62,707 bases of DNA from Candidatus Micrarchaeum sp. (GTDB lineage Archaea; Micrarchaeota; Micrarchaeia; CABMEP01): positions 56,555-119,261 of the forward strand of contig DYJP01000001.1 of the NCBI GenBank assembly GCA_020723065.1. The letters are read 5' to 3'. The notes beneath the pieces were generated by a model, which worked only from the letters and a program-made list of their open reading frames with translations, ran no database searches and was not told the origin of the DNA. Every line of letters begins with the position of its first letter. Position 1 is the stretch's first letter. The translations under genes and the position numbers were made by a program. Shown here one piece after another: positions 1 to 62,707 of the stretch.

Positions 1-38
1 CATTTTTATGAATATCTTATCTTGAGCCAGGTTCAAGT

Positions 39-440
39 TTAGGCCTTTATCTCCATTTTCCTGAAATTTCTCTCCACTAGTATGTTGGCTAGCTTTATTT
101 TGTTTCCGCTTCTTCCGATGACGTATTTCCTGTCGTCTGCATTGGTGATTATCCTGATAGTGTCTTCTTCGATTACAACGTTCACCTTTATCGGAGAAAA
201 GATGTTGCTTACGAATCTCTCAAGCTCATCGGACCATTCGACGACCACGATTTCCTTTTTCAACCTTCCCTTAAGGCTGTTTATAGTTCTTCCGCCTGGG
301 CCTATCATCTTGCCCATGTCTCCTTCGGCCACCACTATGGCGAGGGTCTTTCCGTCGTCGTAGATGTCCCTCACGGCCGCTCCACTAGCGTCCTGGAGGT
401 ACATCATCATTTTGATTTCTTCGTTATTGAGTTTCGTCAT
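39..440 (-). CDS. nusA: NusA-like KH-domain transcription factor
   Basis: GPGGRTINSLKGRL and VIGRSGNKIKLA KH motifs; position downstream of rpoA2/rpl30e. Confidence 0.9.
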   Translation of the reverse strand: MTKLNNEEIKMMMYLQDASGAAVRDIYDDGKTLAIVVAEGDMGKMIGPGGRTINSLKGRLKKEIVVVEWSDELERFVSNIFSPIKVNVVIEEDTIRIITNADDRKYVIGRSGNKIKLANILVERNFRKMEIKA

Positions 441-789
441 GCTTATCTTCCTTTTTAGCTTCAGATTCTTTCGTAATCTTGAGAATTTCGGAGTCTCCAG
501 CGTCTATTACGGAGAACATGAGCACTGGGAACGGCTTTCCTGTGATTGAGCCGAGCTCTATCGACGGGTATGGCAGTTCCTTATACGGAATCTTTGAGTT
601 CTTGCAGAACTCGATCGTTTCTTCTTTTAGTGCCTTTGGGCAGTTTCCTGCCAGGAGCACGAGCTTAGCCTTTCCATTCATGATTAGATGTTTCGTGCTT
701 CTTGTGCCGAATTCGACTTTTCCGGTTTCGACGCTCATTCTTATTGCCTTTTCAATATCAATAGCCATATTTTCACCTTTGTTTTTCAT
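424..789 (-). CDS. rpl30e: Ribosomal protein L30e
   Basis: L30e/L7Ae-type fold sequence (GKAKLVLLAGNCP), canonical neighbour of rpoA2. Confidence 0.85.
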   Translation of the reverse strand: MKNKGENMAIDIEKAIRMSVETGKVEFGTRSTKHLIMNGKAKLVLLAGNCPKALKEETIEFCKNSKIPYKELPYPSIELGSITGKPFPVLMFSVIDAGDSEILKITKESEAKKEDKHDETQ

Positions 790-816
790 ACATAATTTTC
801 AAACGTAAATTCGCGC

Positions 817-1848
817 TTATTTCTGCGGCTTCATTGTTAGCTTGACTAGTCCGGTTCCAAGCGGAACGGGTTGTCCGATGAGGATGTTCTCTGTGACTCC
901 ATTAAGTTTGTCTTCCTCGCCGTGTATGGCGGAATTGACAAGGTGCTTGACTGTCTCTTCGAATGCTGCTCTTGCAAGCACGGAGGGTTTTTTCCCGCTC
1001 AGTCCGTGCCTTCCTACTGAGACAATCTCGCCGTCTGCGGTCATTCCGTCTGCGAGCAGGCAGATATGTCTTATGTCTACGTCCGCTCCCTGGATTTTCA
1101 TGGTGGTGTGGATCTCCTCAAGGATGGAGTTTCTTGCGGCTTCGATTCCGAAAAGCTTGTAAATTTCCATTATATCATTGGTCGTAGATTTTTTCGGGTC
1201 AACCTCCGGGATCTTGAAAAGATCGGTGAGATTTGAGCCACCTGCAATTATGAGCCATTCTCCGTTTTCGTCTTGGGTTACGACCGGCTTTGTGATATCC
1301 TTGACTCCTGCAACATGGAGCGCCTTGAGTTTGTTAGTGAGTTTCCTGAGCATTCTGAGTTGGAGGTCTTTTGCGATGAGAAGTACTCTTTCCCTTTGGT
1401 GCTTCATCTTGATTCCGCTTTCGAGCTCCCCCATTATTTTCTTCTTGATCTCTACAAGGCCGAGGTTCCTTTCCTCCAACGCCTTTTTGTCAATTGTGAT
1501 CATGACCTGCTTCTTCTTGAAGTCTTCGCTGAATCTTGCAACGTTTTCCAAGAGAACCTCATCTATCTTCATCGCGATTTCCTCAACTTTCTTCTTGTCT
1601 TTATATCTCTCCTTGAGATAGACTGTTACAATTGGTTTCTTGGGTTTCTTTTTTGCGTCTACGATCTCTATAAGCCTAGGAAGACCAGTAGGAACCATTT
1701 CTACTACTCCCGGTAGGTGGAAAGTACGCATGGTCATCTGGGTTCCAGGCTCTCCCAGTGAGTGGGCAGTCATTATACCCACTCCTTCTCCCGGGGTGAC
1801 CATCAGTTCATTCTTGCCCTTGTTAATCTTAGTAACCATATAATTCAC
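817..1848 (-). CDS. rpoA2: DNA-directed RNA polymerase subunit A''
   Basis: GVGIMTAHSLGEPGTQMTMRTFH motif. Confidence 0.95.
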   Translation of the reverse strand: MNYMVTKINKGKNELMVTPGEGVGIMTAHSLGEPGTQMTMRTFHLPGVVEMVPTGLPRLIEIVDAKKKPKKPIVTVYLKERYKDKKKVEEIAMKIDEVLLENVARFSEDFKKKQVMITIDKKALEERNLGLVEIKKKIMGELESGIKMKHQRERVLLIAKDLQLRMLRKLTNKLKALHVAGVKDITKPVVTQDENGEWLIIAGGSNLTDLFKIPEVDPKKSTTNDIMEIYKLFGIEAARNSILEEIHTTMKIQGADVDIRHICLLADGMTADGEIVSVGRHGLSGKKPSVLARAAFEETVKHLVNSAIHGEEDKLNGVTENILIGQPVPLGTGLVKLTMKPQK

Positions 1849-1849
1849 C

Positions 1850-4411
1850 TTATTCTCTTTCCGGAACTCCCACCGGAGTGGAGAGCTCCTCGTTTATTTT
1901 TTTAATCTTCATAGTGTCTCTTCCGTCTCCACCGTACACTGTTTCTATGATTTTTCCGCTTCCATCCCTGACGCTGTAATCATCTTTGACTACTAAGTCC
2001 TGGAGGGCGTTCATGATCCTTCTTTGCATGTAACCAGATCTTGCAGTCCTAATGGCAGTGTTGACGATAGATTCTCTTGCGGACATGGATTGAAATACAT
2101 ATTCTATTGGATTAAGGCCGTCAAGGAAGTTGGACTTGATGAATCCTCTCGCTGTTGCTGTGAGGTCCTTCTGCTTGAAGTGTGACAGCGTTCTGTACCT
2201 GTAACCTCTGTGCAGCCTCTTTTCCCTGACTACCTGTTGGGAGATTGCGCCGGACATTTGGGTCACGTTGATGATGGATCCTCTCGCGCCGATCTTCGCG
2301 ATTACAATTGCCTTGTTGTCCTGGCCGAGGTCTTCTTCAAGAATTTTTCCTATGTTGGATCTGATTCCTCCTAATGTCTGGGAGGATTTGCTTTCAAGGG
2401 TTTCCTTCAGGCTCTTGCCTGGTTCTCTTTCAAGTGTCTTGTTCTTGTATTGCATGATGTAAACGTTAACCTGCTTTTCGGCGTTGTCTACTATCTGCTT
2501 GATCTTTTTCTTCCCTTCGTCAGAAGTTGTGTAATCCTTAAGACTGACAGTCATTCCCTTCCTAGTAATTACTTCGCCACCTATCTTTCCTATTCCGTCT
2601 ATGAAGTCTCTTGCTTGCGCAGTTCCAGAATAAAGTACGATGGCCTCGATGATGTTGTAGAGTGATTTCTTTTCAAGATATCCGCTGATCATTTGTCCGT
2701 TCTTGATCTCTATCGTGCTTTTAGCGCTTCCCTTCTTTCCAATCTTCGATTCGATCTTTATGTTCAAGTTCTTGGGGAGTAGCTGAGATAATATGAGCTT
2801 TCCGCTGTACCTGTCTTTCATGTCTGGTTTGGGAAGCTCGTTAATTCCTGCCATCGAAAGCAAGTCCGATGTTTCGTTCTTGGAGAATGAAGTCTCATCA
2901 AGGCTGAGCAAGTATGCGCCAGTTATGTGGTCTTCTGTGGGTGCGACTATGGCATGTCCATGTCTTGGAGAGATTATTTGGTCCTCTACAAGCATGAGGT
3001 TTTCTGCCTCCGCTCTCGCTTCTTCTCTTTGCGGAACGTGAATGTTCATCTCGTCTCCATCGAAGTCTGCATTGTAAGGCGCTGTTACCGACGGGGAAAC
3101 TCTGAATGTCTTTCCTGGCAGGATTTTTGTCCTGTGCGCCATGATAGACATCCTGTGCAGAGACGGGTATCTGTTGAAGAGGACTATATCCCCATCCTTG
3201 AGTTGCCTTTCAATTGTCCAGCCTGCTGCGAGCTCGGTGATTATTTCCTCCTTGTTCGTATCTGTTATTTTTCTTCTCCTTCCGTCTGGAGTGGTTACGT
3301 AGACAGCTTTCGGCTTCTCTTCTGACTTTACAAGATTCTTGCATTCTTCTAGGTTCCAGTCCGTTATTTTTATCGGAACTGTTAGTTCAGATGCGATGTA
3401 TTCTGGAATTCCTACCTCATTTATCGAAATGCAGCCGTCAGGAGATACCACTGTTCTTGCGCTGAAATTGACTCTTTTTCCTGAGAGGTTGTACCTAAAT
3501 CTCCCTTCCTTTCCTTTGAGACGCTGTGAGAGGGTCTTCAAAGGCCTTCCAGATCTGTGCCTTGCGGCAGGGATGTTCGGGCTTTCATTGTCGAAATATG
3601 TTGTAACGTGATACTGTAGAAGTTCCCAAAGGTCCTCGATAATAAGCTGCGGAGCTCCTGCGTTTATGTTGGATTCCAGCCTCTGGTTGATTCTTATGAT
3701 TTCCACCAGTTTGTGGGTGAGATCATCTTCGCTTCGTTCACCGCTTTCAAGTGTGATTGATGGTCTAACATTAACAGGGGGAACGAGCAATGTAGTTAAA
3801 ACCGCCCATTCTGGCCTGCTGTATTCCGGGTCAAAGCCGAGGTTTCTAAGGTCTTCGTCAGATATCTTTGCCAACCTGTCTCTTACTTCTGTTGGTAGCA
3901 GTAGTCTGTCCTCTTCGTAAAAAGTTGTTGGCTTTTCGAATTTAATTTCCTTTTGCTCTGCCGCGCAGTGTGGACATTTTTTCACCTTCTTTACTTTACT
4001 CATGATCGATGAGACCAGCTCATCTCTTGTCATGAGCTCTCCCTTGATCTCATTTATTTCGTCATTGGTGAGCAACGTTTTTCCGCAAGAATGGCATGTG
4101 GATTTTAAGAACATGTATATCATTGGGGCGAATTCTGGGTGAATTACTGGTCTGATTAATTCGATAGATCCGAAGTGTCCGGGGCAGCTCCTTACAGAGC
4201 CTCCACATGTCTTGCATCTTAGTCCGGGATCTATTACTCCCATTCTGAGGTCTGCAAATCCTCCCTCTATTGGGTATCCGTCATCATTGTAAGTATCTGC
4301 TACGAAAAGTTTTACTGCGGACATTTTTCTTATCATTTCTGGAGAGAAAAGTGTGAATTTTATTTTGTTGATATGTTTCTCCAGTATGTCATTTTCATCC
4401 AACATTGCCAT
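1850..4411 (-). CDS. rpoA1: DNA-directed RNA polymerase subunit A'
   Basis: NADFDGDEMNIHVPQ catalytic motif. Confidence 0.97.
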   Translation of the reverse strand: MAMLDENDILEKHINKIKFTLFSPEMIRKMSAVKLFVADTYNDDGYPIEGGFADLRMGVIDPGLRCKTCGGSVRSCPGHFGSIELIRPVIHPEFAPMIYMFLKSTCHSCGKTLLTNDEINEIKGELMTRDELVSSIMSKVKKVKKCPHCAAEQKEIKFEKPTTFYEEDRLLLPTEVRDRLAKISDEDLRNLGFDPEYSRPEWAVLTTLLVPPVNVRPSITLESGERSEDDLTHKLVEIIRINQRLESNINAGAPQLIIEDLWELLQYHVTTYFDNESPNIPAARHRSGRPLKTLSQRLKGKEGRFRYNLSGKRVNFSARTVVSPDGCISINEVGIPEYIASELTVPIKITDWNLEECKNLVKSEEKPKAVYVTTPDGRRRKITDTNKEEIITELAAGWTIERQLKDGDIVLFNRYPSLHRMSIMAHRTKILPGKTFRVSPSVTAPYNADFDGDEMNIHVPQREEARAEAENLMLVEDQIISPRHGHAIVAPTEDHITGAYLLSLDETSFSKNETSDLLSMAGINELPKPDMKDRYSGKLILSQLLPKNLNIKIESKIGKKGSAKSTIEIKNGQMISGYLEKKSLYNIIEAIVLYSGTAQARDFIDGIGKIGGEVITRKGMTVSLKDYTTSDEGKKKIKQIVDNAEKQVNVYIMQYKNKTLEREPGKSLKETLESKSSQTLGGIRSNIGKILEEDLGQDNKAIVIAKIGARGSIINVTQMSGAISQQVVREKRLHRGYRYRTLSHFKQKDLTATARGFIKSNFLDGLNPIEYVFQSMSARESIVNTAIRTARSGYMQRRIMNALQDLVVKDDYSVRDGSGKIIETVYGGDGRDTMKIKKINEELSTPVGVPERE

Positions 4412-4470
4412 ATTGTCACCATTATATAATTATACCATACGTCTATACAGTCTGCTTAAACTAATTCGGT

Positions 4471-6309
4471 TTATTCCTCTGTCTTGTTGCTGGTTATTAA
4501 TCTTGGGAAGATTCCTAACGATTTGATTTCATCCAACAGCAGTTTAAAAGCGTAAGACATCTCTATCTGCGAAAAGTTAGATGAGTCGCAAATCGGGCAA
4601 ACCGGTTTGTTCTTGAGGTAATCATAGTAAGCTAATGAACCGCAGTCGTTGCACACTATTTGCACTGTTCTGTCAGACTCGTCCATGAGACGTTCCTTCA
4701 GGAGCATGGTTGCGCCGTATCCGATGATACAGTCTCTTTCCATTTCTCCGAATCTGAGACCACCCTCTCTTGACCTTCCTTCTGTTGGTTGGTGCGTTAA
4801 AAGCTGGACTGGGCCCCTGCTTCTTGCGTGTATCTTGTTAGAGACAAGGTGCTGCAGTCTCTGGTAGTATATCACTCCGACAAATATTTCGGCTTCTATT
4901 TTTTCGCCAGTTACTCCGTCGTAAAGTGTCTCATAACCGTTAGATTCAAATCCATATTGTTTTAGGATTTCCTTTGCCTCGTCCTCTTTCACTCCGCCGA
5001 ACGGGGTTCCATCCATTCTTTTTCCGCTGATAGCTCCAGCCTTTCCGACTATCGTCTCCAACAGGTGTCCGACGGTCATACGGGACGGGATTGCATGCGG
5101 GTTGATTAAAAGGTCAGGAACAATTCCTTGTTTTGTGAATGGCATGCTTTCCTGTGGAACAAGAAGTCCGATGACTCCCTTTTGTCCGTGCCTGGATGCG
5201 ACTTTGTCTCCGTTCTCAGGGATCTTTGTCTCCCTTATCCTTATCTTTACAAGCTTGTTTCCTGAAGGACTTTGAGTAAGCATCACAGAATCGACTATTC
5301 CCTTTTCTTCAGCTTTCAAGGTCACAGAGCTTTCCCTCTTCTTTTCCTCTGCGATTCCGAAAGCGCTGACTTCTTCCAAGAAACGAGGAGGCGAAGTCTT
5401 TCCTACAAGGACTTCTCTCCCCTTGACTTCTACTCCAGGGAGGATTAGTCCGTCCTCATCAAGATATTTGTAAGCAGTTTCTTCTCTGTATCCGTTTACA
5501 GTTGGAGCAGGAATTTCGAATTTGTCTTTCTGTCCTCCAGGGTATCTTCTCTCTTCCGTGGAGTATGTTTTGAACATTTCCACTCTGAGGAGACCTCGGT
5601 CGACAGAAGACTTGTTGATTACAATACCGTCTTCCATGTTGAAGCTTCTGTAGCTCATAATCGCAACCACTAGGTTGTTTCCTCCTATCCTTTTCTCTGC
5701 GCCGAGTACTTTCTGCGGTCTGGTGTAGACGATTGGGGTCTGGGGATAGAACATGACGAAGGATTTGGTGTCGTATCTTAGGTTGTAGTTCGATGAGAAT
5801 AATCCTAATGCTTGTTTTGTCATAGAGCAGGCCATGGTGGTTCTTGGGGAAGAGTTGTACTCCTGCATTGGAAGCTGTGATGTGACGACGCTCAATATTC
5901 CAACTGGATCCATCTCCACATGAGTATGCTCTGGGGTTATGTCCTCTTCTTTTATGGCAATGTATGCCATAGTGTCCTCTTCTCCAGGGTCCAGGTACTC
6001 TATTATTCCGTTCCTTACTAAGTCTTTCCATTCTATTTCGTTATTCTTTATCTTGGATTTTATCTCAGGAGTGAGCTTTGACTTTCCATTTTCTACTATT
6101 ATAAGGGGCCTTCTGCTTCTTCCTCCGTCGCTGTTAATGTATATCTCTCTGAGTTTTTTGTGGTATTCCACATTAACTTCATGATTGATCTCTCCGTTTC
6201 TTCTTTTCTGGATGATGTTCTTTACCAGTTCCTCCCCGTTCGGGTGAGTGCCGACCATTTTTCCGTTAAGATAAATGATATATTCAGTTTCAAGATTCTT
6301 TTTCGCCAC
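4471..6309 (-). CDS. rpoB1: DNA-directed RNA polymerase subunit B'
   Basis: C-terminal half of the beta-type subunit: SYRSFNMEDGIVINKSS, GDKVASRHGQKG, C-terminal Zn finger. Confidence 0.97.
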   Translation of the reverse strand: MAKKNLETEYIIYLNGKMVGTHPNGEELVKNIIQKRRNGEINHEVNVEYHKKLREIYINSDGGRSRRPLIIVENGKSKLTPEIKSKIKNNEIEWKDLVRNGIIEYLDPGEEDTMAYIAIKEEDITPEHTHVEMDPVGILSVVTSQLPMQEYNSSPRTTMACSMTKQALGLFSSNYNLRYDTKSFVMFYPQTPIVYTRPQKVLGAEKRIGGNNLVVAIMSYRSFNMEDGIVINKSSVDRGLLRVEMFKTYSTEERRYPGGQKDKFEIPAPTVNGYREETAYKYLDEDGLILPGVEVKGREVLVGKTSPPRFLEEVSAFGIAEEKKRESSVTLKAEEKGIVDSVMLTQSPSGNKLVKIRIRETKIPENGDKVASRHGQKGVIGLLVPQESMPFTKQGIVPDLLINPHAIPSRMTVGHLLETIVGKAGAISGKRMDGTPFGGVKEDEAKEILKQYGFESNGYETLYDGVTGEKIEAEIFVGVIYYQRLQHLVSNKIHARSRGPVQLLTHQPTEGRSREGGLRFGEMERDCIIGYGATMLLKERLMDESDRTVQIVCNDCGSLAYYDYLKNKPVCPICDSSNFSQIEMSYAFKLLLDEIKSLGIFPRLITSNKTEE

Positions 6310-6343
6310 ATTAACACCTTTGTATAAGTATATTTTTCACGGA

Positions 6344-7810
6344 TTATTTCATGACTACGACGCCACTTCTTTTGAGCGTCTGCTCCAGTTCCTTCTCGTC
6401 TACTCCAATCGTTATTTCGTTCGTCAAAGACATATTCTTGACTAACGAGGTAGACGCTCCTTCAGGAGTCTCATTCGGGCAGAGTCTTCCAAATTGCGTT
6501 CCGTGAAGATCCCTTGCCTCGAAGTGCGGGTGAACCCTGCTAAGAGGTGAGTTGATTCTTCTCAAGTGAGATACTGTCGCAAGATAAGATACTCTGTCGA
6601 GCAGCTGGCATACGCCTGTCTGTCCTGCAATCCAGTTTCCTGTTGCCATTGCATATCTTACTCTGTCGCTCAATGCGTCCGGCCTTACGAATGTCTGAAC
6701 GTCCTGTAGTCTTCTTCCTCTTGCAACAGCTCTTTCTGCCTGGTATGTGATGTCTCTCACTAAGAATTGGAATGAGTATCTGAAGAGTTCCTCCATGAGC
6801 ACTCCGCTCAGTTTGATTCGCTTGTTTGCGTAGTGGTCTTTGTCGTCTGCAGGATACTTCTTATTTGCCACAAGGGTTGTCCTTGACGCCATGAGCGCGA
6901 GGAATTTCGCCTTTATGTGTTTCGCAGCCGGAGTGTTTCCGAAGTGCGGAAGCAAATAGGTATTGAGCAGGATCTCTACTCTTTTGTCCCTGTATTCCTT
7001 CGGCTGTCCCGGAACTGACTTCTTTCCGATATCATCGATCGCGTCATCCACTGTCTTAACTTCTCCTATTTCATTGTTGAGTAGAACATCGTTAATTATA
7101 AGCGGATCATCTTCGAATAATTCTATGAGGTCTTCATCTTTTTTGATTCCTAATGCCCTTAAGACTACCATCAGTGGAAGCTTTGGAGGCGCTGCCGGGA
7201 ATTCGACGGTCCATGTTCCATCAGTTGTTCTGTTTACTGCGCATCTTGTTCTGAATCCTCCGGACTGGGAGAATATTTTCGCAGTTATAATTGTTCCCTG
7301 CTTTTCTTTTGTGACCATAATTCTGTTGCCTACAAGGTCCTCGATTCCAATGAGTACTCTTTCCGTCCCATTGATGATCATGTATCCTCCTGGATCCATT
7401 GGATCTTCCCCGGCTTTTATCAGTTCTCCCTTTGACATTCCATCTGTATAGCAGACCTTAGACCTGATCATGGCCGGTATGTCTCCGATGTACGCTATCG
7501 AGGTTTTTCTTTCGATGTCGTTTATGATTGGAGTGATTTCCATGTAAACTCTTCCAGAATAAGTAAGATCTCTTTGTCTTGCTTCGAGAGGCAGGATTGG
7601 TCTCGTTGCAGAGTCGGCTTCGATCACCATCGGTTTTTCCACCCAGGCTTTGCCTAGTTTCAATTCATAATTCGGGACATTCGGCTTTATTGTTCCGACT
7701 CCGTTCACGATCCGCTGTATCCCTTCTTCTATGAATCGGTTATACGAATCAAGGTGCTGCTTAACAAGTTTGTTCTCGTTTAAATATTTTTCCAATAAGT
7801 CTTTTGTCAC
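6344..7810 (-). CDS. rpoB2: DNA-directed RNA polymerase subunit B''
   Basis: N-terminal half of the beta-type subunit; ends with RVHPHFEARDLHGTQFGRLCPNETPEG. Confidence 0.96.
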   Translation of the reverse strand: MTKDLLEKYLNENKLVKQHLDSYNRFIEEGIQRIVNGVGTIKPNVPNYELKLGKAWVEKPMVIEADSATRPILPLEARQRDLTYSGRVYMEITPIINDIERKTSIAYIGDIPAMIRSKVCYTDGMSKGELIKAGEDPMDPGGYMIINGTERVLIGIEDLVGNRIMVTKEKQGTIITAKIFSQSGGFRTRCAVNRTTDGTWTVEFPAAPPKLPLMVVLRALGIKKDEDLIELFEDDPLIINDVLLNNEIGEVKTVDDAIDDIGKKSVPGQPKEYRDKRVEILLNTYLLPHFGNTPAAKHIKAKFLALMASRTTLVANKKYPADDKDHYANKRIKLSGVLMEELFRYSFQFLVRDITYQAERAVARGRRLQDVQTFVRPDALSDRVRYAMATGNWIAGQTGVCQLLDRVSYLATVSHLRRINSPLSRVHPHFEARDLHGTQFGRLCPNETPEGASTSLVKNMSLTNEITIGVDEKELEQTLKRSGVVVMK

Positions 7811-7916
7811 GCGATCATCCCCTATGAATTTGACGTTTACTTTTTGATGGCCGTCTCTGGCCGTCGTAAGTTCAGGTAATGTTAGGACTACAAAAGTCTC
7901 TAGCGATATTTAGCCC

Positions 7917-8177
7917 TTAAACCACGACCCTGTAGTAAATGCTTTTAGCATGTTTTTCATTTCTGTAAATCTTTATGATGTCCCCTTTTTTAGGAGTAAG
8001 ATGTCTGATTGCGGGGTCGTCGATTTTTATTTTTGGCAGCTGCTCTTTTGTGGCATTGAGCGTTTCAAGAATCTTCTTCTCCTCATCTTCTTTCATGAGC
8101 TCATGTTTTGGAACGAGGTGATGCTCAATTTCTGTTGTTTCAGAATTCGAAATTTTAGTTTTTTTTTGTTTGGCCAA
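7917..8177 (-). CDS. rpoH: DNA-directed RNA polymerase subunit H
   Basis: HHLVPKHELMKEDEEKKIL...KGDIIKIYR; position upstream of rpoB2. Confidence 0.93.
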   Translation of the reverse strand: MAKQKKTKISNSETTEIEHHLVPKHELMKEDEEKKILETLNATKEQLPKIKIDDPAIRHLTPKKGDIIKIYRNEKHAKSIYYRVVV

Positions 8178-8469
8178 ATTCTCACCATGGGAAAGGTACG
8201 GTTAAGTATCACGACGGATAGCCCAACAACTGGACCTTTCATACTGATAGTTTAAATCTAAAAGTAAAAATATATACATATGAATATTTATATTCCTTTG
8301 CCTTTTTAGTGGTTTTTGGTCTTTTTTACATAAATCAAGCTTTTGCAATATTTGTTCTTGCTTTTCATTTTTTTTTGACATAATTGTCTAATTATTCGTT
8401 TTTTATTTTCATCATCTTTTTAAATCTCATCTTCTAATTAAGATTGATAAAGATTATTTCAGTGGTCAG

Positions 8470-8838
8470 ATGACGGAAGTTAAGGAACAGATCGAAGCGG
8501 TTTTGGCTGAATTAAAGAGTTCTGGAGATGTTGAGGCATCTGCAGTCATAAGGAGAGACGGCCTTATGGTGGGTTCAGATCTTTCTGCAAAGATAGAACC
8601 AGGGACAATTGCGTCGATGGCCGCATCCCTTGTAGGAGCTGCAGAGACCACTTCTTCTGAATTGAAAAGAGGGATATTCCAGGAGATAATCATAGATAGT
8701 GAGAAAGGAAAGGTTGTCGCGATAGGTGCAGGAAAGCTTGCGCTTCTAGTCTGCCTAGTAAAGAAGGAAGGCAATCTTGGTTTTGTGCTTATATCCATGG
8801 AAAGGGCAGCAAAGAAAATAGAAGCGATGCTTGGATGA
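8470..8838 (+). CDS. Roadblock/LC7-domain protein
   Basis: VEASAVIRRDGLMVGSDL...GTIASMAASLVGAAETT is typical of roadblock domains. Confidence 0.85.
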   Translation: MTEVKEQIEAVLAELKSSGDVEASAVIRRDGLMVGSDLSAKIEPGTIASMAASLVGAAETTSSELKRGIFQEIIIDSEKGKVVAIGAGKLALLVCLVKKEGNLGFVLISMERAAKKIEAMLG

Positions 8839-9608
8839 TTCTGCTTAATGGTGGTTATTTGGTAGCTGTTGAAAATAAAGTAAAAGTGAAGTCAGTTTTT
8901 TCACCAATACCAAGGGTTCCGACTGGAATATTCGGTTTGGATGACATGATCGAAGGCGGCTTTGAGAAGGGAAGTATCAATGTGGTCGCAGGAGAATCTG
9001 GCGCCGGTAAGTCTCTTTTTTCATTGCAGTTTCTTTACAATGGCGTTGTAAAATACAATGATTCAGCCTTGTTCATTTCATTCGAAGAGAAAGGTCCGAC
9101 AGTCAAGAGAAGGATGGCGAGGTTCGGATTCGACATAGGCGAGCTTGAGGCTAAAGGGAAATTCTTTATGTATGATTACTCTCCTAAAAATGTCAGCAGT
9201 TTCATAAAGGATCTTTCCGAGATCGAATCGGTTGTCAAGAAGAACAGCGTTGATAGGCTTGTAATAGATTCGCTAACTTCGTTTTCCTTATTTTTCGATT
9301 CTGAAATTAAGAGGAAGCAGGAGACAGTCTCGCTTTTCGATTCGTTGAGGAACATGGGCTGCACCGTTGTTCTTCCTTCCGAACTTAGGATGATCTCTTC
9401 AGGTTTTGAGGCAGAGAACAGTTTCACCATAGAGCACTTGGCGGATTCGATAATATCTATTTATTCAATTAGAAAAGGAGATATAAGGGAAATGGCCCTT
9501 GAAATAATAAAAATGAGAGGAACTAACCATAGTAGGAAGCTCTCTCCGTTTAAGATACTCCCGATCGGAATGATAACATATCCGGACCATCCGTTTCTTA
9601 CAAAATAA
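8835..9608 (+). CDS. KaiC/RadA-like RecA-superfamily ATPase
   Basis: GLDDMIEGGFEKGSINVVAGESGAGKSLFSLQF Walker A; overlaps the upstream stop. Confidence 0.88.
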   Translation: MILLNGGYLVAVENKVKVKSVFSPIPRVPTGIFGLDDMIEGGFEKGSINVVAGESGAGKSLFSLQFLYNGVVKYNDSALFISFEEKGPTVKRRMARFGFDIGELEAKGKFFMYDYSPKNVSSFIKDLSEIESVVKKNSVDRLVIDSLTSFSLFFDSEIKRKQETVSLFDSLRNMGCTVVLPSELRMISSGFEAENSFTIEHLADSIISIYSIRKGDIREMALEIIKMRGTNHSRKLSPFKILPIGMITYPDHPFLTK

Positions 9609-9638
9609 AAAACAAAAAGAGCTAAAGAATAAATTGCT

Positions 9639-11660
9639 TTATTCGCTTTTGAGCTCTTTCTTCAGCTCGGCTATCAGCTTGGTCTTTCGAGTACTGTCTT
9701 TGACTGCGTTCTCTATGACGTCAATAAGACTGTAAGCAGGTATTATTTTCACTTTCTTTTTCTTGTCCTCGCTTAGCACTATATCTTCGAGATTTTCTTT
9801 CGGAACTATGACTGTCTTTATTCCCGCGTCTATTGCGGCCTCTACCTTGGCCGTTACTCCCCCTACTGGAAGCACGTCTCCTCTTACGCTCAATGATCCG
9901 GTCATCGCGAGATCTTGTTTGAGGGAAACCCCTTCCATCGCGCTCAGCACTGCAAGTGCCACAGATATAGAGGCGCTGTCACCTTCAACTCCCTCATAGG
10001 TCTGAAGGAACTGTATGTGGACGTCGTATGCGGTAACGTCTTTCTTCATGTGCTTCTTTATTATTGCGCTTACATTGTTCACCGCTTCCTTTGCAATCTC
10101 CCCTAGTTTTCCTGTCGCGATTACCTTTCCTTCAAATTTGGAAGATGCAGGGGTTACCTCCGCGACTATCGGCATGACGAGTCCGCTGCTGCTATCTCCA
10201 AGCACCGCAAGCCCGTTTACTCTTCCAATCTTTGCTCCATGAGTTTTGAGAACGCTATATTCCTTCTTTTGCTCGATCATCATGTGGGAGAGCTGCTGCT
10301 CGATCGTTTGCGCTACTACTTTCGCTTTCAGAATGTGTTGGACATCGACCAATTCAGCATTTTCGTTCTTTGCTATGTCTCCTGCGGCTCTTATGAGTCC
10401 TCCGAGCTCCCTGAGTTTGAGCGTAAGCTTGTGTTTTCTTCCTGCCTTTCTCTTGGCTTCTTTTATTATTTCTATTACCGCTTCTCTTGTGAAGTGCGGT
10501 ATCTTTCCGTCTTTTCTCACTTCTTGTGCGACGAACCTGACTAGCTTCTCTCTGTTTTCCTTGTTGTCCTGCATAGTGTCGTTGAGATATACTTCATATC
10601 CGTAACCTCTGATCCTTGATCTTAAGGCGGGATGCATTTTCTGCAAATCATCAAGGTTTCCAGCCGCCACAAGTACGAAATCGCATGGGACAGGTTCTGT
10701 CCTTGTCAGGGCCCCACTGGACATTTCGCTCTGGCCTGTGATCGGATATTTCTTTTCCTGCATTGCTGTGAGGAGATCCTGCTGCGATTTGGGATTTAAA
10801 GTTCCAACTTCATCTATGTATAATACGCCCATATCCGCCCTGTGTACAGCTCCAGCTTCAACTCTCAGGTGCGGAGGCGTGCCTAATCCCCCTGTCTGTA
10901 ACGGATCATGCTTGACATCTCCGAACAATGCTCCTGCCTTTGCTCCTGTCGCCTCTATGAACGGCGCGGTTCTTCTTCCTGTGTTGTCCACGATAAGCTT
11001 GGGTTCAAGCAAGTCGTCGCGCTTTCCTCCGACCTGCAGTTTTGAGAGGAACATCCACATGGCAAGGAAGAATAGCCCTCCTAGAATCACTGCTGCGATT
11101 ATTGACGAGTATTTTTCAAGGTTTGTCATGTCTGCCAAGTCTACAAATTGGAAAATCAGGAGCCCGATTGCAAGTATTGCCATTATCGTGAGAAGAGGTG
11201 ATATTCCGCTTTTCTTAGGCATATTCTTCTTCATCTTGTTCATGAATACTATCCTTCTTCCCTGGCCCATCTTCTGCTCTTCGCTTGCATGTTCCGGTGG
11301 AAGTCCTTGCGGGTATGTTGTGACTGTGTTTATTTTTGGGTTGTTCTCGTCGAATTCGTTCGGATACGATAATACATCCCTTAAGTTTTCAGCAGGCATG
11401 AGCTCCGCCATTCCCTGTGCGAGCATGCTTTTCCCAGTTCCTGGGGATCCGAGCAACAGTACGTTTCTCCTCTGGGCAGCAGCTTTCTTTACTATATCTA
11501 CCGCCTTGTTCTGGCCTATGATCTGGTCGATTATTTTGTCTGGAATTCTTATATCTGCCGTTGTCTTGAATTTTGGAAGTTCTTTTTCTAGCTCGTGGGT
11601 TTCTTTGCTTTGTATTTCTTGGTGTTTATTAGCTATTGAAGATTTGGTCATAAGTATCAC
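9639..11660 (-). CDS. lonB: Archaeal membrane-anchored Lon protease (LonB)
   Basis: [12 protein letters not shown], two TM segments, [13 protein letters not shown] catalytic Ser/Lys region. Confidence 0.94.
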
Positions 11661-11753
11661 TCCTGCAAAAATATGATTGGAAAATATAGTTGCTGATAAT
11701 TTGTATTAAAACTTTATAAATTGTCTTGTGCTTTGTTGGAAATCGGATTAGAG

Positions 11754-12551
11754 TTACTTCATTCTTATGAAAGAAGAATTTCCTGTAGGTATAAATGGCA
11801 TTATTTCGTCCCTACTTTTTCCAAGGTGTCTTGCTATCTTTTCAGCCACAATCTCTTTTCTGTAGTGTCCGGGAGTTACGGAGAAGCAAGTTCTGAAATT
11901 CTCTATTCCGCATTTTTCCGGAAGGCATTTGAGCTCTCCGCTGTGGTTAAGTCCCACTAGCAGCTTGAGCGAAGTGCTCCTGAAATAATTTTTCCTTCCG
12001 GCTATGAAAAAGCTTCCTTTGTCAAGATATTCTCCAGGAGGGGGAGACTTGCTTACCTGGTCCTTGGAGACATAATAAACGTCAATCGTGGCGTATCCCG
12101 CCTTCCATGCTGTTGAATAGCATGCGGCGAACTGTGCAGCCTGTTTTAATGAATCTTCTGAAGCTCTAGCTCCATTCTTGAGCACAACTACGGACGCTCC
12201 CGTGATGTCAGCATGGAAGAAAAGATCGTTCGACTCCAGCCTTTTTTTGACTATTTCCTCGTTCTGTCCTGCGCTCTTTCCGCCTATTGCAAGCAGCCCT
12301 TCGTTCGTCATGAACCAGTGGTAGTTCTCGTACCACTGCTTTTTAGCCTGCTTTTCTTGGTTCAGTTTTTCCTTTATTTCATTTTCGGCTTTCCTGCTTT
12401 CCAGTCTTTCTTTCTCTTTCTTTATCTCGATTTTAGTCTGGTCTATCGCTTTCATTGTGTCAGCGAGCTTCTGCTTCATCTTTTTTGATTTTTCAAAATA
12501 GATATTTGCGTTGTCGTATGCGGATTTATTCGGATCTATAGTTATCTCCAT
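11754..12551 (-). CDS. NFACT-R domain protein (RqcH/Rqc2-type C-terminal part only)
   Basis: Coiled coil followed by WYENYHWFMTNEGLLAIGGKSAGQNE...FFHADITGASVVVL; no NFACT-N domain in the ORF. Confidence 0.85.
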   Translation of the reverse strand: MEITIDPNKSAYDNANIYFEKSKKMKQKLADTMKAIDQTKIEIKKEKERLESRKAENEIKEKLNQEKQAKKQWYENYHWFMTNEGLLAIGGKSAGQNEEIVKKRLESNDLFFHADITGASVVVLKNGARASEDSLKQAAQFAACYSTAWKAGYATIDVYYVSKDQVSKSPPPGEYLDKGSFFIAGRKNYFRSTSLKLLVGLNHSGELKCLPEKCGIENFRTCFSVTPGHYRKEIVAEKIARHLGKSRDEIMPFIPTGNSSFIRMK

Positions 12552-12612
12552 GCTATGATTACCTGTCTATATCTTATTAAGTTTTGCGACTGGGAACTTA
12601 AATCCAGTAAAG

Positions 12613-12756
12613 ATGGGGATATGGATATAGAGGGATAGGTCGATGATATGGTTTTTGGCAGAGGATCCGATAGCGATAATGATAAGGAACAAGGAAATAT
12701 CGGACAAGTTCAGGAACTTCTTCTATGTATTATGGGAGCATGCGAATAGATCGTAA
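12613..12756 (+). pseudogene. Regulator-fragment repeat, copy 1 (degenerate)
   Basis: Frame reads MGIWI*RDRSMIWFLAEDPIAIMIRNKEISDKFRNFFYVLWEHANRS*; same peptide family as copies at 19.9, 60.9 and 62.5 kb; in-frame TAG. Confidence 0.75.
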
Positions 12757-12874
12757 TTAAGGCGAATGGAAACGCTAATCGCTCTATCTAAAAAGTACTA
12801 GACTATAATCGCATATAATTTCGGACTTCTTGACTAAAAGTAAATGTTTTATACTTTAGCCACTACTTTTCTAT

Positions 12875-13297
12875 ATGGTTGCAGCTTCAAAAAAAGTCGG
12901 GATTAAACAGGTAATGCTCGACACCAATGCGCTGGTTTTTTCAGTTCAGAACAAGGTGGATTTTGTTTCAAGAATAACTGAAATGCTTGAAGGATGCAAC
13001 TTTGAATTCATCATTCCTTCTGGAGTTGTAGATGAGCTTCAGATGATGATTAATTCTAAATCTATAAAGACAAAGGATAAACTTTCCGCTGGCATCTCTC
13101 TTAAATTGATATCTGGCCTTGTGAATCAAAGGAAGATTAAGGTGGTCGACTCCGATCTTCCTGTTGATGATTGGATGATCAAACAGGCTAAACTGCCTGA
13201 AAACAAGGGCAGGCTGGCTGTTTTCACATATGATCGCCCACTCAAGCAATATTTAAAAAAGTTGGGAGTACAATTAATATTACTAAAGAAATACTGA
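12875..13297 (+). CDS. PIN-domain nuclease (Fcf1/Utp24-like archaeal type)
   Basis: VMLDTNALVF...; TYDRPLKQYLKKLGV. Confidence 0.8.
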   Translation: MVAASKKVGIKQVMLDTNALVFSVQNKVDFVSRITEMLEGCNFEFIIPSGVVDELQMMINSKSIKTKDKLSAGISLKLISGLVNQRKIKVVDSDLPVDDWMIKQAKLPENKGRLAVFTYDRPLKQYLKKLGVQLILLKKY

Positions 13298-13356
13298 TTA
13301 TATATTGATCAGGTATTTCTTTTTTGGCTTTTTATATTTGGAAGAGGTTAGATTTT

Positions 13357-13962
13357 ATGTATAAAGTTCTCACTGTTTCAGACACTGTAAGAGTGCCACC
13401 ATCCTATTTCACCATGGATCTTAATTCAGCGATATTGAGGATAATTCAGGAGAAATACGAGAGAAAGGTAGATCTCGAGAACGGAGTGGTGCTTAGGATC
13501 TGGAACATTCACGAAATAACAGGAGGAAAGGTCGTGCTCGGAGACGGAGCCGCCTACTACGACGTGAAGTATAACGTTCTCTCGTTCATACCAGAGATCC
13601 ACGAAGTGATCAATGGAGAGGTTTCCGAAGTTATGGACTTCGGAATGTTCGTAAACATGGGTCCTTTCGACGGCTTGGTACATCTTTCGCAGATCGCTAA
13701 CGATTTCATAACGTTTGACAAGAAGTCAGGCAACCTCGTCATGAAAGGAAGCAAGCACTCGATCAAGAAGGGAGACTTTGTCCGCGCAAGGATAGTTTCT
13801 GTGAGCCTGAAGCCCACGATTCCTGAGACGAAGATAGCGCTTACAATGAAGAGCGATGGTCTCGGCGGAATGAGCTGGCTCCAAGAAGAGGAGAAGGCGA
13901 AGAAGCCAAAGAGAGAGGGCAAGGAAGAGAAGAAGGAGAAGAAATCCAAGAAGAAGGAATAA
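13357..13962 (+). CDS. rpoE1: DNA-directed RNA polymerase subunit E' (Rpo7)
   Basis: MYKVLTVSDTVRVPP...S1 domain, Lys-rich tail; ATG at 13357 preferred over the ORF-track start. Confidence 0.92.
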   Translation: MYKVLTVSDTVRVPPSYFTMDLNSAILRIIQEKYERKVDLENGVVLRIWNIHEITGGKVVLGDGAAYYDVKYNVLSFIPEIHEVINGEVSEVMDFGMFVNMGPFDGLVHLSQIANDFITFDKKSGNLVMKGSKHSIKKGDFVRARIVSVSLKPTIPETKIALTMKSDGLGGMSWLQEEEKAKKPKREGKEEKKEKKSKKKE

Positions 13963-13977
13963 TGAGAAGTGATTTTT

Positions 13978-14166
13978 ATGGAGAAAGCATGCAAGGTCTG
14001 TAAGTACATATCTAGTGGTGAGGTTAAGTGTCCGCTTTGCGGAAGCGACAAGCTCACAGACAAGTTCAGCGGGTTGGTTATAATCGTTAACCCTGAGATT
14101 TCAGATATAGCAAAGAAGCTGAACATCAAGGCTCCAGGAAAATACGCCGCGAAGATAAATGAATAA
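13978..14166 (+). CDS. spt4: Spt4 / RpoE'' elongation factor
   Basis: ACKVCKYISSGEVKCPLCGSDKLTDKFSGLVIIVNPE. Confidence 0.93.
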   Translation: MEKACKVCKYISSGEVKCPLCGSDKLTDKFSGLVIIVNPEISDIAKKLNIKAPGKYAAKINE

Positions 14167-14215
14167 ATTATTATCTTCTTTTCTAAAATTTTATTTTAAT
14201 AAATTTTTTTGTGTT

Positions 14216-16867
14216 TTAATTCCATTCAGTCTTTTTCTTTTTTGATCTTCTGTTCAGCCACTTCTTTATTTCGAACAGCAGAGTCAGCGAGAAGATCATC
14301 GGCAATGCATAGGCCCACTGCATGAGCGACATTTGCTTAAGCTCGAAAATTCCGGAAAGGAACGGCACGTAAAATGCAAGGAGCATCAAACCCACTATGA
14401 CAGATATGGAGAGTATAATGTGCCTTGATGTTCGTTTTATAGACTTGATTATTGAGTCGTCTATTGAAACCGAATTCAGGATTATGCCTATAACCGCAAC
14501 AAGAAGTGTGCCTATTGTTAACGACCTTTCGAATCCTTTGAAGATCGGCAGCGTGGTGAATATTCCAATGTATATTGAAACGAAAAGCGCGATAAGCAGC
14601 ATGAAGGCATACTCTCCAGTCTGCGGGAACTTCTTGGAAGTTTTTTTTCTTAGAGATTCTTCGTAGATGCTTTCTTTAGCGAAGCTTGTTGATATCGCAG
14701 TGTCAGCTATCAAGTTGATGAGGAGAATCTGCATCGCAGTCACCATGTCCCCGGTGAATATTATCGCGTTCACCATTATCGTGAAGAATATGGATAGGTC
14801 GGATGCGAACAGTGCGTAGAAAGTCCTTTCTATGGCGCGCCTCATGTCCTTTGACTCTTCGATCAGATCTATCATCGATTCGTAGCTGTCATTCTTGATT
14901 ATTCCTTCTGCATTGTATTTTATCGTGTCCGGTGAGCTTTCCACTGCAAGAGCAACGTTAGAGTAGAGGAAAGGGGAGGAGTCTATCCCGGTCGATTCGA
15001 TGTAAGTTACCTGATGTCCTTCTTGCCTGAACGTGTCTAGTATTATCTTTTCGTATTCCGTGGTGGACTCAGAAAATACGGTTGTATCCAGTATTCTTTT
15101 CATCCTTTCTTCGGGTCTGAGGAACTTTATCTCGTCGCAGATCATGGCCTTGGATCCTTTTTGCATAACTCCGATTTCTCTCGCGAAATTAACCGCCTTT
15201 CCGCTCGACTCAGTTGTTATGATTATAGGTCTTATCCCGGAGCTTATTAGGGTCTCTATCCTCTTTTTTATTTCGTGTTTCGGCGGGTCGTATATCCCTA
15301 TCAGTGAAAGCAATGTGAAATATTCTGGTTCATTTTTCTTCCATGCAAATGCAAACGCGTAGACAGTCTGACCCCTTGCGCTCATTTTCGCCTGTACAGT
15401 TTCCATCTCATTCTTTATCTTCTTGTCTATCTTCAGGAATTTCCCGTTGGAGTACATGGACTTGCATCGGTTGGCTACATCTTCGACGGGGCCGAACATC
15501 GTGAATGTTGTCCTGTTTCTGCTCCTGAGCTGCGTGATTGTGACTTTCTCGTCCTGTCTTCTGTTTAAGGCGATCCATTCTCCTCTGATGTTGTTGATTG
15601 GCACCCTGTTCTTCATCGCCATGACGATCAGCGCGCCTTCTATCGGGTCGCCGTCCATAATGCGGCTGTCATTTGCGTATTCCAGGCTTGCCTCTGTTGA
15701 TGCCGCCGCAAGTTCGGTGAGCAGGTCTATGGATGCATAGCTCTTCGCTCCCTTGAACATTCCGAGCGTGTCCCATCCGTCTCCAGTTACTGTTATCTCT
15801 TTCCTGTCCGTCCAGAGGTTTCTTACCGTGGGTTCGTTCCTGCTTAGCGACTTCAGTATCTCAGTGCTTATAATGGTGGTTCTTCCGAGCTTGTCCACCA
15901 TGCTCTCTTTTCTTATTATTGCAAATTTGGACATCCTTTCCATTGAGCTTGCATAGATGTAGGATGCGATTGAATACACTGTCTCCGGTACCGCCGCCAC
16001 TATGGCAGCAGCCGTGATTACCACCGAAGTGAAAATCGGAACTTCGTCAAGCGTAAGCTGGAGAAGGATCACAAGCGATGCAAGGTATACCACCGGAGTG
16101 AAAGAATCCGTAGCCTTCTTCACCCTTCCTATCGCGTCGTTTCTCTTGGGGTCTGCGGAGAAGGGCTCCCTTATTCCGTATGTTATATGGTACTTCGTCT
16201 TCTCTCCGATTGACGTCACTCTCATCATTAGCTCCCCCTGGATCACGAACGTTCCTGCGTAAACGGAGGCGGGATCCGATTTGTACGGCTTGAAGCTTTT
16301 CTGCACCTCAAGTTCCGGAAGCTTGTCCACCACTTCTCCCCTGAATATACTTTCGTCAACTTTGCATTCCGAGGACTTTATTACGATTCCGTCTGCCGGG
16401 ATCATCATTCCTGTTTTAAGAAGCACTATGTCTCCGGGAACTATGTCTTCTATCCTGACGCGCTTTACCATGCCATCCCTGAATACTCTGGTATCTCCGG
16501 AGAATTCAGAGGTGTTGCTTATTATCTTGGCCTCTGTGTCCTTTTCCCTCTTCCAGTTCATGGCTATTGTTATGGAAATTATCAGGAGGATAGAGATTCC
16601 TTCGATAACGCTGACTGTGGAAAGGAATATCGCAGCAAGTATGAGTAGGAGTATAGGGTAGCTGAACTGGGAAAAGAATATGTCTAAGTTTTTGCTTCGT
16701 ACATAGGAGACGAGTCTGTTCTTCCCGTGCTTCTTTTCCAGTTCTTTTGCCTCTACAGTTGTGAGCCCTATAGGCATTATCTTTCCGGTTGAGATCTGCT
16801 TAGAAATAGTTTCATCTTTTCCGTTTTTTTCATTCTGGTTGGATTTTTTAGGAGCCATATTTATCAA
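14216..16867 (-). CDS. P-type ATPase homolog with degenerate catalytic motifs (predicted pseudo-ATPase)
   Basis: Full-length P-type architecture (883 aa), but DKTGTLT is EILKSLS, TGES is RGEV, KGAPE is FGPVE, TGD is TTE and GDGVND is ESTGID. Confidence 0.88.
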   Translation of the reverse strand: MINMAPKKSNQNEKNGKDETISKQISTGKIMPIGLTTVEAKELEKKHGKNRLVSYVRSKNLDIFFSQFSYPILLLILAAIFLSTVSVIEGISILLIISITIAMNWKREKDTEAKIISNTSEFSGDTRVFRDGMVKRVRIEDIVPGDIVLLKTGMMIPADGIVIKSSECKVDESIFRGEVVDKLPELEVQKSFKPYKSDPASVYAGTFVIQGELMMRVTSIGEKTKYHITYGIREPFSADPKRNDAIGRVKKATDSFTPVVYLASLVILLQLTLDEVPIFTSVVITAAAIVAAVPETVYSIASYIYASSMERMSKFAIIRKESMVDKLGRTTIISTEILKSLSRNEPTVRNLWTDRKEITVTGDGWDTLGMFKGAKSYASIDLLTELAAASTEASLEYANDSRIMDGDPIEGALIVMAMKNRVPINNIRGEWIALNRRQDEKVTITQLRSRNRTTFTMFGPVEDVANRCKSMYSNGKFLKIDKKIKNEMETVQAKMSARGQTVYAFAFAWKKNEPEYFTLLSLIGIYDPPKHEIKKRIETLISSGIRPIIITTESSGKAVNFAREIGVMQKGSKAMICDEIKFLRPEERMKRILDTTVFSESTTEYEKIILDTFRQEGHQVTYIESTGIDSSPFLYSNVALAVESSPDTIKYNAEGIIKNDSYESMIDLIEESKDMRRAIERTFYALFASDLSIFFTIMVNAIIFTGDMVTAMQILLINLIADTAISTSFAKESIYEESLRKKTSKKFPQTGEYAFMLLIALFVSIYIGIFTTLPIFKGFERSLTIGTLLVAVIGIILNSVSIDDSIIKSIKRTSRHIILSISVIVGLMLLAFYVPFLSGIFELKQMSLMQWAYALPMIFSLTLLFEIKKWLNRRSKKKKTEWN

Positions 16868-16890
16868 GTTTCAGTTTAAGCTTTGACGGT

Positions 16891-18117
16891 TTACTGCTTG
16901 ACGATTACCCTTTCCGCCACGCTGCTGATTCTTTCCAGCTTGAGGGGTATTCTTGTACCTATCGGAGTCTGCGCTATCGCGGTTTCGGCCTTCCGGTCTA
17001 TTCCTATTATCTTTCCGATGTAGGCGCCTATATCGGTTATCACTTCCTTGCCCTCAAGCTTCATTTTGACTGCGATCTTGACCTTGAGCTTTCTTGCGAT
17101 CTCTATGGTCAGGAGTGATACTGCTATAGTGAGTATTATCGTGGCCATGAATTCGTAAAACCATGAATCACCAATCACCCATGAAAGCGCTATGTAGCTG
17201 AGGAAGGATACCATTAATCCGTTCACAGTGTACTGCCCGGTATCCACGAGTTCGAAATAGCTTCCTTTCGGATAAAGTTCTATTGTTTTGCCTACCATCA
17301 GAAGTACTATTATGACCAGGAGGAATGGGGAGAATATGGGCCTGAGGCTGTAGGCCACGGATTCCACGAAAGAGTAGCCGTTCTGTGTGGCGAAGGTGTA
17401 TTCGTTCACCCCTATTGAAAGCGAGATTATCGCCAATGCCAGTATTGGAACATACACAACCAGCGCCATCTTAGTAGAAGGCATGATCAGGTTCCTTATG
17501 GTGTTAATCATGAACTCCTCCACTCCGAAACCTTTCAGAAGCAGATATAACCCTACGATCCCGATTATTGGTTTCCAGCCGTACCCTAAAGTGTCGCTGA
17601 TGAGGAATGAGATAAGTATCAACGCAGGTATTCCGAAGAAAAGCCTTGCATAGTAAGGCTCCTTAAGCTTGCCAAGAAGCGTGACGTATGTTTTTTCCAG
17701 TTCCTTTGCCTGCTTCATAACCACTGTTTTCTTTGAGTCTATCTTGACTCTGGAAGAGATTAGAGGAAGTATCTCCTCGTCGTCCGCTCCGTCCGTCACG
17801 AATATACAGGAGGTTGCGTGGAACTGTTGGAGTATTGATTCCAGTTGGGTAACTAGCTTCTTGTCTGCCTTGTATCCGAGCGAGTTATCTCCAGTGATGG
17901 TGACAATCTCTGCCTTTTTAGTCTTTGTGATTTCATCATATATCTTTACCGCCTGGAACATCGCGTTTGCATCCACTTCTTCAGGGTCGTGAAGTAGTAG
18001 ATTTGTGGCTGCCTGTACGTTTGCCTGCCGTCCTATGACTGGACCTATTATTTTAGCTTTCTTGCCCAGGTCATCGTCTCTGTCGACGCACAATATTAAG
18101 ACATTATCCTTCGCCAT
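16891..18117 (-). CDS. DUF373 family archaeal membrane protein
   Basis: VLILCVDRDDDLGKKAKIIGPVIGRQANVQAATNLLLHDPEEVDANA N-terminus, multiple TM segments. Confidence 0.88.
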   Translation of the reverse strand: MAKDNVLILCVDRDDDLGKKAKIIGPVIGRQANVQAATNLLLHDPEEVDANAMFQAVKIYDEITKTKKAEIVTITGDNSLGYKADKKLVTQLESILQQFHATSCIFVTDGADDEEILPLISSRVKIDSKKTVVMKQAKELEKTYVTLLGKLKEPYYARLFFGIPALILISFLISDTLGYGWKPIIGIVGLYLLLKGFGVEEFMINTIRNLIMPSTKMALVVYVPILALAIISLSIGVNEYTFATQNGYSFVESVAYSLRPIFSPFLLVIIVLLMVGKTIELYPKGSYFELVDTGQYTVNGLMVSFLSYIALSWVIGDSWFYEFMATIILTIAVSLLTIEIARKLKVKIAVKMKLEGKEVITDIGAYIGKIIGIDRKAETAIAQTPIGTRIPLKLERISSVAERVIVKQ

Positions 18118-18368
18118 TAACGCACCTTGCTTCCTCCTTCACGGCCACTTTTTCTTTTTTTTTCGACCGTTCCTTCTTCAACTGATTTGAGAATAGTTGT
18201 ATTTTAATATTTATAAAGGATACTATCGTATATTATAATATAGCTATTATATTTTAATCCTTAGAAAAATTTCCACGCGGCTGATCATTGGTTATGCTTT
18301 TGAATTATTTAGGTAGAATCGAATTTCATTAGTTTCAGGTTCTTAAAGTTTGTTAAAAGTTGATTAGT

Positions 18369-19193
18369 ATGGAAGAAAAGGAAAACATAAAGGTCGTTAT
18401 ACCAGGAGAGGTATTGGGCACCGAAGAGGAATTCCTTCCAGGGGAGGGAACTTCTACAGACAAGGAAGGAAATATCCGCGCAGTAGTGGCTGGAAAAGTG
18501 AACGTTGACGAGAACAGACAGATTACTATTTCTTCAAGTGATGTTCTGCAAAAGATAAAAGTAGGGGACGTGGTTTATGGAATGGTGGAGGAGATGTTCG
18601 AATCTGTGGCATTTATAACAATGGAGCATAAGGCGTCTCCTTCGTCTAAACAGATAACCCATACATCTGCAATCATTCCTGTTTCTGAAATTCAGGAAGG
18701 ATACATCGAATGCATAAGGGATGCGATTCATGTCGGAGATTTCGTTAAGGCAGTAGTGACGGAACTAACTCCTTTCAGAGTGGTGTTAAGCCTCAAGCCC
18801 AAGGGAATGGGCGTGGTGCAGGCTTTCTGCTCTTATGACAGGCAGCCGATGGATCTAAAGGGAGACGTTTTGGTTTGTTCCAAATGCGGTCAGAGGGAGA
18901 AAAGAAAGTTAGGGACTCCTTATGGCGAGTACGAGTTCACAGGTAAGCTTGACCTTTCAATGCTAAGAAAGGAAAGGCAGGAACGAAGGCCGCCACGGGA
19001 AGGGGGCTTCAGGGACAGGGGGTCAAGGGGTGGAGATCGTGGTGGAAGAGGATTCAGTGGCGGTGATAGAGGGAGATTCCGAAGAGATAGAGGCCCGAGA
19101 AGAAGCGAAGGCGGTCCGCGTAGGGAAAGATCTGGAAGATCTGGTTCTTTTCAGCAGAAGAGTGGAAGATTCGGAGGACAGTCAAAGTTTTAA
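18369..19193 (+). CDS. csl4: Exosome subunit Csl4 with RGG-rich C-terminal tail
   Basis: N-terminal VIPGEVLGTEEEFLPGEGT, S1 domain, CSYDRQPM...CSKCGQ zinc ribbon, then about 70 aa RG-rich tail. Confidence 0.9.
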   Translation: MEEKENIKVVIPGEVLGTEEEFLPGEGTSTDKEGNIRAVVAGKVNVDENRQITISSSDVLQKIKVGDVVYGMVEEMFESVAFITMEHKASPSSKQITHTSAIIPVSEIQEGYIECIRDAIHVGDFVKAVVTELTPFRVVLSLKPKGMGVVQAFCSYDRQPMDLKGDVLVCSKCGQREKRKLGTPYGEYEFTGKLDLSMLRKERQERRPPREGGFRDRGSRGGDRGGRGFSGGDRGRFRRDRGPRRSEGGPRRERSGRSGSFQQKSGRFGGQSKF

Positions 19194-19266
19194 TCTTTAT
19201 GCCTGATATTAATAATGCATTTGATATTTTGCTTGTATTTATCGGATTTTTTCTGAGGTGTTTTTT

Positions 19267-19530
19267 ATGGTTGAATTGAAGATTGACAAAAAGGACAAAA
19301 ATTATGTCGAGATTACTTTCATAGGCGAGGACATTGCACTCATTAACGTTATAAGGGAGATCCTTGTTGAGAACGATGAAGTGGAATTTGCGGCGGTTAA
19401 GCACGACCACATCGAGCTTGCAAACCCGGTGCTCGTGGTCAGAACAAAGAAAGGCAACCCGTCCACGCTCATCGCAAAGGCGGCGGCAAAGGTCGCGAAG
19501 ATGGCAGGAGACCTATCCAAGAGTTTGTAA
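19267..19530 (+). CDS. rpoL: DNA-directed RNA polymerase subunit L (Rpo11)
   Basis: NYVEITFIGEDIALINVIREIL...HIELANPVLVVRTKKGNP. Confidence 0.92.
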   Translation: MVELKIDKKDKNYVEITFIGEDIALINVIREILVENDEVEFAAVKHDHIELANPVLVVRTKKGNPSTLIAKAAAKVAKMAGDLSKSL

Positions 19531-19829
19531 TTTTTCTGTTTTTCCAGTTATTTTCCATTTTATATTGGCAGGTAAGTAAAAGTCGATTTTACTTAAGCTT
19601 AGTTAAGTAAACAGTAATTAAGCCTTTTTGACTAACTTTTGATAAATACCGGCTTTCGGTAAATGCCGAACGTTGGCGGAATGTTTTTTTTTACTCTTAT
19701 ACCGCCTTCGATCTCTACATTCTGAAAAAAACAACTCCTATTCTTTTCTTAAACTGAAATTTGTATTAATGACCTTTTTGTGCCACCCGACGTTAAGCAC
19801 TGCTCAAAGCGAAGTTTTGTATTTGCGGC

Positions 19830-20120
19830 CAATATGGGAAGGAACTTGAGTCCGCGCTGGACGAAATAGGGGTGAAGGGCAACGAGGCGAAGATATACCT
19901 TTCCCTATTGAGATTGAAGTCGGCCAGGATGAGGCTAAGGGAGGCCAGGATAATGCCGATAATGTTCGGGTCGCACATGGGCATTTGGACATGCAGGGAC
20001 AGGTCGATAATCTGGCTCATCGCCGAGGATCCGATAGCGATAATGATAAGGAACAGGGAGATATCGGATGAGTTCAGGAATTTCTTTAATGTTTTGTGGG
20101 AGCATGCGGACAAAAAATGA
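19830..20120 (+). pseudogene. Regulator-fragment repeat, copy 2 (TrmB-like HTH start joined to a C-terminal fragment)
   Basis: ELESALDEIGVKGNEAKIYLSLLRLKS resembles a TrmB-type HTH, joined directly to IMPIMFGSHMGIWTCRDRSIIWLIAEDPIAIMIRNREISDEFRNFFNVLWEHADKK. Confidence 0.65.
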
Positions 20121-20153
20121 AAGGATTAAATGCGACAGGTGCGTGGGATTAGT

Positions 20154-20321
20154 ATGTTCAAATTATTCAAGAAGAAGGAAACAGTAAAGGCAGTCATCCA
20201 AGAGCTGGAAGCAAAGTTCGAAAAGGAAAAGTCAGAAACAATAAGGCGCCATACCGCGAGTCCTGTGTGGCTCAAAGGGGAACATTTGCAAATTGACGAG
20301 ATGACAAAAAGAGGGAATTGA
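20154..20321 (+). CDS. Short hypothetical protein
   Basis: 55-aa Lys/Glu-rich ORF directly upstream of speE. Confidence 0.4.
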   Translation: MFKLFKKKETVKAVIQELEAKFEKEKSETIRRHTASPVWLKGEHLQIDEMTKRGN

Positions 20322-20322
20322 T

Positions 20323-21210
20323 ATGCCAAGGCCTAAAAATGAAGTCCGGAGCAATGCTTCAGATTTCAAACCGATGATAAATCCGAAAGACTGGGTGTTC
20401 GAAGGGTTCGGCTTCGGCAAGGGACGGTCTCTTGCGATCAAGGTGAAGAAAAGACTGGCTGTCGTGCAGTCTCCGTTTCAGAAAATAGAAGTTCTTGAAT
20501 CTGAGGCTTACGGAACAGTAATGCTCATAGACGGGGCGGTGCAGCTTACTGACGCGGACGAATTCGCCTATCACGAGATGCTTGCGCACGTTCCAATTAA
20601 TGTAAAGAAGACTGTGGGCAATGTTTTGATAATAGGGGGAGGGGACGGCAGTGTAGCCAGGGAAGTCCTCAAATATCCTTCAGTTCGCAGCGTAGACCTT
20701 TGCGACATCGACAGGAAGGTAACGGAGCTTTCTAAGAAATATTTTCCGAAGGTCGCATGCGCGTTCAAGGACAGGAGGCTCCATGTCTTTCATGAAGACG
20801 GCTTTGCGTTTTTGGATTCAAGGAAAAACGAATACGACATAATCATAATCGACAGCACGGATCCGGTCGGATCCGCTGAAAACCTTTTCAGGAAGGAATT
20901 CTTCCGCAAGGTTTCCAATTCGCTCAAGGGCGACGGCATAATGGTGAGCCAGCTCGAATCGATGTTCTACAATCCGGACATAATCTCCAAGACGCTCGGC
21001 AGAATTAGATCGGTGTTCAAAAGAGCCTGGTATTACTATACAGTTATTCCAACTTATCCGTCCGGGACTATAGGGTTCTCGTTCGCTTCAAAAAAATTCG
21101 ATCCCGTAACAGACTACAATCCGAAAAAGATGAATGGAACCACAAGGTATACAATAAGAAGATGCATCATGCGGCCTTTTGTCTTCCGGAATTCGCGAAA
21201 AGAATCGTAG
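20323..21210 (+). CDS. speE: Spermidine synthase-family aminopropyltransferase
   Basis: VLIIGGGDGSVAREVLKYPSV, IIDSTDPVGSAENLF. Confidence 0.92.
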   Translation: MPRPKNEVRSNASDFKPMINPKDWVFEGFGFGKGRSLAIKVKKRLAVVQSPFQKIEVLESEAYGTVMLIDGAVQLTDADEFAYHEMLAHVPINVKKTVGNVLIIGGGDGSVAREVLKYPSVRSVDLCDIDRKVTELSKKYFPKVACAFKDRRLHVFHEDGFAFLDSRKNEYDIIIIDSTDPVGSAENLFRKEFFRKVSNSLKGDGIMVSQLESMFYNPDIISKTLGRIRSVFKRAWYYYTVIPTYPSGTIGFSFASKKFDPVTDYNPKKMNGTTRYTIRRCIMRPFVFRNSRKES

Positions 21211-21230
21211 AATAGCGGACAGGCGGGTTC

Positions 21231-21640
21231 TTACTTTTTGGCTTCGGGATCGCGTATCATCTGTCCCCTGTAAACCAGGTCCCGTACGTACATTCCTTTC
21301 CCGAATGTCTTCTTTATCTTCTTCTCTGCCTTTTCTATGTCGAAGTCTTCGCATGCGAAGATGTCTATGCAACCGTATGAGTATTCCGGCCAGGTGTGGA
21401 TGGTTATGTCGCTTTCGACCAGGAGAATGAATCAGTTATCCCCCCTTCGGCCATCACTCCGTTCTTTTCAGGGAAGTTGTGGATCAGCGGCTTGCCTATC
21501 GTATGGAGGTTTACGGATTTGGGAAGCGTCTCAAGAAAGTCTGCAAGAAAACTCTCGCTGCTAAGCTTCTTCACGTCTTTCTTGTTCTCAAGATAGAATT
21601 CCCATGTCGCGTGGGGCTAGCGTTTTTCTTTCGTTTCCAT
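21231..21640 (-). pseudogene. speD: S-adenosylmethionine decarboxylase, disrupted
   Basis: Composite frame METKEKR*PHATWEFYLENKK...KNGVMAEGGIT(fs)FILLVESDITIHTWPEYSYGCIDIFACEDFDIEKA; in-frame TAG plus one frameshift. Confidence 0.82.
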
Positions 21641-21883
21641 GATTATATTACGCTGAAAACAAATAAAAGTTTATATATTTTTAGGCCTCTGCTTGTTTTT
21701 CACATCAAGCAATCGATTTTGCCTGATTTTGCAATATTGTTTCCAAGGTTGCGTTGCCCTAATATAAATAAAGCGCACAATCTTATTTTTAATCGTATCA
21801 AATTATCATTGCCATTCTAAACCTGCTTTCTGCGCTGAAGGATATATTTATTTATCTTTTTTTACTATATCATACTGAAAGAT

Positions 21884-22020
21884 GGGCTTGTAGCTCAGAC
21901 TGGTAGAGCGCGTCGTTCGCATAAACTTTCTTAGGAAGAAAGTTTAATCAAAGAAAAACTTTCTTAAGAAAAAAGTTTCGGAAAACGACGAGGCCGCGAG
22001 TTCAAATCTCGCCAAGTCCA
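21884..22020 (+). tRNA. tRNA-Ala(CGC) with a ~65-nt BHB intron (about 21922-21986)
   Basis: GGGCUUG/CAAGUCC acceptor with G3:U70, anticodon stem CGUCG/CGACG, UUCG/CGGA central helix, 3-nt AAA bulge. End coordinate good to about 2 nt. Confidence 0.88.
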
Positions 22021-22044
22021 CTTTCCTTTTTTGTTTATTATTCC

Positions 22045-23220
22045 TCAACTCAATATTTTGTTTTTATTGAACCACATAAATAATCCTAGCGCGGTTATTG
22101 ATGCGATTCCCGCGAATGCAAACGTATAGGAAGGGTCTATCATCCACAGTATTCCCGCGATTATCGAGGCTGGAAGGTAAATGATTCCCGTTACAAAGTT
22201 GTATATTCCTATCGCGGTTCCTTTTCTTTTTCTTTCAAGGTCCGTAATATAGGCTTTGCTCTGGCCTTCGTCTATTGCGTAGAACATCCCGTAGAGTACG
22301 AACATCAGGATGACAAGCTCTTTCGTGTTCGCGAATACGAATCCTATGCTCATTAGCAGGTAGATCACATAGCTTAGCGCTATTATTTTTTCTCTTCCGA
22401 TTCTGTCGCCAATTTTTCCGATCGGTATCGAGAAAATTACGAATGCGACATTGAACAGTGTGTACAGCAGGATAACGTCCGTCAGCGCGAATCCCGCTAT
22501 GTACGCTTTCAGTAGCAGGAAGCTGAAGCTGAAGTATGCAATGGAGAATATCCCTGCTGCCAGCAGGTATCTCTTAAAATTTTTGTTAAGATTTCTGTAA
22601 GTCTTGAATATGCTTTCGTGTTCTGTTGGCTTGGAATGCCTGTCTTTCAGGAAGAAAAGAAGCAGAGTTGCTGCGATAGCGGGAATTACTGCAAGGATGA
22701 AAAGGTTTGTGAATGCCGAAAGGGTCTCAGGATAGATTGTGAAGAACAAATATGCGAGAAGGGGGCCGAGTATCGCCCCTGACTTGTCCAGAGCCTTGTG
22801 CACTCCGAATGAGAACCCCTTGTTCTTTCCTTCCGCTATTGATGCGATCCAGGCATCCCTCGGTGGTCCCCTTACTGACTTTCCTAGCCTTTCTACCACC
22901 CTGAACAGCGCGGCCGCAGGCACCGTGGTTGCAAATATCAGCATTCCTTTTGCAAGGGTGGACAGTCCGTATCCTGCGATTGTTATCTTCTTTCGTTGTC
23001 CGGACTTGTCAGAGATTGAGCCTGAAAAGTAGTCAAGCGATGAGGCGGAAAAGTCGGCGGCCCCCTCGATTAAACCCAGAAGCGCGGTGGAGGCGCCAAG
23101 AACCGTGGTGAAGAATATCGAAAAGACAGAGAATATCGCTTCTGAGCTGACGTCTGTCAGGAAGCTCACTATCCCCAGCAGAAAAATGTCCTTCTGTATT
23201 CCGAATATCTTCTTTTCCAT
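22045..23220 (-). CDS. Major facilitator superfamily transporter
   Basis: 12-TM-like hydrophobic pattern, FLTDVSSEAIFSVFSIFF, RVVERLGKSVRGPPRDA. Confidence 0.88.
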   Translation of the reverse strand: MEKKIFGIQKDIFLLGIVSFLTDVSSEAIFSVFSIFFTTVLGASTALLGLIEGAADFSASSLDYFSGSISDKSGQRKKITIAGYGLSTLAKGMLIFATTVPAAALFRVVERLGKSVRGPPRDAWIASIAEGKNKGFSFGVHKALDKSGAILGPLLAYLFFTIYPETLSAFTNLFILAVIPAIAATLLLFFLKDRHSKPTEHESIFKTYRNLNKNFKRYLLAAGIFSIAYFSFSFLLLKAYIAGFALTDVILLYTLFNVAFVIFSIPIGKIGDRIGREKIIALSYVIYLLMSIGFVFANTKELVILMFVLYGMFYAIDEGQSKAYITDLERKRKGTAIGIYNFVTGIIYLPASIIAGILWMIDPSYTFAFAGIASITALGLFMWFNKNKILS

Positions 23221-23266
23221 GCTACTAGTTTGCTAAAAAAAGTTTATTAACATATTCTGCGCCAAT

Positions 23267-24145
23267 TCAGTGCATTAGTATGGTGTCGCAGCCTTCCGGC
23301 TCCCCGTAATACTGTGGCCCGCTTATGAACAGCTTCACGTATCCAAGTATCGGTATTCGGAATATGACCTTGCCTTTCACGTCTTGCGCTCTTACGATGT
23401 CAAAGTAGGATATGTCCATGTAGTTGTTGTTGTCCCCCTTTGTGAGTATGTAGTAGTCGCTTCCAACCTTCAGCTTCAGGAAAGCCCTGTGCACGATGTC
23501 CATGTTGATGTAGCTTCCGTTTATCTTTGTTGCGTATACTATGATATCGTTCGTGAGGTTTTCGCTTACAGATGTAATCCCGCTCAATGAGCTGTTTATT
23601 GTTATCGTGCGCACACATTCAGGAGAATAGCCTATTATTTCCTTGGTGGCGGAAGAAATTCTTGGGCAGAATTCCTGGCAGACATAGTTCGCTGGTCCGT
23701 TCGGTCCGCAGCCAACTTTGGATTTAATCAGTGCTTCTAATTCTTGCCGTGTGATTTCCACTGCGGGCGCATTAATGCTTTCCGCGTTTATTCCTTGGAC
23801 TATCACGAAGTCTCCTCTTTCATAGGAAGGCAGTAGCGAACAGGACACTACCCCACTTATCGGAACGGAGGTTCCAAGCAGGAACTGCATTCCGTACCAC
23901 AGTGCTAGCGCTATGAAGAATGCCTTTGCTACCTCGATCAATTCCTTTTTCCAACCTTCCGCGATAGCGCCAACCAATATGTCTAGAAGGAAGGTCCCTA
24001 TGAGGGAAGCTCCCGCTAGGAAAGCGAAAAGTATGCTCTTTGTAAGAAGATAAAGGCCGAAAGCTATTACGAATAAGTACAAAAGAATGTTTGTCTTGTG
24101 AATGTTCTCTAGAAACTTTTTGGAATTTTCATCCATGTTAATCAT
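23267..24145 (-). CDS. Type I signal peptidase-like membrane protein with a large lumenal insertion
   Basis: TM segments then VSCSLLPSYERGDFVIVQG (S26 Ser box) and ILTKGDNNNYMDISYF (GDNN box). Confidence 0.75.
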   Translation of the reverse strand: MINMDENSKKFLENIHKTNILLYLFVIAFGLYLLTKSILFAFLAGASLIGTFLLDILVGAIAEGWKKELIEVAKAFFIALALWYGMQFLLGTSVPISGVVSCSLLPSYERGDFVIVQGINAESINAPAVEITRQELEALIKSKVGCGPNGPANYVCQEFCPRISSATKEIIGYSPECVRTITINSSLSGITSVSENLTNDIIVYATKINGSYINMDIVHRAFLKLKVGSDYYILTKGDNNNYMDISYFDIVRAQDVKGKVIFRIPILGYVKLFISGPQYYGEPEGCDTILMH

Positions 24146-24268
24146 TTAGTATAAAGTAATTTAATTCTATTTATGGTTGGGGTATTTTGTTGTAAAAAAT
24201 AGGATATGGAAAAAATAAAAGAAAAAAAGAAAAGATTTGGCGATTGTTTGGTTTCAGAATGGGTCCGA

Positions 24269-25348
24269 TTACCAGACCAATTCTTCTACCATTTCGTATG
24301 CCTTGTTCTTCTCTTTTTCCGGCTCCATGTTGCCCAACAATGATGTGGAAGTCACTCCAGTCATGATTGCTGTTACGACAACTTTGTCGCCGAGTTCCGG
24401 CATAAGCCTTGCGCCCCAGATGACGTTCGCATTGCCATCGAAAGCCTCTGTGATTCCCTCTCCTATCTTGGTGGCCTCTCCTAATGTGAGGTTTGCTCCA
24501 CCGGCGATGTGGATGAGTGCGCCCTTTGCGCCTTCGTAGCTGACGTCAAGCAGTGGGTGTTCGAGTACGCTCTTCACTGCGTCCTCCACCTTGTTAGTGC
24601 CCTTCCCTTCTCCTACAGAGAGCATTGCGACTCCACCGTTGCCCATGATAGATCTTATGTCTGCGAAGTCTATGTTGATCAAAGATGGCGTCATGATGGT
24701 GTCTGAGATTCCTCTTATCGCTCTTGCGAGTATCTCGTCTGCCACGTTGAACGCCTCGTTCATTGGAAGATTCGGAACATACTGGACCAGTCTGTTGTTG
24801 TCGATTACGACCACTGTGTCGCATGTTTTTCTGAGCTCGTCAAGTCCCCATCTCGCCTTTTCTGTTCTTGCTCTTTCAAGAGAGAACGGATAGGTGACCA
24901 TGCCGACTACTATTGCGCCTTCCTTCTTTGCCACTTCTGCAACTACAGGGGCCGCACCGGTTCCAGTACCTCCTCCCATACCTGCTGTTAGGAATACTAA
25001 GTCTGCACCGCCGAGTGCCTCTGCGATTTTGTCCTTGGATGCCTCTGCTGCCTTTCTTGCAACCTCCGGGTATCCTCCCGCTCCAAGACCTCTTGTTATC
25101 GACTGACCGATCAAGAGTCTCTTGTGCGCTTCTGTTATCTTGAGGTGATTAATATCAGTATTGATTGCTATTGTGTCGGCGGTCTTTATGCCTGACTTCA
25201 TGATTCTTGTGATGCTGTTGCAACCCCCGCCACCAATTCCAACCACTGAGATCCTGACTTTGTCAGATCCGAGGAAATCTTTCTCAGCAGCCCCGACTGC
25301 TTTTTTGTTTTGTCCGGTACTTCCAAATGAACTAAGGAAACTCTCCAT
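24269..25348 (-). CDS. ftsZ: Cell division protein FtsZ
   Basis: [29 protein letters not shown]. Confidence 0.96.
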
Positions 25349-25429
25349 GTTAATCCCTGCCTCATGTCAATATGAGTCTAAGCTGGCTGTCCTGGTCGGA
25401 ACAGCCAGCAAAATCTAAAAAGAAAAAAT

Positions 25430-26491
25430 TTAGCCGATTATTTCTATGTCGCCATAGACCGGTGTGTTCGTCTTCTCTTCCTCTATCGGAACTCCGACAA
25501 CGCTCGAGCCCTTGACTCCGGTGACTATTGCTACGATTTCGATTTTGCCATCGTATCCTGGAATCAGTCTTGCTCCCCACTTGACGCTTGCTGTTGCGTC
25601 CATCCTGTCTGTGATGATTTCTCCAGCTTTGATTGCGTCTCCGAGTGTCAGGTCGTTTCCACCGGATATGTGGATCAATGCGCCTTTTGCGCCTTCAAAG
25701 TCGACATCGAGAAGTCTGTTCTTAAGGACTCCTTCTGCTGCCGCCTGGACCTTGTTGGTGCCTCTTCCCTCTCCTACTGCAATGAATCCGACATCTCCTG
25801 CGGACATGATAGATCTGACGTCTGCGAAGTCGATGTTGATGAGGGACGGTTGTGTGATCGTCCATACGAGACCGCCGATTGCTCTTGCGAGAATCTCGTC
25901 TGCCACTCCGAACGCTTCGTTCATCGGGAGGTTCGGAACTAACTGGACTAACCTGTTGTTGTCGATTATGATAACGCTGTCTGCGTGCTTTCTGAGCTGC
26001 TGGATACCCTCGTCTGCCTTAGATCTTCTTGCCTTTTCAAGTGCGAATGGGTAAGTGACCATGGCCACTACGATTGCGCCCTGCTCTTTTGCTACTTCTG
26101 CTACGACTGGTGCGGAACCTGTTCCCGTACCACCACCCATACCAGCGCAGATGAATACGAGCTGCGCATCCTTCAAGGATCTCTCGATAAGCGGCTTGTC
26201 GATCTCAGCTGCCTTCCTGCCGACTTCTGTGTAGCCTCCTGCTCCGAGTCCTCTTGTTATGGATTTACCAACGAGTATCTTCTGAATTCTCTCATCGAGC
26301 GTCAAAAGGTGTTGATTGTCAGTGTTGACTGCAATTAAATCTGCTCCTTTGACTCCGTACTTGAGAAGTCTCTGAAGTGTGTTGTTTCCTCCACCACCGC
26401 AGCCCACGACTGCGATCTTGATTCTTTCCACTGGACCGAAGTTGTTGTCGTTCTCAGTGTGTCCGGTTACCGATTTTATTAAACTTTCCAT
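25430..26491 (-). CDS. ftsZ: Cell division protein FtsZ (second paralog)
   Basis: [32 protein letters not shown]. Confidence 0.96.
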
Positions 26492-26664
26492 TTACAATCG
26501 CCTTGTTATCTTCTTGATATATAATATTTATATACGTTGCTTTTTCAAAAAATTCTTCGACGTGAAAATTTTGCAAAAAATAGTTAAAATGTAGTCCAAA
26601 ATGACATTTTTTCGATTTTTTTTGAATTTTGAGTCGAAAAAATTGAAAGAAAAGTTATATAAAA

Positions 26665-26687
26665 TTAATGAATTAATATTCAATTAA
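26665..26687. promoter_or_regulatory. Degenerate palindromic operator next to a TATA-like box
   Basis: TTATATAA at 26655 followed by TTAATGAATTAATATTCAATTAA; resembles the operators at 27191 and 33929. Confidence 0.45.
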
Positions 26688-26797
26688 TAAGAATAGAAAT
26701 GTTTAAAAAATAATGAATATTTATTTAAATAAATCTGTCCATAAACATCGGCTTAAAAAAGGTTGAAATTCGCTAAAAAGCACACGAGTTGGATTTG

Positions 26798-27097
26798 ATG
26801 ACAAGATTGAAGATCTATAAAAAAATAGGGAGCGTTCCGAATAGTTTGCATTTCAAGCCCGTGGATTTGAAACTGAAGCATTTCGATGAAGTTGTCATCA
26901 CCATGGAGGAATTCGAGTCTCTGCGTCTTAAGGATTTGAACAATCTCAAGCAGAAGGATGCAGCAAAGCGGATGTGGGTATCTCAACCAACGTTCAATCG
27001 CATAATCACTTCTGCAAGACGGAAGCTTTCCAATGCAATAATCAACGGAAAGTCTATAAGGGTCGAAAGCAAGATAAGAAAAAGGAGGTCTAGGTAA
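26798..27097 (+). CDS. DUF134 family HTH protein
   Basis: KPVDLKLKHFDEVVITMEEFESLRLKDLNNLKQKDAAKRMWVSQPTFNRIITSARRKLSNAI. Confidence 0.88.
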   Translation: MTRLKIYKKIGSVPNSLHFKPVDLKLKHFDEVVITMEEFESLRLKDLNNLKQKDAAKRMWVSQPTFNRIITSARRKLSNAIINGKSIRVESKIRKRRSR

Positions 27098-27190
27098 AGT
27101 AAATCTTGGCTGCTTGTATTAGGTTTTTGCTTTAGTTTGCCTTGGTCTTTTTTTTGTTTTCAAATTAGTGAGCGAAAGCTTTATATACAT

Positions 27191-27210
27191 TAATGAATAT
27201 ATATTCATTA
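27191..27210. promoter_or_regulatory. 20-bp perfect palindromic operator
   Basis: TAATGAATATATATTCATTA directly downstream of TTTATATA at 27180. Confidence 0.7.
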
Positions 27211-27214
27211 CTTG

Positions 27215-27234
27215 TTATGAATAAAAATTCATAA
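27215..27234. promoter_or_regulatory. Second operator, same half-sites
   Basis: TTATGAATAAAAATTCATAA, 24 bp centre to centre from the first. Confidence 0.65.
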
Positions 27235-27282
27235 CTGAATTAAATATTAACGCTGTTAAATGTAAAATAAGAGGTGAAGCAT

Positions 27283-27603
27283 ATGCCATATGGAGATGGA
27301 ACAGGTCCTCAAGGCAGGGGCTCAATGACCGGAAGAGGAATGGGTCCTTGTGGGAGAGGATACAGTTTGAGCGGCGTATATGGAGCCGGATATGGTCGAG
27401 GATTCGGGCGCGGAAAAGGTTTCAGATACGGTAGAGGATACGGTTTCGGAAGGGCGTATTACGGAAATTACGGATACACTTTGCCATATCAAGATTCGGT
27501 AGCTCTTACAAAAGAAGAGGAAAAGCAGATTCTTGAGGAAGAGCTTAAGGCAATAGAAGCCGAGAAGGCTGCAATAGAGAAGAAGCTTAAGGAGATGAAG
27601 TAA
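27283..27603 (+). CDS. DUF5320 family Gly/Arg-rich protein
   Basis: MPYGDGTGPQGRGSMTGRGMGPCGRGY. Confidence 0.88.
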   Translation: MPYGDGTGPQGRGSMTGRGMGPCGRGYSLSGVYGAGYGRGFGRGKGFRYGRGYGFGRAYYGNYGYTLPYQDSVALTKEEEKQILEEELKAIEAEKAAIEKKLKEMK

Positions 27604-27693
27604 TTTCCTTGTTTTTTTATTTTTTTCTTTTTATTATAATAATTAGTATATATTGATTTGTAAATCGAAATAAAGATGAGATAAGTTGGAATT

Positions 27694-28788
27694 ATGGAAA
27701 TAAAATTTGCGTCAATTGCATTTCTTTTGATGTTAATGTCCGCTTCATTTTCTGCGGATTGCGCTTATTTCTTTTACGGGATAGGCTGTCCGCACTGTGC
27801 CCAGGCAGAGACGGTTATAACCGCGTTGGAGATGAGCGGAGTAGAGATTCACGAATTCGAAGTCTACAGGAATTCAACAAATGCCATGGTATTAAATGCA
27901 TTTTTCGATGCTTACAACGTATCGGATTCCTCCAGGGGAGTTCCCGTGTTGTTCTACCAGGACGGATTTATGATCGGAGACAAGCCAATAATTCAAAGGG
28001 CGCCTTATGTCCTTAGCGCAAACGGGACGATGGCGTGCCCTTCCTTGAATCAAACGGACGGCGAAATTGCAATCTCTTCTAGTGCATCCCCGGTTTCTAA
28101 GATCTCTGGGATTGAGCTTATACTTTTTGTAGGGGGTGCTGCGATAGTGGATTCGATAAATCCGTGTGCAATTGCAGTTCTGCTGATTCTGCTGTCATCT
28201 TTGATGATGGCAGGAGACCCAAAGCGCGCCCTTAAGGCGGGTCTTGCGTTCATACTTTCTATTTATATAGCATATTTCTTATTCGGTTTGGGACTCTTTT
28301 CTGCAGTGCAGATCGCAGGGGTGTCGAGCGTGATATACGATGCCATCGGATTTGTAGCAATCGCAATCGGAATTCTGAACATAAAGGATTATTTCTGGTA
28401 TGGCGGGGCGGGTTTCGTGATGGAAATTCCGAGATCCTGGAGGCCGACGCTCAAATATCTTTTGAATTCGGTTACAAGCGCTCCGGGTGCATTCCTGATT
28501 GGTTTCGTAGTTTGTCTTTTTGAATTGCCGTGTACAGGCGGACCGTATTTCTTCACCTTAGGTCTTTTGGCGAATCAGATGTCTGTCAATGAAATAATTC
28601 CAATTTTGGCGTTTTACAATTTGTTGTTCGTTTTGCCATTGTTGCTCGTTGTAGTGGTTATGGGTTATGGCTGGACAAGCGTTAATCAGCTAGAGAAGTT
28701 GAAGGAAAAGCACATCAGGAATTTCCATTTGCTTGCAGGCATAATAATGTTTGTGCTTGGTTTAGCGCTGGTGATGCATTGGTTCTAG
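27694..28788 (+). CDS. Thioredoxin/glutaredoxin-like domain fused to a DsbD/CcdA-type membrane domain
   Basis: FFYGIGCPHCAQAE, then DSINPCAIAVLLILLSSLM and a TM domain with CLFELPCTGGPY. Confidence 0.88.
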   Translation: MEIKFASIAFLLMLMSASFSADCAYFFYGIGCPHCAQAETVITALEMSGVEIHEFEVYRNSTNAMVLNAFFDAYNVSDSSRGVPVLFYQDGFMIGDKPIIQRAPYVLSANGTMACPSLNQTDGEIAISSSASPVSKISGIELILFVGGAAIVDSINPCAIAVLLILLSSLMMAGDPKRALKAGLAFILSIYIAYFLFGLGLFSAVQIAGVSSVIYDAIGFVAIAIGILNIKDYFWYGGAGFVMEIPRSWRPTLKYLLNSVTSAPGAFLIGFVVCLFELPCTGGPYFFTLGLLANQMSVNEIIPILAFYNLLFVLPLLLVVVVMGYGWTSVNQLEKLKEKHIRNFHLLAGIIMFVLGLALVMHWF

Positions 28789-28819
28789 TTTGATTTTTTT
28801 AATTTGAAAATGTGAAGAT

Positions 28820-29335
28820 ATGGTAAGACCGAGAAGATTCAGAAATGTGGGCCAGGTTCCTGGCATCAACTACTTTAAGCCGACCGGTGTAACGGTAAGA
28901 GAATTGGAAGAGATTATCTTGACTGTGGACGAATACGAAGCGATTCGGCTGAAAGATTTTGAAGGTTTTGAGCAAGAAGAAGCCGCTAAGAAAATGAATA
29001 TTTCACAGCCAACCCTTCATCGGCTCATTTTTTCAGCGAGGAAGAAAATTGCAGAAGCGATAGTTCAGGGCAAGGCCATAAGGATTGAGGGCGGCAACTA
29101 CATAGTGATTGGTCGCGGAATTGGTAGAGGATCCGGCCGAGGATTCGGAAGAGGAAGGCAGGTTGCGGGAATCGGAAGGGGGAAAGGGATCGGTGGAGGC
29201 CCGCTTGCAGCAGGTCCCGGCGGAGTTTGCGTTTGCCCGAAATGCAAGATGGAAGTTCCTCATGCGGTCGGAATTCCATGTTATAAAATGAAATGTTCCA
29301 AGTGCGGAGCCACGATGGTAAGAAAAGATGATTAA
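28820..29335 (+). CDS. DUF134 HTH protein with Gly/Arg linker and C-terminal zinc ribbon
   Basis: [22 protein letters not shown]..., then GRGFGRG linker, then [38 protein letters not shown]. Confidence 0.88.
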
Positions 29336-29403
29336 AATATATCTATATCAATTGGCTATGGCATAAATTTTGACAACTGGAATATAAATTAATTGGTGAT
29401 AAT

Positions 29404-30459
29404 TTGAAGGAAAAGATAGCATACATATCTGTGTTTGTGAACATTCTGCTTGCTGTAGGAAAACTGACAGCGGGAGTAGTGACAGGATCCGCATCTGTTT
29501 TTGCTCAGGGAGTTGACTCAATTACGGACGTATTATCTTCTGCGATAAATTTTTTTGGAATAAAAGCAAGTAAAAAGCCGATTGATGAAAAGCACCCGTA
29601 CGGATATTACAAGTTTGAGGTTTTTGGTGGATTGGCCATAACTATAATTTTATTTATTACAGGGGTTGGGATAGTTTATGATGCGTATCTTGGCTTTTTG
29701 AATCCAACTAAAATTGAAACTGGATACGTTGCAGTAGGAGTGATGATATTTTCTGCATTGATAGATGAAATAATGGCTAGAGTAAAAATTTATTATGGGA
29801 AAAAGGAGAATTCCATTAGCTTACTTTCAGATGGGATTCATTCAAAGGCTGATGTTTATGCATCTATCGCAGTAGTTATCGGATTGTTTTTAGCAGATTA
29901 CTGGATATATACAGATTCGTTGTTAGCTTTATTGATAGGTCTATATATAATGAAAGAATCATTCTCACTTGGTAAGGAAGCAACCGATTCATTGCTTGAT
30001 GTTTCAGGAGGAGAAGAAGTCGAAAACAAGATCCGGGAGATCGTAAAAAACGATAACATCGATGTTTCTGATTTGAAAACCCTGAAAAAAGGTTCTGCGA
30101 TAACTTTAAATCTTAAAATAAACCTTCCGAGCAAGATAACTGTCGATGAGGCCACGAAAATTTCTACGAAGCTTAGGGAAAAGCTTATGAGCGGGATAAA
30201 AAATCTTGTTTATGTTGCAATACAGATCGAGAGCCACGATGTAGAAAACAGTTATTTCAAGCCTTCGTTCGAGCTCGTGCAAGGTTTTGGGTGGCAGAGG
30301 AAAGGTAGATTCAAAGATGAAATAAAAGAAGCAAAAGCGATGGGACCTGGAGGAGTTTGCGTTTGCCCCAAATGTGGATACACAGTGACGCATGAAAAAG
30401 GAACTCCATGTTCATTGATTAAATGTCCTAAATGCGGGGTTGAGCTTGTAAGAAAATGA
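29404..30459 (+). CDS. Cation diffusion facilitator transporter with C-terminal zinc ribbon
   Basis: CDF TM domain (SVFAQGVDSITDVLSSA, LLSDGIHSKADVYAS) plus [38 protein letters not shown] tail. Confidence 0.9.
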   Translation: MKEKIAYISVFVNILLAVGKLTAGVVTGSASVFAQGVDSITDVLSSAINFFGIKASKKPIDEKHPYGYYKFEVFGGLAITIILFITGVGIVYDAYLGFLNPTKIETGYVAVGVMIFSALIDEIMARVKIYYGKKENSISLLSDGIHSKADVYASIAVVIGLFLADYWIYTDSLLALLIGLYIMKESFSLGKEATDSLLDVSGGEEVENKIREIVKNDNIDVSDLKTLKKGSAITLNLKINLPSKITVDEATKISTKLREKLMSGIKNLVYVAIQIESHDVENSYFKPSFELVQGFGWQRKGRFKDEIKEAKAMGPGGVCVCPKCGYTVTHEKGTPCSLIKCPKCGVELVRK

Positions 30460-30528
30460 AATATGTTGCTTAGATAAGTTTGTTGTTATTTGTTGTTTTG
30501 ACATTATTTATATTAGAAGGTGAAAAAT

Positions 30529-30864
30529 ATGAAAATTGCAATAAGTTCTGATGGAAATGAATTGGGAAGTAGAGTAAGTGAGGTATTTGGAAGATGCCCT
30601 TATTTTATGATTGTAGAAGTGAATGAAGGAAAGATAGTTGGGCATGAAGCGGTTGCGAATGCAAGCGTTGCCCAAAGGGGTGGAGCGGGAATATCCTCCG
30701 CTCAGCTCATAGCTGAGAAGGGGGCGAAAGCAGTCGTTGCGGGAAGCATAGGTCCGAGAGCCATGGATATTCTTAAGCAGCTCAAAATAGAAACTTATCG
30801 CGGCGCAGGAACTGTGGAATCCGTGGCATTGCAATGCGCGGAAGGAAAGCTGACAAGAATCTAA
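30529..30864 (+). CDS. NifX/NifB-type (dinitrogenase Fe-Mo cofactor binding-like) domain protein
   Basis: MKIAISSDGNELGSRVSEVFGRCPYFMIVEV...SIGPRAMDILKQLKIETY. Confidence 0.9.
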   Translation: MKIAISSDGNELGSRVSEVFGRCPYFMIVEVNEGKIVGHEAVANASVAQRGGAGISSAQLIAEKGAKAVVAGSIGPRAMDILKQLKIETYRGAGTVESVALQCAEGKLTRI

Positions 30865-30889
30865 TCTGACAAGAGTATACGTGATAGAT

Positions 30890-31244
30890 TGATAATAGCG
30901 ATTCCTACCTGTGAGAAGAAAGGAAGGAAGATTCGATTGCCGAGCATTTTAGTAGATGCCGGACGTACACGTTTCTTGACGAGAGCGGAAAACCCTTGAG
31001 ATAATTGACAATGAAAGCGAGCATGGCGGAGGCGTCGCTTTGCCTCCGGAGCTTATGAAAAAGCACGAGCGGACGTTCTTTTATGCCGGGATTTGGGTCC
31101 GCGCGCCTTGAATTCGTGCTTTAATTTGGGTATATCGGTTTATGTCTGCAATGAAGCAAAAGTCAAGGATGTGTTCAATATGTGGAAAAAGGGAAAGATA
31201 CAGAAGGTCGGTGTAAATGACGTATACGAAACCTATAAGTTATG
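30890..31244 (+). pseudogene. Second NifX-type domain gene, frameshifted
   Basis: Composite frames IAIPTCEKKG(fs)EDSIAEHFSRCRTYTFLDESGKPL(fs)EIIDNESEHGGGVALPPELMKKH(fs)ADVLLCRDLGPRALNSCFNLGISVYVCNEAKVKDVFNMWKKGKIQKVGVNDVYETYKL*. Confidence 0.8.
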
Positions 31245-31342
31245 AATCGCGGTCGAATTCCGTTTTGATTTTTATGGCATAAGAACATTTTGATAAAATG
31301 GATAGTGGAAAGACCGTTCAAATAAATAAACAGAGGGAAAAC

Positions 31343-32182
31343 ATGAAAATAGCAATAACAGGAGGAAAGGGCGGAACCGGCAAGTCAACAGTTGCCGTCG
31401 CAATCGCGCATTTTCTTTCAAAGAGCAAGAAAGTGCTTTTAGTTGACCTGGATGTAGACTGCCCAGGAGACCATCTTCTGAGCGGCCTTGAACTGGAAAA
31501 AGTGAAGGACATAGAGAACATGGTCCCAAAGATAGACCAGAGCAAGTGCCAGAAATGCGGAAAATGTGCTTCGGTTTGTCCTGAAAATGCAATAGCATTT
31601 GTCAAAGGAAATTTTCCCATCATTGTTCCAGAGCAGTGCATTGGATGCGGAGCGTGCAAGATAGTGTGTCCATTTGGGGCGATAACCGAGGAGAAGCAGA
31701 TAATAGGGGAGATATTCAAGGCTAAAAGAGGCAATCTCACCCTGATATCCGGAAAGATGAAGCCGAATATAGAGGAGTCGAGCCTTGTCATAAATGCAGT
31801 CAAGAAATATACCGCGCCCTTCGAAAAGGAGTACGATCATGTAATTATCGATACTGCGGCTGGCACGCATTGCCCGGTGATAGCTGCGTTATTAGGCGTA
31901 GAGTATGCGCTTGCAATAACTGAACCGACTGCGCTAGGCGCACACGATTTAGATTTGATCCTCGATCTTGCTGAGAAGCTGGGAATTCCATTTAAGATTA
32001 TGTTGAATAGAGCTGGGATAGGTCCCGAGAACCTGATAGAGAAAGTGAGCGCTAAGCACAACACGCAGATAAGTGCAAAGCTTCCGTACAGCAGGGAGAT
32101 CGAGCAGTTTTATTGTTCCGGAAGGCCGGTTGAGCATGAAAGCATAGAATATATTACGAATTTGATTTTCAATAAGCAGTGA
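31343..32182 (+). CDS. MinD/Mrp-superfamily P-loop ATPase with inserted 4Fe-4S ferredoxin domain
   Basis: MKIAITGGKGGTGKSTVAVA; CQKCGKCASVCPENAI and CIGCGACKIVCPFGAI. Confidence 0.92.
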   Translation: MKIAITGGKGGTGKSTVAVAIAHFLSKSKKVLLVDLDVDCPGDHLLSGLELEKVKDIENMVPKIDQSKCQKCGKCASVCPENAIAFVKGNFPIIVPEQCIGCGACKIVCPFGAITEEKQIIGEIFKAKRGNLTLISGKMKPNIEESSLVINAVKKYTAPFEKEYDHVIIDTAAGTHCPVIAALLGVEYALAITEPTALGAHDLDLILDLAEKLGIPFKIMLNRAGIGPENLIEKVSAKHNTQISAKLPYSREIEQFYCSGRPVEHESIEYITNLIFNKQ

Positions 32183-32186
32183 TTGT

Positions 32187-33089
32187 ATGAAAACGATAAC
32201 GATATTGTCCGGAAAAGGCGGAGTCGGGAAAAGCAGCATATCTGCCTCTTTAGCTGTAATGCTTTCCGAAAATAATAAAGTGGTGGCTGCAGATTGCGAC
32301 GTTGATGCCGCTGATCTCGCCTTGCTGTTTGGGATAAAAAATCTCAGTAACAAGGAGCGCATTTCAACGAACACGAAGGCGTTCGTGAATGAGAAAATTA
32401 AAGGCTGCAGGAAGATAGTGGATAAGTGCGTCTATTCCGCCATATCCTGGGACGAGGAAAAAGACATGCCCAAGATAAATAAATTTCTTTGTGAAGGGTG
32501 TGGCGTGTGCAAGCTCCTTTGTCCAGAGGGGATAGACATGGTAAGGATCGAGAACGCAGTTATCGGCGAGTCGATGACTAGTTACGGATTTCCGATAATA
32601 ACTGGACAGCTTGAGATGGGCGAGTCTGGAAGTGGAAAGGTGGTGGACTTCGTCAAGCATAAGGCTAAGGAAAAGGCGGATTCAATAGGGGCCAATCTTC
32701 TTATAGTTGATTCGTCTCCCGGAATCGGATGTCCTGTCATCGCATCGGTGAAGGGAAGCGACTATATAATCGTGGTGGTAGAGCCGACTTCAGTGTCTTT
32801 GAGCGCAGTGAAAAGGGTTCTTCATGTGGTTGAGCATTTTGGGATAAAATACGGATTTGTGATAAACAAATCTGATTTGAATAAGGAATTCATAAATGAG
32901 ATAGAGGATTTTGCCAAAGAGAAGGGGGCAGCCATTATCCAAAGATTCCCGTTCAGTAAGGACTTTGTCGACGCGACAGTTAATATGAAGCCTGTTATAG
33001 AAGTCAATCCAGAATATAGGAAGAAATTCGAAATGCTTATCGAAAATATTGCGAAAGATTATGCAAAGAGTGGAAGTAAACTGTGGTGA
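32187..33089 (+). CDS. MinD/Mrp-superfamily P-loop ATPase with inserted ferredoxin domain (paralog)
   Basis: TILSGKGGVGKSSISAS; CEGCGVCKLLCPEGI. Confidence 0.92.
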   Translation: MKTITILSGKGGVGKSSISASLAVMLSENNKVVAADCDVDAADLALLFGIKNLSNKERISTNTKAFVNEKIKGCRKIVDKCVYSAISWDEEKDMPKINKFLCEGCGVCKLLCPEGIDMVRIENAVIGESMTSYGFPIITGQLEMGESGSGKVVDFVKHKAKEKADSIGANLLIVDSSPGIGCPVIASVKGSDYIIVVVEPTSVSLSAVKRVLHVVEHFGIKYGFVINKSDLNKEFINEIEDFAKEKGAAIIQRFPFSKDFVDATVNMKPVIEVNPEYRKKFEMLIENIAKDYAKSGSKLW

Positions 33090-33127
33090 TTTTGCCAGTT
33101 GCCGTTTTTTTTAAATTTAGTTTCTGT

Positions 33128-33853
33128 TTATAGTAGAAGAAGGGCCGCAATTCCTATGACTATTCCCAGTGCAACGATATGCTGTTTTTTTTCGTATTGG
33201 ATCGCGACAGGGATAAGTTCATCTATAGTTATAAATATCATGACTCCTGAGGCAAATGCCAATGAAGTAGGTATCAGAGATGGAAATCCTGAAAGGAAGA
33301 AATATGCCAGGATTGCGCCAATTGGTTCGACCAGACCGGAAAGCAACGCAATCAATACGGATTTTGTCTTTGAGAATCCTCCGGCATAAAGCGGAAGTAC
33401 AGTTATAAGTCCTTCGGGAATATTGTGGAGTGCAATCGCGGCAGCAATCAATAAGCCTAAATCTGGAGTATACTGATAGCCGACTCCGATCACGAATCCT
33501 TCGGGAACATTATGTATAGATATTCCTATTGCAACCAGCATTCCAACTTTGAATATTTTCAAGCCCATTCCTTTCTCTTTGACGTTGAATCGGATGTGTG
33601 GCAAAAGTAGATCGACAATCGAGATGAAAATTGTTCCAGCTAAAAACGCGATTATCGAGATTTTCATTCCTCCGATATCTATAGCGTGGGGAATCAGTTC
33701 AAAAACAGATATGGCGAGCATAATGCCTCCAGAAAATCCCATTAAAAATCCAACTGCATCTCTGCTCGGTTTTCCGAGCAGTATTGCAAGACCACCTAGT
33801 CCTGTTGCTCCCCCAGCCAATAAACTCAAAAAGAGTATATCAATGAATGCCAT
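33128..33853 (-). CDS. ZIP family metal transporter
   Basis: HNVPEGFVIG, ALHNIPEGLITVLPL. Confidence 0.9.
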   Translation of the reverse strand: MAFIDILFLSLLAGGATGLGGLAILLGKPSRDAVGFLMGFSGGIMLAISVFELIPHAIDIGGMKISIIAFLAGTIFISIVDLLLPHIRFNVKEKGMGLKIFKVGMLVAIGISIHNVPEGFVIGVGYQYTPDLGLLIAAAIALHNIPEGLITVLPLYAGGFSKTKSVLIALLSGLVEPIGAILAYFFLSGFPSLIPTSLAFASGVMIFITIDELIPVAIQYEKKQHIVALGIVIGIAALLLL

Positions 33854-33928
33854 GCTTACATTTTAGTTTTCAATTTAAAAAAACTTAATCCTTTTGCGCG
33901 AAAAACAAAAAAGAATAATTTATAAATA

Positions 33929-33948
33929 TTATGAATATATATTCATAA
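33929..33948. promoter_or_regulatory. 20-bp perfect palindromic operator
   Basis: TTATGAATATATATTCATAA directly downstream of TTTATAAA at 33919; same half-site as 27215-27234. Confidence 0.7.
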
Positions 33949-34003
33949 GATTAGACAAATTTCTGCAAGAATGCAGCGATGAAATAATTCGGAGGTTGTT
34001 TAT

Positions 34004-34162
34004 ATGCCAGGTGGAATGGGAAGAGGCGGAGGTCCGCTTGCAGCAGGTCCCGGCGGAGTTTGCGTTTGCCCGAAATGCGGTTATGAAATTGCGCACCAGC
34101 TGGGTACTCCGTGCTATCGGATAAAATGTCCGAAATGTGGGACTCAGATGACAAGAAAATAA
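34004..34162 (+). CDS. Free zinc-ribbon mini-protein (52 aa)
   Basis: [57 protein letters not shown] upstream; too short for the ORF track. Confidence 0.82.
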   Translation: MPGGMGRGGGPLAAGPGGVCVCPKCGYEIAHQLGTPCYRIKCPKCGTQMTRK

Positions 34163-34224
34163 TTGCTTTGGGTTTAGATTTATTGACTTAAAATTGTTAA
34201 ATTGAGAAATGAGAAGTGGGTTGT

Positions 34225-34533
34225 ATGGGGGAATATGTTATCAACAAGGCGAAGTGCAGAGGTTGTGGCCTTTGCATGAATAGATGTCCAGGAGCAACAA
34301 AGATAAGCGAAGATCATAAGGCGGAAATAATAGACGAAGCAAAATTAAAGGAATGCGGTGGCACATCTGTCTGTCCGTTCGGAGCAATAGAATCTTCATC
34401 TGGTGTAGAAACAGAAAGGAATCCAGTTTCTCCTTCTCAATTCAGAGGGAGAGGATTCGGCAGAGGAGGAAGGGGGATGAGATTTGGTCGCGGAATGGGT
34501 AGAGGATCTGGTCGAAGAGGAAGAGCATTTTAA
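34225..34533 (+). CDS. Short ferredoxin-like protein with RG-rich tail
   Basis: CRGCGLCMNRCPGATKI...CGGTSVCPFGAIE, then RGRGFGRGGRGMRFGRGMGRGSGRRGR. Confidence 0.85.
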   Translation: MGEYVINKAKCRGCGLCMNRCPGATKISEDHKAEIIDEAKLKECGGTSVCPFGAIESSSGVETERNPVSPSQFRGRGFGRGGRGMRFGRGMGRGSGRRGRAF

Positions 34534-34580
34534 ACACATTTAGATTAAAAAACATGTTAATAAAACTAAACGTTCAAAAA

Positions 34581-34620
34581 TATTAATAATATTAAATAAT
34601 TATTAATAATATTAAATAAT
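34581..34620. repeat. Perfect tandem duplication of a 20-bp AT-only unit
   Basis: TATTAATAATATTAAATAAT twice, about 80 bp upstream of the ZIP gene. Confidence 0.85.
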
Positions 34621-34700
34621 ATCTAAAGTCAAATGTTTATTTGGTCATGTTTTATTCTAGCGATTGGATTAAATGAACGTTAGATATATAAGGTGAAATA

Positions 34701-35438
34701 ATGATTGAATTGGATACCTTTGGATGGATTGCACTTTTTGCGTTTTTCTCAGTGATAGTCAACAGTTTAGGTATACTGGCAATTATGCAATATAGGCAAT
34801 GGGCTCTGAAATCAAAGACGTATTTTATGTGCTTTGCAGCAGGTCTTTTGTTAACAGCTCCATTGGTGCTTGTTTTGCCAAATGCTGCAAAGACCAACCC
34901 CTACGCAGGATTCGTTGCATTATTTGGATTTCTTTTCATGCTATTATCAAACAGGTTAATTAAAAAGTACACAAAAAAACGCGAACTTGCATTCGGAATC
35001 ACAGCTGTGGAGGGAATAGGGATACATTCATTTATAGATGGATTAGTTTACACAATAACTTTTCAAGCTTCAATCTTGATAGGCTTATTGGCTGCAACAG
35101 GATTAGTCATACACGAATTTGCTGAAGGTGTAATTACTTATATTTTCTTGACAAGGAGTGGAGTTAAGAAGGAGCTTGCAGGAATATATGCATTTTTGGT
35201 TGCAGGTTTGACAACTCCAATCGGTGCTTTTTTGGTTTATCCATTTGTTGCAACTCTTGAAAAGTCTATTTTAGGTCTCCTTCTCGGCTTTGTTAGTGGA
35301 GTCCTTCTTTATGTCTCTGCGGCACATTTACTTCCAGAAGCAAGAGAGCAAGAAGATAAAAAAGGGCATTCAATTATCGCTTTTATGGCAGGTATTGGGT
35401 TTGCGCTGTTCTTAGTATTAACAAAAATATTTAGTTGA
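34701..35438 (+). CDS. ZIP-like metal transporter
   Basis: GIHSFIDGLVY, VIHEFAEGVITY, GFVSGVLLYVSAAHLLPEA. Confidence 0.82.
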   Translation: MIELDTFGWIALFAFFSVIVNSLGILAIMQYRQWALKSKTYFMCFAAGLLLTAPLVLVLPNAAKTNPYAGFVALFGFLFMLLSNRLIKKYTKKRELAFGITAVEGIGIHSFIDGLVYTITFQASILIGLLAATGLVIHEFAEGVITYIFLTRSGVKKELAGIYAFLVAGLTTPIGAFLVYPFVATLEKSILGLLLGFVSGVLLYVSAAHLLPEAREQEDKKGHSIIAFMAGIGFALFLVLTKIFS

Positions 35439-35490
35439 TCAAATCTTCAGAGAATTTAATTCAAAAAAAAATAATTCAAATTCGGAGAAT

Positions 35491-36744
35491 TCAAAGATAG
35501 TTAATTATTTCGCCATCAGCAGCTTTAATTAGTCTATCCATTATAGCGCCCCCTATACTGTTTTGTTCGACTCCTTCTATTATTATCGCATCTATTTTTT
35601 CATTATCAGCTTTCCTGAATGTATCGAATATTTCATGTGCCATCTTTTCTTTTGACTTGAAGCATATTATTTTGCCATATTGTTTTATGCTCTCTAATAG
35701 GGATTTTGGAAGCTCATTTGAAAAAATAAACATCATTTTCTTTTTTTCTTGCTTTAATTTTTTTCCGAAAGTTAGCATAGAATATATTGTTCTCAATCTT
35801 CTTTCGTTTCTTTTAGCTACATAGATCTTTGCATTTGGAGAATAATGTTTATACTTTAATATTTGAGGAACCTGGTCTTCATTTTGTGCTTCGTAAGTTT
35901 TGATTTTCTTTCCGAGTACTCTTTCTATCTGCTCTTTACTTATCTTTCCTTCTCTAAGTATAATTGGGGTTTTATCGATAAGGCTCACTACTGTTGATTC
36001 TATTCCGATTTTGGACATTCCTCCATCAAGTATCAATCTCACTTTGTTCCAGAGTTCTTTTGCCGCATGTTTTGCCTTGGTTGCACTCGGTTTTCCAGTT
36101 ATGTTTGCGGACGAAGCTGCAATTGGTACATTTGCGGCATTTATTAGGTCTAGCGCGATTTTATTATCTGGCATTCTTATTGCCACAGTATCGGTTCCTG
36201 CGGTGACTAAATCGGAAACTGTAATGGATTTTGGCAATATGATTGTGAGCGGACCTGGCCAAAAATTGGAAGTGAGCGTCTGCATTTCTTCTGTTATGTT
36301 AGTAACCAAACATCTGACCATGTCCATTGAATTAACATGGATAATAAGTGGTTTATCATATGGCCTTTCCTTAGCTTCGTATAATCTTTTTATTGCTTCT
36401 TCATCGTATGCATTGGCCCCTAGTCCATAGACTGTTTCCGTAGGAAATACAACTAGCTTTCCTTTGCGTATTATTTTCGCAGCTTTTGCTATCGCATATT
36501 TGTACAAGTTATCATTTTTTTTGATCCTGATTATTTTTGCGCTCCCATCAATGGTTTTTTCGTCTTTGCACTTCTTTGAATAGACCTCATTGTATTTTAG
36601 TCTGGCAAGTATGTTTTTTTGTTTATTATTTGTTTTTGAATTGAGAAATATTTGTTTTTTTATTTTGTCTCTTTCTTGGTTTCTTTTTTCATTATGTATG
36701 TTTTTGCTGAACATTTGTTTCCCGTATTCGTGCATAAACACCAT
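35491..36744 (-). CDS. sua5: Threonylcarbamoyl-AMP synthase (Sua5/YrdC) with N-terminal extension
   Basis: GKLVVFPTETVYGLGANAYDEEAIKRLYEAKERPYDKPLIIHV plus C-terminal Sua5 domain. Confidence 0.9.
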   Translation of the reverse strand: MVFMHEYGKQMFSKNIHNEKRNQERDKIKKQIFLNSKTNNKQKNILARLKYNEVYSKKCKDEKTIDGSAKIIRIKKNDNLYKYAIAKAAKIIRKGKLVVFPTETVYGLGANAYDEEAIKRLYEAKERPYDKPLIIHVNSMDMVRCLVTNITEEMQTLTSNFWPGPLTIILPKSITVSDLVTAGTDTVAIRMPDNKIALDLINAANVPIAASSANITGKPSATKAKHAAKELWNKVRLILDGGMSKIGIESTVVSLIDKTPIILREGKISKEQIERVLGKKIKTYEAQNEDQVPQILKYKHYSPNAKIYVAKRNERRLRTIYSMLTFGKKLKQEKKKMMFIFSNELPKSLLESIKQYGKIICFKSKEKMAHEIFDTFRKADNEKIDAIIIEGVEQNSIGGAIMDRLIKAADGEIINYL

Positions 36745-36992
36745 CCATTATGTCCAATGGCATTTGCTTGCTACCACATTATTATTAACTTCTTTCGAGT
36801 TTAAAATAATTCGCTTTTCATTTTTTTAGTATAAAGAGAATCGCATACGAGAATCATACTAGAATATTAATTTAATAATATTGTGAGGGACATTAATGCT
36901 GTGGGAATATCTGAGCAATCACTATTTTGTCTTTACATTGTCGCTTCTGTTCTGAATTCAACGCTAAATTGGAACATTTTCTATAAAAAGGT

Positions 36993-37940
36993 TCAAAGGG
37001 CCTTGATCTTTCCGATTATCCTCATCTTTCCCTCTGGCTTGAGGAGGAGGTATTCATGTCCAGGTAGATAGGCGATTTCCCTATCGCACTTTAATTCAAT
37101 TTCGTTTTCAGAGAAGGATTCTATGTTGACCTGCCTGTATTGTAGTCCGGCAGCTATGAATATCTTGCTGTCCGTCTCTATATTGTCGGAATAGTATTTC
37201 TGTTTGATCAATGTCCCCTTGATGCTTTTTGAAGATTTAATTCCATCTTTCGCAAGGATGTGCCCTCGTTCAACCTCTTCCACTGTTGCGCCTTTTACTG
37301 AAAGACCAACTCTTTCTCCTAGTTCGGCAATCTTGACATCTTTATCATGTACCTGGATAGATTTTACCATTATCTTCTTTCCGCCAGGATAAACTGTAAG
37401 CTCGTCATGCACTGCCACATTTCCTTTTGCAACCCCGAGAACGACTGTTCCTACGCTTTTGACATCGAAAGCCGAGTCTATCATGACGTGTTCCACACTC
37501 GGCTTTTCAAGCGTCATTGATGCTATTCTGGGATAGACTTCTTTCGGCACTTTGTCTATTATTACAAAGGATTCCAGGGTAGTTCCCTTGACCATTCTTA
37601 TGAATGCCTCTTTCTCTACGTATTCGTCAAAAATTATCAGGCCTTTCTTTATTCCAAGCAGGTCAAGCGCGATTATATATTCTCCAAGTTCCTTGTCGAG
37701 TTTCTTCACTACAAGTATGGCCGCATCTGCCATTGCAAGGCAGTGCGTCAGTGACTGAAGCTTTTCAGGATAGCTTGTAGGAACTAAGAAGGTCGCGGTT
37801 AGCTCGCCCCCTTTCATGTCAGTTCCCTTGTAATTGTATATCGTGAAATCCGTAACTGTTCCGCTCTTTCCGAGCTGTTTGGCGAATTCTTTGTCTCCGA
37901 GTACTGCTATGTTAATGTTTTTCATGTTGATCACTTGCAT
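36993..37940 (-). CDS. EF-Tu/SelB-like protein with degenerate GTPase motifs
   Basis: ADAAILVVKK core and beta-barrel domain (GTVVLGVAKGNVAVHDELTVYP...GLSVKGATVEEVERGHIL), but no recognisable G1, G3 or NKxD. Confidence 0.7.
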   Translation of the reverse strand: MQVINMKNINIAVLGDKEFAKQLGKSGTVTDFTIYNYKGTDMKGGELTATFLVPTSYPEKLQSLTHCLAMADAAILVVKKLDKELGEYIIALDLLGIKKGLIIFDEYVEKEAFIRMVKGTTLESFVIIDKVPKEVYPRIASMTLEKPSVEHVMIDSAFDVKSVGTVVLGVAKGNVAVHDELTVYPGGKKIMVKSIQVHDKDVKIAELGERVGLSVKGATVEEVERGHILAKDGIKSSKSIKGTLIKQKYYSDNIETDSKIFIAAGLQYRQVNIESFSENEIELKCDREIAYLPGHEYLLLKPEGKMRIIGKIKAL

Positions 37941-38023
37941 ATGAAGGACTATGGCGCTGTCTTTCCGTATTAATATCCATGCTTATCTTTTTAATATTTA
38001 GTCATAAACTAGTAGTGAGATTG

Positions 38024-38794
38024 ATGGAAGAACAGACAAGCAATGCAAACGGATCTTCAATAAGAAAGATGATAGAGCTGAAACGGACAGATTTCGATTC
38101 CGTTAGCACGCTATGGGCTGAAACAATGGCCTGGAGGCACTTGCCTAGACCTTTTCCAAATATAAATGTAATGTACAATATAAAGAAGGACACAGGGTTT
38201 GTCTTTTTATTTTCTTCTGATTTCGACAAATTTGCAAAATCCGTTCAGAATATAGAATCAGATGGAAGTAAGGCTAGTATAATCTTGGAGCTTGTTGACA
38301 AGTGCAAGAAGGATTATGACAGTGCGATGCAGGCCGCCAAGGACCTTTCCGAAATAGATCTTGAGTCTCTGCCGGCGGAATCTATTTATAAGATATATTC
38401 TATTCTGCTGAATCAATATAGCGAATTAGCTAAGCCGCTTTTCATCTATTATCTTCTATCAGCTGTAAAATCAGATATGGCTTTCGAATTGGAGAGCGTC
38501 TTGAAAGATAAAGGACTGGAGGTAAAGATCATTGAGTATTCCCTTAAGCAGCTTTTCGGAAGTAAGATATTTGAAGAATTGAGTAAGAGAAGCTACAAGA
38601 GTAAGAAGGAGATCATGCTTATGAGCCCTGAAGAGATACATAATTCTATCTATGGGGGGGTGTTCGAAGAATGGGAACTAGAGAACAGGAAAGATCATTT
38701 CATAATGGTCTATGATCTTGAGAAAGATGGGCCTATTATTTACAGTGGAGAGAAATCGAGAGTTATGGAAGTATCCTTAAATATACGGATATAA
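38024..38794 (+). CDS. Hypothetical protein
   Basis: Long intact ORF with codon bias; no family recognised. Confidence 0.6.
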   Translation: MEEQTSNANGSSIRKMIELKRTDFDSVSTLWAETMAWRHLPRPFPNINVMYNIKKDTGFVFLFSSDFDKFAKSVQNIESDGSKASIILELVDKCKKDYDSAMQAAKDLSEIDLESLPAESIYKIYSILLNQYSELAKPLFIYYLLSAVKSDMAFELESVLKDKGLEVKIIEYSLKQLFGSKIFEELSKRSYKSKKEIMLMSPEEIHNSIYGGVFEEWELENRKDHFIMVYDLEKDGPIIYSGEKSRVMEVSLNIRI

Positions 38795-38839
38795 CTTTCA
38801 TATCTGTTGTTTCTTAGTCGTTTTAATTGGTGGTATGAT

Positions 38840-39124
38840 ATGATGTCTGAAATACCGATAAAATTGGATAAAATAAATAAAAAGGATATAGACCGCGAAA
38901 TTTTGCGAGCTGGGATAATTGCAGAGTTAGATGCGATCAATCTCTATGAGCAGATGGCTGCCCTTGCAACTGATAAGAAAATTAAAGTAATTCTTTTAGA
39001 TATTGCAAATGAAGAAAAGACCCATGTAGGGGAATTTCAGAGGCTTCTTTTGAATAGAGATGAAGAGCAAGTCAGGGAAATGGAAAAAGGGAAAAATGAA
39101 GTCAAAGAGGAAGTTGGAGAATGA
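38840..39124 (+). CDS. Ferritin-like (encapsulin-cargo/EncFtn-type) protein
   Basis: AGIIAELDAINLYEQMAALATDKKIKVILLDIANEEKTHVGEFQRLLLNRDEEQV resembles the ferritin-like segment of Pyrococcus encapsulin fusions. Confidence 0.8.
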   Translation: MMSEIPIKLDKINKKDIDREILRAGIIAELDAINLYEQMAALATDKKIKVILLDIANEEKTHVGEFQRLLLNRDEEQVREMEKGKNEVKEEVGE

Positions 39125-39499
39125 TCTCTTCATCTATTTTTTGGCTTTTTTTCTTTTTTTAATTTATTTCACAGTAGGAAAAACCATTTCTTTCAATCTG
39201 AATAGGAATCTCAAAACCCATTCGATTATGATCGAAACTGAGATGTAATTGGTGAGTTTCGGTATTAGTATTGGAATCTCATTTATCTTTGAGTAGAACA
39301 GGTCAACGGAGAAAAGTTGGCTCAATCAAAAACGCGCCCAGAGAAATCAATAGTAATAATTTCGTGATATCGATTGTAATTTTCTCATATGGGGGTGTAG
39401 AAGAGTATTGCTGAAGAGAACAATAAGACAGGTAGCGCTATTCAATAAAAACCAATAAGTATTCGTTCAGTAAATGAAGGTCGATTATAGTGTAACGCC

Positions 39500-39919
39500 T
39501 TACTCCTTTGGTTTGTTTTGTTTGGTGTTCTCCCCCTTATGTATGCCTTGGTAGAGCTGAGTTGCTTCTTCTATCTGAAGAAACACAATTTGTGCGATTT
39601 TGGCCCTTTTTTTCAGGCGGACTCCCCGTCCATTATGCACGATCAGGGTTGCTTCTCCCTTTCCACTGTATCCAGGATCCCAGAATCCATTATAGATATC
39701 GCATCCGCATCTTGTTAAAGAGATTCTGCATATTGTTATTGCAGATAGGTCCTTGGGCATGTTGACGATTTCCGCGATTTGTATCTTGTATGCCGCTCTC
39801 GAAAGGCTGACCCATCCCTCTGAATCGAACTTCAGCTCGTTCATCTGGCTCAGTCGCCATTCTTTGTTGTCGAAATCTATGCTTCCCCTGCTTCCGAATG
39901 CGTACACATTTTCGAGCAT
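39500..39919 (-). CDS. dCTP deaminase/dUTPase family protein, N-terminus possibly disrupted
   Basis: Homologous frame extends upstream as MESSKE*KKDKLVEDYVDLKGQLQPSSFDLMLENVYAF...; GFWDPGYSGKGEATL is the trimer-fold signature. Confidence 0.75.
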   Translation of the reverse strand: MLENVYAFGSRGSIDFDNKEWRLSQMNELKFDSEGWVSLSRAAYKIQIAEIVNMPKDLSAITICRISLTRCGCDIYNGFWDPGYSGKGEATLIVHNGRGVRLKKRAKIAQIVFLQIEEATQLYQGIHKGENTKQNKPKE

Positions 39920-40051
39920 AAGATCGAAGCTTGAAGGCTGAAGCTGTCCCTTAAGGTCGACGTAGTCTTCTACTAGTTTATCCTTTTTTTATTCTTTGGA
40001 GGATTCCATCATGGTTAAGCATGTAGTATATGGATGGAAAACTAAAAAAAG

Positions 40052-40222
40052 TTACCACATGCTTTTGGTCTTCTGTCTTCTCCATTTTATTCTGTTCCAC
40101 ACTCTTTTATGCATGAAATAGGCGGCTGTTGCGTAGAGGCTTATCCCTAGGGTTGCTTCAATCGCGAGATTTGAATCTTTTGTCAGGAACAAGAATATAA
40201 AATAATCTGCAATCAAGATCAT
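40052..40222 (-). pseudogene. DUF2061-like small membrane protein, N-terminus interrupted
   Basis: Frame reads ERSFVKTIT*RIMILIADYFIFLFLTKDSNLAIEATLGISLYATAAYFMHKRVWNRIKWRR; KTIT and HxRVWNxIKW match DUF2061. Confidence 0.6.
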
Positions 40223-40311
40223 TATTCTTTAGGTGATTGTTTTCACGAACGATCGTTCCCATCGCTCTATAAAGTGTGCACGTCGTCGCTTATTCTTTTC
40301 GCCGTGTCCAT

Positions 40312-41580
40312 TCAATCAGTACCTTTCATGGTTGTAGTTCCGGCACCGTTTGCCTCGTCGCCGCTGTTTTCTTGTTTTTTGCCGTTTGAATACAGGAAAA
40401 CTCCGACAGAAGCCACTACATTCGAAAGTATGATGATTAGCAGTACCATTTCAGTGAATCCGGCTATTTTCAGTCCGATATACTGCGGGTATGTGGACAA
40501 AACGGCCGCCGCCAGCCCTTTCGGCATCATCATTGCTGCGAAGTTCCTTTCTCTGTTTGTAAAGAAGAATTGTGCGACCAGCCTTCTCATCAGGTATATC
40601 CCAATTATTATCAGAATCGACGTGATTATCATGCTGTTACTGAGCGAATTGAAGCTGAAGAGCAGCCCTATGTACACGAAGAAGAAAGTCCTTACGAAGA
40701 ATGCAAGCTCCTTTTGTGATTCAGAAAGCCTTTTCTTTATAGAAGCTGCGTTTATGTTCTTGAAAGGCATGCTTTCAATATTTCCCAGAATCAGGCCGAA
40801 AACGAATACTGCGATGATTCCGTTGCTTCCGAGAAGCTCTACCGATGCATAAAGCAAAAGCGTTGCCGCAAGGGTAAGAACTGACGAGAATTCCCATCCT
40901 TCGAAGTATATCAGCAATCTAAACCAGGTGATCCCGAATACCGCGCCCAGGACAAGGGAGGTTGTGAACGAAGTGGCTAGAGACTGGGCTATCAGCTTCG
41001 GATCTACCGATCCGGCCACGATTATTTGGCCCAGCATTACCACGGAGATGATCGTCAGCGAATCGTTTATTGTGGCTTCAAGGTTTATTACATCTTTGAC
41101 TTCTTCAGATATCTTGCTGTATCTCATCAAGCACATCGTGGCTACTGCGGTGGTTCCTCCCAGCGTAGCCCCCATCAGAAGGCTTTCAAACACAGTCCAT
41201 TTGAAAATCAAGAACACTACCCCGGATATTGCAGACGCAGTGAGGATGAATGTGATTAAAGTGAATAAAGACGCCTTTCCAAGGCTTTTTGATAGCGAGC
41301 GTATGTTGAAAACCAGCCCTCCTTCGAATATTATTATCATGAGCGTGAGAGGTCCGAACAGAGGCATTAATCCCATGAAAAGTTCCCGGTCTATAACATT
41401 AAGTATTGGGCCAAGCACTATTCCTATTAGGATGAGGAGGATTATGTCTGGGATGCTGGTCGTCTTGAATAGTTTGGACATGAAAAATCCTATGAATATT
41501 ATAGCGCTTATCAGACTGAATGTTGTAATCGGGTCCATACAATATATCTGGAACTTAATTTTAAAAAAGGTTTTAATCAT
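40312..41580 (-). CDS. Cation:proton antiporter (CPA-type)
   Basis: Polytopic; IIFEGGLVFNIRSL, LEATINDSLTIISVV. Confidence 0.9.
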   Translation of the reverse strand: MIKTFFKIKFQIYCMDPITTFSLISAIIFIGFFMSKLFKTTSIPDIILLILIGIVLGPILNVIDRELFMGLMPLFGPLTLMIIIFEGGLVFNIRSLSKSLGKASLFTLITFILTASAISGVVFLIFKWTVFESLLMGATLGGTTAVATMCLMRYSKISEEVKDVINLEATINDSLTIISVVMLGQIIVAGSVDPKLIAQSLATSFTTSLVLGAVFGITWFRLLIYFEGWEFSSVLTLAATLLLYASVELLGSNGIIAVFVFGLILGNIESMPFKNINAASIKKRLSESQKELAFFVRTFFFVYIGLLFSFNSLSNSMIITSILIIIGIYLMRRLVAQFFFTNRERNFAAMMMPKGLAAAVLSTYPQYIGLKIAGFTEMVLLIIILSNVVASVGVFLYSNGKKQENSGDEANGAGTTTMKGTD

Positions 41581-41601
41581 CTATGGTTCAGGCATGCAGC
41601 T

Positions 41602-42555
41602 TTAATAGACTGCGACTTGGGTCCCGGCCATGACCAGTATATACAATGCATAGATTGCAAGGAGCTTGATTCCGTCATTCTTGTCCAGCTTTCTGTTCTT
41701 CCAAAGAGAGTATCCCAGGAATCCTGAAGAAAGGAATATGCACGCCATTATTGGGGTTGAGATAAGAACATTTGGCTCGAACTGGTTGATCGCAGCATTG
41801 AGGCCCAGCAGCAGCGAGACGTTGGTAACATTGCTTCCCAGGATGTTCCCGATAGCAAGCCCCCATCTCCCCTTCTTTGCTGCCGCAAGGTTCACGGCAA
41901 GTTCGGGGGCGGACGTTCCTAACGCTACTATCGTGGCGCCTATGAATGATTGGAATATGTCGAGCTGGGTGGCAATGAGGACTGCGTTTTCGACCGCGAA
42001 TCCTGCGCTGATTATGACCACGAGCATTCCCACCAGGGTTATCACCAGGTCTATGCCTGCTTCTTTCTTGCTGACGTTGTTCGATGCGTTGTTATGCGGG
42101 ACCCCTTCGCTGATTACTTCCCTAAGGAAAAGGAGGTATATCACAATGAGGATCACGGCATCGGTTATTCCCATATGCCCGTCGATTACGAGTATGAAAG
42201 GTATGAACGAAAGGAACAGGAACATCAGCATCGCTCCTATCGTTTTCCTGTTGAATCTTTTGCTTTCCCTGATGAATGCGCTCAGACCGAGTATTAATGC
42301 GACATTCGTCACGTTGGAGCCAAGGAGGTCTCCGAGTGAAAGGTTGTTGTTACCTCCTGCGGACGACACCACTACGACCGAAAGTTCAGGGAGAGATGTT
42401 AGAAGAGATATGAGTAGGAAACCTATCGCTAGTTCGGTTATTCCAAGATATTTCGCTAAGCGCGAGGCGCTTTCGACGACATAGCGTGCCGCGAGCCCCA
42501 ATACCCCTATCGATGCTAGAAGAACTGCAAATTGAACTATGATGTCAAATGCCAT
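41602..42555 (-). CDS. CaCA-family Na+/Ca2+ antiporter
   Basis: SLPELSVVVVSSAGGNNNLSLGDLLGSNVTNVALIL and ALGTSAPELAVNLAAAKKGRWGLAIGNILGSNVTNVSLLL repeats. Confidence 0.94.
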   Translation of the reverse strand: MAFDIIVQFAVLLASIGVLGLAARYVVESASRLAKYLGITELAIGFLLISLLTSLPELSVVVVSSAGGNNNLSLGDLLGSNVTNVALILGLSAFIRESKRFNRKTIGAMLMFLFLSFIPFILVIDGHMGITDAVILIVIYLLFLREVISEGVPHNNASNNVSKKEAGIDLVITLVGMLVVIISAGFAVENAVLIATQLDIFQSFIGATIVALGTSAPELAVNLAAAKKGRWGLAIGNILGSNVTNVSLLLGLNAAINQFEPNVLISTPIMACIFLSSGFLGYSLWKNRKLDKNDGIKLLAIYALYILVMAGTQVAVY

Positions 42556-42669
42556 AATGGTATTTCTGTAGATTCTTTAAATACTTACTGATTGTTTGAA
42601 AAAAACAGGAATAAAAATGGCCGCAGCCTTTGCTCGATGCAAAGGTGCGCCTTTTTATTGGATGAAAAG

Positions 42670-42811
42670 GGCCGCAGCCGAGAATCGAACTCGGGCCCGA
42701 AGGTTTCTATGAAGTTCCCTTGAAAGAACATTTCATCGATTTTCTGATGAAACTCTTTTTTCAAAAGAGTTTCTCCACAGCCTTCCGTGCTACCATTACA
42801 CCACCGCGGCC
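42670..42811 (-). tRNA. tRNA-His(GTG) with a ~70-nt BHB intron (about 42705-42774)
   Basis: G-1/C73, GCCGCGG/CUGCGGC acceptor, GAAGG/CCUUC anticodon stem, loop CUGUGG, CUGUG/CAUAG central helix, AAA bulge. Confidence 0.9.
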
Positions 42812-42893
42812 ATTTTTAGATTTTATTATTATTTAGTTGATTACTTTTATATTACTTTATTTTACTAGATTGCGCACCGAACTTCTGTAGAGG

Positions 42894-43215
42894 CTAAAAC
42901 AGTTGCTTTTTTTTCCGGTCCTTTCCAATATTGGTTATATCTTCTGAAATTATGAATATTCCCTATGGATGTATATTCAGGAGGAATCTTCTTGATTCCG
43001 TCCGGATACTCGAACTCATTTTCGAATCTTGAAGGGATTCTGTTTTTCATACACCTGTTCAGCTCGTTGAACATGTCAGTCTTTTCTATCCCAGGATATC
43101 ATTCCATCATTGTTTTTCCGATGAGTTCTTCTCTGCTTCTTCTGTTATGATTGACTGCGGAATCGTTTATGTAAATATATCTCCGGTCTCGCCCAATTAT
43201 CTGGAAGCCTTCCAT
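42894..43215 (-). pseudogene. PAS-domain protein remnant
   Basis: MEGFQIIGRDRRYIYINDSAVNHNRRSREELIGKTMME*YPGIEKTDMFNELNRC...FENEFEYPDG(fs)ESRRFLLNIHP*GIFIISEDITNIGKDRKKK; stops and frameshift. Confidence 0.8.
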
Positions 43216-43347
43216 CAATTATTCAGTATTTGTTTGTATTCTGGTTCGTGCTGCCGGTAATCTCGATTTTCTTTTCTAATTCGGTTTGCTCAGTTTATTT
43301 TCGTTGCCTGCTCCCATGCCATTAATTCCATACGTTAGAATTAAATT

Positions 43348-44442
43348 TCATCTTGTTATTTTAGCGTTTTCCATTGCCGCCTTGGTTTCCGCCGCTTCCT
43401 TGTTCTTTTCGAAATAGGTTCTTACTGGTTCAAGTATGTTTATGAGGCTTTCTCCAATTGTATTCTTGAGATCCATCGGATGAAGTTTCCCTTTAGCGAA
43501 AGAGGTCTTAAGTTCTTCAAAAGACTGAAGTTCGAGGTTTCCGCCGAATCTGTTCGGTCTCTTGATTGTCAATGAATCAGTTTCCCTGAATATGATGTGC
43601 TTCGCAAGATCGAGTACAGGGTTGTTCTCGGTTTCTCTTTCTGGACAGAATGCCTTTGATATCTTGCTTTTAATTTCTTCAGGAGAATCGTAGATGAATA
43701 TTGCCGTATTTGGCTTAGATTTCGACATCTTAACTGCGCTCAGCGCCTCTTTTTTAGCTGCAGGATCTGTTGGCAATGGCCAGACGTCAGGCTTGATCAA
43801 TCCTTGCAAAAGATGGTGATGCACAGGAACTGGTTTCCAGAACCCTATCTTCTCACCTATCTCCATTGCAACCACGTTTGCCTTTCTCTGGTCCATTCCT
43901 AGCTGCGGAATGTGTACTCCGAAGTGGAATATGTCGGCGACCTGCATAGGAGTGTACAACAATGATGCAATCTTCATGCCTTCCGATTCTTTTCTTCCCG
44001 AGATCTCAAGGGTTCTTATCCCTCTTGCCACTGTCATTTCTTTTGCAACTTTTACGACAGTCTCCCAGTACTCTATGTCATCGTAAAGCTTGTCTGGCCA
44101 TACGAATTCCACCTTGTCTTCCGGAACGCCTAATGCTATCCATGAATGCTTGAAATGCAGGGCGGCTTTCTTTATCAGCTCCCTGTCTCCGCCCAGCTTG
44201 TCGTTCATCCATGCGTGCCAGGTCGCGAGATAGACCTTGAACTTGATTCCTGCTTCGATGAGATCCTTCATCTTGTAGGCGCACATCACTCCTGTTCCTA
44301 GGTGAACCTTCCCTGAAGGTTCGAATCCGTTGTATGCCACTGGATTGCTTTCTGTTTCTAGCAGCCCTCTGAGCGCTTGCTGAGTGAGAACCTCTTCAGT
44401 AGGCGGTCTCGAGATTAGTTCGATACGTTTTTCTATGTCCAT
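43348..44442 (-). CDS. tyrS: Tyrosyl-tRNA synthetase
   Basis: NGFEPSGKVHLGTG, VKMSKSKPNTAIF. Confidence 0.95.
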   Translation of the reverse strand: MDIEKRIELISRPPTEEVLTQQALRGLLETESNPVAYNGFEPSGKVHLGTGVMCAYKMKDLIEAGIKFKVYLATWHAWMNDKLGGDRELIKKAALHFKHSWIALGVPEDKVEFVWPDKLYDDIEYWETVVKVAKEMTVARGIRTLEISGRKESEGMKIASLLYTPMQVADIFHFGVHIPQLGMDQRKANVVAMEIGEKIGFWKPVPVHHHLLQGLIKPDVWPLPTDPAAKKEALSAVKMSKSKPNTAIFIYDSPEEIKSKISKAFCPERETENNPVLDLAKHIIFRETDSLTIKRPNRFGGNLELQSFEELKTSFAKGKLHPMDLKNTIGESLINILEPVRTYFEKNKEAAETKAAMENAKITR

Positions 44443-44652
44443 GATATCAAATCCCCTGCCAAAACTTTTAAAGATTGTTTTATTCGGTTTGATTCGAATT
44501 AGTGCATTGAATCAGGGAAAGGTATAAAAATTAATGGATGTAATCTATATTACTATTTAGTTATTATTAATTGCTAAATTTATTTTGAAAATAAAATTTA
44601 TTTAGGTGATTTTTTGGGCGCAAAACCAAGAAAATGGAAGAAGAAAGGAAAA

Positions 44653-44727
44653 ATGAGATGGAAATGGGTAAAGAAGCGAAGAAAGAAGATGCGCAGAATG
44701 CAGAAGAGAAGAGTAGGCGAACTGTAA
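44653..44727 (+). CDS. rpl41e: Ribosomal protein L41e-like (24 aa)
   Basis: MRWKWVKKRRKKMRRMQKRRVGEL*; MRxKWxKKRxKKMRR pattern typical of L41e. Confidence 0.6.
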   Translation: MRWKWVKKRRKKMRRMQKRRVGEL

Positions 44728-44736
44728 GTGTTTCGT

Positions 44737-44901
44737 ATGGTAAAGAACTTTATAAGAAACATTGGACAGAGGCTCAAATCCGCCTTCTCTTCGAAAGTTT
44801 TCTCCAAAGAGCAGGAGAAGTATTCCAAGAAGATAAAGACGCCCAAGTCTTACTACCGGACAAAGGCGAAGCAGCAGTCTTCTGCAAAGAAGAAGAGATA
44901 A
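44737..44901 (+). CDS. Small basic protein (54 aa)
   Basis: MVKNFIRNIGQRLKSAFSSKVFSKEQEKYSKKIKTPKSYYRTKAKQQSSAKKKR*; opens just after the L41e-like stop. Confidence 0.5.
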   Translation: MVKNFIRNIGQRLKSAFSSKVFSKEQEKYSKKIKTPKSYYRTKAKQQSSAKKKR

Positions 44902-44969
44902 TTTCTTTTTATTTTTCAATTGCCGGAATTCTTTAAGGATTCCGGACTATACCTTCTCAAGAGATTTGC

Positions 44970-45806
44970 ATGGCAAAAAGAATTTTGAGGATCAAGGCTT
45001 CTAAGAGGGCCCAACATTTGGTTCGTAAACACGCTATTTCTAAGCATAAGCAAGGTGCTAGGTATGGGAAGGAGTACGATCTTTATAACATGTCCACTTT
45101 CAGGAACATTGGAGCAATAACAGAGAAGGAACAGGACAAGTTATTTGAATCTAAAGTTTTCGTTGTGGGTTGCGGAGGACTTGGAGAGATTGCAATCGAT
45201 ATGCTCGCAAGGGCCGGTGTCGGAGAGATTTGCTTTGCAGACGGAGACGTTTTCGAGGTCACCAATCTGAACCGCCAGCTATTCAGTTCTTACTCGGTCA
45301 TCGGTAAGAAGAAGGTGGATGTGATATCCAAACGGTTGAGAGACATCAATTCTTCAATTAAATTAAATCCTGTTGCGGAGTTTATTTCAAGCGAGGAGTC
45401 CGCTGCAAGGCTTTTCAAGGGATGTGACCTTGTGGTGGACGGATTGGATAATGTTCTTTCAAGAATTTATGTTTCAAGAGCGGCCAAGGACTGCGAAATT
45501 CCTTATGTTTTCGGTGCAGCGGAGAAAACTAGGGGATACTCCACGGTGTTCCTTCCGAAGGCGCAGAGCTACGAATCTGTTTTCATGCTCCCGTCCAACG
45601 GAAAGAGAATGGATTTCAAGATGAAGGAACGCATGAAGAATGCGGCGGGCTGCCAGTCTATTCTCGGCGTGACTGCCAACATAGTTGGGGTGATTCAAGC
45701 AACGCAGGCGATCAACTATCTGCTCGGGAAGAAATTCATTTCTGTTCCTGATTTTATACATGTTTCCCTGTTCGACGAGATTCCGTTCAAGGTTACCACA
45801 TTGTGA
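44970..45806 (+). CDS. ThiF/MoeB/HesA-type E1-like adenylyltransferase
   Basis: VFVVGCGGLGEIAIDMLARAGVGEICFADGDVFEVTNLNRQLF. Confidence 0.9.
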   Translation: MAKRILRIKASKRAQHLVRKHAISKHKQGARYGKEYDLYNMSTFRNIGAITEKEQDKLFESKVFVVGCGGLGEIAIDMLARAGVGEICFADGDVFEVTNLNRQLFSSYSVIGKKKVDVISKRLRDINSSIKLNPVAEFISSEESAARLFKGCDLVVDGLDNVLSRIYVSRAAKDCEIPYVFGAAEKTRGYSTVFLPKAQSYESVFMLPSNGKRMDFKMKERMKNAAGCQSILGVTANIVGVIQATQAINYLLGKKFISVPDFIHVSLFDEIPFKVTTL

Positions 45807-45829
45807 TTTTTTCGCTTTAAAGTGATCTT

Positions 45830-46660
45830 ATGAAATTTGGCACAGCTGGAGTTCCATTGTCGTGCAAAGAAAGATCTTCAATTGCAGGAATCGCGTGTGT
45901 CAGGGAGCTAGGTTTGGATGCGTTTGAATTTGAATTTGTGCACGGATGTAAAATGGGGAAGGAGAAAGCCAAAGAGGCAGGCGAAGTAGCGAAGAAGAAT
46001 AAAGTCAGCCTGAGTGCTCATGCTTCTTATTACTTAAATCTTATTTCTCCTGAAAAAGTCAAACACGACAAGACAGTGAATGAGATACTTTTTACTGCAG
46101 AGATATTGGATGCAGCCGGAGGAGACAGGCTTGTTTTTCATCCAGGGTTTTATCTCAAGATGAGTCAGGCTGACGCTTACGAAAGGATAAAGAAGGAGCT
46201 TTTGAATATTGTAAGGGAGATAAATGACAGAGGTCTTAAAGTTCATTTAGCTCCCGAAACGACCGGAAAGCCGACTGCGTTCGGCTCTTTCGAGGATCTA
46301 TTTTCGCTTGCTCAGGAGATAGGCTATGATTACATAAGACCGACTGTCGACTGGGCTCACGTCCATGCAAGAGATAATGGAAGAATTAAGGGAAAGGAGT
46401 CTTATGTGTTGCTTCTTGAATACATGGAAAACAAAGTTGGAAAAGAGGCGCTTAAAACTCTGCATTGTCATATGTCTTCGATACATTTTACTGCCAAAGG
46501 GGAAGCGCACCACTTGACAATGGACCACGACGTTCCCCCGTTCAGGCCGCTTGCGGAGGCTCTTCACGACTTCAAATGCGATGGAACAATAATCTGTGAG
46601 TCCCCTGCAATTGAAAAAGATGCACTTTACATGCAAAAAATGTTTAATTCCATCAGATGA
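45830..46660 (+). CDS. nfo: Deoxyribonuclease IV (endonuclease IV)
   Basis: APETTGKPTAFGSFEDLFSLA, PTVDWAHVHAR, TLHCHMSSIHFTAKGEAHHLTM. Confidence 0.88.
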   Translation: MKFGTAGVPLSCKERSSIAGIACVRELGLDAFEFEFVHGCKMGKEKAKEAGEVAKKNKVSLSAHASYYLNLISPEKVKHDKTVNEILFTAEILDAAGGDRLVFHPGFYLKMSQADAYERIKKELLNIVREINDRGLKVHLAPETTGKPTAFGSFEDLFSLAQEIGYDYIRPTVDWAHVHARDNGRIKGKESYVLLLEYMENKVGKEALKTLHCHMSSIHFTAKGEAHHLTMDHDVPPFRPLAEALHDFKCDGTIICESPAIEKDALYMQKMFNSIR

Positions 46661-46739
46661 TTCGCATTTCAAGTTTTATCATTTCTTATTTTTTTTTAGC
46701 TAAAAATACCTTTTTTAAATTATACGCATAAATCTTTTT

Positions 46740-47939
46740 ATGGTAAAAAAAATTAAACATAAAAAGGTCAATACAAAGTCTCGTTCATTGACGCCTGTTA
46801 TGAAGAAGGCGCCGTTGCCTTCTGGCAAAGTCATCTATATGGATTATGCTGCAAGCACTCCCGTGAGAACAGAAGTGATAGAAGCGATGCTTCCGTACAT
46901 GCGAGAGAAGTTCGGAAATCCGTCTTCGCCACATAGATATGGGGAAGAAGCAAGAGAAGCAATTGAGCAATCCAAGGAAATAATAGCAAAGACGATTAAT
47001 GCCTCTCCGGAAGAAATAGTGTTCACATCCGGATCCACTGAATCCTCTGTTCTTGCAATAAAGGGGGTAGCATATGCGAAGGCAGGAATCGGCAAACATA
47101 TTCTTTCTTCTGTTGTAGAGCACGATTCGGTGTTCTCAACATGTAAAAGCCTGGTTGCAGATGGGTACATACTTTCAAACCTTCTTGTTGACATAGATGG
47201 GCTGATAAGCATAGCAGATCTGAGGTCCAAGATAACGCCTAAAACCACTCTTATATCCATACAGCATTCTAATGGTGAAGTTGGCACAATTCAGCCAATA
47301 GAAGATGTCGGTAGGATTGCGAAGGAGAAGAATGTTACTTTACATACGGATGCTACGTTTTCGTACGGGTGGGTCCCTCTCGATGTTAAAAAAATGAATG
47401 TGGATCTGATGACTTTTGATGCGCATCATTCATACGGTCCGAAAGGCATAGGCGCACTTTTTATAAAGAATGGTACGCTGATTAAGCCTTTGTTTAATAG
47501 CAGGGGTAATCAATTTAGGCCTGGTACGTTGGACATCGCTTCCATAGTTGGATTCGCAAAGTCGGCGGAATTGGCGCATAAGGAGATGAAAAGTAACCAA
47601 AAGAATCTTGAAAGGATGCAGAAGACATTCATAGACTATGTGGAGGAGCACATTAAGTTTGTAAAGCTTAATGGCCATATCTCAAGAAGGTTACCGCAGA
47701 ACATAAATTTCAGCTTCAGTGGCATAACCGGGCAAGAGCTCATAAGGCAGCTTCAATCCAACCAAGTCATAGCGTCTACATCTATAGACGGAAGGGTGTT
47801 GGAAGCGATAGGTGCCAAGGGAGAGAAGTTCACAGGCTCAGTGAGATTCAGTTTTGGAAAGGATACTTCGCCTGCGGACATCAAGACAGTGCTGTACCTT
47901 GTTCAGAATCTGGTGGAGAAGGAAAGGAAGGGTTATTAA
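46740..47939 (+). CDS. Cysteine desulfurase homolog lacking PLP-lysine and catalytic cysteine
   Basis: YMDYAASTPVRTEVIEAMLPYMREKFGNPSSPHRYG NifS/IscS fold; HHSYGPKG replaces SHKICGPKG; no STGSACSS loop. Confidence 0.85.
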   Translation: MVKKIKHKKVNTKSRSLTPVMKKAPLPSGKVIYMDYAASTPVRTEVIEAMLPYMREKFGNPSSPHRYGEEAREAIEQSKEIIAKTINASPEEIVFTSGSTESSVLAIKGVAYAKAGIGKHILSSVVEHDSVFSTCKSLVADGYILSNLLVDIDGLISIADLRSKITPKTTLISIQHSNGEVGTIQPIEDVGRIAKEKNVTLHTDATFSYGWVPLDVKKMNVDLMTFDAHHSYGPKGIGALFIKNGTLIKPLFNSRGNQFRPGTLDIASIVGFAKSAELAHKEMKSNQKNLERMQKTFIDYVEEHIKFVKLNGHISRRLPQNINFSFSGITGQELIRQLQSNQVIASTSIDGRVLEAIGAKGEKFTGSVRFSFGKDTSPADIKTVLYLVQNLVEKERKGY

Positions 47940-47960
47940 TTCCAATCTTCAGGCATCTTT

Positions 47961-50045
47961 ATGAAGTCATTAATCAAAAAAGTTCAGAAGCGTGACGGTT
48001 CGTTATCAGATTTTGACCAGAGTAAGATAACTAATGCGGTTTACAAGGCCACAGAGGCTGCAGGTATTTCTGATTTGAATTTTTCACAGAAGGTGTCTGA
48101 TCGAGTAGTATTCAACCTTAATTCTTTTTTTGAAAATAAAATTCCAACTGTGGAACAGATTCAGGACATTGTAATATCCGAGCTTTTAAAACAGAACAAA
48201 AAAATCGCGCACGTCTATATTAACTACAGGCAGAAAAGGTCGGAGCTTAGGGAGAAGAAGAATGTTCTTTTCGGGGTTTATGACGACCTGAAGCTTGATT
48301 TGAATTCAATAAAGGTCCTTGCATCTAGGTATCTTCAGCGGGATATGAATGGAAAAGTGATAGAGACACCAAGGCAGATGTTCCGGAGGGTTGCGCGGTA
48401 CATCGCTTCTATTGATTCAGTATATGGTCAGGACAAGAAGAAGTCCGAGAAGGTATTTTACGAGATGATGTGTAACTTGGAGTTCCTTCCGAACTCTCCG
48501 ACGCTGATGAATGCCGGCACTAGGCTCGACCAGCTTTCGGCTTGCTTCGTATTTCCCATAGAAGATTCGCTTGAGAGTATATTTGATACATTGAAGTATA
48601 CTGCATTAACACACCAGGGTGGAGGGGGCACCGGTTTTTCTTTTTCAAGATTGAGGCCCCGTGGAGATATTGTGCGTTCTACGATGTCCGTTGCATCCGG
48701 CCCAGTTTCTTTCATGAGAATATACGATGCCATGACTGAGACTATAAAGCAGGGAGGAAAGCGGCGCGGGGCAAACATGGGAATACTCCGCTGCGACCAT
48801 CCAGATATAATCGAATTTATAAACTCAAAGAGGAATGGCGGACTCAGCAATTTCAATATTTCCGTTGCAGCCACCGATTCATTCATGAATGCGGTAAATA
48901 ATGATGATGAATATAAATTGATTAATCCAAGATCTGGGGCGGAAGTCTCAACCGTTTCTGCAAGGAAAGTTTTTAACCAGATAGCAGAAAGGGCATGGGA
49001 AAATGGAGATCCAGGCATAATTTTTATCGATGAGATCAATAAAACACACCCATTACGAAAGATTGGCGAGATAGAGTCCACCAATCCTTGCGGCGAACAG
49101 CCTTTGTTGCCTTACGAATCATGTAATCTGGGAAGTATAAATCTTACGAAATTTATACGTCCGGATGGAAGCGATTTTGATTGGGACAGGCTCGAAGATG
49201 CGATCAGGAACGCGGTCCATTTCCTTGACAATGTAATAGACGTGAACAAAATCCCAATAAAGCAGACCGAGCAGGTTACAAGGGCTAACCGGAAGATAGG
49301 TCTCGGGATAATGGGGTGGGCGGAAGCACTGATTATGCTAAACATTAGATATGATAGCAGGGAGGCCATCATCTTGGCAGAGAGACTTATGAGATTTATC
49401 AAGCAGGAATCCTATCTGAGCTCTTTCGAGCTTGCTTCGAAGCGGGGAAGCTATCCGAATTTCAAATTCGCGATATATCCGTCCAAATTCAAGAGGCTAA
49501 GGAATGCAACTTTGAACACAATCGCCCCTACGGGCTCGCTTTCGATAATAGCTGGGGTTTCTTCCGGCATAGAGCCGCTGTTTGCGATCGCATACTACAG
49601 GGAGGTCCTTGAGAAGGTGAAACTCATAGAGATAAACAAGCTTTTCCACACCATATCCATAGACAGGGGATTCTATAGCAGGGCGCTGATAGAGAGCATT
49701 TCCCGCGGCTTTTCGATACAGAAGATGAAGGAGATACCAAAGGACGTCAGGGAGCTTTTCGTAACGAGCTACGACATTGATCCAATTTGGCATATAAGGA
49801 TGCAGGCGGCATTTCAGAAGTACGTGGACAATGCGGTCTCTAAGACAGTGAACCTTCCCTTCGACTCCACAGTTGAAGACATAAAAGAGATTTATCTTAA
49901 GGCGTACGAATTGGGAACGAAAGGAATAACTGTCTACAGGTACGGAAGCCGGCCCGAGCAGGTCGTATACATAGGAAAGCCTGGCAAGGTGACCCTCGGT
50001 TCAGAATTCGCAGGCTCTTGCCCGGGTGGAACTTGCATGCCGTGA
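47961..50045 (+). CDS. nrdJ: Adenosylcobalamin-dependent (class II) ribonucleotide reductase
   Basis: NSPTLMNAGTRLDQLSACFVFPIEDS, NPCGEQPLLPYESCNLGSINL, C-terminal GSCPGGTC. Confidence 0.93.
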   Translation: MKSLIKKVQKRDGSLSDFDQSKITNAVYKATEAAGISDLNFSQKVSDRVVFNLNSFFENKIPTVEQIQDIVISELLKQNKKIAHVYINYRQKRSELREKKNVLFGVYDDLKLDLNSIKVLASRYLQRDMNGKVIETPRQMFRRVARYIASIDSVYGQDKKKSEKVFYEMMCNLEFLPNSPTLMNAGTRLDQLSACFVFPIEDSLESIFDTLKYTALTHQGGGGTGFSFSRLRPRGDIVRSTMSVASGPVSFMRIYDAMTETIKQGGKRRGANMGILRCDHPDIIEFINSKRNGGLSNFNISVAATDSFMNAVNNDDEYKLINPRSGAEVSTVSARKVFNQIAERAWENGDPGIIFIDEINKTHPLRKIGEIESTNPCGEQPLLPYESCNLGSINLTKFIRPDGSDFDWDRLEDAIRNAVHFLDNVIDVNKIPIKQTEQVTRANRKIGLGIMGWAEALIMLNIRYDSREAIILAERLMRFIKQESYLSSFELASKRGSYPNFKFAIYPSKFKRLRNATLNTIAPTGSLSIIAGVSSGIEPLFAIAYYREVLEKVKLIEINKLFHTISIDRGFYSRALIESISRGFSIQKMKEIPKDVRELFVTSYDIDPIWHIRMQAAFQKYVDNAVSKTVNLPFDSTVEDIKEIYLKAYELGTKGITVYRYGSRPEQVVYIGKPGKVTLGSEFAGSCPGGTCMP

Positions 50046-50059
50046 TTCTTACCCAGGGT

Positions 50060-50698
50060 TCACCCTTCTTCCTTTGCTGCTTTTCTTGAATGATACCTTC
50101 CTCTTTTCTCCACTTCTTCGAGCTTTTTAAGGACGGATTTCCATTCCTTCAGCGATTTGTATCCTGTGACAAAATGAGCGTAATTTTTTCCTATTGACCT
50201 TTTCATTAGAAGGAGATCTATTGCTCTCTCTTCATTGTCCTTAGAGAAGATTGCGAGTCCGAAATCGATGATCATAGGCCCTTCTTTTGTAATCATTACG
50301 TTTGCCGGAGTGAAATCTCCGTGGGTTATTCCTGTGGCATGAAGCTTCGCAAGCATTTTTCCAACTTGTCTGTATTCGGAAGGTGTGATTTCTTTTGCGT
50401 CCTTCATCAGTATGCCCTTTTTCCTTTCCATTATGAGTTCGTATTTTCCTGCGTGAAATATTCTCGGAACTGCGACATTACTTTTTGCGGCAGCGAGTAG
50501 CGAACGCGCCTCTATTCTGTTTCTAGACGACCTTAACGCATTGTCCAGCTGTTCTATCCTGTACCTCTTAGGATCCCTTCGTTTGATCACCACAGGGATT
50601 CCGAATAGCGTTGAGAAATAGATTTTTGCTTCCGCCCCTCTGCGATTAAATTTTTGTTCTTCATTTCTTTTTCTTGAAGCGCGAGGTTTCATCATCAT
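50060..50698 (-). CDS. bud32: KEOPS kinase Bud32
   Basis: RRGAEAKIYFSTLFG, HGDFTPANVMI, IIDFGLA. Confidence 0.93.
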   Translation of the reverse strand: MMMKPRASRKRNEEQKFNRRGAEAKIYFSTLFGIPVVIKRRDPKRYRIEQLDNALRSSRNRIEARSLLAAAKSNVAVPRIFHAGKYELIMERKKGILMKDAKEITPSEYRQVGKMLAKLHATGITHGDFTPANVMITKEGPMIIDFGLAIFSKDNEERAIDLLLMKRSIGKNYAHFVTGYKSLKEWKSVLKKLEEVEKRGRYHSRKAAKEEG

Positions 50699-51360
50699 TC
50701 ACTTTTTTCTGTTTTGAAAACCTTTGGTCCCGACTTCAAGAAATCGCTAAGGCTTTTTGCGCCGCTTTTAGTCATTATGTATGACCCTGTGAACACTACG
50801 GCCGCTACAAACGGATTGAGACCCAGGGCAATCGCACCGATGCTTCCACCGCCTATTACTGGCAGGGAAGGAGAAGTCACCATGTCCGCTATTTTCTCGC
50901 TTAATGTCGGTGGAGTCTTGGTGAACGGATTGATTTCGATTAATGTTCTTCCGCCCCTCATTATTCTGACTGCTCCGTCTTCTTCGCTTGATGTGATCGA
51001 AAGAGTTCCGGGGATCTCAGATATTCCGAGTGCGGCGCTGTGTCTAGTGCCATGACCCTTATAAAGCTTGATCTTGTTTATCTGGGCTCCGTATGCGCGT
51101 AAGAATCCGTCTTCGTCGATTATGACTGCGCCGTCGAGCTCTGCAAGTTTCTTTACTAGAGGGAGCATTCTCTTATTGTTTATCTTGACCATTGTTTTTT
51201 CCAATATGTTTGTGTAGAGCCAGCTGTAGTACTTATTTATGTTCCTGTTAGTGATTATGAAAAACGTTCCTTTCTTTTCCTGTCCGAATTCCATAGCAAT
51301 ATCTATAATTATCTTGACCAAGTCTTTCTCTATATCTATCTCTTTGATTTTTTTTGCCAT
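50695..51360 (-). CDS. dacZ: Diadenylate cyclase (DacZ/DisA-N type)
   Basis: LDGAVIIDEDG and GTRHSAALGISE motifs, hydrophobic C-terminus. Confidence 0.85.
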   Translation of the reverse strand: MAKKIKEIDIEKDLVKIIIDIAMEFGQEKKGTFFIITNRNINKYYSWLYTNILEKTMVKINNKRMLPLVKKLAELDGAVIIDEDGFLRAYGAQINKIKLYKGHGTRHSAALGISEIPGTLSITSSEEDGAVRIMRGGRTLIEINPFTKTPPTLSEKIADMVTSPSLPVIGGGSIGAIALGLNPFVAAVVFTGSYIMTKSGAKSLSDFLKSGPKVFKTEKSE

Positions 51361-51486
51361 TTAACTTCACCGCATTCTGATTTATTAGTCGCAATTATAC
51401 TATCCGTCGTCAATTATATAAACATTTCTTTGTTTTTTTGAAAACTAGAACGATTGTTTTTCGCTTTTATTTTTTCGGATTCCGAA

Positions 51487-52494
51487 TCATATTTTGAATT
51501 GGTCTGTTCTGTATTTCGGAATCGGTAATATCTCATTTGGTTTTAGTGCATTCTTCTTTGCTTTTCCTTTTTTCATCAGCAAATATCCGACGTAAGCAAT
51601 CATTCCGCCATTGTCCGCATTGAACTCATTCGGGGCGACCCCGAATCTGCAGTTCCATTCGCTTGACATTTCGTTAAGCATCTTCTGTAGTCTTCTGTTT
51701 TGTGCCACTCCGCCGCAGATCGTGACTTCTCTCTTGCCTGTAAGTGCCAGTGCTCTTTCTGTTATCTCGCACAAGGAAGCGTATGCAGTTTCCTGCATGG
51801 AATAGCACAGTTCGTCCGTGTTCCTTCTGTTCCATAATTTCTGTGCTTGGGTGAGCATCCCGCTGAAAGAGGCGTCCATTCCCTTAACGCTATACGGGAG
51901 AGGGATGTATTCATTCGTCCTTTCCGCATGCTGTTCAACTTCCCTTGCATTCTTAAGTCCGACGCTTCTTGCGAAATTGTCAAGCATGTTTCCGATTCCG
52001 ATATCCAACGTTTCCCCGAGAATTAGATATCTGCCTTTTTCTTTCACGAGCACCTGTGTGTTGCCTCCACTGACATAAAGAACAAGCGGATCCTCGAATC
52101 CTGTGAAATGCTTTGAAATCTCGATGTGCGCCACGCAGTGGTTCACCCCAACTACTGGTTTATCATATTGAATCGCCAAGACGCGTGCGGCAATTGTGCT
52201 TATCCTGAGGCAAGGTCCGATTCCCGGTCCTTGCGAGAATGCGACCAGGTCTATATCCTTGAGTTTTACTTTTGCTTTTTGTAGAGCTGAGTCTAATACT
52301 TCAGAAAACACGTTTGCATGGTGGTCCGCGGTCTTTCTCGGGTGGATTCCGTATTCGAAGAGCATGCTCTTCTCGTTCGCAACAACTTTTCCGTTTTTCA
52401 CTATCCCGATTCCCAAGGTGTGAGCTGTGCTCTCTATGCCTAAGACTATCGGTTCTCTTTTTGTCGCTTTTTTCGCTTCATTTTTTCGGGCCAT
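51487..52494 (-). CDS. kae1: KEOPS tRNA t6A synthase Kae1
   Basis: GIESTAHTLGIGIV, HHANVFSEVL, VNHCVAHIEI, LYVSGGNTQV. Confidence 0.96.
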   Translation of the reverse strand: MARKNEAKKATKREPIVLGIESTAHTLGIGIVKNGKVVANEKSMLFEYGIHPRKTADHHANVFSEVLDSALQKAKVKLKDIDLVAFSQGPGIGPCLRISTIAARVLAIQYDKPVVGVNHCVAHIEISKHFTGFEDPLVLYVSGGNTQVLVKEKGRYLILGETLDIGIGNMLDNFARSVGLKNAREVEQHAERTNEYIPLPYSVKGMDASFSGMLTQAQKLWNRRNTDELCYSMQETAYASLCEITERALALTGKREVTICGGVAQNRRLQKMLNEMSSEWNCRFGVAPNEFNADNGGMIAYVGYLLMKKGKAKKNALKPNEILPIPKYRTDQFKI

Positions 52495-52540
52495 ATAGTA
52501 AAATGGAAAGAAATATTAAAATACGTATCCAAATCATATC

Positions 52541-52612
52541 GAATGATGACAATGGATGAAACTGAGCCGAGGCCTTTGGCTGAAGCTATGACGATTGATT
52601 GGCGGTCTGACA
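52541..52612 (+). ncRNA. Candidate C/D box sRNA
   Basis: C box AUGAUGA (52543), 12-nt guide, D' CUGA (52562), C'-like UGACGA (52589), 12-nt guide, D box CUGA (52607). Confidence 0.45.
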
Positions 52613-52843
52613 AATTAAATTAATCAAAATAGACACACAGGTATCCTGCGGTAGGAATTCAATTAAGTGTTTAGCGGTCAAGGAAATAAAATAGTCCTCT
52701 GCCGACCTGCTTGTTTCGATTCTTTTTTTTATCGTTCTATCTGGTTCTCGCCTAAGGTTTTCAAGATCAGGATCGGGTAGTTTTCAAGGGAAAAGGAGTG
52801 AAACACCGTTCAGTTTTAAATTACTTTCTTAGAAACTATTTCT

Positions 52844-54424
52844 ATGCTTCTGGAACTGATCGGGATTTTGGCCGGAATCGCCATATTCATATACAGTATA
52901 GAACAATTAAGCTGGCAGCTGCTGCAGTTCTCAAAGGAGAAGCTGAAGGACATCCTCCAGAAGTTCACGGACCACCCGCTGAAGGCGCTGGGAACGGGCC
53001 TTATCGCAACTGTTCTTATCCAGTCCAGCACCGCAACAACTTCTATTCTGGTTTCGCTTGTTAATTCAGGTCTCATTTCATTTAGTCAGAGTTTCGGAGT
53101 GATTGCGGGCGCCCATATAGGCACCACTCTGACCGCGCAGCTGGTGGCATTTCAGTTCATGGGGATCGCTCCGCTTTTCATTGTTGTCGGATTTGCATTG
53201 AGCCTGTTCCAAAAATACAGCTTGATCGGCAAGTCGGTCTTCCTTTTCGGGCTGGTGTTTTTCGGCCTTTCAATTATATCTTCTGAATCTTCCACGTTGA
53301 AGGACGATTCGCTCGTGCTTTCGCTCATAAATTCGATTGACAGCCCGGTTTATGCGATAGGAATAGGGATCCTGCTCACGCTGGTTCTTCAATCAAGCTC
53401 CGTGGTCACAGCATTGACTGTTCTATTTACAATGGAAGGAATTCTTCCATTTACGATTGCAATCCCGCTGGTTCTTGGAAGCAACATAGGGACTACTTCC
53501 ACAGTCCTTTTTGTTTCAAAGGACATGGATATCTTTGCAAAAAGGACCGCATGGGCCCATGTGTTGTTCAGCGTTGCAGGAGTGGTGCTAGTATTTCCGT
53601 TCCTTTCCGATTTCACTTCTTATGTTTCTTCAGTTAGTTCGAGCCCGGGACATCTTGTGGCAAACGCACATACAATCTTCAACATAGTCGCAGCTGCGAT
53701 GTTCCTAGCTATTTCCCCTGTCTTTGCGAAAATAATTGAGAAGTTCATTCCTTCGCGGGAAAAGGAGATCCTGTTCCAGCCTAAGTATATCAAGAAGGTT
53801 CCGAAGGACACTGATCTTGCCATAACAAAGGTCAGGTTGGAACTGATCAACCATCTTCGCATATCGAAGGAGATGTTTGACCTGGCTACTGATATGGTGG
53901 TTATGAAGGATGTTTCAAAGTTGCAGGCAATAGAGAAGTACGAGTCGTTGAGCGACTATTTGGACAAGAAAATAACCTCTGTGCTTGTAACAGTTTCCCA
54001 AAGGAATCTTTCCGAAAGGCAGTCAAAGGAAATAATCAACCTTTCCAAGATTGCGAATGAGACGGAGAAGCTTGCTGACATAGCGCACGACTATGCCTAC
54101 ATCAATGTCAAGCTAAAGGACAATGGCCTTGAGCTTTCCAAGGAATCGATAAGGGACATTCTGAAGGTGAAGATGGTCATAGATGAGATCTACGATGTTC
54201 TTTTCCTAAATTTCAACCATCTCGATCGCCGCAATGTTTTGAAAATAATAAAGATGAGAAAGAATGCGGACAAGCTAATCTCTTCTTCTCATAAGCTGAG
54301 GATTCGACTGCTTTCGCGCGATAAGTTCGGTATATACGCAACCGTTCTTTTTGTAGATGCGATATCTTCATTTGAGGATGCAGCGTCCATATTGGTAAGA
54401 ATAACTAGAAATGCAGAAAGGTAG
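52844..54424 (+). CDS. Na+/Pi cotransporter family protein with PhoU-like domain
   Basis: ALGTGLIATVLIQSSTATTSILVSLVNSG and LVLQSSSVVTALTVLF; helical C-terminal PhoU-like region. Confidence 0.93.
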   Translation: MLLELIGILAGIAIFIYSIEQLSWQLLQFSKEKLKDILQKFTDHPLKALGTGLIATVLIQSSTATTSILVSLVNSGLISFSQSFGVIAGAHIGTTLTAQLVAFQFMGIAPLFIVVGFALSLFQKYSLIGKSVFLFGLVFFGLSIISSESSTLKDDSLVLSLINSIDSPVYAIGIGILLTLVLQSSSVVTALTVLFTMEGILPFTIAIPLVLGSNIGTTSTVLFVSKDMDIFAKRTAWAHVLFSVAGVVLVFPFLSDFTSYVSSVSSSPGHLVANAHTIFNIVAAAMFLAISPVFAKIIEKFIPSREKEILFQPKYIKKVPKDTDLAITKVRLELINHLRISKEMFDLATDMVVMKDVSKLQAIEKYESLSDYLDKKITSVLVTVSQRNLSERQSKEIINLSKIANETEKLADIAHDYAYINVKLKDNGLELSKESIRDILKVKMVIDEIYDVLFLNFNHLDRRNVLKIIKMRKNADKLISSSHKLRIRLLSRDKFGIYATVLFVDAISSFEDAASILVRITRNAER

Positions 54425-54448
54425 AAAGATTAGGCTTCAATTATCTTC

Positions 54449-55024
54449 TCAGTAGTCGACTCCCCATCTGGCGATTATGCCCTTGTCGAACGGGTGTTTT
54501 ATCTTCTTCACTTCGCTCACCAGGTCGGCCATTCTTATCAGTCTTTCGTTTGGCTTGAATCCAGTGAGTATAACCTCGGTATTTTTGTGCTTCTTTTTCA
54601 GCAGTTTGGCCACGTCTGTGAAAGAGAAGTGACCGAATGATGCCGCCGTGTTTATTTCGTCCAGCACAACAAGGTCGTATTTTCCGGATGAGATCATCTT
54701 CTCAGCTTTTTTCAGCCCTTTTTTTGAATTTGCTATTATGTTCTTGTTGTAGGTGAAATAATCCTTTGTTAGTCCCGCTTTGCCATTCCTTACTAACGAG
54801 TCATATTGCTTTCCCGCTGAAGGCCCGAGCCCGACTATCTCTATCCTGTGCCTTTTGAGATAGTTGAATTCTCCGCTTATGGATCCGTCTTTTAGGAACT
54901 GGATCACTGCAACTTTGAATCCGTGCCCGCTTGCCCTGATTGCGGTGCCTATGGCGGCAGAGGTCTTTCCTCTCCCGTCCCCGTAGAAGATCTGTATGAG
55001 TCCGTTCTGAAATTTGTGTGCCAT
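54449..55024 (-). CDS. cobA: Cob(I)yrinic acid a,c-diamide adenosyltransferase
   Basis: IQIFYGDGRGKTSAAIGTAIRASGHGFKVAVIQFLK, DLVVLDEIN. Confidence 0.94.
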   Translation of the reverse strand: MAHKFQNGLIQIFYGDGRGKTSAAIGTAIRASGHGFKVAVIQFLKDGSISGEFNYLKRHRIEIVGLGPSAGKQYDSLVRNGKAGLTKDYFTYNKNIIANSKKGLKKAEKMISSGKYDLVVLDEINTAASFGHFSFTDVAKLLKKKHKNTEVILTGFKPNERLIRMADLVSEVKKIKHPFDKGIIARWGVDY

Positions 55025-55146
55025 AATTAGGATTATTTCAGATGGTTTAAAACACTTCTTTTTTCAAGTTTCCATTGGAACAGTGCCCTGGCAAGGTTTA
55101 AAAAATAACACTGTTAAGTATATTTATGATTCCTTGCGAACTCATG

Positions 55147-55473
55147 GCTATCGAACTTCTTCCTACAGTAAGAAGGCAGACTGCGATGTTTCTCAGTTCC
55201 AAGGGAATGTCTCAGCGTGAGATTGCGAGAATAATCGACACTTCAGAATCTGCGGTTTCGCAGTACATCTCAAAGAAAAGAGGAAAGCACAGGAATGAGC
55301 TTGAGAAGCTGGTAAGAGATTATATTTCAAGACATTACGATACGGGCAAATCCTTCTCCGCAAATGTGTGCTCCCTATGTATGTTCCTTAGAAAAAATGG
55401 AAAAATGTGCTATGTTCATAAGCTGACTTCAAAGATTTCAGAAAGTAAGTGCGACGAGTGTTCAATGGGTTGA
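55147..55473 (+). CDS. HTH transcriptional regulator with Cys-rich C-terminus
   Basis: SQREIARIIDTSESAVSQYISKKRG HTH; CSLC...MC...CDEC. Confidence 0.85.
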   Translation, partial: AIELLPTVRRQTAMFLSSKGMSQREIARIIDTSESAVSQYISKKRGKHRNELEKLVRDYISRHYDTGKSFSANVCSLCMFLRKNGKMCYVHKLTSKISESKCDECSMG

Positions 55474-55477
55474 TGTC

Positions 55478-56665
55478 ATGGTTTCTAGAAAGCGAATTTA
55501 TATGGATTATGCAGCAACGAGCCCCGTAAGGTCGGAAGTCGTGAAGGCGATGCTACCCTACTTCAGCCAGGAATTCGGGAATGCATCTTCATTGCATAGT
55601 TACGGTCAGGCTGCCTCAGCTGCATTAAGGCAATCCAGGGAAGTTATTGCCAAAGTAGTAAATGCGGATTCAAATGAAATCATATTCACTTCTGGCGGCA
55701 CGGAAAGCGATAACCTGGCGATAAAGGGAGCGGCCTATGCGAACCGGGAAAAAGGCAACCACCTTATCACCAGTTCGATAGAGCACCCAGCCGTACTGAA
55801 TACTATGAAACAATTGGAAAAGGAAGGCTTCAAAGTAACCTATCTTCCAGTGGACAGGTTTGGAAGCGTTAATCCAAAAGATGTTGAAAAAGCAATCACA
55901 AGCAAGACGATACTGATTTCCATCATGCATGCGAACAACGAAATTGGCACGATACAGCCCATAAAGGAAATAGGCGAAATCGCAAAGAAGCACGGAATCC
56001 TGTTTCACGTGGATGCGGTGCAGACGTTCGGCAAGCTGTCGATCGATGTAAAAACCATGAATATCGACCTCTTGTCTGCTTCTTCCCACAAGATATGCGG
56101 TCCGAAAGGGATCGGAATGCTGTTTGTAAAGAAAGGAGTTCAGATCAAGCCGCTTTTTGATGGGGGAGCGCAGGAGTTCCATAAAAGGCCGGGAACTGAA
56201 AACGTTTCTTCCATTGTAGGGTTCGCAAAGGCGGCGGAACTGGCGCATAAGGAGATGAAAAAAGAATCCGCCAGGCTCACAAGGCTTAGAGACAAGCTGA
56301 TCAAGTCTGTTCTTTCTTCGGTTAAAGGATCCAGGCTCAACGGCCATCCAGTAAACAGGCTGCCGAACAACATAAATTTCGGATTCGTAGGCGTGGAAGG
56401 AGAAGCGCTGCTTTTGGTTCTTGATTCGATGGGGATCGCGGTTTCAACCGGCTCAGCCTGTTCCTCTCATGACTTGACTCCGTCGCATGTTCTTTTAGCG
56501 ATAAATCCAGATCCGGTGAAGGCGCACGGCTCGCTAAGAGTTACGCTGGGTCATGAGATCAAGGAGTCAGACATAGCTTATGTCGCAAAGGCGATTCCGA
56601 AAGCAGTGGAGCAGATAAGGAAGATGACCCCCAGAATAGAGGGAGTTACAACAATAGATGAATAA
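55478..56665 (+). CDS. iscS: Cysteine desulfurase
   Basis: SASSHKICGPKGIG PLP-lysine and STGSACSS catalytic Cys loop present. Confidence 0.95.
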   Translation: MVSRKRIYMDYAATSPVRSEVVKAMLPYFSQEFGNASSLHSYGQAASAALRQSREVIAKVVNADSNEIIFTSGGTESDNLAIKGAAYANREKGNHLITSSIEHPAVLNTMKQLEKEGFKVTYLPVDRFGSVNPKDVEKAITSKTILISIMHANNEIGTIQPIKEIGEIAKKHGILFHVDAVQTFGKLSIDVKTMNIDLLSASSHKICGPKGIGMLFVKKGVQIKPLFDGGAQEFHKRPGTENVSSIVGFAKAAELAHKEMKKESARLTRLRDKLIKSVLSSVKGSRLNGHPVNRLPNNINFGFVGVEGEALLLVLDSMGIAVSTGSACSSHDLTPSHVLLAINPDPVKAHGSLRVTLGHEIKESDIAYVAKAIPKAVEQIRKMTPRIEGVTTIDE

Positions 56666-56698
56666 AATATTAGTTAAATCAGGATTATCGGTGATTTT

Positions 56699-57136
56699 AT
56701 GGCAAAAGAAAAGAAATCAGGTTCAAAGAAACCAGAAGTTAAGCAATCCGTTACGAATTCAGGGATTTATACCGACGAGGTCATGGATCATTTCATGCAC
56801 CCGCACAATCTTGGAGAGATAAAAGATGCGGACGCAGTCGGCGAAGCCGGAAACCCAGTATGCGGAGACATTGTATACCTTTATCTCAAGGTCAAGGACA
56901 ATAAAATAAAAGACATCAAGTTCAAGACCCTTGGTTGCGCCGCCGCCATAGCGACAAGCAGCATGGTGACCGACATTGCGAAAGGCAAGACAATCGAAGA
57001 AGCGCTGAAGATCACGAATAACGAGGTCGCGGAAGAGCTCGGAGGCCTGCCATCTATAAAGATGCATTGCTCAGTGCTCGCGCAGCAGGCATTGAAGAAC
57101 GCGATAGAAGACTACTATAAAAAACATCTAAAATAG
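56699..57136 (+). CDS. iscU: Fe-S scaffold protein IscU
   Basis: EAGNPVCGDIVYLYLKV, KTLGCAAAIATSSM, KMHCSVLAQQAL (three scaffold Cys). Confidence 0.95.
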   Translation: MAKEKKSGSKKPEVKQSVTNSGIYTDEVMDHFMHPHNLGEIKDADAVGEAGNPVCGDIVYLYLKVKDNKIKDIKFKTLGCAAAIATSSMVTDIAKGKTIEEALKITNNEVAEELGGLPSIKMHCSVLAQQALKNAIEDYYKKHLK

Positions 57137-57226
57137 TTCTTTTCGTAGGATTTCTACAATTTCTGAAAGGCTTTGTAGAAATCTTCTGAAACAAAGGTTT
57201 ATATATAAAAATCGTGTCTTTTTCTT

Positions 57227-57712
57227 ATGGAAAAACAAAATTCCAAGTCGGCAGGCATTGTAAAGACCAGTCGATTTAAGGAGACGGCAAAGGAGCAGTT
57301 TTCAAAATTAAAATCATTAGTGGAAGCAGAATATAACAATTCTGTCGACTATATTCATAAGAATCCAGCAACGACATTCAAGATCGGTGCTACCGCTCTT
57401 GCATTCTCTTTCATATTCGGATATATTTCTGGAACCAATTCGAGGACTGCGGATAGATTGGATGCGCTAAATCAGAACGTGCGTGTAATAAATCAGCAGA
57501 ACTTCAAAATAGCCAATTCTCTCCAGGAAATGATTACTACGTACACTTCTTTAAACGTCAGGGTAGAGAATCTTGAAAAGCAATCAAAGGCAAGGCTTAA
57601 CAGCCTCGAGAACAAGATCCAGTTCAAGGAAGCGGTCCAGAAGGGCGAAGAGCATGTAAAGAAGATGGAGAAGAGGAGGGGCTGGAAGAAAATCCTGCCC
57701 TGGAATTGGTAA
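57227..57712 (+). CDS. Hypothetical single-TM coiled-coil protein
   Basis: IGATALAFSFIFGYISG TM segment followed by heptad-like region. Confidence 0.6.
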   Translation: MEKQNSKSAGIVKTSRFKETAKEQFSKLKSLVEAEYNNSVDYIHKNPATTFKIGATALAFSFIFGYISGTNSRTADRLDALNQNVRVINQQNFKIANSLQEMITTYTSLNVRVENLEKQSKARLNSLENKIQFKEAVQKGEEHVKKMEKRRGWKKILPWNW

Positions 57713-57786
57713 AACGAGTTTAGTCCTTTCCGATGTTTTGAGACATTCCTTTTTTAATCCTTTTTTACATATACTATCTATCGGGT

Positions 57787-57861
<75 letters not shown>

Positions 57862-57948
57862 CTAATCTTTTTTTATCCTTTTATCGCATCGAAATTTCGG
57901 CATAACTTATTTAAACATTCCCTTGCATATATATCTGAGGCAGAAACA

Positions 57949-58143
57949 ATGACTCCAATACAGACCGCCCAGACTGCGGCTTCTGTTGAAACGCGCGAAG
58001 AGAACGCATTCCAGAAGGTATCAGTCTTGAGCATAAATTGCAAGACAATAAGAACTCTCCTAGTGGAAAGTATCTTTAAGAGGAAGCCGAGATTTACTCA
58101 GGAAGAGCTCGAAGAAGCAAAAGAAGCGTGGATGAGAGGATAA
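57949..58143 (+). CDS. Small hypothetical protein
   Basis: 64-aa ORF; no family recognised. Confidence 0.4.
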   Translation: MTPIQTAQTAASVETREENAFQKVSVLSINCKTIRTLLVESIFKRKPRFTQEELEEAKEAWMRG

Positions 58144-58245
58144 ATCTATTTAGATTTATCAGACTGTCCAGAATACTTTCATGTTTTAAAGATATTTGTC
58201 TTTCTTTTTATCAACATTTTTAAACATATAGCTTTAACTATTTCC

Positions 58246-58938
58246 ATGAATAAGAAAGAGAAACGATCGGCGCACGATCTTCTCCAGATTTTTCCAAGCG
58301 TATTCAAGATAGATGAAAAGCTTGCCACTCTCAACTCCTATCCGGGCAATACTGTTTACGGCGAGAGGCTCATAGATATAGAAGAGAAGGAATACCGCAT
58401 GTGGGATCCGTTCAGGTCCAAGTTGGCTGGGGCGATAAAGAAGGGGCTCAGGTCCAGCGGAATTAAGAAGGGGGACTCCGTGCTTTATTTGGGCGCAGCA
58501 AGCGGCACAACATCCTCTCATATTTCAGATATAGTCGGCAAGTCAGGGATAGTATACTGTGTAGAATTTTCCGAAAGGCCATTAAGGGACCTTATTGGTG
58601 TATGCGAGATACGGGACAATATGGTTCCGATATTGGGGGACGCAAGAAAGCCCCAGGAATACAAGAAGTATATTGAGGGAAAGGTGGATTTCATTTACCA
58701 GGACGTTGCCCAGCCAGACCAGATGAGGATATTCAAGATAAATTCCGATATGTATCTTAAGGATGGCGGGGAAGGATTCATCTGCATAAAGTCCCAGTCA
58801 ATCGATGTGACCAAGAGCTCAAAGCAAGTGTACAAGAGCTCACTGAAGGAGCTCAAGGACTATGGGTTTACAATAATTCAGGAAATAGAGCTTTCGCCCT
58901 ACGACCTCAACCATCTTTTCGTTCATGTGAAGAAATAG
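58246..58938 (+). CDS. flpA: Fibrillarin-like rRNA 2'-O-methyltransferase
   Basis: GERLIDIEEKEYRMWDPFRSKLAGAI, VLYLGAASGTTSSHISDIVG, QDVAQPDQ. Confidence 0.95.
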   Translation: MNKKEKRSAHDLLQIFPSVFKIDEKLATLNSYPGNTVYGERLIDIEEKEYRMWDPFRSKLAGAIKKGLRSSGIKKGDSVLYLGAASGTTSSHISDIVGKSGIVYCVEFSERPLRDLIGVCEIRDNMVPILGDARKPQEYKKYIEGKVDFIYQDVAQPDQMRIFKINSDMYLKDGGEGFICIKSQSIDVTKSSKQVYKSSLKELKDYGFTIIQEIELSPYDLNHLFVHVKK

Positions 58939-58993
58939 GGCCGTCTCGAGATTTTTGGATAAAAAAAATAGAAATCAAAAAATAAATAGATTC

Positions 58994-59953
58994 TTATTCT
59001 TTGCACTCTTCATTTTCCGGATAGAGGTAGCAGAATGCATATTCCGCGAACAGCGGATAAGTGGAGTACCTGCAGTCGATAACTATCATCGGAGTGGTTG
59101 CAGTCCCAAGGAAAGTCTCCGCGAATCTTTGGTCTGTTGCGAGATTGCCCAGTACCTGCCCGCCTTCCGCGCATTGTGCTATCTCGTTCTTGTCTCCGCC
59201 GTTCTGTGCTACGCATGACAATAGTTCGGTTTCGTTGAGGAATTCCTTGTCCGCGGTGTAATCCTGTATCACGCATTCTTTGAATGAAAGGAAGTATGGC
59301 TTCTCTTTCGTGCATTCGTAATACTTGAGTGCAACGTATGCGTCCGAAGACGGATCATTAGATATGTGCTGGTAGCTGTATGTGGAGAGTATCCTGTATG
59401 TCACCAGCATGCTTCCGCGGAATCTCTCAGTGAAGTTCTTGATCACTGAATCGTACTTTATGGACCATGGGTCGTATGGGTCTATGTAGATGTCGACAGT
59501 TATCCGGTCTCCTATGCTGCACCCTGCCGTTTTGTCCAGGAATTTTATGGTGTTTGGCTTGGACGGCATGTTCAGGGTCTGCGTTATCTTTTGTATCGAG
59601 AAGTCCTTTGCATTAAGCTCCACGTCAAGATTGACTATTCCGTTGGACGCGTAGCCGTTGAGATTGACCTTCCATGTCTCGCCAACAAGCGTTTTGCTGT
59701 TTATTGTGACGTTGACTATCCCGTGGTAAAGGGTTACGTAGTTTATGACCCTGTTGTCCACTACCGCAGACATGTTCTCGTCTGCGAACGGGAATTTCAT
59801 TCCAAGCGCGAACAGCGCTATGATGACAATGAATATAGTCCCAAGAAGCAGGTAAGGGATTCTGACGTGTTCGGGTATGGTCTGTTTTACCGAGCGGTAT
59901 CCGCCGGTTATCTTTTCCTTGAATGATCTTTTTTGTCTAGATTTCTTTGTCAA
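58994..59953 (-). CDS. Membrane-anchored DsbA/thioredoxin-fold-like protein lacking CxxC
   Basis: N-terminal TM; VDIYIDPYDPWSIKYDSV where CPxC would be expected; TTPMIVID cis-Pro-like segment. Confidence 0.55.
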   Translation of the reverse strand: MTKKSRQKRSFKEKITGGYRSVKQTIPEHVRIPYLLLGTIFIVIIALFALGMKFPFADENMSAVVDNRVINYVTLYHGIVNVTINSKTLVGETWKVNLNGYASNGIVNLDVELNAKDFSIQKITQTLNMPSKPNTIKFLDKTAGCSIGDRITVDIYIDPYDPWSIKYDSVIKNFTERFRGSMLVTYRILSTYSYQHISNDPSSDAYVALKYYECTKEKPYFLSFKECVIQDYTADKEFLNETELLSCVAQNGGDKNEIAQCAEGGQVLGNLATDQRFAETFLGTATTPMIVIDCRYSTYPLFAEYAFCYLYPENEECKE

Positions 59954-59978
59954 TTAATCACCTTGATTGAATATTGCC

Positions 59979-60506
59979 TTAATCTAATTTGCAGCTTTCT
60001 ATGAATGCGATTATTTCAGACTTTAAGGAAAACGAACCGAGATGAGTCTTGTTCGTCTTAATGCACACATATTCTGGGGTTCCTTCGAATGATGCTATGC
60101 CATACAGGCAGTTGTATGCCGCAAGCATTAAGTTAGTGTCGGCCGTATCTAGCATGAATATCGAATATCCTTCGGCAATGAGCTCGTTCACCCACGGGGT
60201 GTTCTCCTGAGAATAGCTGCAGTCTTGCCCGTATATGTAAAGAACATCGGAAGCTATTCCGTTCCTAGATAGGCATCGGACATGTGTTTCAGTCTTGGTG
60301 TTCTCGTCTATTACAAGCGAGCTGTTGCTTTGCCTGTCGTTTGCTGAATTGTCTTCATTTCCGCTCAAGGCCTGGATCGCAACGTATGCGGCCACAAGGA
60401 ATATCAACAGAGCTATGGCGAATACGATCAACCTATTCTCCTTGTCGCCTTTCGTGGCTAATTTTTCCTTTATCCTTGCCTTGGTCTTTGTCTTTGTCAT
60501 ATTCAA
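59979..60506 (-). CDS. Membrane-anchored thioredoxin-like protein
   Basis: TM segment, VLYIYGQDCSYSQENTPWV (CxxS), FEGTPEYVC cis-Pro-like segment. Confidence 0.55.
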   Translation of the reverse strand: MNMTKTKTKARIKEKLATKGDKENRLIVFAIALLIFLVAAYVAIQALSGNEDNSANDRQSNSSLVIDENTKTETHVRCLSRNGIASDVLYIYGQDCSYSQENTPWVNELIAEGYSIFMLDTADTNLMLAAYNCLYGIASFEGTPEYVCIKTNKTHLGSFSLKSEIIAFIESCKLD

Positions 60507-60648
60507 GAATTAGAGATAAAGTATTAAAAACATTAAAGATGAAGATGTAATAGGACGGGGCGTAATGGTTTAAATAATTGCGCTTATATATAATGTTAAT
60601 TTGAGGTTATATCTCAGTAATGTTTAATGATTGACATCTCAGTTATAA

Positions 60649-60757
60649 CCCACCGTAGCTCAATCTGGCAGAGCGCCTCGCTGTAGTTCCAGCCTGTCGG
60701 TTTTCGGCAGATTTCGTAGAAACGAGGATGTTGCTGGTTCAAATCCGGCCGGTGGGA
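60649..60757 (+). tRNA. tRNA-Tyr(GTA) with a ~35-nt BHB intron (about 60687-60721)
   Basis: CCCACCG/CGGUGGG acceptor (C1:G72), CCUCG/CGAGG anticodon stem, CUGU/GUAG central helix, AAA bulge. Confidence 0.92.
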
Positions 60758-60795
60758 CTCAAACAAAATTGAAAACTAAGCTGATGAAAGCATAT

Positions 60796-60867
60796 GCTTG
60801 GGTGGTGTAGTGGTTAGCATTGAAGCCTGTCACGCTTCCGACCCGGGTTCGAATCCCGGCCCAGGCG
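60796..60867 (+). tRNA. tRNA-Asp(GTC)
   Basis: GCUUGGG/CCCAGGC acceptor, GAAGC-CUGUCAC-GCUUC anticodon arm. Confidence 0.95.
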
Positions 60868-60897
60868 CTTTCTTCTTTTCTGATTTTTTATGGTTTA

Positions 60898-60989
60898 ATC
60901 CGATAGCGATAATGATAAGGAGCAGGGAGATATCGGACGAGTTCAGGAACTTCTTCAATGTTTTGTGGGAGCATGCAGGAGGAAGTGAA
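60898..60989 (+). repeat. Regulator-fragment repeat, copy 3 (truncated)
   Basis: NPIAIMIRSREISDEFRNFFNVLWEHAGG; DNA closely matches 20030-20110; starts about 30 bp after tRNA-Asp. Confidence 0.85.
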
Positions 60990-61181
60990 ATAATTTCGGC
61001 TGACCGAAAATTTAAATTTAATTCAAGCGTCATATTATGGAGAAAACCATGACAAAAACGAAGGTTTCCGCAAATACGTCCTCGCAGATCATGAACAAGG
61101 TATTCGGAGACGTCTCTTTTTACTTTAAGACGTTCGAATAGCCAATTAAAAGAGAGAATGAGAGTTTGTAAGGTTTTTACA

Positions 61182-61238
61182 TTTTGTCAAATACATTTTA
61201 CTGAATGTATGCATTTTGTTAAATCCATTTAATGAAAT
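61182..61238. repeat. Imperfect tandem ~26-bp repeat upstream of a TATA-like box
   Basis: TTTTGTCAAATACATTTTACTGAATG / TTTTGTTAAATCCATTTAATGAAATG followed by TTTATAAA at 61246. Confidence 0.6.
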
Positions 61239-61274
61239 GCAATAGTTTATAAATTTTATTCATAACATATTGCT

Positions 61275-62480
61275 ATGCAGACGGAATTGATCGAACTTAA
61301 TGAACGAGCAAAGGAAGAGGGAAAAAAATACGGCAAAAAGAGGCTTATCTTTAATTCGATTAAGGCGTATGCAGGTCAAAGAGCGTTTACCGCAATCGTC
61401 GGTCCAAGGGGCGTCGGCAAGACCGTCCTGCTCAAGCAGCTTCTTTGCGAAGCTGAGAAGGCATTCTTCATTTCGCTTGATGTGGGAAGGCTGGATGCGG
61501 GGCTCTTCGATACCGCAAAGGATCTGGCGGAGAAGGGCGTGAGGATTATTCTGATCGATGAGATCCATGGTTACCCCGGCTTTGAAAAAGAGCTCAAGAA
61601 GATATACGATTTTTTGCCTGATGTAAGCGTAGTCTTCACAAGCTCCTCGTCCCTATCGCTCTATCGGGCATCTGTCGATCTGTCCAGGCGCGTCAGGGTT
61701 CTTGTCCTTCCTCCCTTTTCCTTTAGGGAATTCATCTACTTCGAAAAAGAAGAGCTCCCCCCGCCCATTTCGTTGGACAATCTGCTCGACGAGAAGGCCG
61801 CGAGGGAGTATTACGGAGATGCAATCGGCTATGAATCCCTTTTTGAGAGGTATATGCGCGGCAGGAATTATCCCTTCACCCTCAACCAGGCTGACTTCCT
61901 TCCGCTGTTCAAGGGAATTCTTGAAACGATAATCGACAGCGACATGGTGGTTAAGGAAGGGCTCCAGCTGGATGAGTCGTTTGAAGTGCGGAAGCTGCTC
62001 GCATTCATGGGCAGATCGTTTGCCGAGGGAATCAGCTATTCCTCGATATCTGAAAACTGCGGATTCAGCAAATTCAAGGCAGAGAAGTACGTTTCGCTGC
62101 TTGAAAAGTCATTCGTAATAAGGAGGGTGATGCCGAAGGGGACGAACGTTAAAAAAGAGCCGAAACTGCTCTTTTCGCTGCCGTATCGCCTGCTTTATAA
62201 GAGCTACGAGGATTCCATCGGGGCGCTGAGGGAGGATTTTTTTGTCGACAGCATCATGAATTGTGGCTTGCCGATTTATTATTTGAAATCGAAGCGCGGC
62301 GAAAAGACGCCGGATTATATCGTCCAAGATACGGTATTCGAGGTGGGCGGGGTTTCAAAGGGCTTTTCCCAGTTCAAAGGCTTTGAATCCGATAAAAAGA
62401 TATTGCTGACTCACCCCGGGACCGTTAGTCCGATCAAACGCCCTCTTTTCTTTATAGGAATGATGGAAGGATGGGGCTAA
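61275..62480 (+). CDS. AAA+-type ATPase (COG1373-like, ATP-binding with C-terminal DUF4143-like part)
   Basis: AIVGPRGVGKTVLLKQLL Walker A, RIILIDEIHGYPGFEKELKKIYD Walker B; stop codon lies in repeat copy 4. Confidence 0.85.
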   Translation: MQTELIELNERAKEEGKKYGKKRLIFNSIKAYAGQRAFTAIVGPRGVGKTVLLKQLLCEAEKAFFISLDVGRLDAGLFDTAKDLAEKGVRIILIDEIHGYPGFEKELKKIYDFLPDVSVVFTSSSSLSLYRASVDLSRRVRVLVLPPFSFREFIYFEKEELPPPISLDNLLDEKAAREYYGDAIGYESLFERYMRGRNYPFTLNQADFLPLFKGILETIIDSDMVVKEGLQLDESFEVRKLLAFMGRSFAEGISYSSISENCGFSKFKAEKYVSLLEKSFVIRRVMPKGTNVKKEPKLLFSLPYRLLYKSYEDSIGALREDFFVDSIMNCGLPIYYLKSKRGEKTPDYIVQDTVFEVGGVSKGFSQFKGFESDKKILLTHPGTVSPIKRPLFFIGMMEGWG

Positions 62481-62707
62481 GGGAGGCCAGGATAATGCCG
62501 ATAATGTTCGGGTCGCACATGGGCATTTGGACATGCAGGGACAGGTCGATAATCTGGCTCATCGCCGAGGATCCGATAGCGATAATGATAAGGAACAGGG
62601 AGATATCGGATGAGTTCAGGAATTTCTTTAATGTTTTGTGGGAGCATGCGGACAAAAAATGAAAGGATTAAATGCGACAGGTGCGTGGGATTAGTATGTT
62701 CAAATTA
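62475..62707 (+). repeat. Regulator-fragment repeat, copy 4; appears identical to 19933-20165
   Basis: 233 bp read as identical by eye, running to the window end. Confidence 0.93.

Follow-up and report, generated by a model that had tools for sequence, protein, structure and literature searches.

The gene under study occupies positions 14216–16867 on the minus strand of the window, by which we mean the whole 62,707-nt stretch of Candidatus Micrarchaeum sp. DNA that was analyzed. The original prediction, which left the strand unstated, saw here a full-length and uninterrupted P-type ATPase, and the frame is indeed open, running for 883 codons with zero internal stops. Its first codon is TTG, with an ATG at codon 4 (position 16858) that is the probable translation start. 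Immediately upstream on the same strand, 23 nt from the TTG, lies a gene encoding a DUF373 membrane protein (16891–18117). Elsewhere in the window, Rfam identifies tRNAs of 137, 141, and 109 nt, at 21884–22020 (plus strand), 42670–42810 (minus), and 60649–60757 (plus), which were missed by ARAGORN; these three long tRNA genes probably contain introns.

Homology searches place the 883-aa product, which we refer to as the pseudo-pump, close to the P2A Ca2+-ATPases (SPCA1/PMR1, SERCA, and Listeria LMCA1). It shares with them the whole fold, the domain order, and the Pfam N-terminal (PF00690), A (PF00122, E1-E2_ATPase, 104 bits), and C-terminal (PF00689) domains, all above cut-off, while no P/N hydrolase domain scored above threshold in the same Pfam search. 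The best NCBIfam models are those of SERCA-type (TIGR01116, E 1.4e-66, residues 72–873) and PMR1-type (TIGR01522) Ca2+ ATPases, but the scores of 215–225 bits contrast with curated cut-offs of 703–798 bits for these models. A search of solved structures returned human SPCA1 and Listeria LMCA1 at the top, matching residues 33–877. An AlphaFold2 model computed from 49 sequences (pLDDT 85, pTM 0.82) displays a complete P2-type fold, with low confidence at the N terminus and near the broken TGES loop, where pLDDT falls below 50 at residues 189–196. The three-domain headpiece and the M1–M10 fold superpose on SPCA1 and SERCA E1 structures with TM scores of 0.83–0.86, the nearest solved states being E1 (SERCA 4h1w, TM 0.86; SPCA1 8iwr, TM 0.84), while most E2P forms give 0.55–0.66. 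The weight of this comparison is limited by the alignment behind the model, which consists mostly of active homologs, and by a possible default bias of AlphaFold2 to E1. The palytoxin-channel form of Na,K-ATPase (9vj0, TM 0.81) is also among the matches, as are many other E1 states. As modeled, the pseudo-pump preserves the P2-type ATPase fold.

A single phosphorylated Asp is the defining feature of P-type ATPases, which are usually assumed to be pumps, and proteins with degenerate motifs such as TMEM94 are disputed. We aligned the pseudo-pump with 60 distinct DKTG-bearing homologs and human SPCA1 (residues are given in SERCA numbering), which bore out each of the motif readings made originally, at TGES, DKTG, KGA, TGD, and GDGVND, all encoded on the minus strand. 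At the phosphorylation motif of the P domain (15842–15862), DKTGTLT reads EILKSLS, so that five of five residues of DKTGT are altered: the acceptor D351 is replaced by Glu in all three orthologs, and K352, T353, G354, and T355 are lost. The DNA quoted earlier for this region corresponds to the minus strand at 15842–15871. The TGES position in the A-domain dephosphorylation loop (16331–16342) reads RGEV, or QRGI and GRGI in the orthologs, and the KGA position of the N domain (15488–15496) is FGP in all three, K515 having become Phe. TGD (15209–15217) is TTE here and TSA or THE in the orthologs; in this pseudo-pump, the Thr is retained and G626 and D627 are gone. At the P-domain Mg/hinge motif (14981–14998), GDGVND reads ESTGID, and ESxGxD across the trio, with G702 replaced by Glu, D703 by Ser, N706 lost, and the final Asp, D707, alone retained. 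Beyond these motifs, the equivalent of K684 (15050–15052, minus strand) is Glu in all three proteins, although D351 and K684 are present in 59/59 active homologs. R678 is replaced by Glu, R560 is Thr, Lys, or Glu among the three orthologs (Thr in this window), and the column of the adenine-stacking F487 is a gap.

Of 88 columns in which the active relatives show at least 90% conservation, 38 are altered in all three pseudo-pumps, including phosphorylation, Mg, nucleotide, and phosphate-contact residues. These losses go beyond chance, since the protein retains a 104-bit Pfam match and two independently assembled orthologs share them. Because the acceptor, the Mg2+ site, the nucleotide contacts, and the dephosphorylation loop have been lost together, the P-type cycle is very probably impossible. 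Judged by its sequence, the pseudo-pump is thus a P-type ATPase by descent and not by its defining enzymatic features. We also considered whether fixed new residues at the dead sites mark a new active site. This idea was dropped, since a fixed substitution is seen in 14 of 37 lost columns, which is close to the 36% of columns that are invariant overall and gives no evidence of a new use for the dead site.

As for the membrane domain, it qualifies the original claim that every catalytic site is lost. The catalytic residues are gone, together with further ones that the claim did not list, but an intramembrane ion site is kept, and hence not all functional sites have disappeared. A helix-breaking Pro followed by an acid in M4, together with Asn and Asp in M6, makes up Ca2+ site II. 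In the pseudo-pump, the M4 residues PE (15983–15988, minus strand), equivalent to P308-E309 of SERCA, are kept (PD in one ortholog, G001), and the M6 segment NLIAD (14702–14716, minus strand) contains the equivalents of N796 and D800 in all three proteins; the E309, N796, and D800 positions therefore read E/D/E, N/N/N, and D/D/D. A SERCA-like site I (N768, E771, T799) is absent and reads D, I, A, with the M5 equivalent of N768 (14798–14800, minus strand) being Asp in all three. Compared with P2A Ca2+-ATPases, the pseudo-pump thus keeps the M4 Pro-acid pair, the M6 Asn and Asp, and the DPP hinge but is without the acceptor Asp, K684, the nucleotide-contact Lys, Arg, and Phe, TGES, and GDGVND. 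The retained site II may bind a cation, as read from three or four residues, the weak points being the missing E771 and T799 equivalents and the change from Glu to Asp in M4 of G001.

The source genome (0.65 Mb in 22 contigs) encodes the pseudo-pump and two intact P-type ATPases. The original prediction proposed a search for orthologs sharing its substitutions in related archaeal genomes, and two were found, both in unbroken frames and with the same losses. The first, 59% identical, is in Micrarchaeota isolate SKW71 (G001, contig JAOAKO010000006.1), and the second, 48% identical, is in G002 (contig CABMEP010000001.1); the two hosts, one a further species of the same genus and the other from a different genus of the family, are the only other genomes sampled for this family. 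Relatives with intact motifs, which would have marked a strain-specific dying gene, were thus not what we encountered: the orthologs are equally dead, and the two intact frames rule out strain-specific decay. Each of the three genomes also encodes active P-type ATPases, among them a Ca2+-pump-like protein with 53–71% mutual identity. The pseudo-pump is present in only 3 of 302 genomes of the class, all of one Micrarchaeota family, and a profile search at E 1e-100 found none among the other 299, which are all the class genomes sampled for the phylum. When the class was scanned at E 1e-60, other genomes scored about 200–320 bits, the level of ordinary paralogs, against more than 1600 bits for the trio. 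A pattern scan of 85,462 GTDB genomes, with a pattern that detects close relatives only, hit the same family and no other. The evidence base is therefore three pseudo-pump sequences, of which one comes from a genome that is 54% complete.

Codon comparisons reveal how these three genes have been maintained. Pairwise divergence within the trio is 0.62–0.75 at third positions and 0.21–0.31 at second positions, and whereas neutral drift, assumed to run to 0.5 substitutions per site, would be expected to produce about 54 stops, none is observed. A dN/dS near 1, named beforehand as contrary evidence, was not obtained: the fitted omega is 0.026 for the pseudo-pumps, compared with 0.026 and 0.020 for two active trios, although only the direction of these values is safe because synonymous branches are saturated. 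In the tree, the pseudo-pumps form a clade with 100% support whose stem is 2.29 changes per site long, and branches inside the clade measure 0.26–0.47, against 0.18–0.46 for active paralogs of the same genomes. Such branch lengths are those of an early burst of change after which constraint set in again. A single loss of catalysis in the ancestor of one Micrarchaeota family, with purifying selection afterward, appears well supported by these comparisons. An origin by duplication of the cell's own active Ca2+ pump was considered as well, but the tree does not group the two, and the placement of the trio is unsure because of its long stem. That the pseudo-pump is catalytically dead and under purifying selection is a conclusion in which we have high confidence. 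The conserved, nonenzymatic membrane role put forward originally gains support accordingly from orthologs that share the losses in open frames and from a divergence biased to third codon positions.

Constraint has also shifted between domains, whose borders we took from motif positions. The N domain (residues 351–514; 15326–15817, minus strand) is conserved relatively more than in active pumps: the identity of the N domain minus that of the P domain lies between −0.37 and −0.09 in active pumps (606 overlapping, and not independent, pairs of 42–62% identity) but is +0.005, +0.096, and +0.021 in the three pseudo-pump pairs. Relative to the active trio of the same genomes, the shift amounts to 0.27 (95% bootstrap interval, 0.16–0.39). 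It follows that the P domain has lost its special constraint and that the N domain, although without its known ATP contacts, has kept or gained constraint. Identity in the membrane domain is 0.494, compared with 0.564 for the active paralogs.

In all three genomes, the pseudo-pump gene is directly downstream of DUF373, with gaps of 22–68 nt. The 68-nt gap is in G002 (L003 2845–2912, minus strand) and holds a TATA-like AATAATATATAG, about 25–30 nt before the pseudo-pump ATG, so that this copy may have its own promoter. Of 59 relatives, 58 have a DUF373 gene, which passes the family cut-off in 57 and is nearly always single-copy. In other families, it is commonly found between Csl4/RpoL and Lon with no ATPase, and the pseudo-pump was therefore probably added behind DUF373 in this Micrarchaeota family. 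Since the Csl4-RpoL/DUF373/Lon order is conserved without the pseudo-pump, the adjacency may be passive, and the case for a special functional tie from synteny alone is weakened; the wider spacing in G002 also speaks against such a tie. Nevertheless, the pair stays together while the downstream genes vary, with PIN and RpoE1 genes inverted in the source genome relative to G001 and a different gene in G002; this retained pairing supports, but does not prove, a functional link. The inverted segment, at 12875–13962 of the window (plus strand) and L033 7212–8206 (plus strand), is defined relative to DUF373, NFACT-R, and Lon and distinguishes the two species of the genus. A model of DUF373, with a pTM of only 0.51, has an N-terminal domain that is Rossmann-like, a set of several membrane helices, and a small C-terminal β-barrel. 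Among solved structures, this barrel best matches the PRC-barrel of Archaeoglobus CdpB1/CdpB2 (8onw, E 1.7e-3, probability 1.00), and a structural search with the whole protein gave no confident match.

What remains of the pump is a membrane cation site and a large cytosolic headpiece, which makes an ion-responsive sensor or scaffold the most economical role. The original prediction likewise offered scaffold, sensor, or partner subunit as an inference. The mechanism that we tentatively favor, at somewhat under even chances when taken as a whole, is that of a P2-type ATPase kept for a binding function. The pseudo-pump would rest in an E1-like state facing the cytosol, and a divalent cation would bind the sole remaining intramembrane site, composed of the M4 Glu/Asp, the M6 Asn and Asp, and the extra M5 Asp. 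Much as in a working pump, occupancy would move helices M4 and M5 along with the headpiece. The conserved N domain, freed from ATP, would serve as a docking surface and communicate this state to a partner, for which the likeliest candidates are DUF373, the membrane protein encoded next to it, and the active paralog of the Ca2+-pump type. We infer cation binding, conformational signaling, and the identity of the partner alike. It is doubtful that an archaeal pump has here become an ion receptor, with the cation site as sensor and the ATP-binding domain as docking output, acting together with DUF373, which nearly all genomes of the class encode.

Other roles would draw on the same remnants. Dead paralogs that regulate live ones are a common pseudoenzyme pattern, and the pseudo-pump might be a regulatory subunit that controls the intact Ca2+-ATPase through headpiece contacts, its ion site serving for stability only. 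All three genomes do carry active P-type ATPases, including the Ca2+-pump-like one, but such pumps also occur in the majority of relatives that lack the pseudo-pump. The two genes do not lie side by side either, and P2 ATPases generally function as monomers, so we regard this role too as doubtful. The constraint on the N domain and the retained fold would equally suit a purely structural scaffold that has nothing to do with ions, anchored in the membrane and using its cytosolic domains to hold a partner complex together; this is unlikely, since the M4 and M6 ion residues persist while most catalytic residues are gone. Those residues, acidified by the M5 Asp, might alternatively line a passive channel in which, with no phosphorylation to lock the gates, cations flow down their gradient, as happens when palytoxin holds Na,K-ATPase open. 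The match to 9vj0 fits such a leak, though many other E1 pump states matched too, but a large headpiece under constraint, in the N domain most of all, would be superfluous for a simple channel, and the membrane domain is less conserved than in active paralogs, making a channel distinctly unlikely.

To a decaying gene or an assembly artefact we give almost no credence: the strong motif loss resembles a first stage of decay, but the orthologs are open in three assemblies, second-position divergence is low, and synteny is conserved. Very improbable as well is a cryptic enzyme, an unusual ATPase or phosphatase that would work with the Glu replacing D351, much as human ERMA, itself contested, uses a non-canonical loop. 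The acidic Glu is conserved in 3/3 orthologs, and the literature on TMEM94/ERMA is divided on activity with degenerate motifs (PMC12134183, PMC13322241). A cryo-EM study of TMEM94 found a P-type fold with TGES absent and detected neither ATPase activity nor a phosphorylation cycle (PMC12134183), whereas work from 2026 reports that the protein, which keeps DK (DKQGI), pumps Mg2+ and needs the Asp to do so (PMC13322241). ERMA, however, still has its acceptor Asp and is inactive as a D427N mutant; its DK and its hinge GSSANL (PMC13322241) correspond to EI and ESTGID in the pseudo-pump, in which the Asp, K352, T353, K684, D703, N706, K515, R560, and TGES are all absent. TMEM94/ERMA, with degenerate TGES and GDGVND motifs in a P-type fold, is the nearest published precedent, but it is eukaryotic and likened here by its described features, not by close relationship, and the archaeal protein lacks even its acceptor Asp.

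A P-type scaffold within a signaling protein, as in our favored reading of the pseudo-pump, is also known from guanylyl cyclases of apicomplexans, to which a P4-ATPase-like domain is fused. In Plasmodium GC-alpha, however, this domain has its catalytic residues intact, and attempts to select parasites carrying a substitution of the Asp did not succeed (PMC7858053). Pumps acting as transceptors have been suggested for another P-type subfamily in a 2023 review (PMC10654040). The collection of open-access papers that was searched, which omits most subscription journals, yielded no description of a prokaryotic counterpart, including any archaeal pump without the conserved Asp, and no paper combining "P-type ATPase" with "pseudoenzymes." A prokaryotic family whose catalytic residues are gone, maintained in small genomes (0.65 Mb here) that also encode active paralogs, makes it possible to ask cleanly whether a P-type scaffold can be useful when it no longer catalyzes anything. 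To call its members "calcium-transporting ATPase" would be a mistake, and the family could also help to reveal the function of DUF373.
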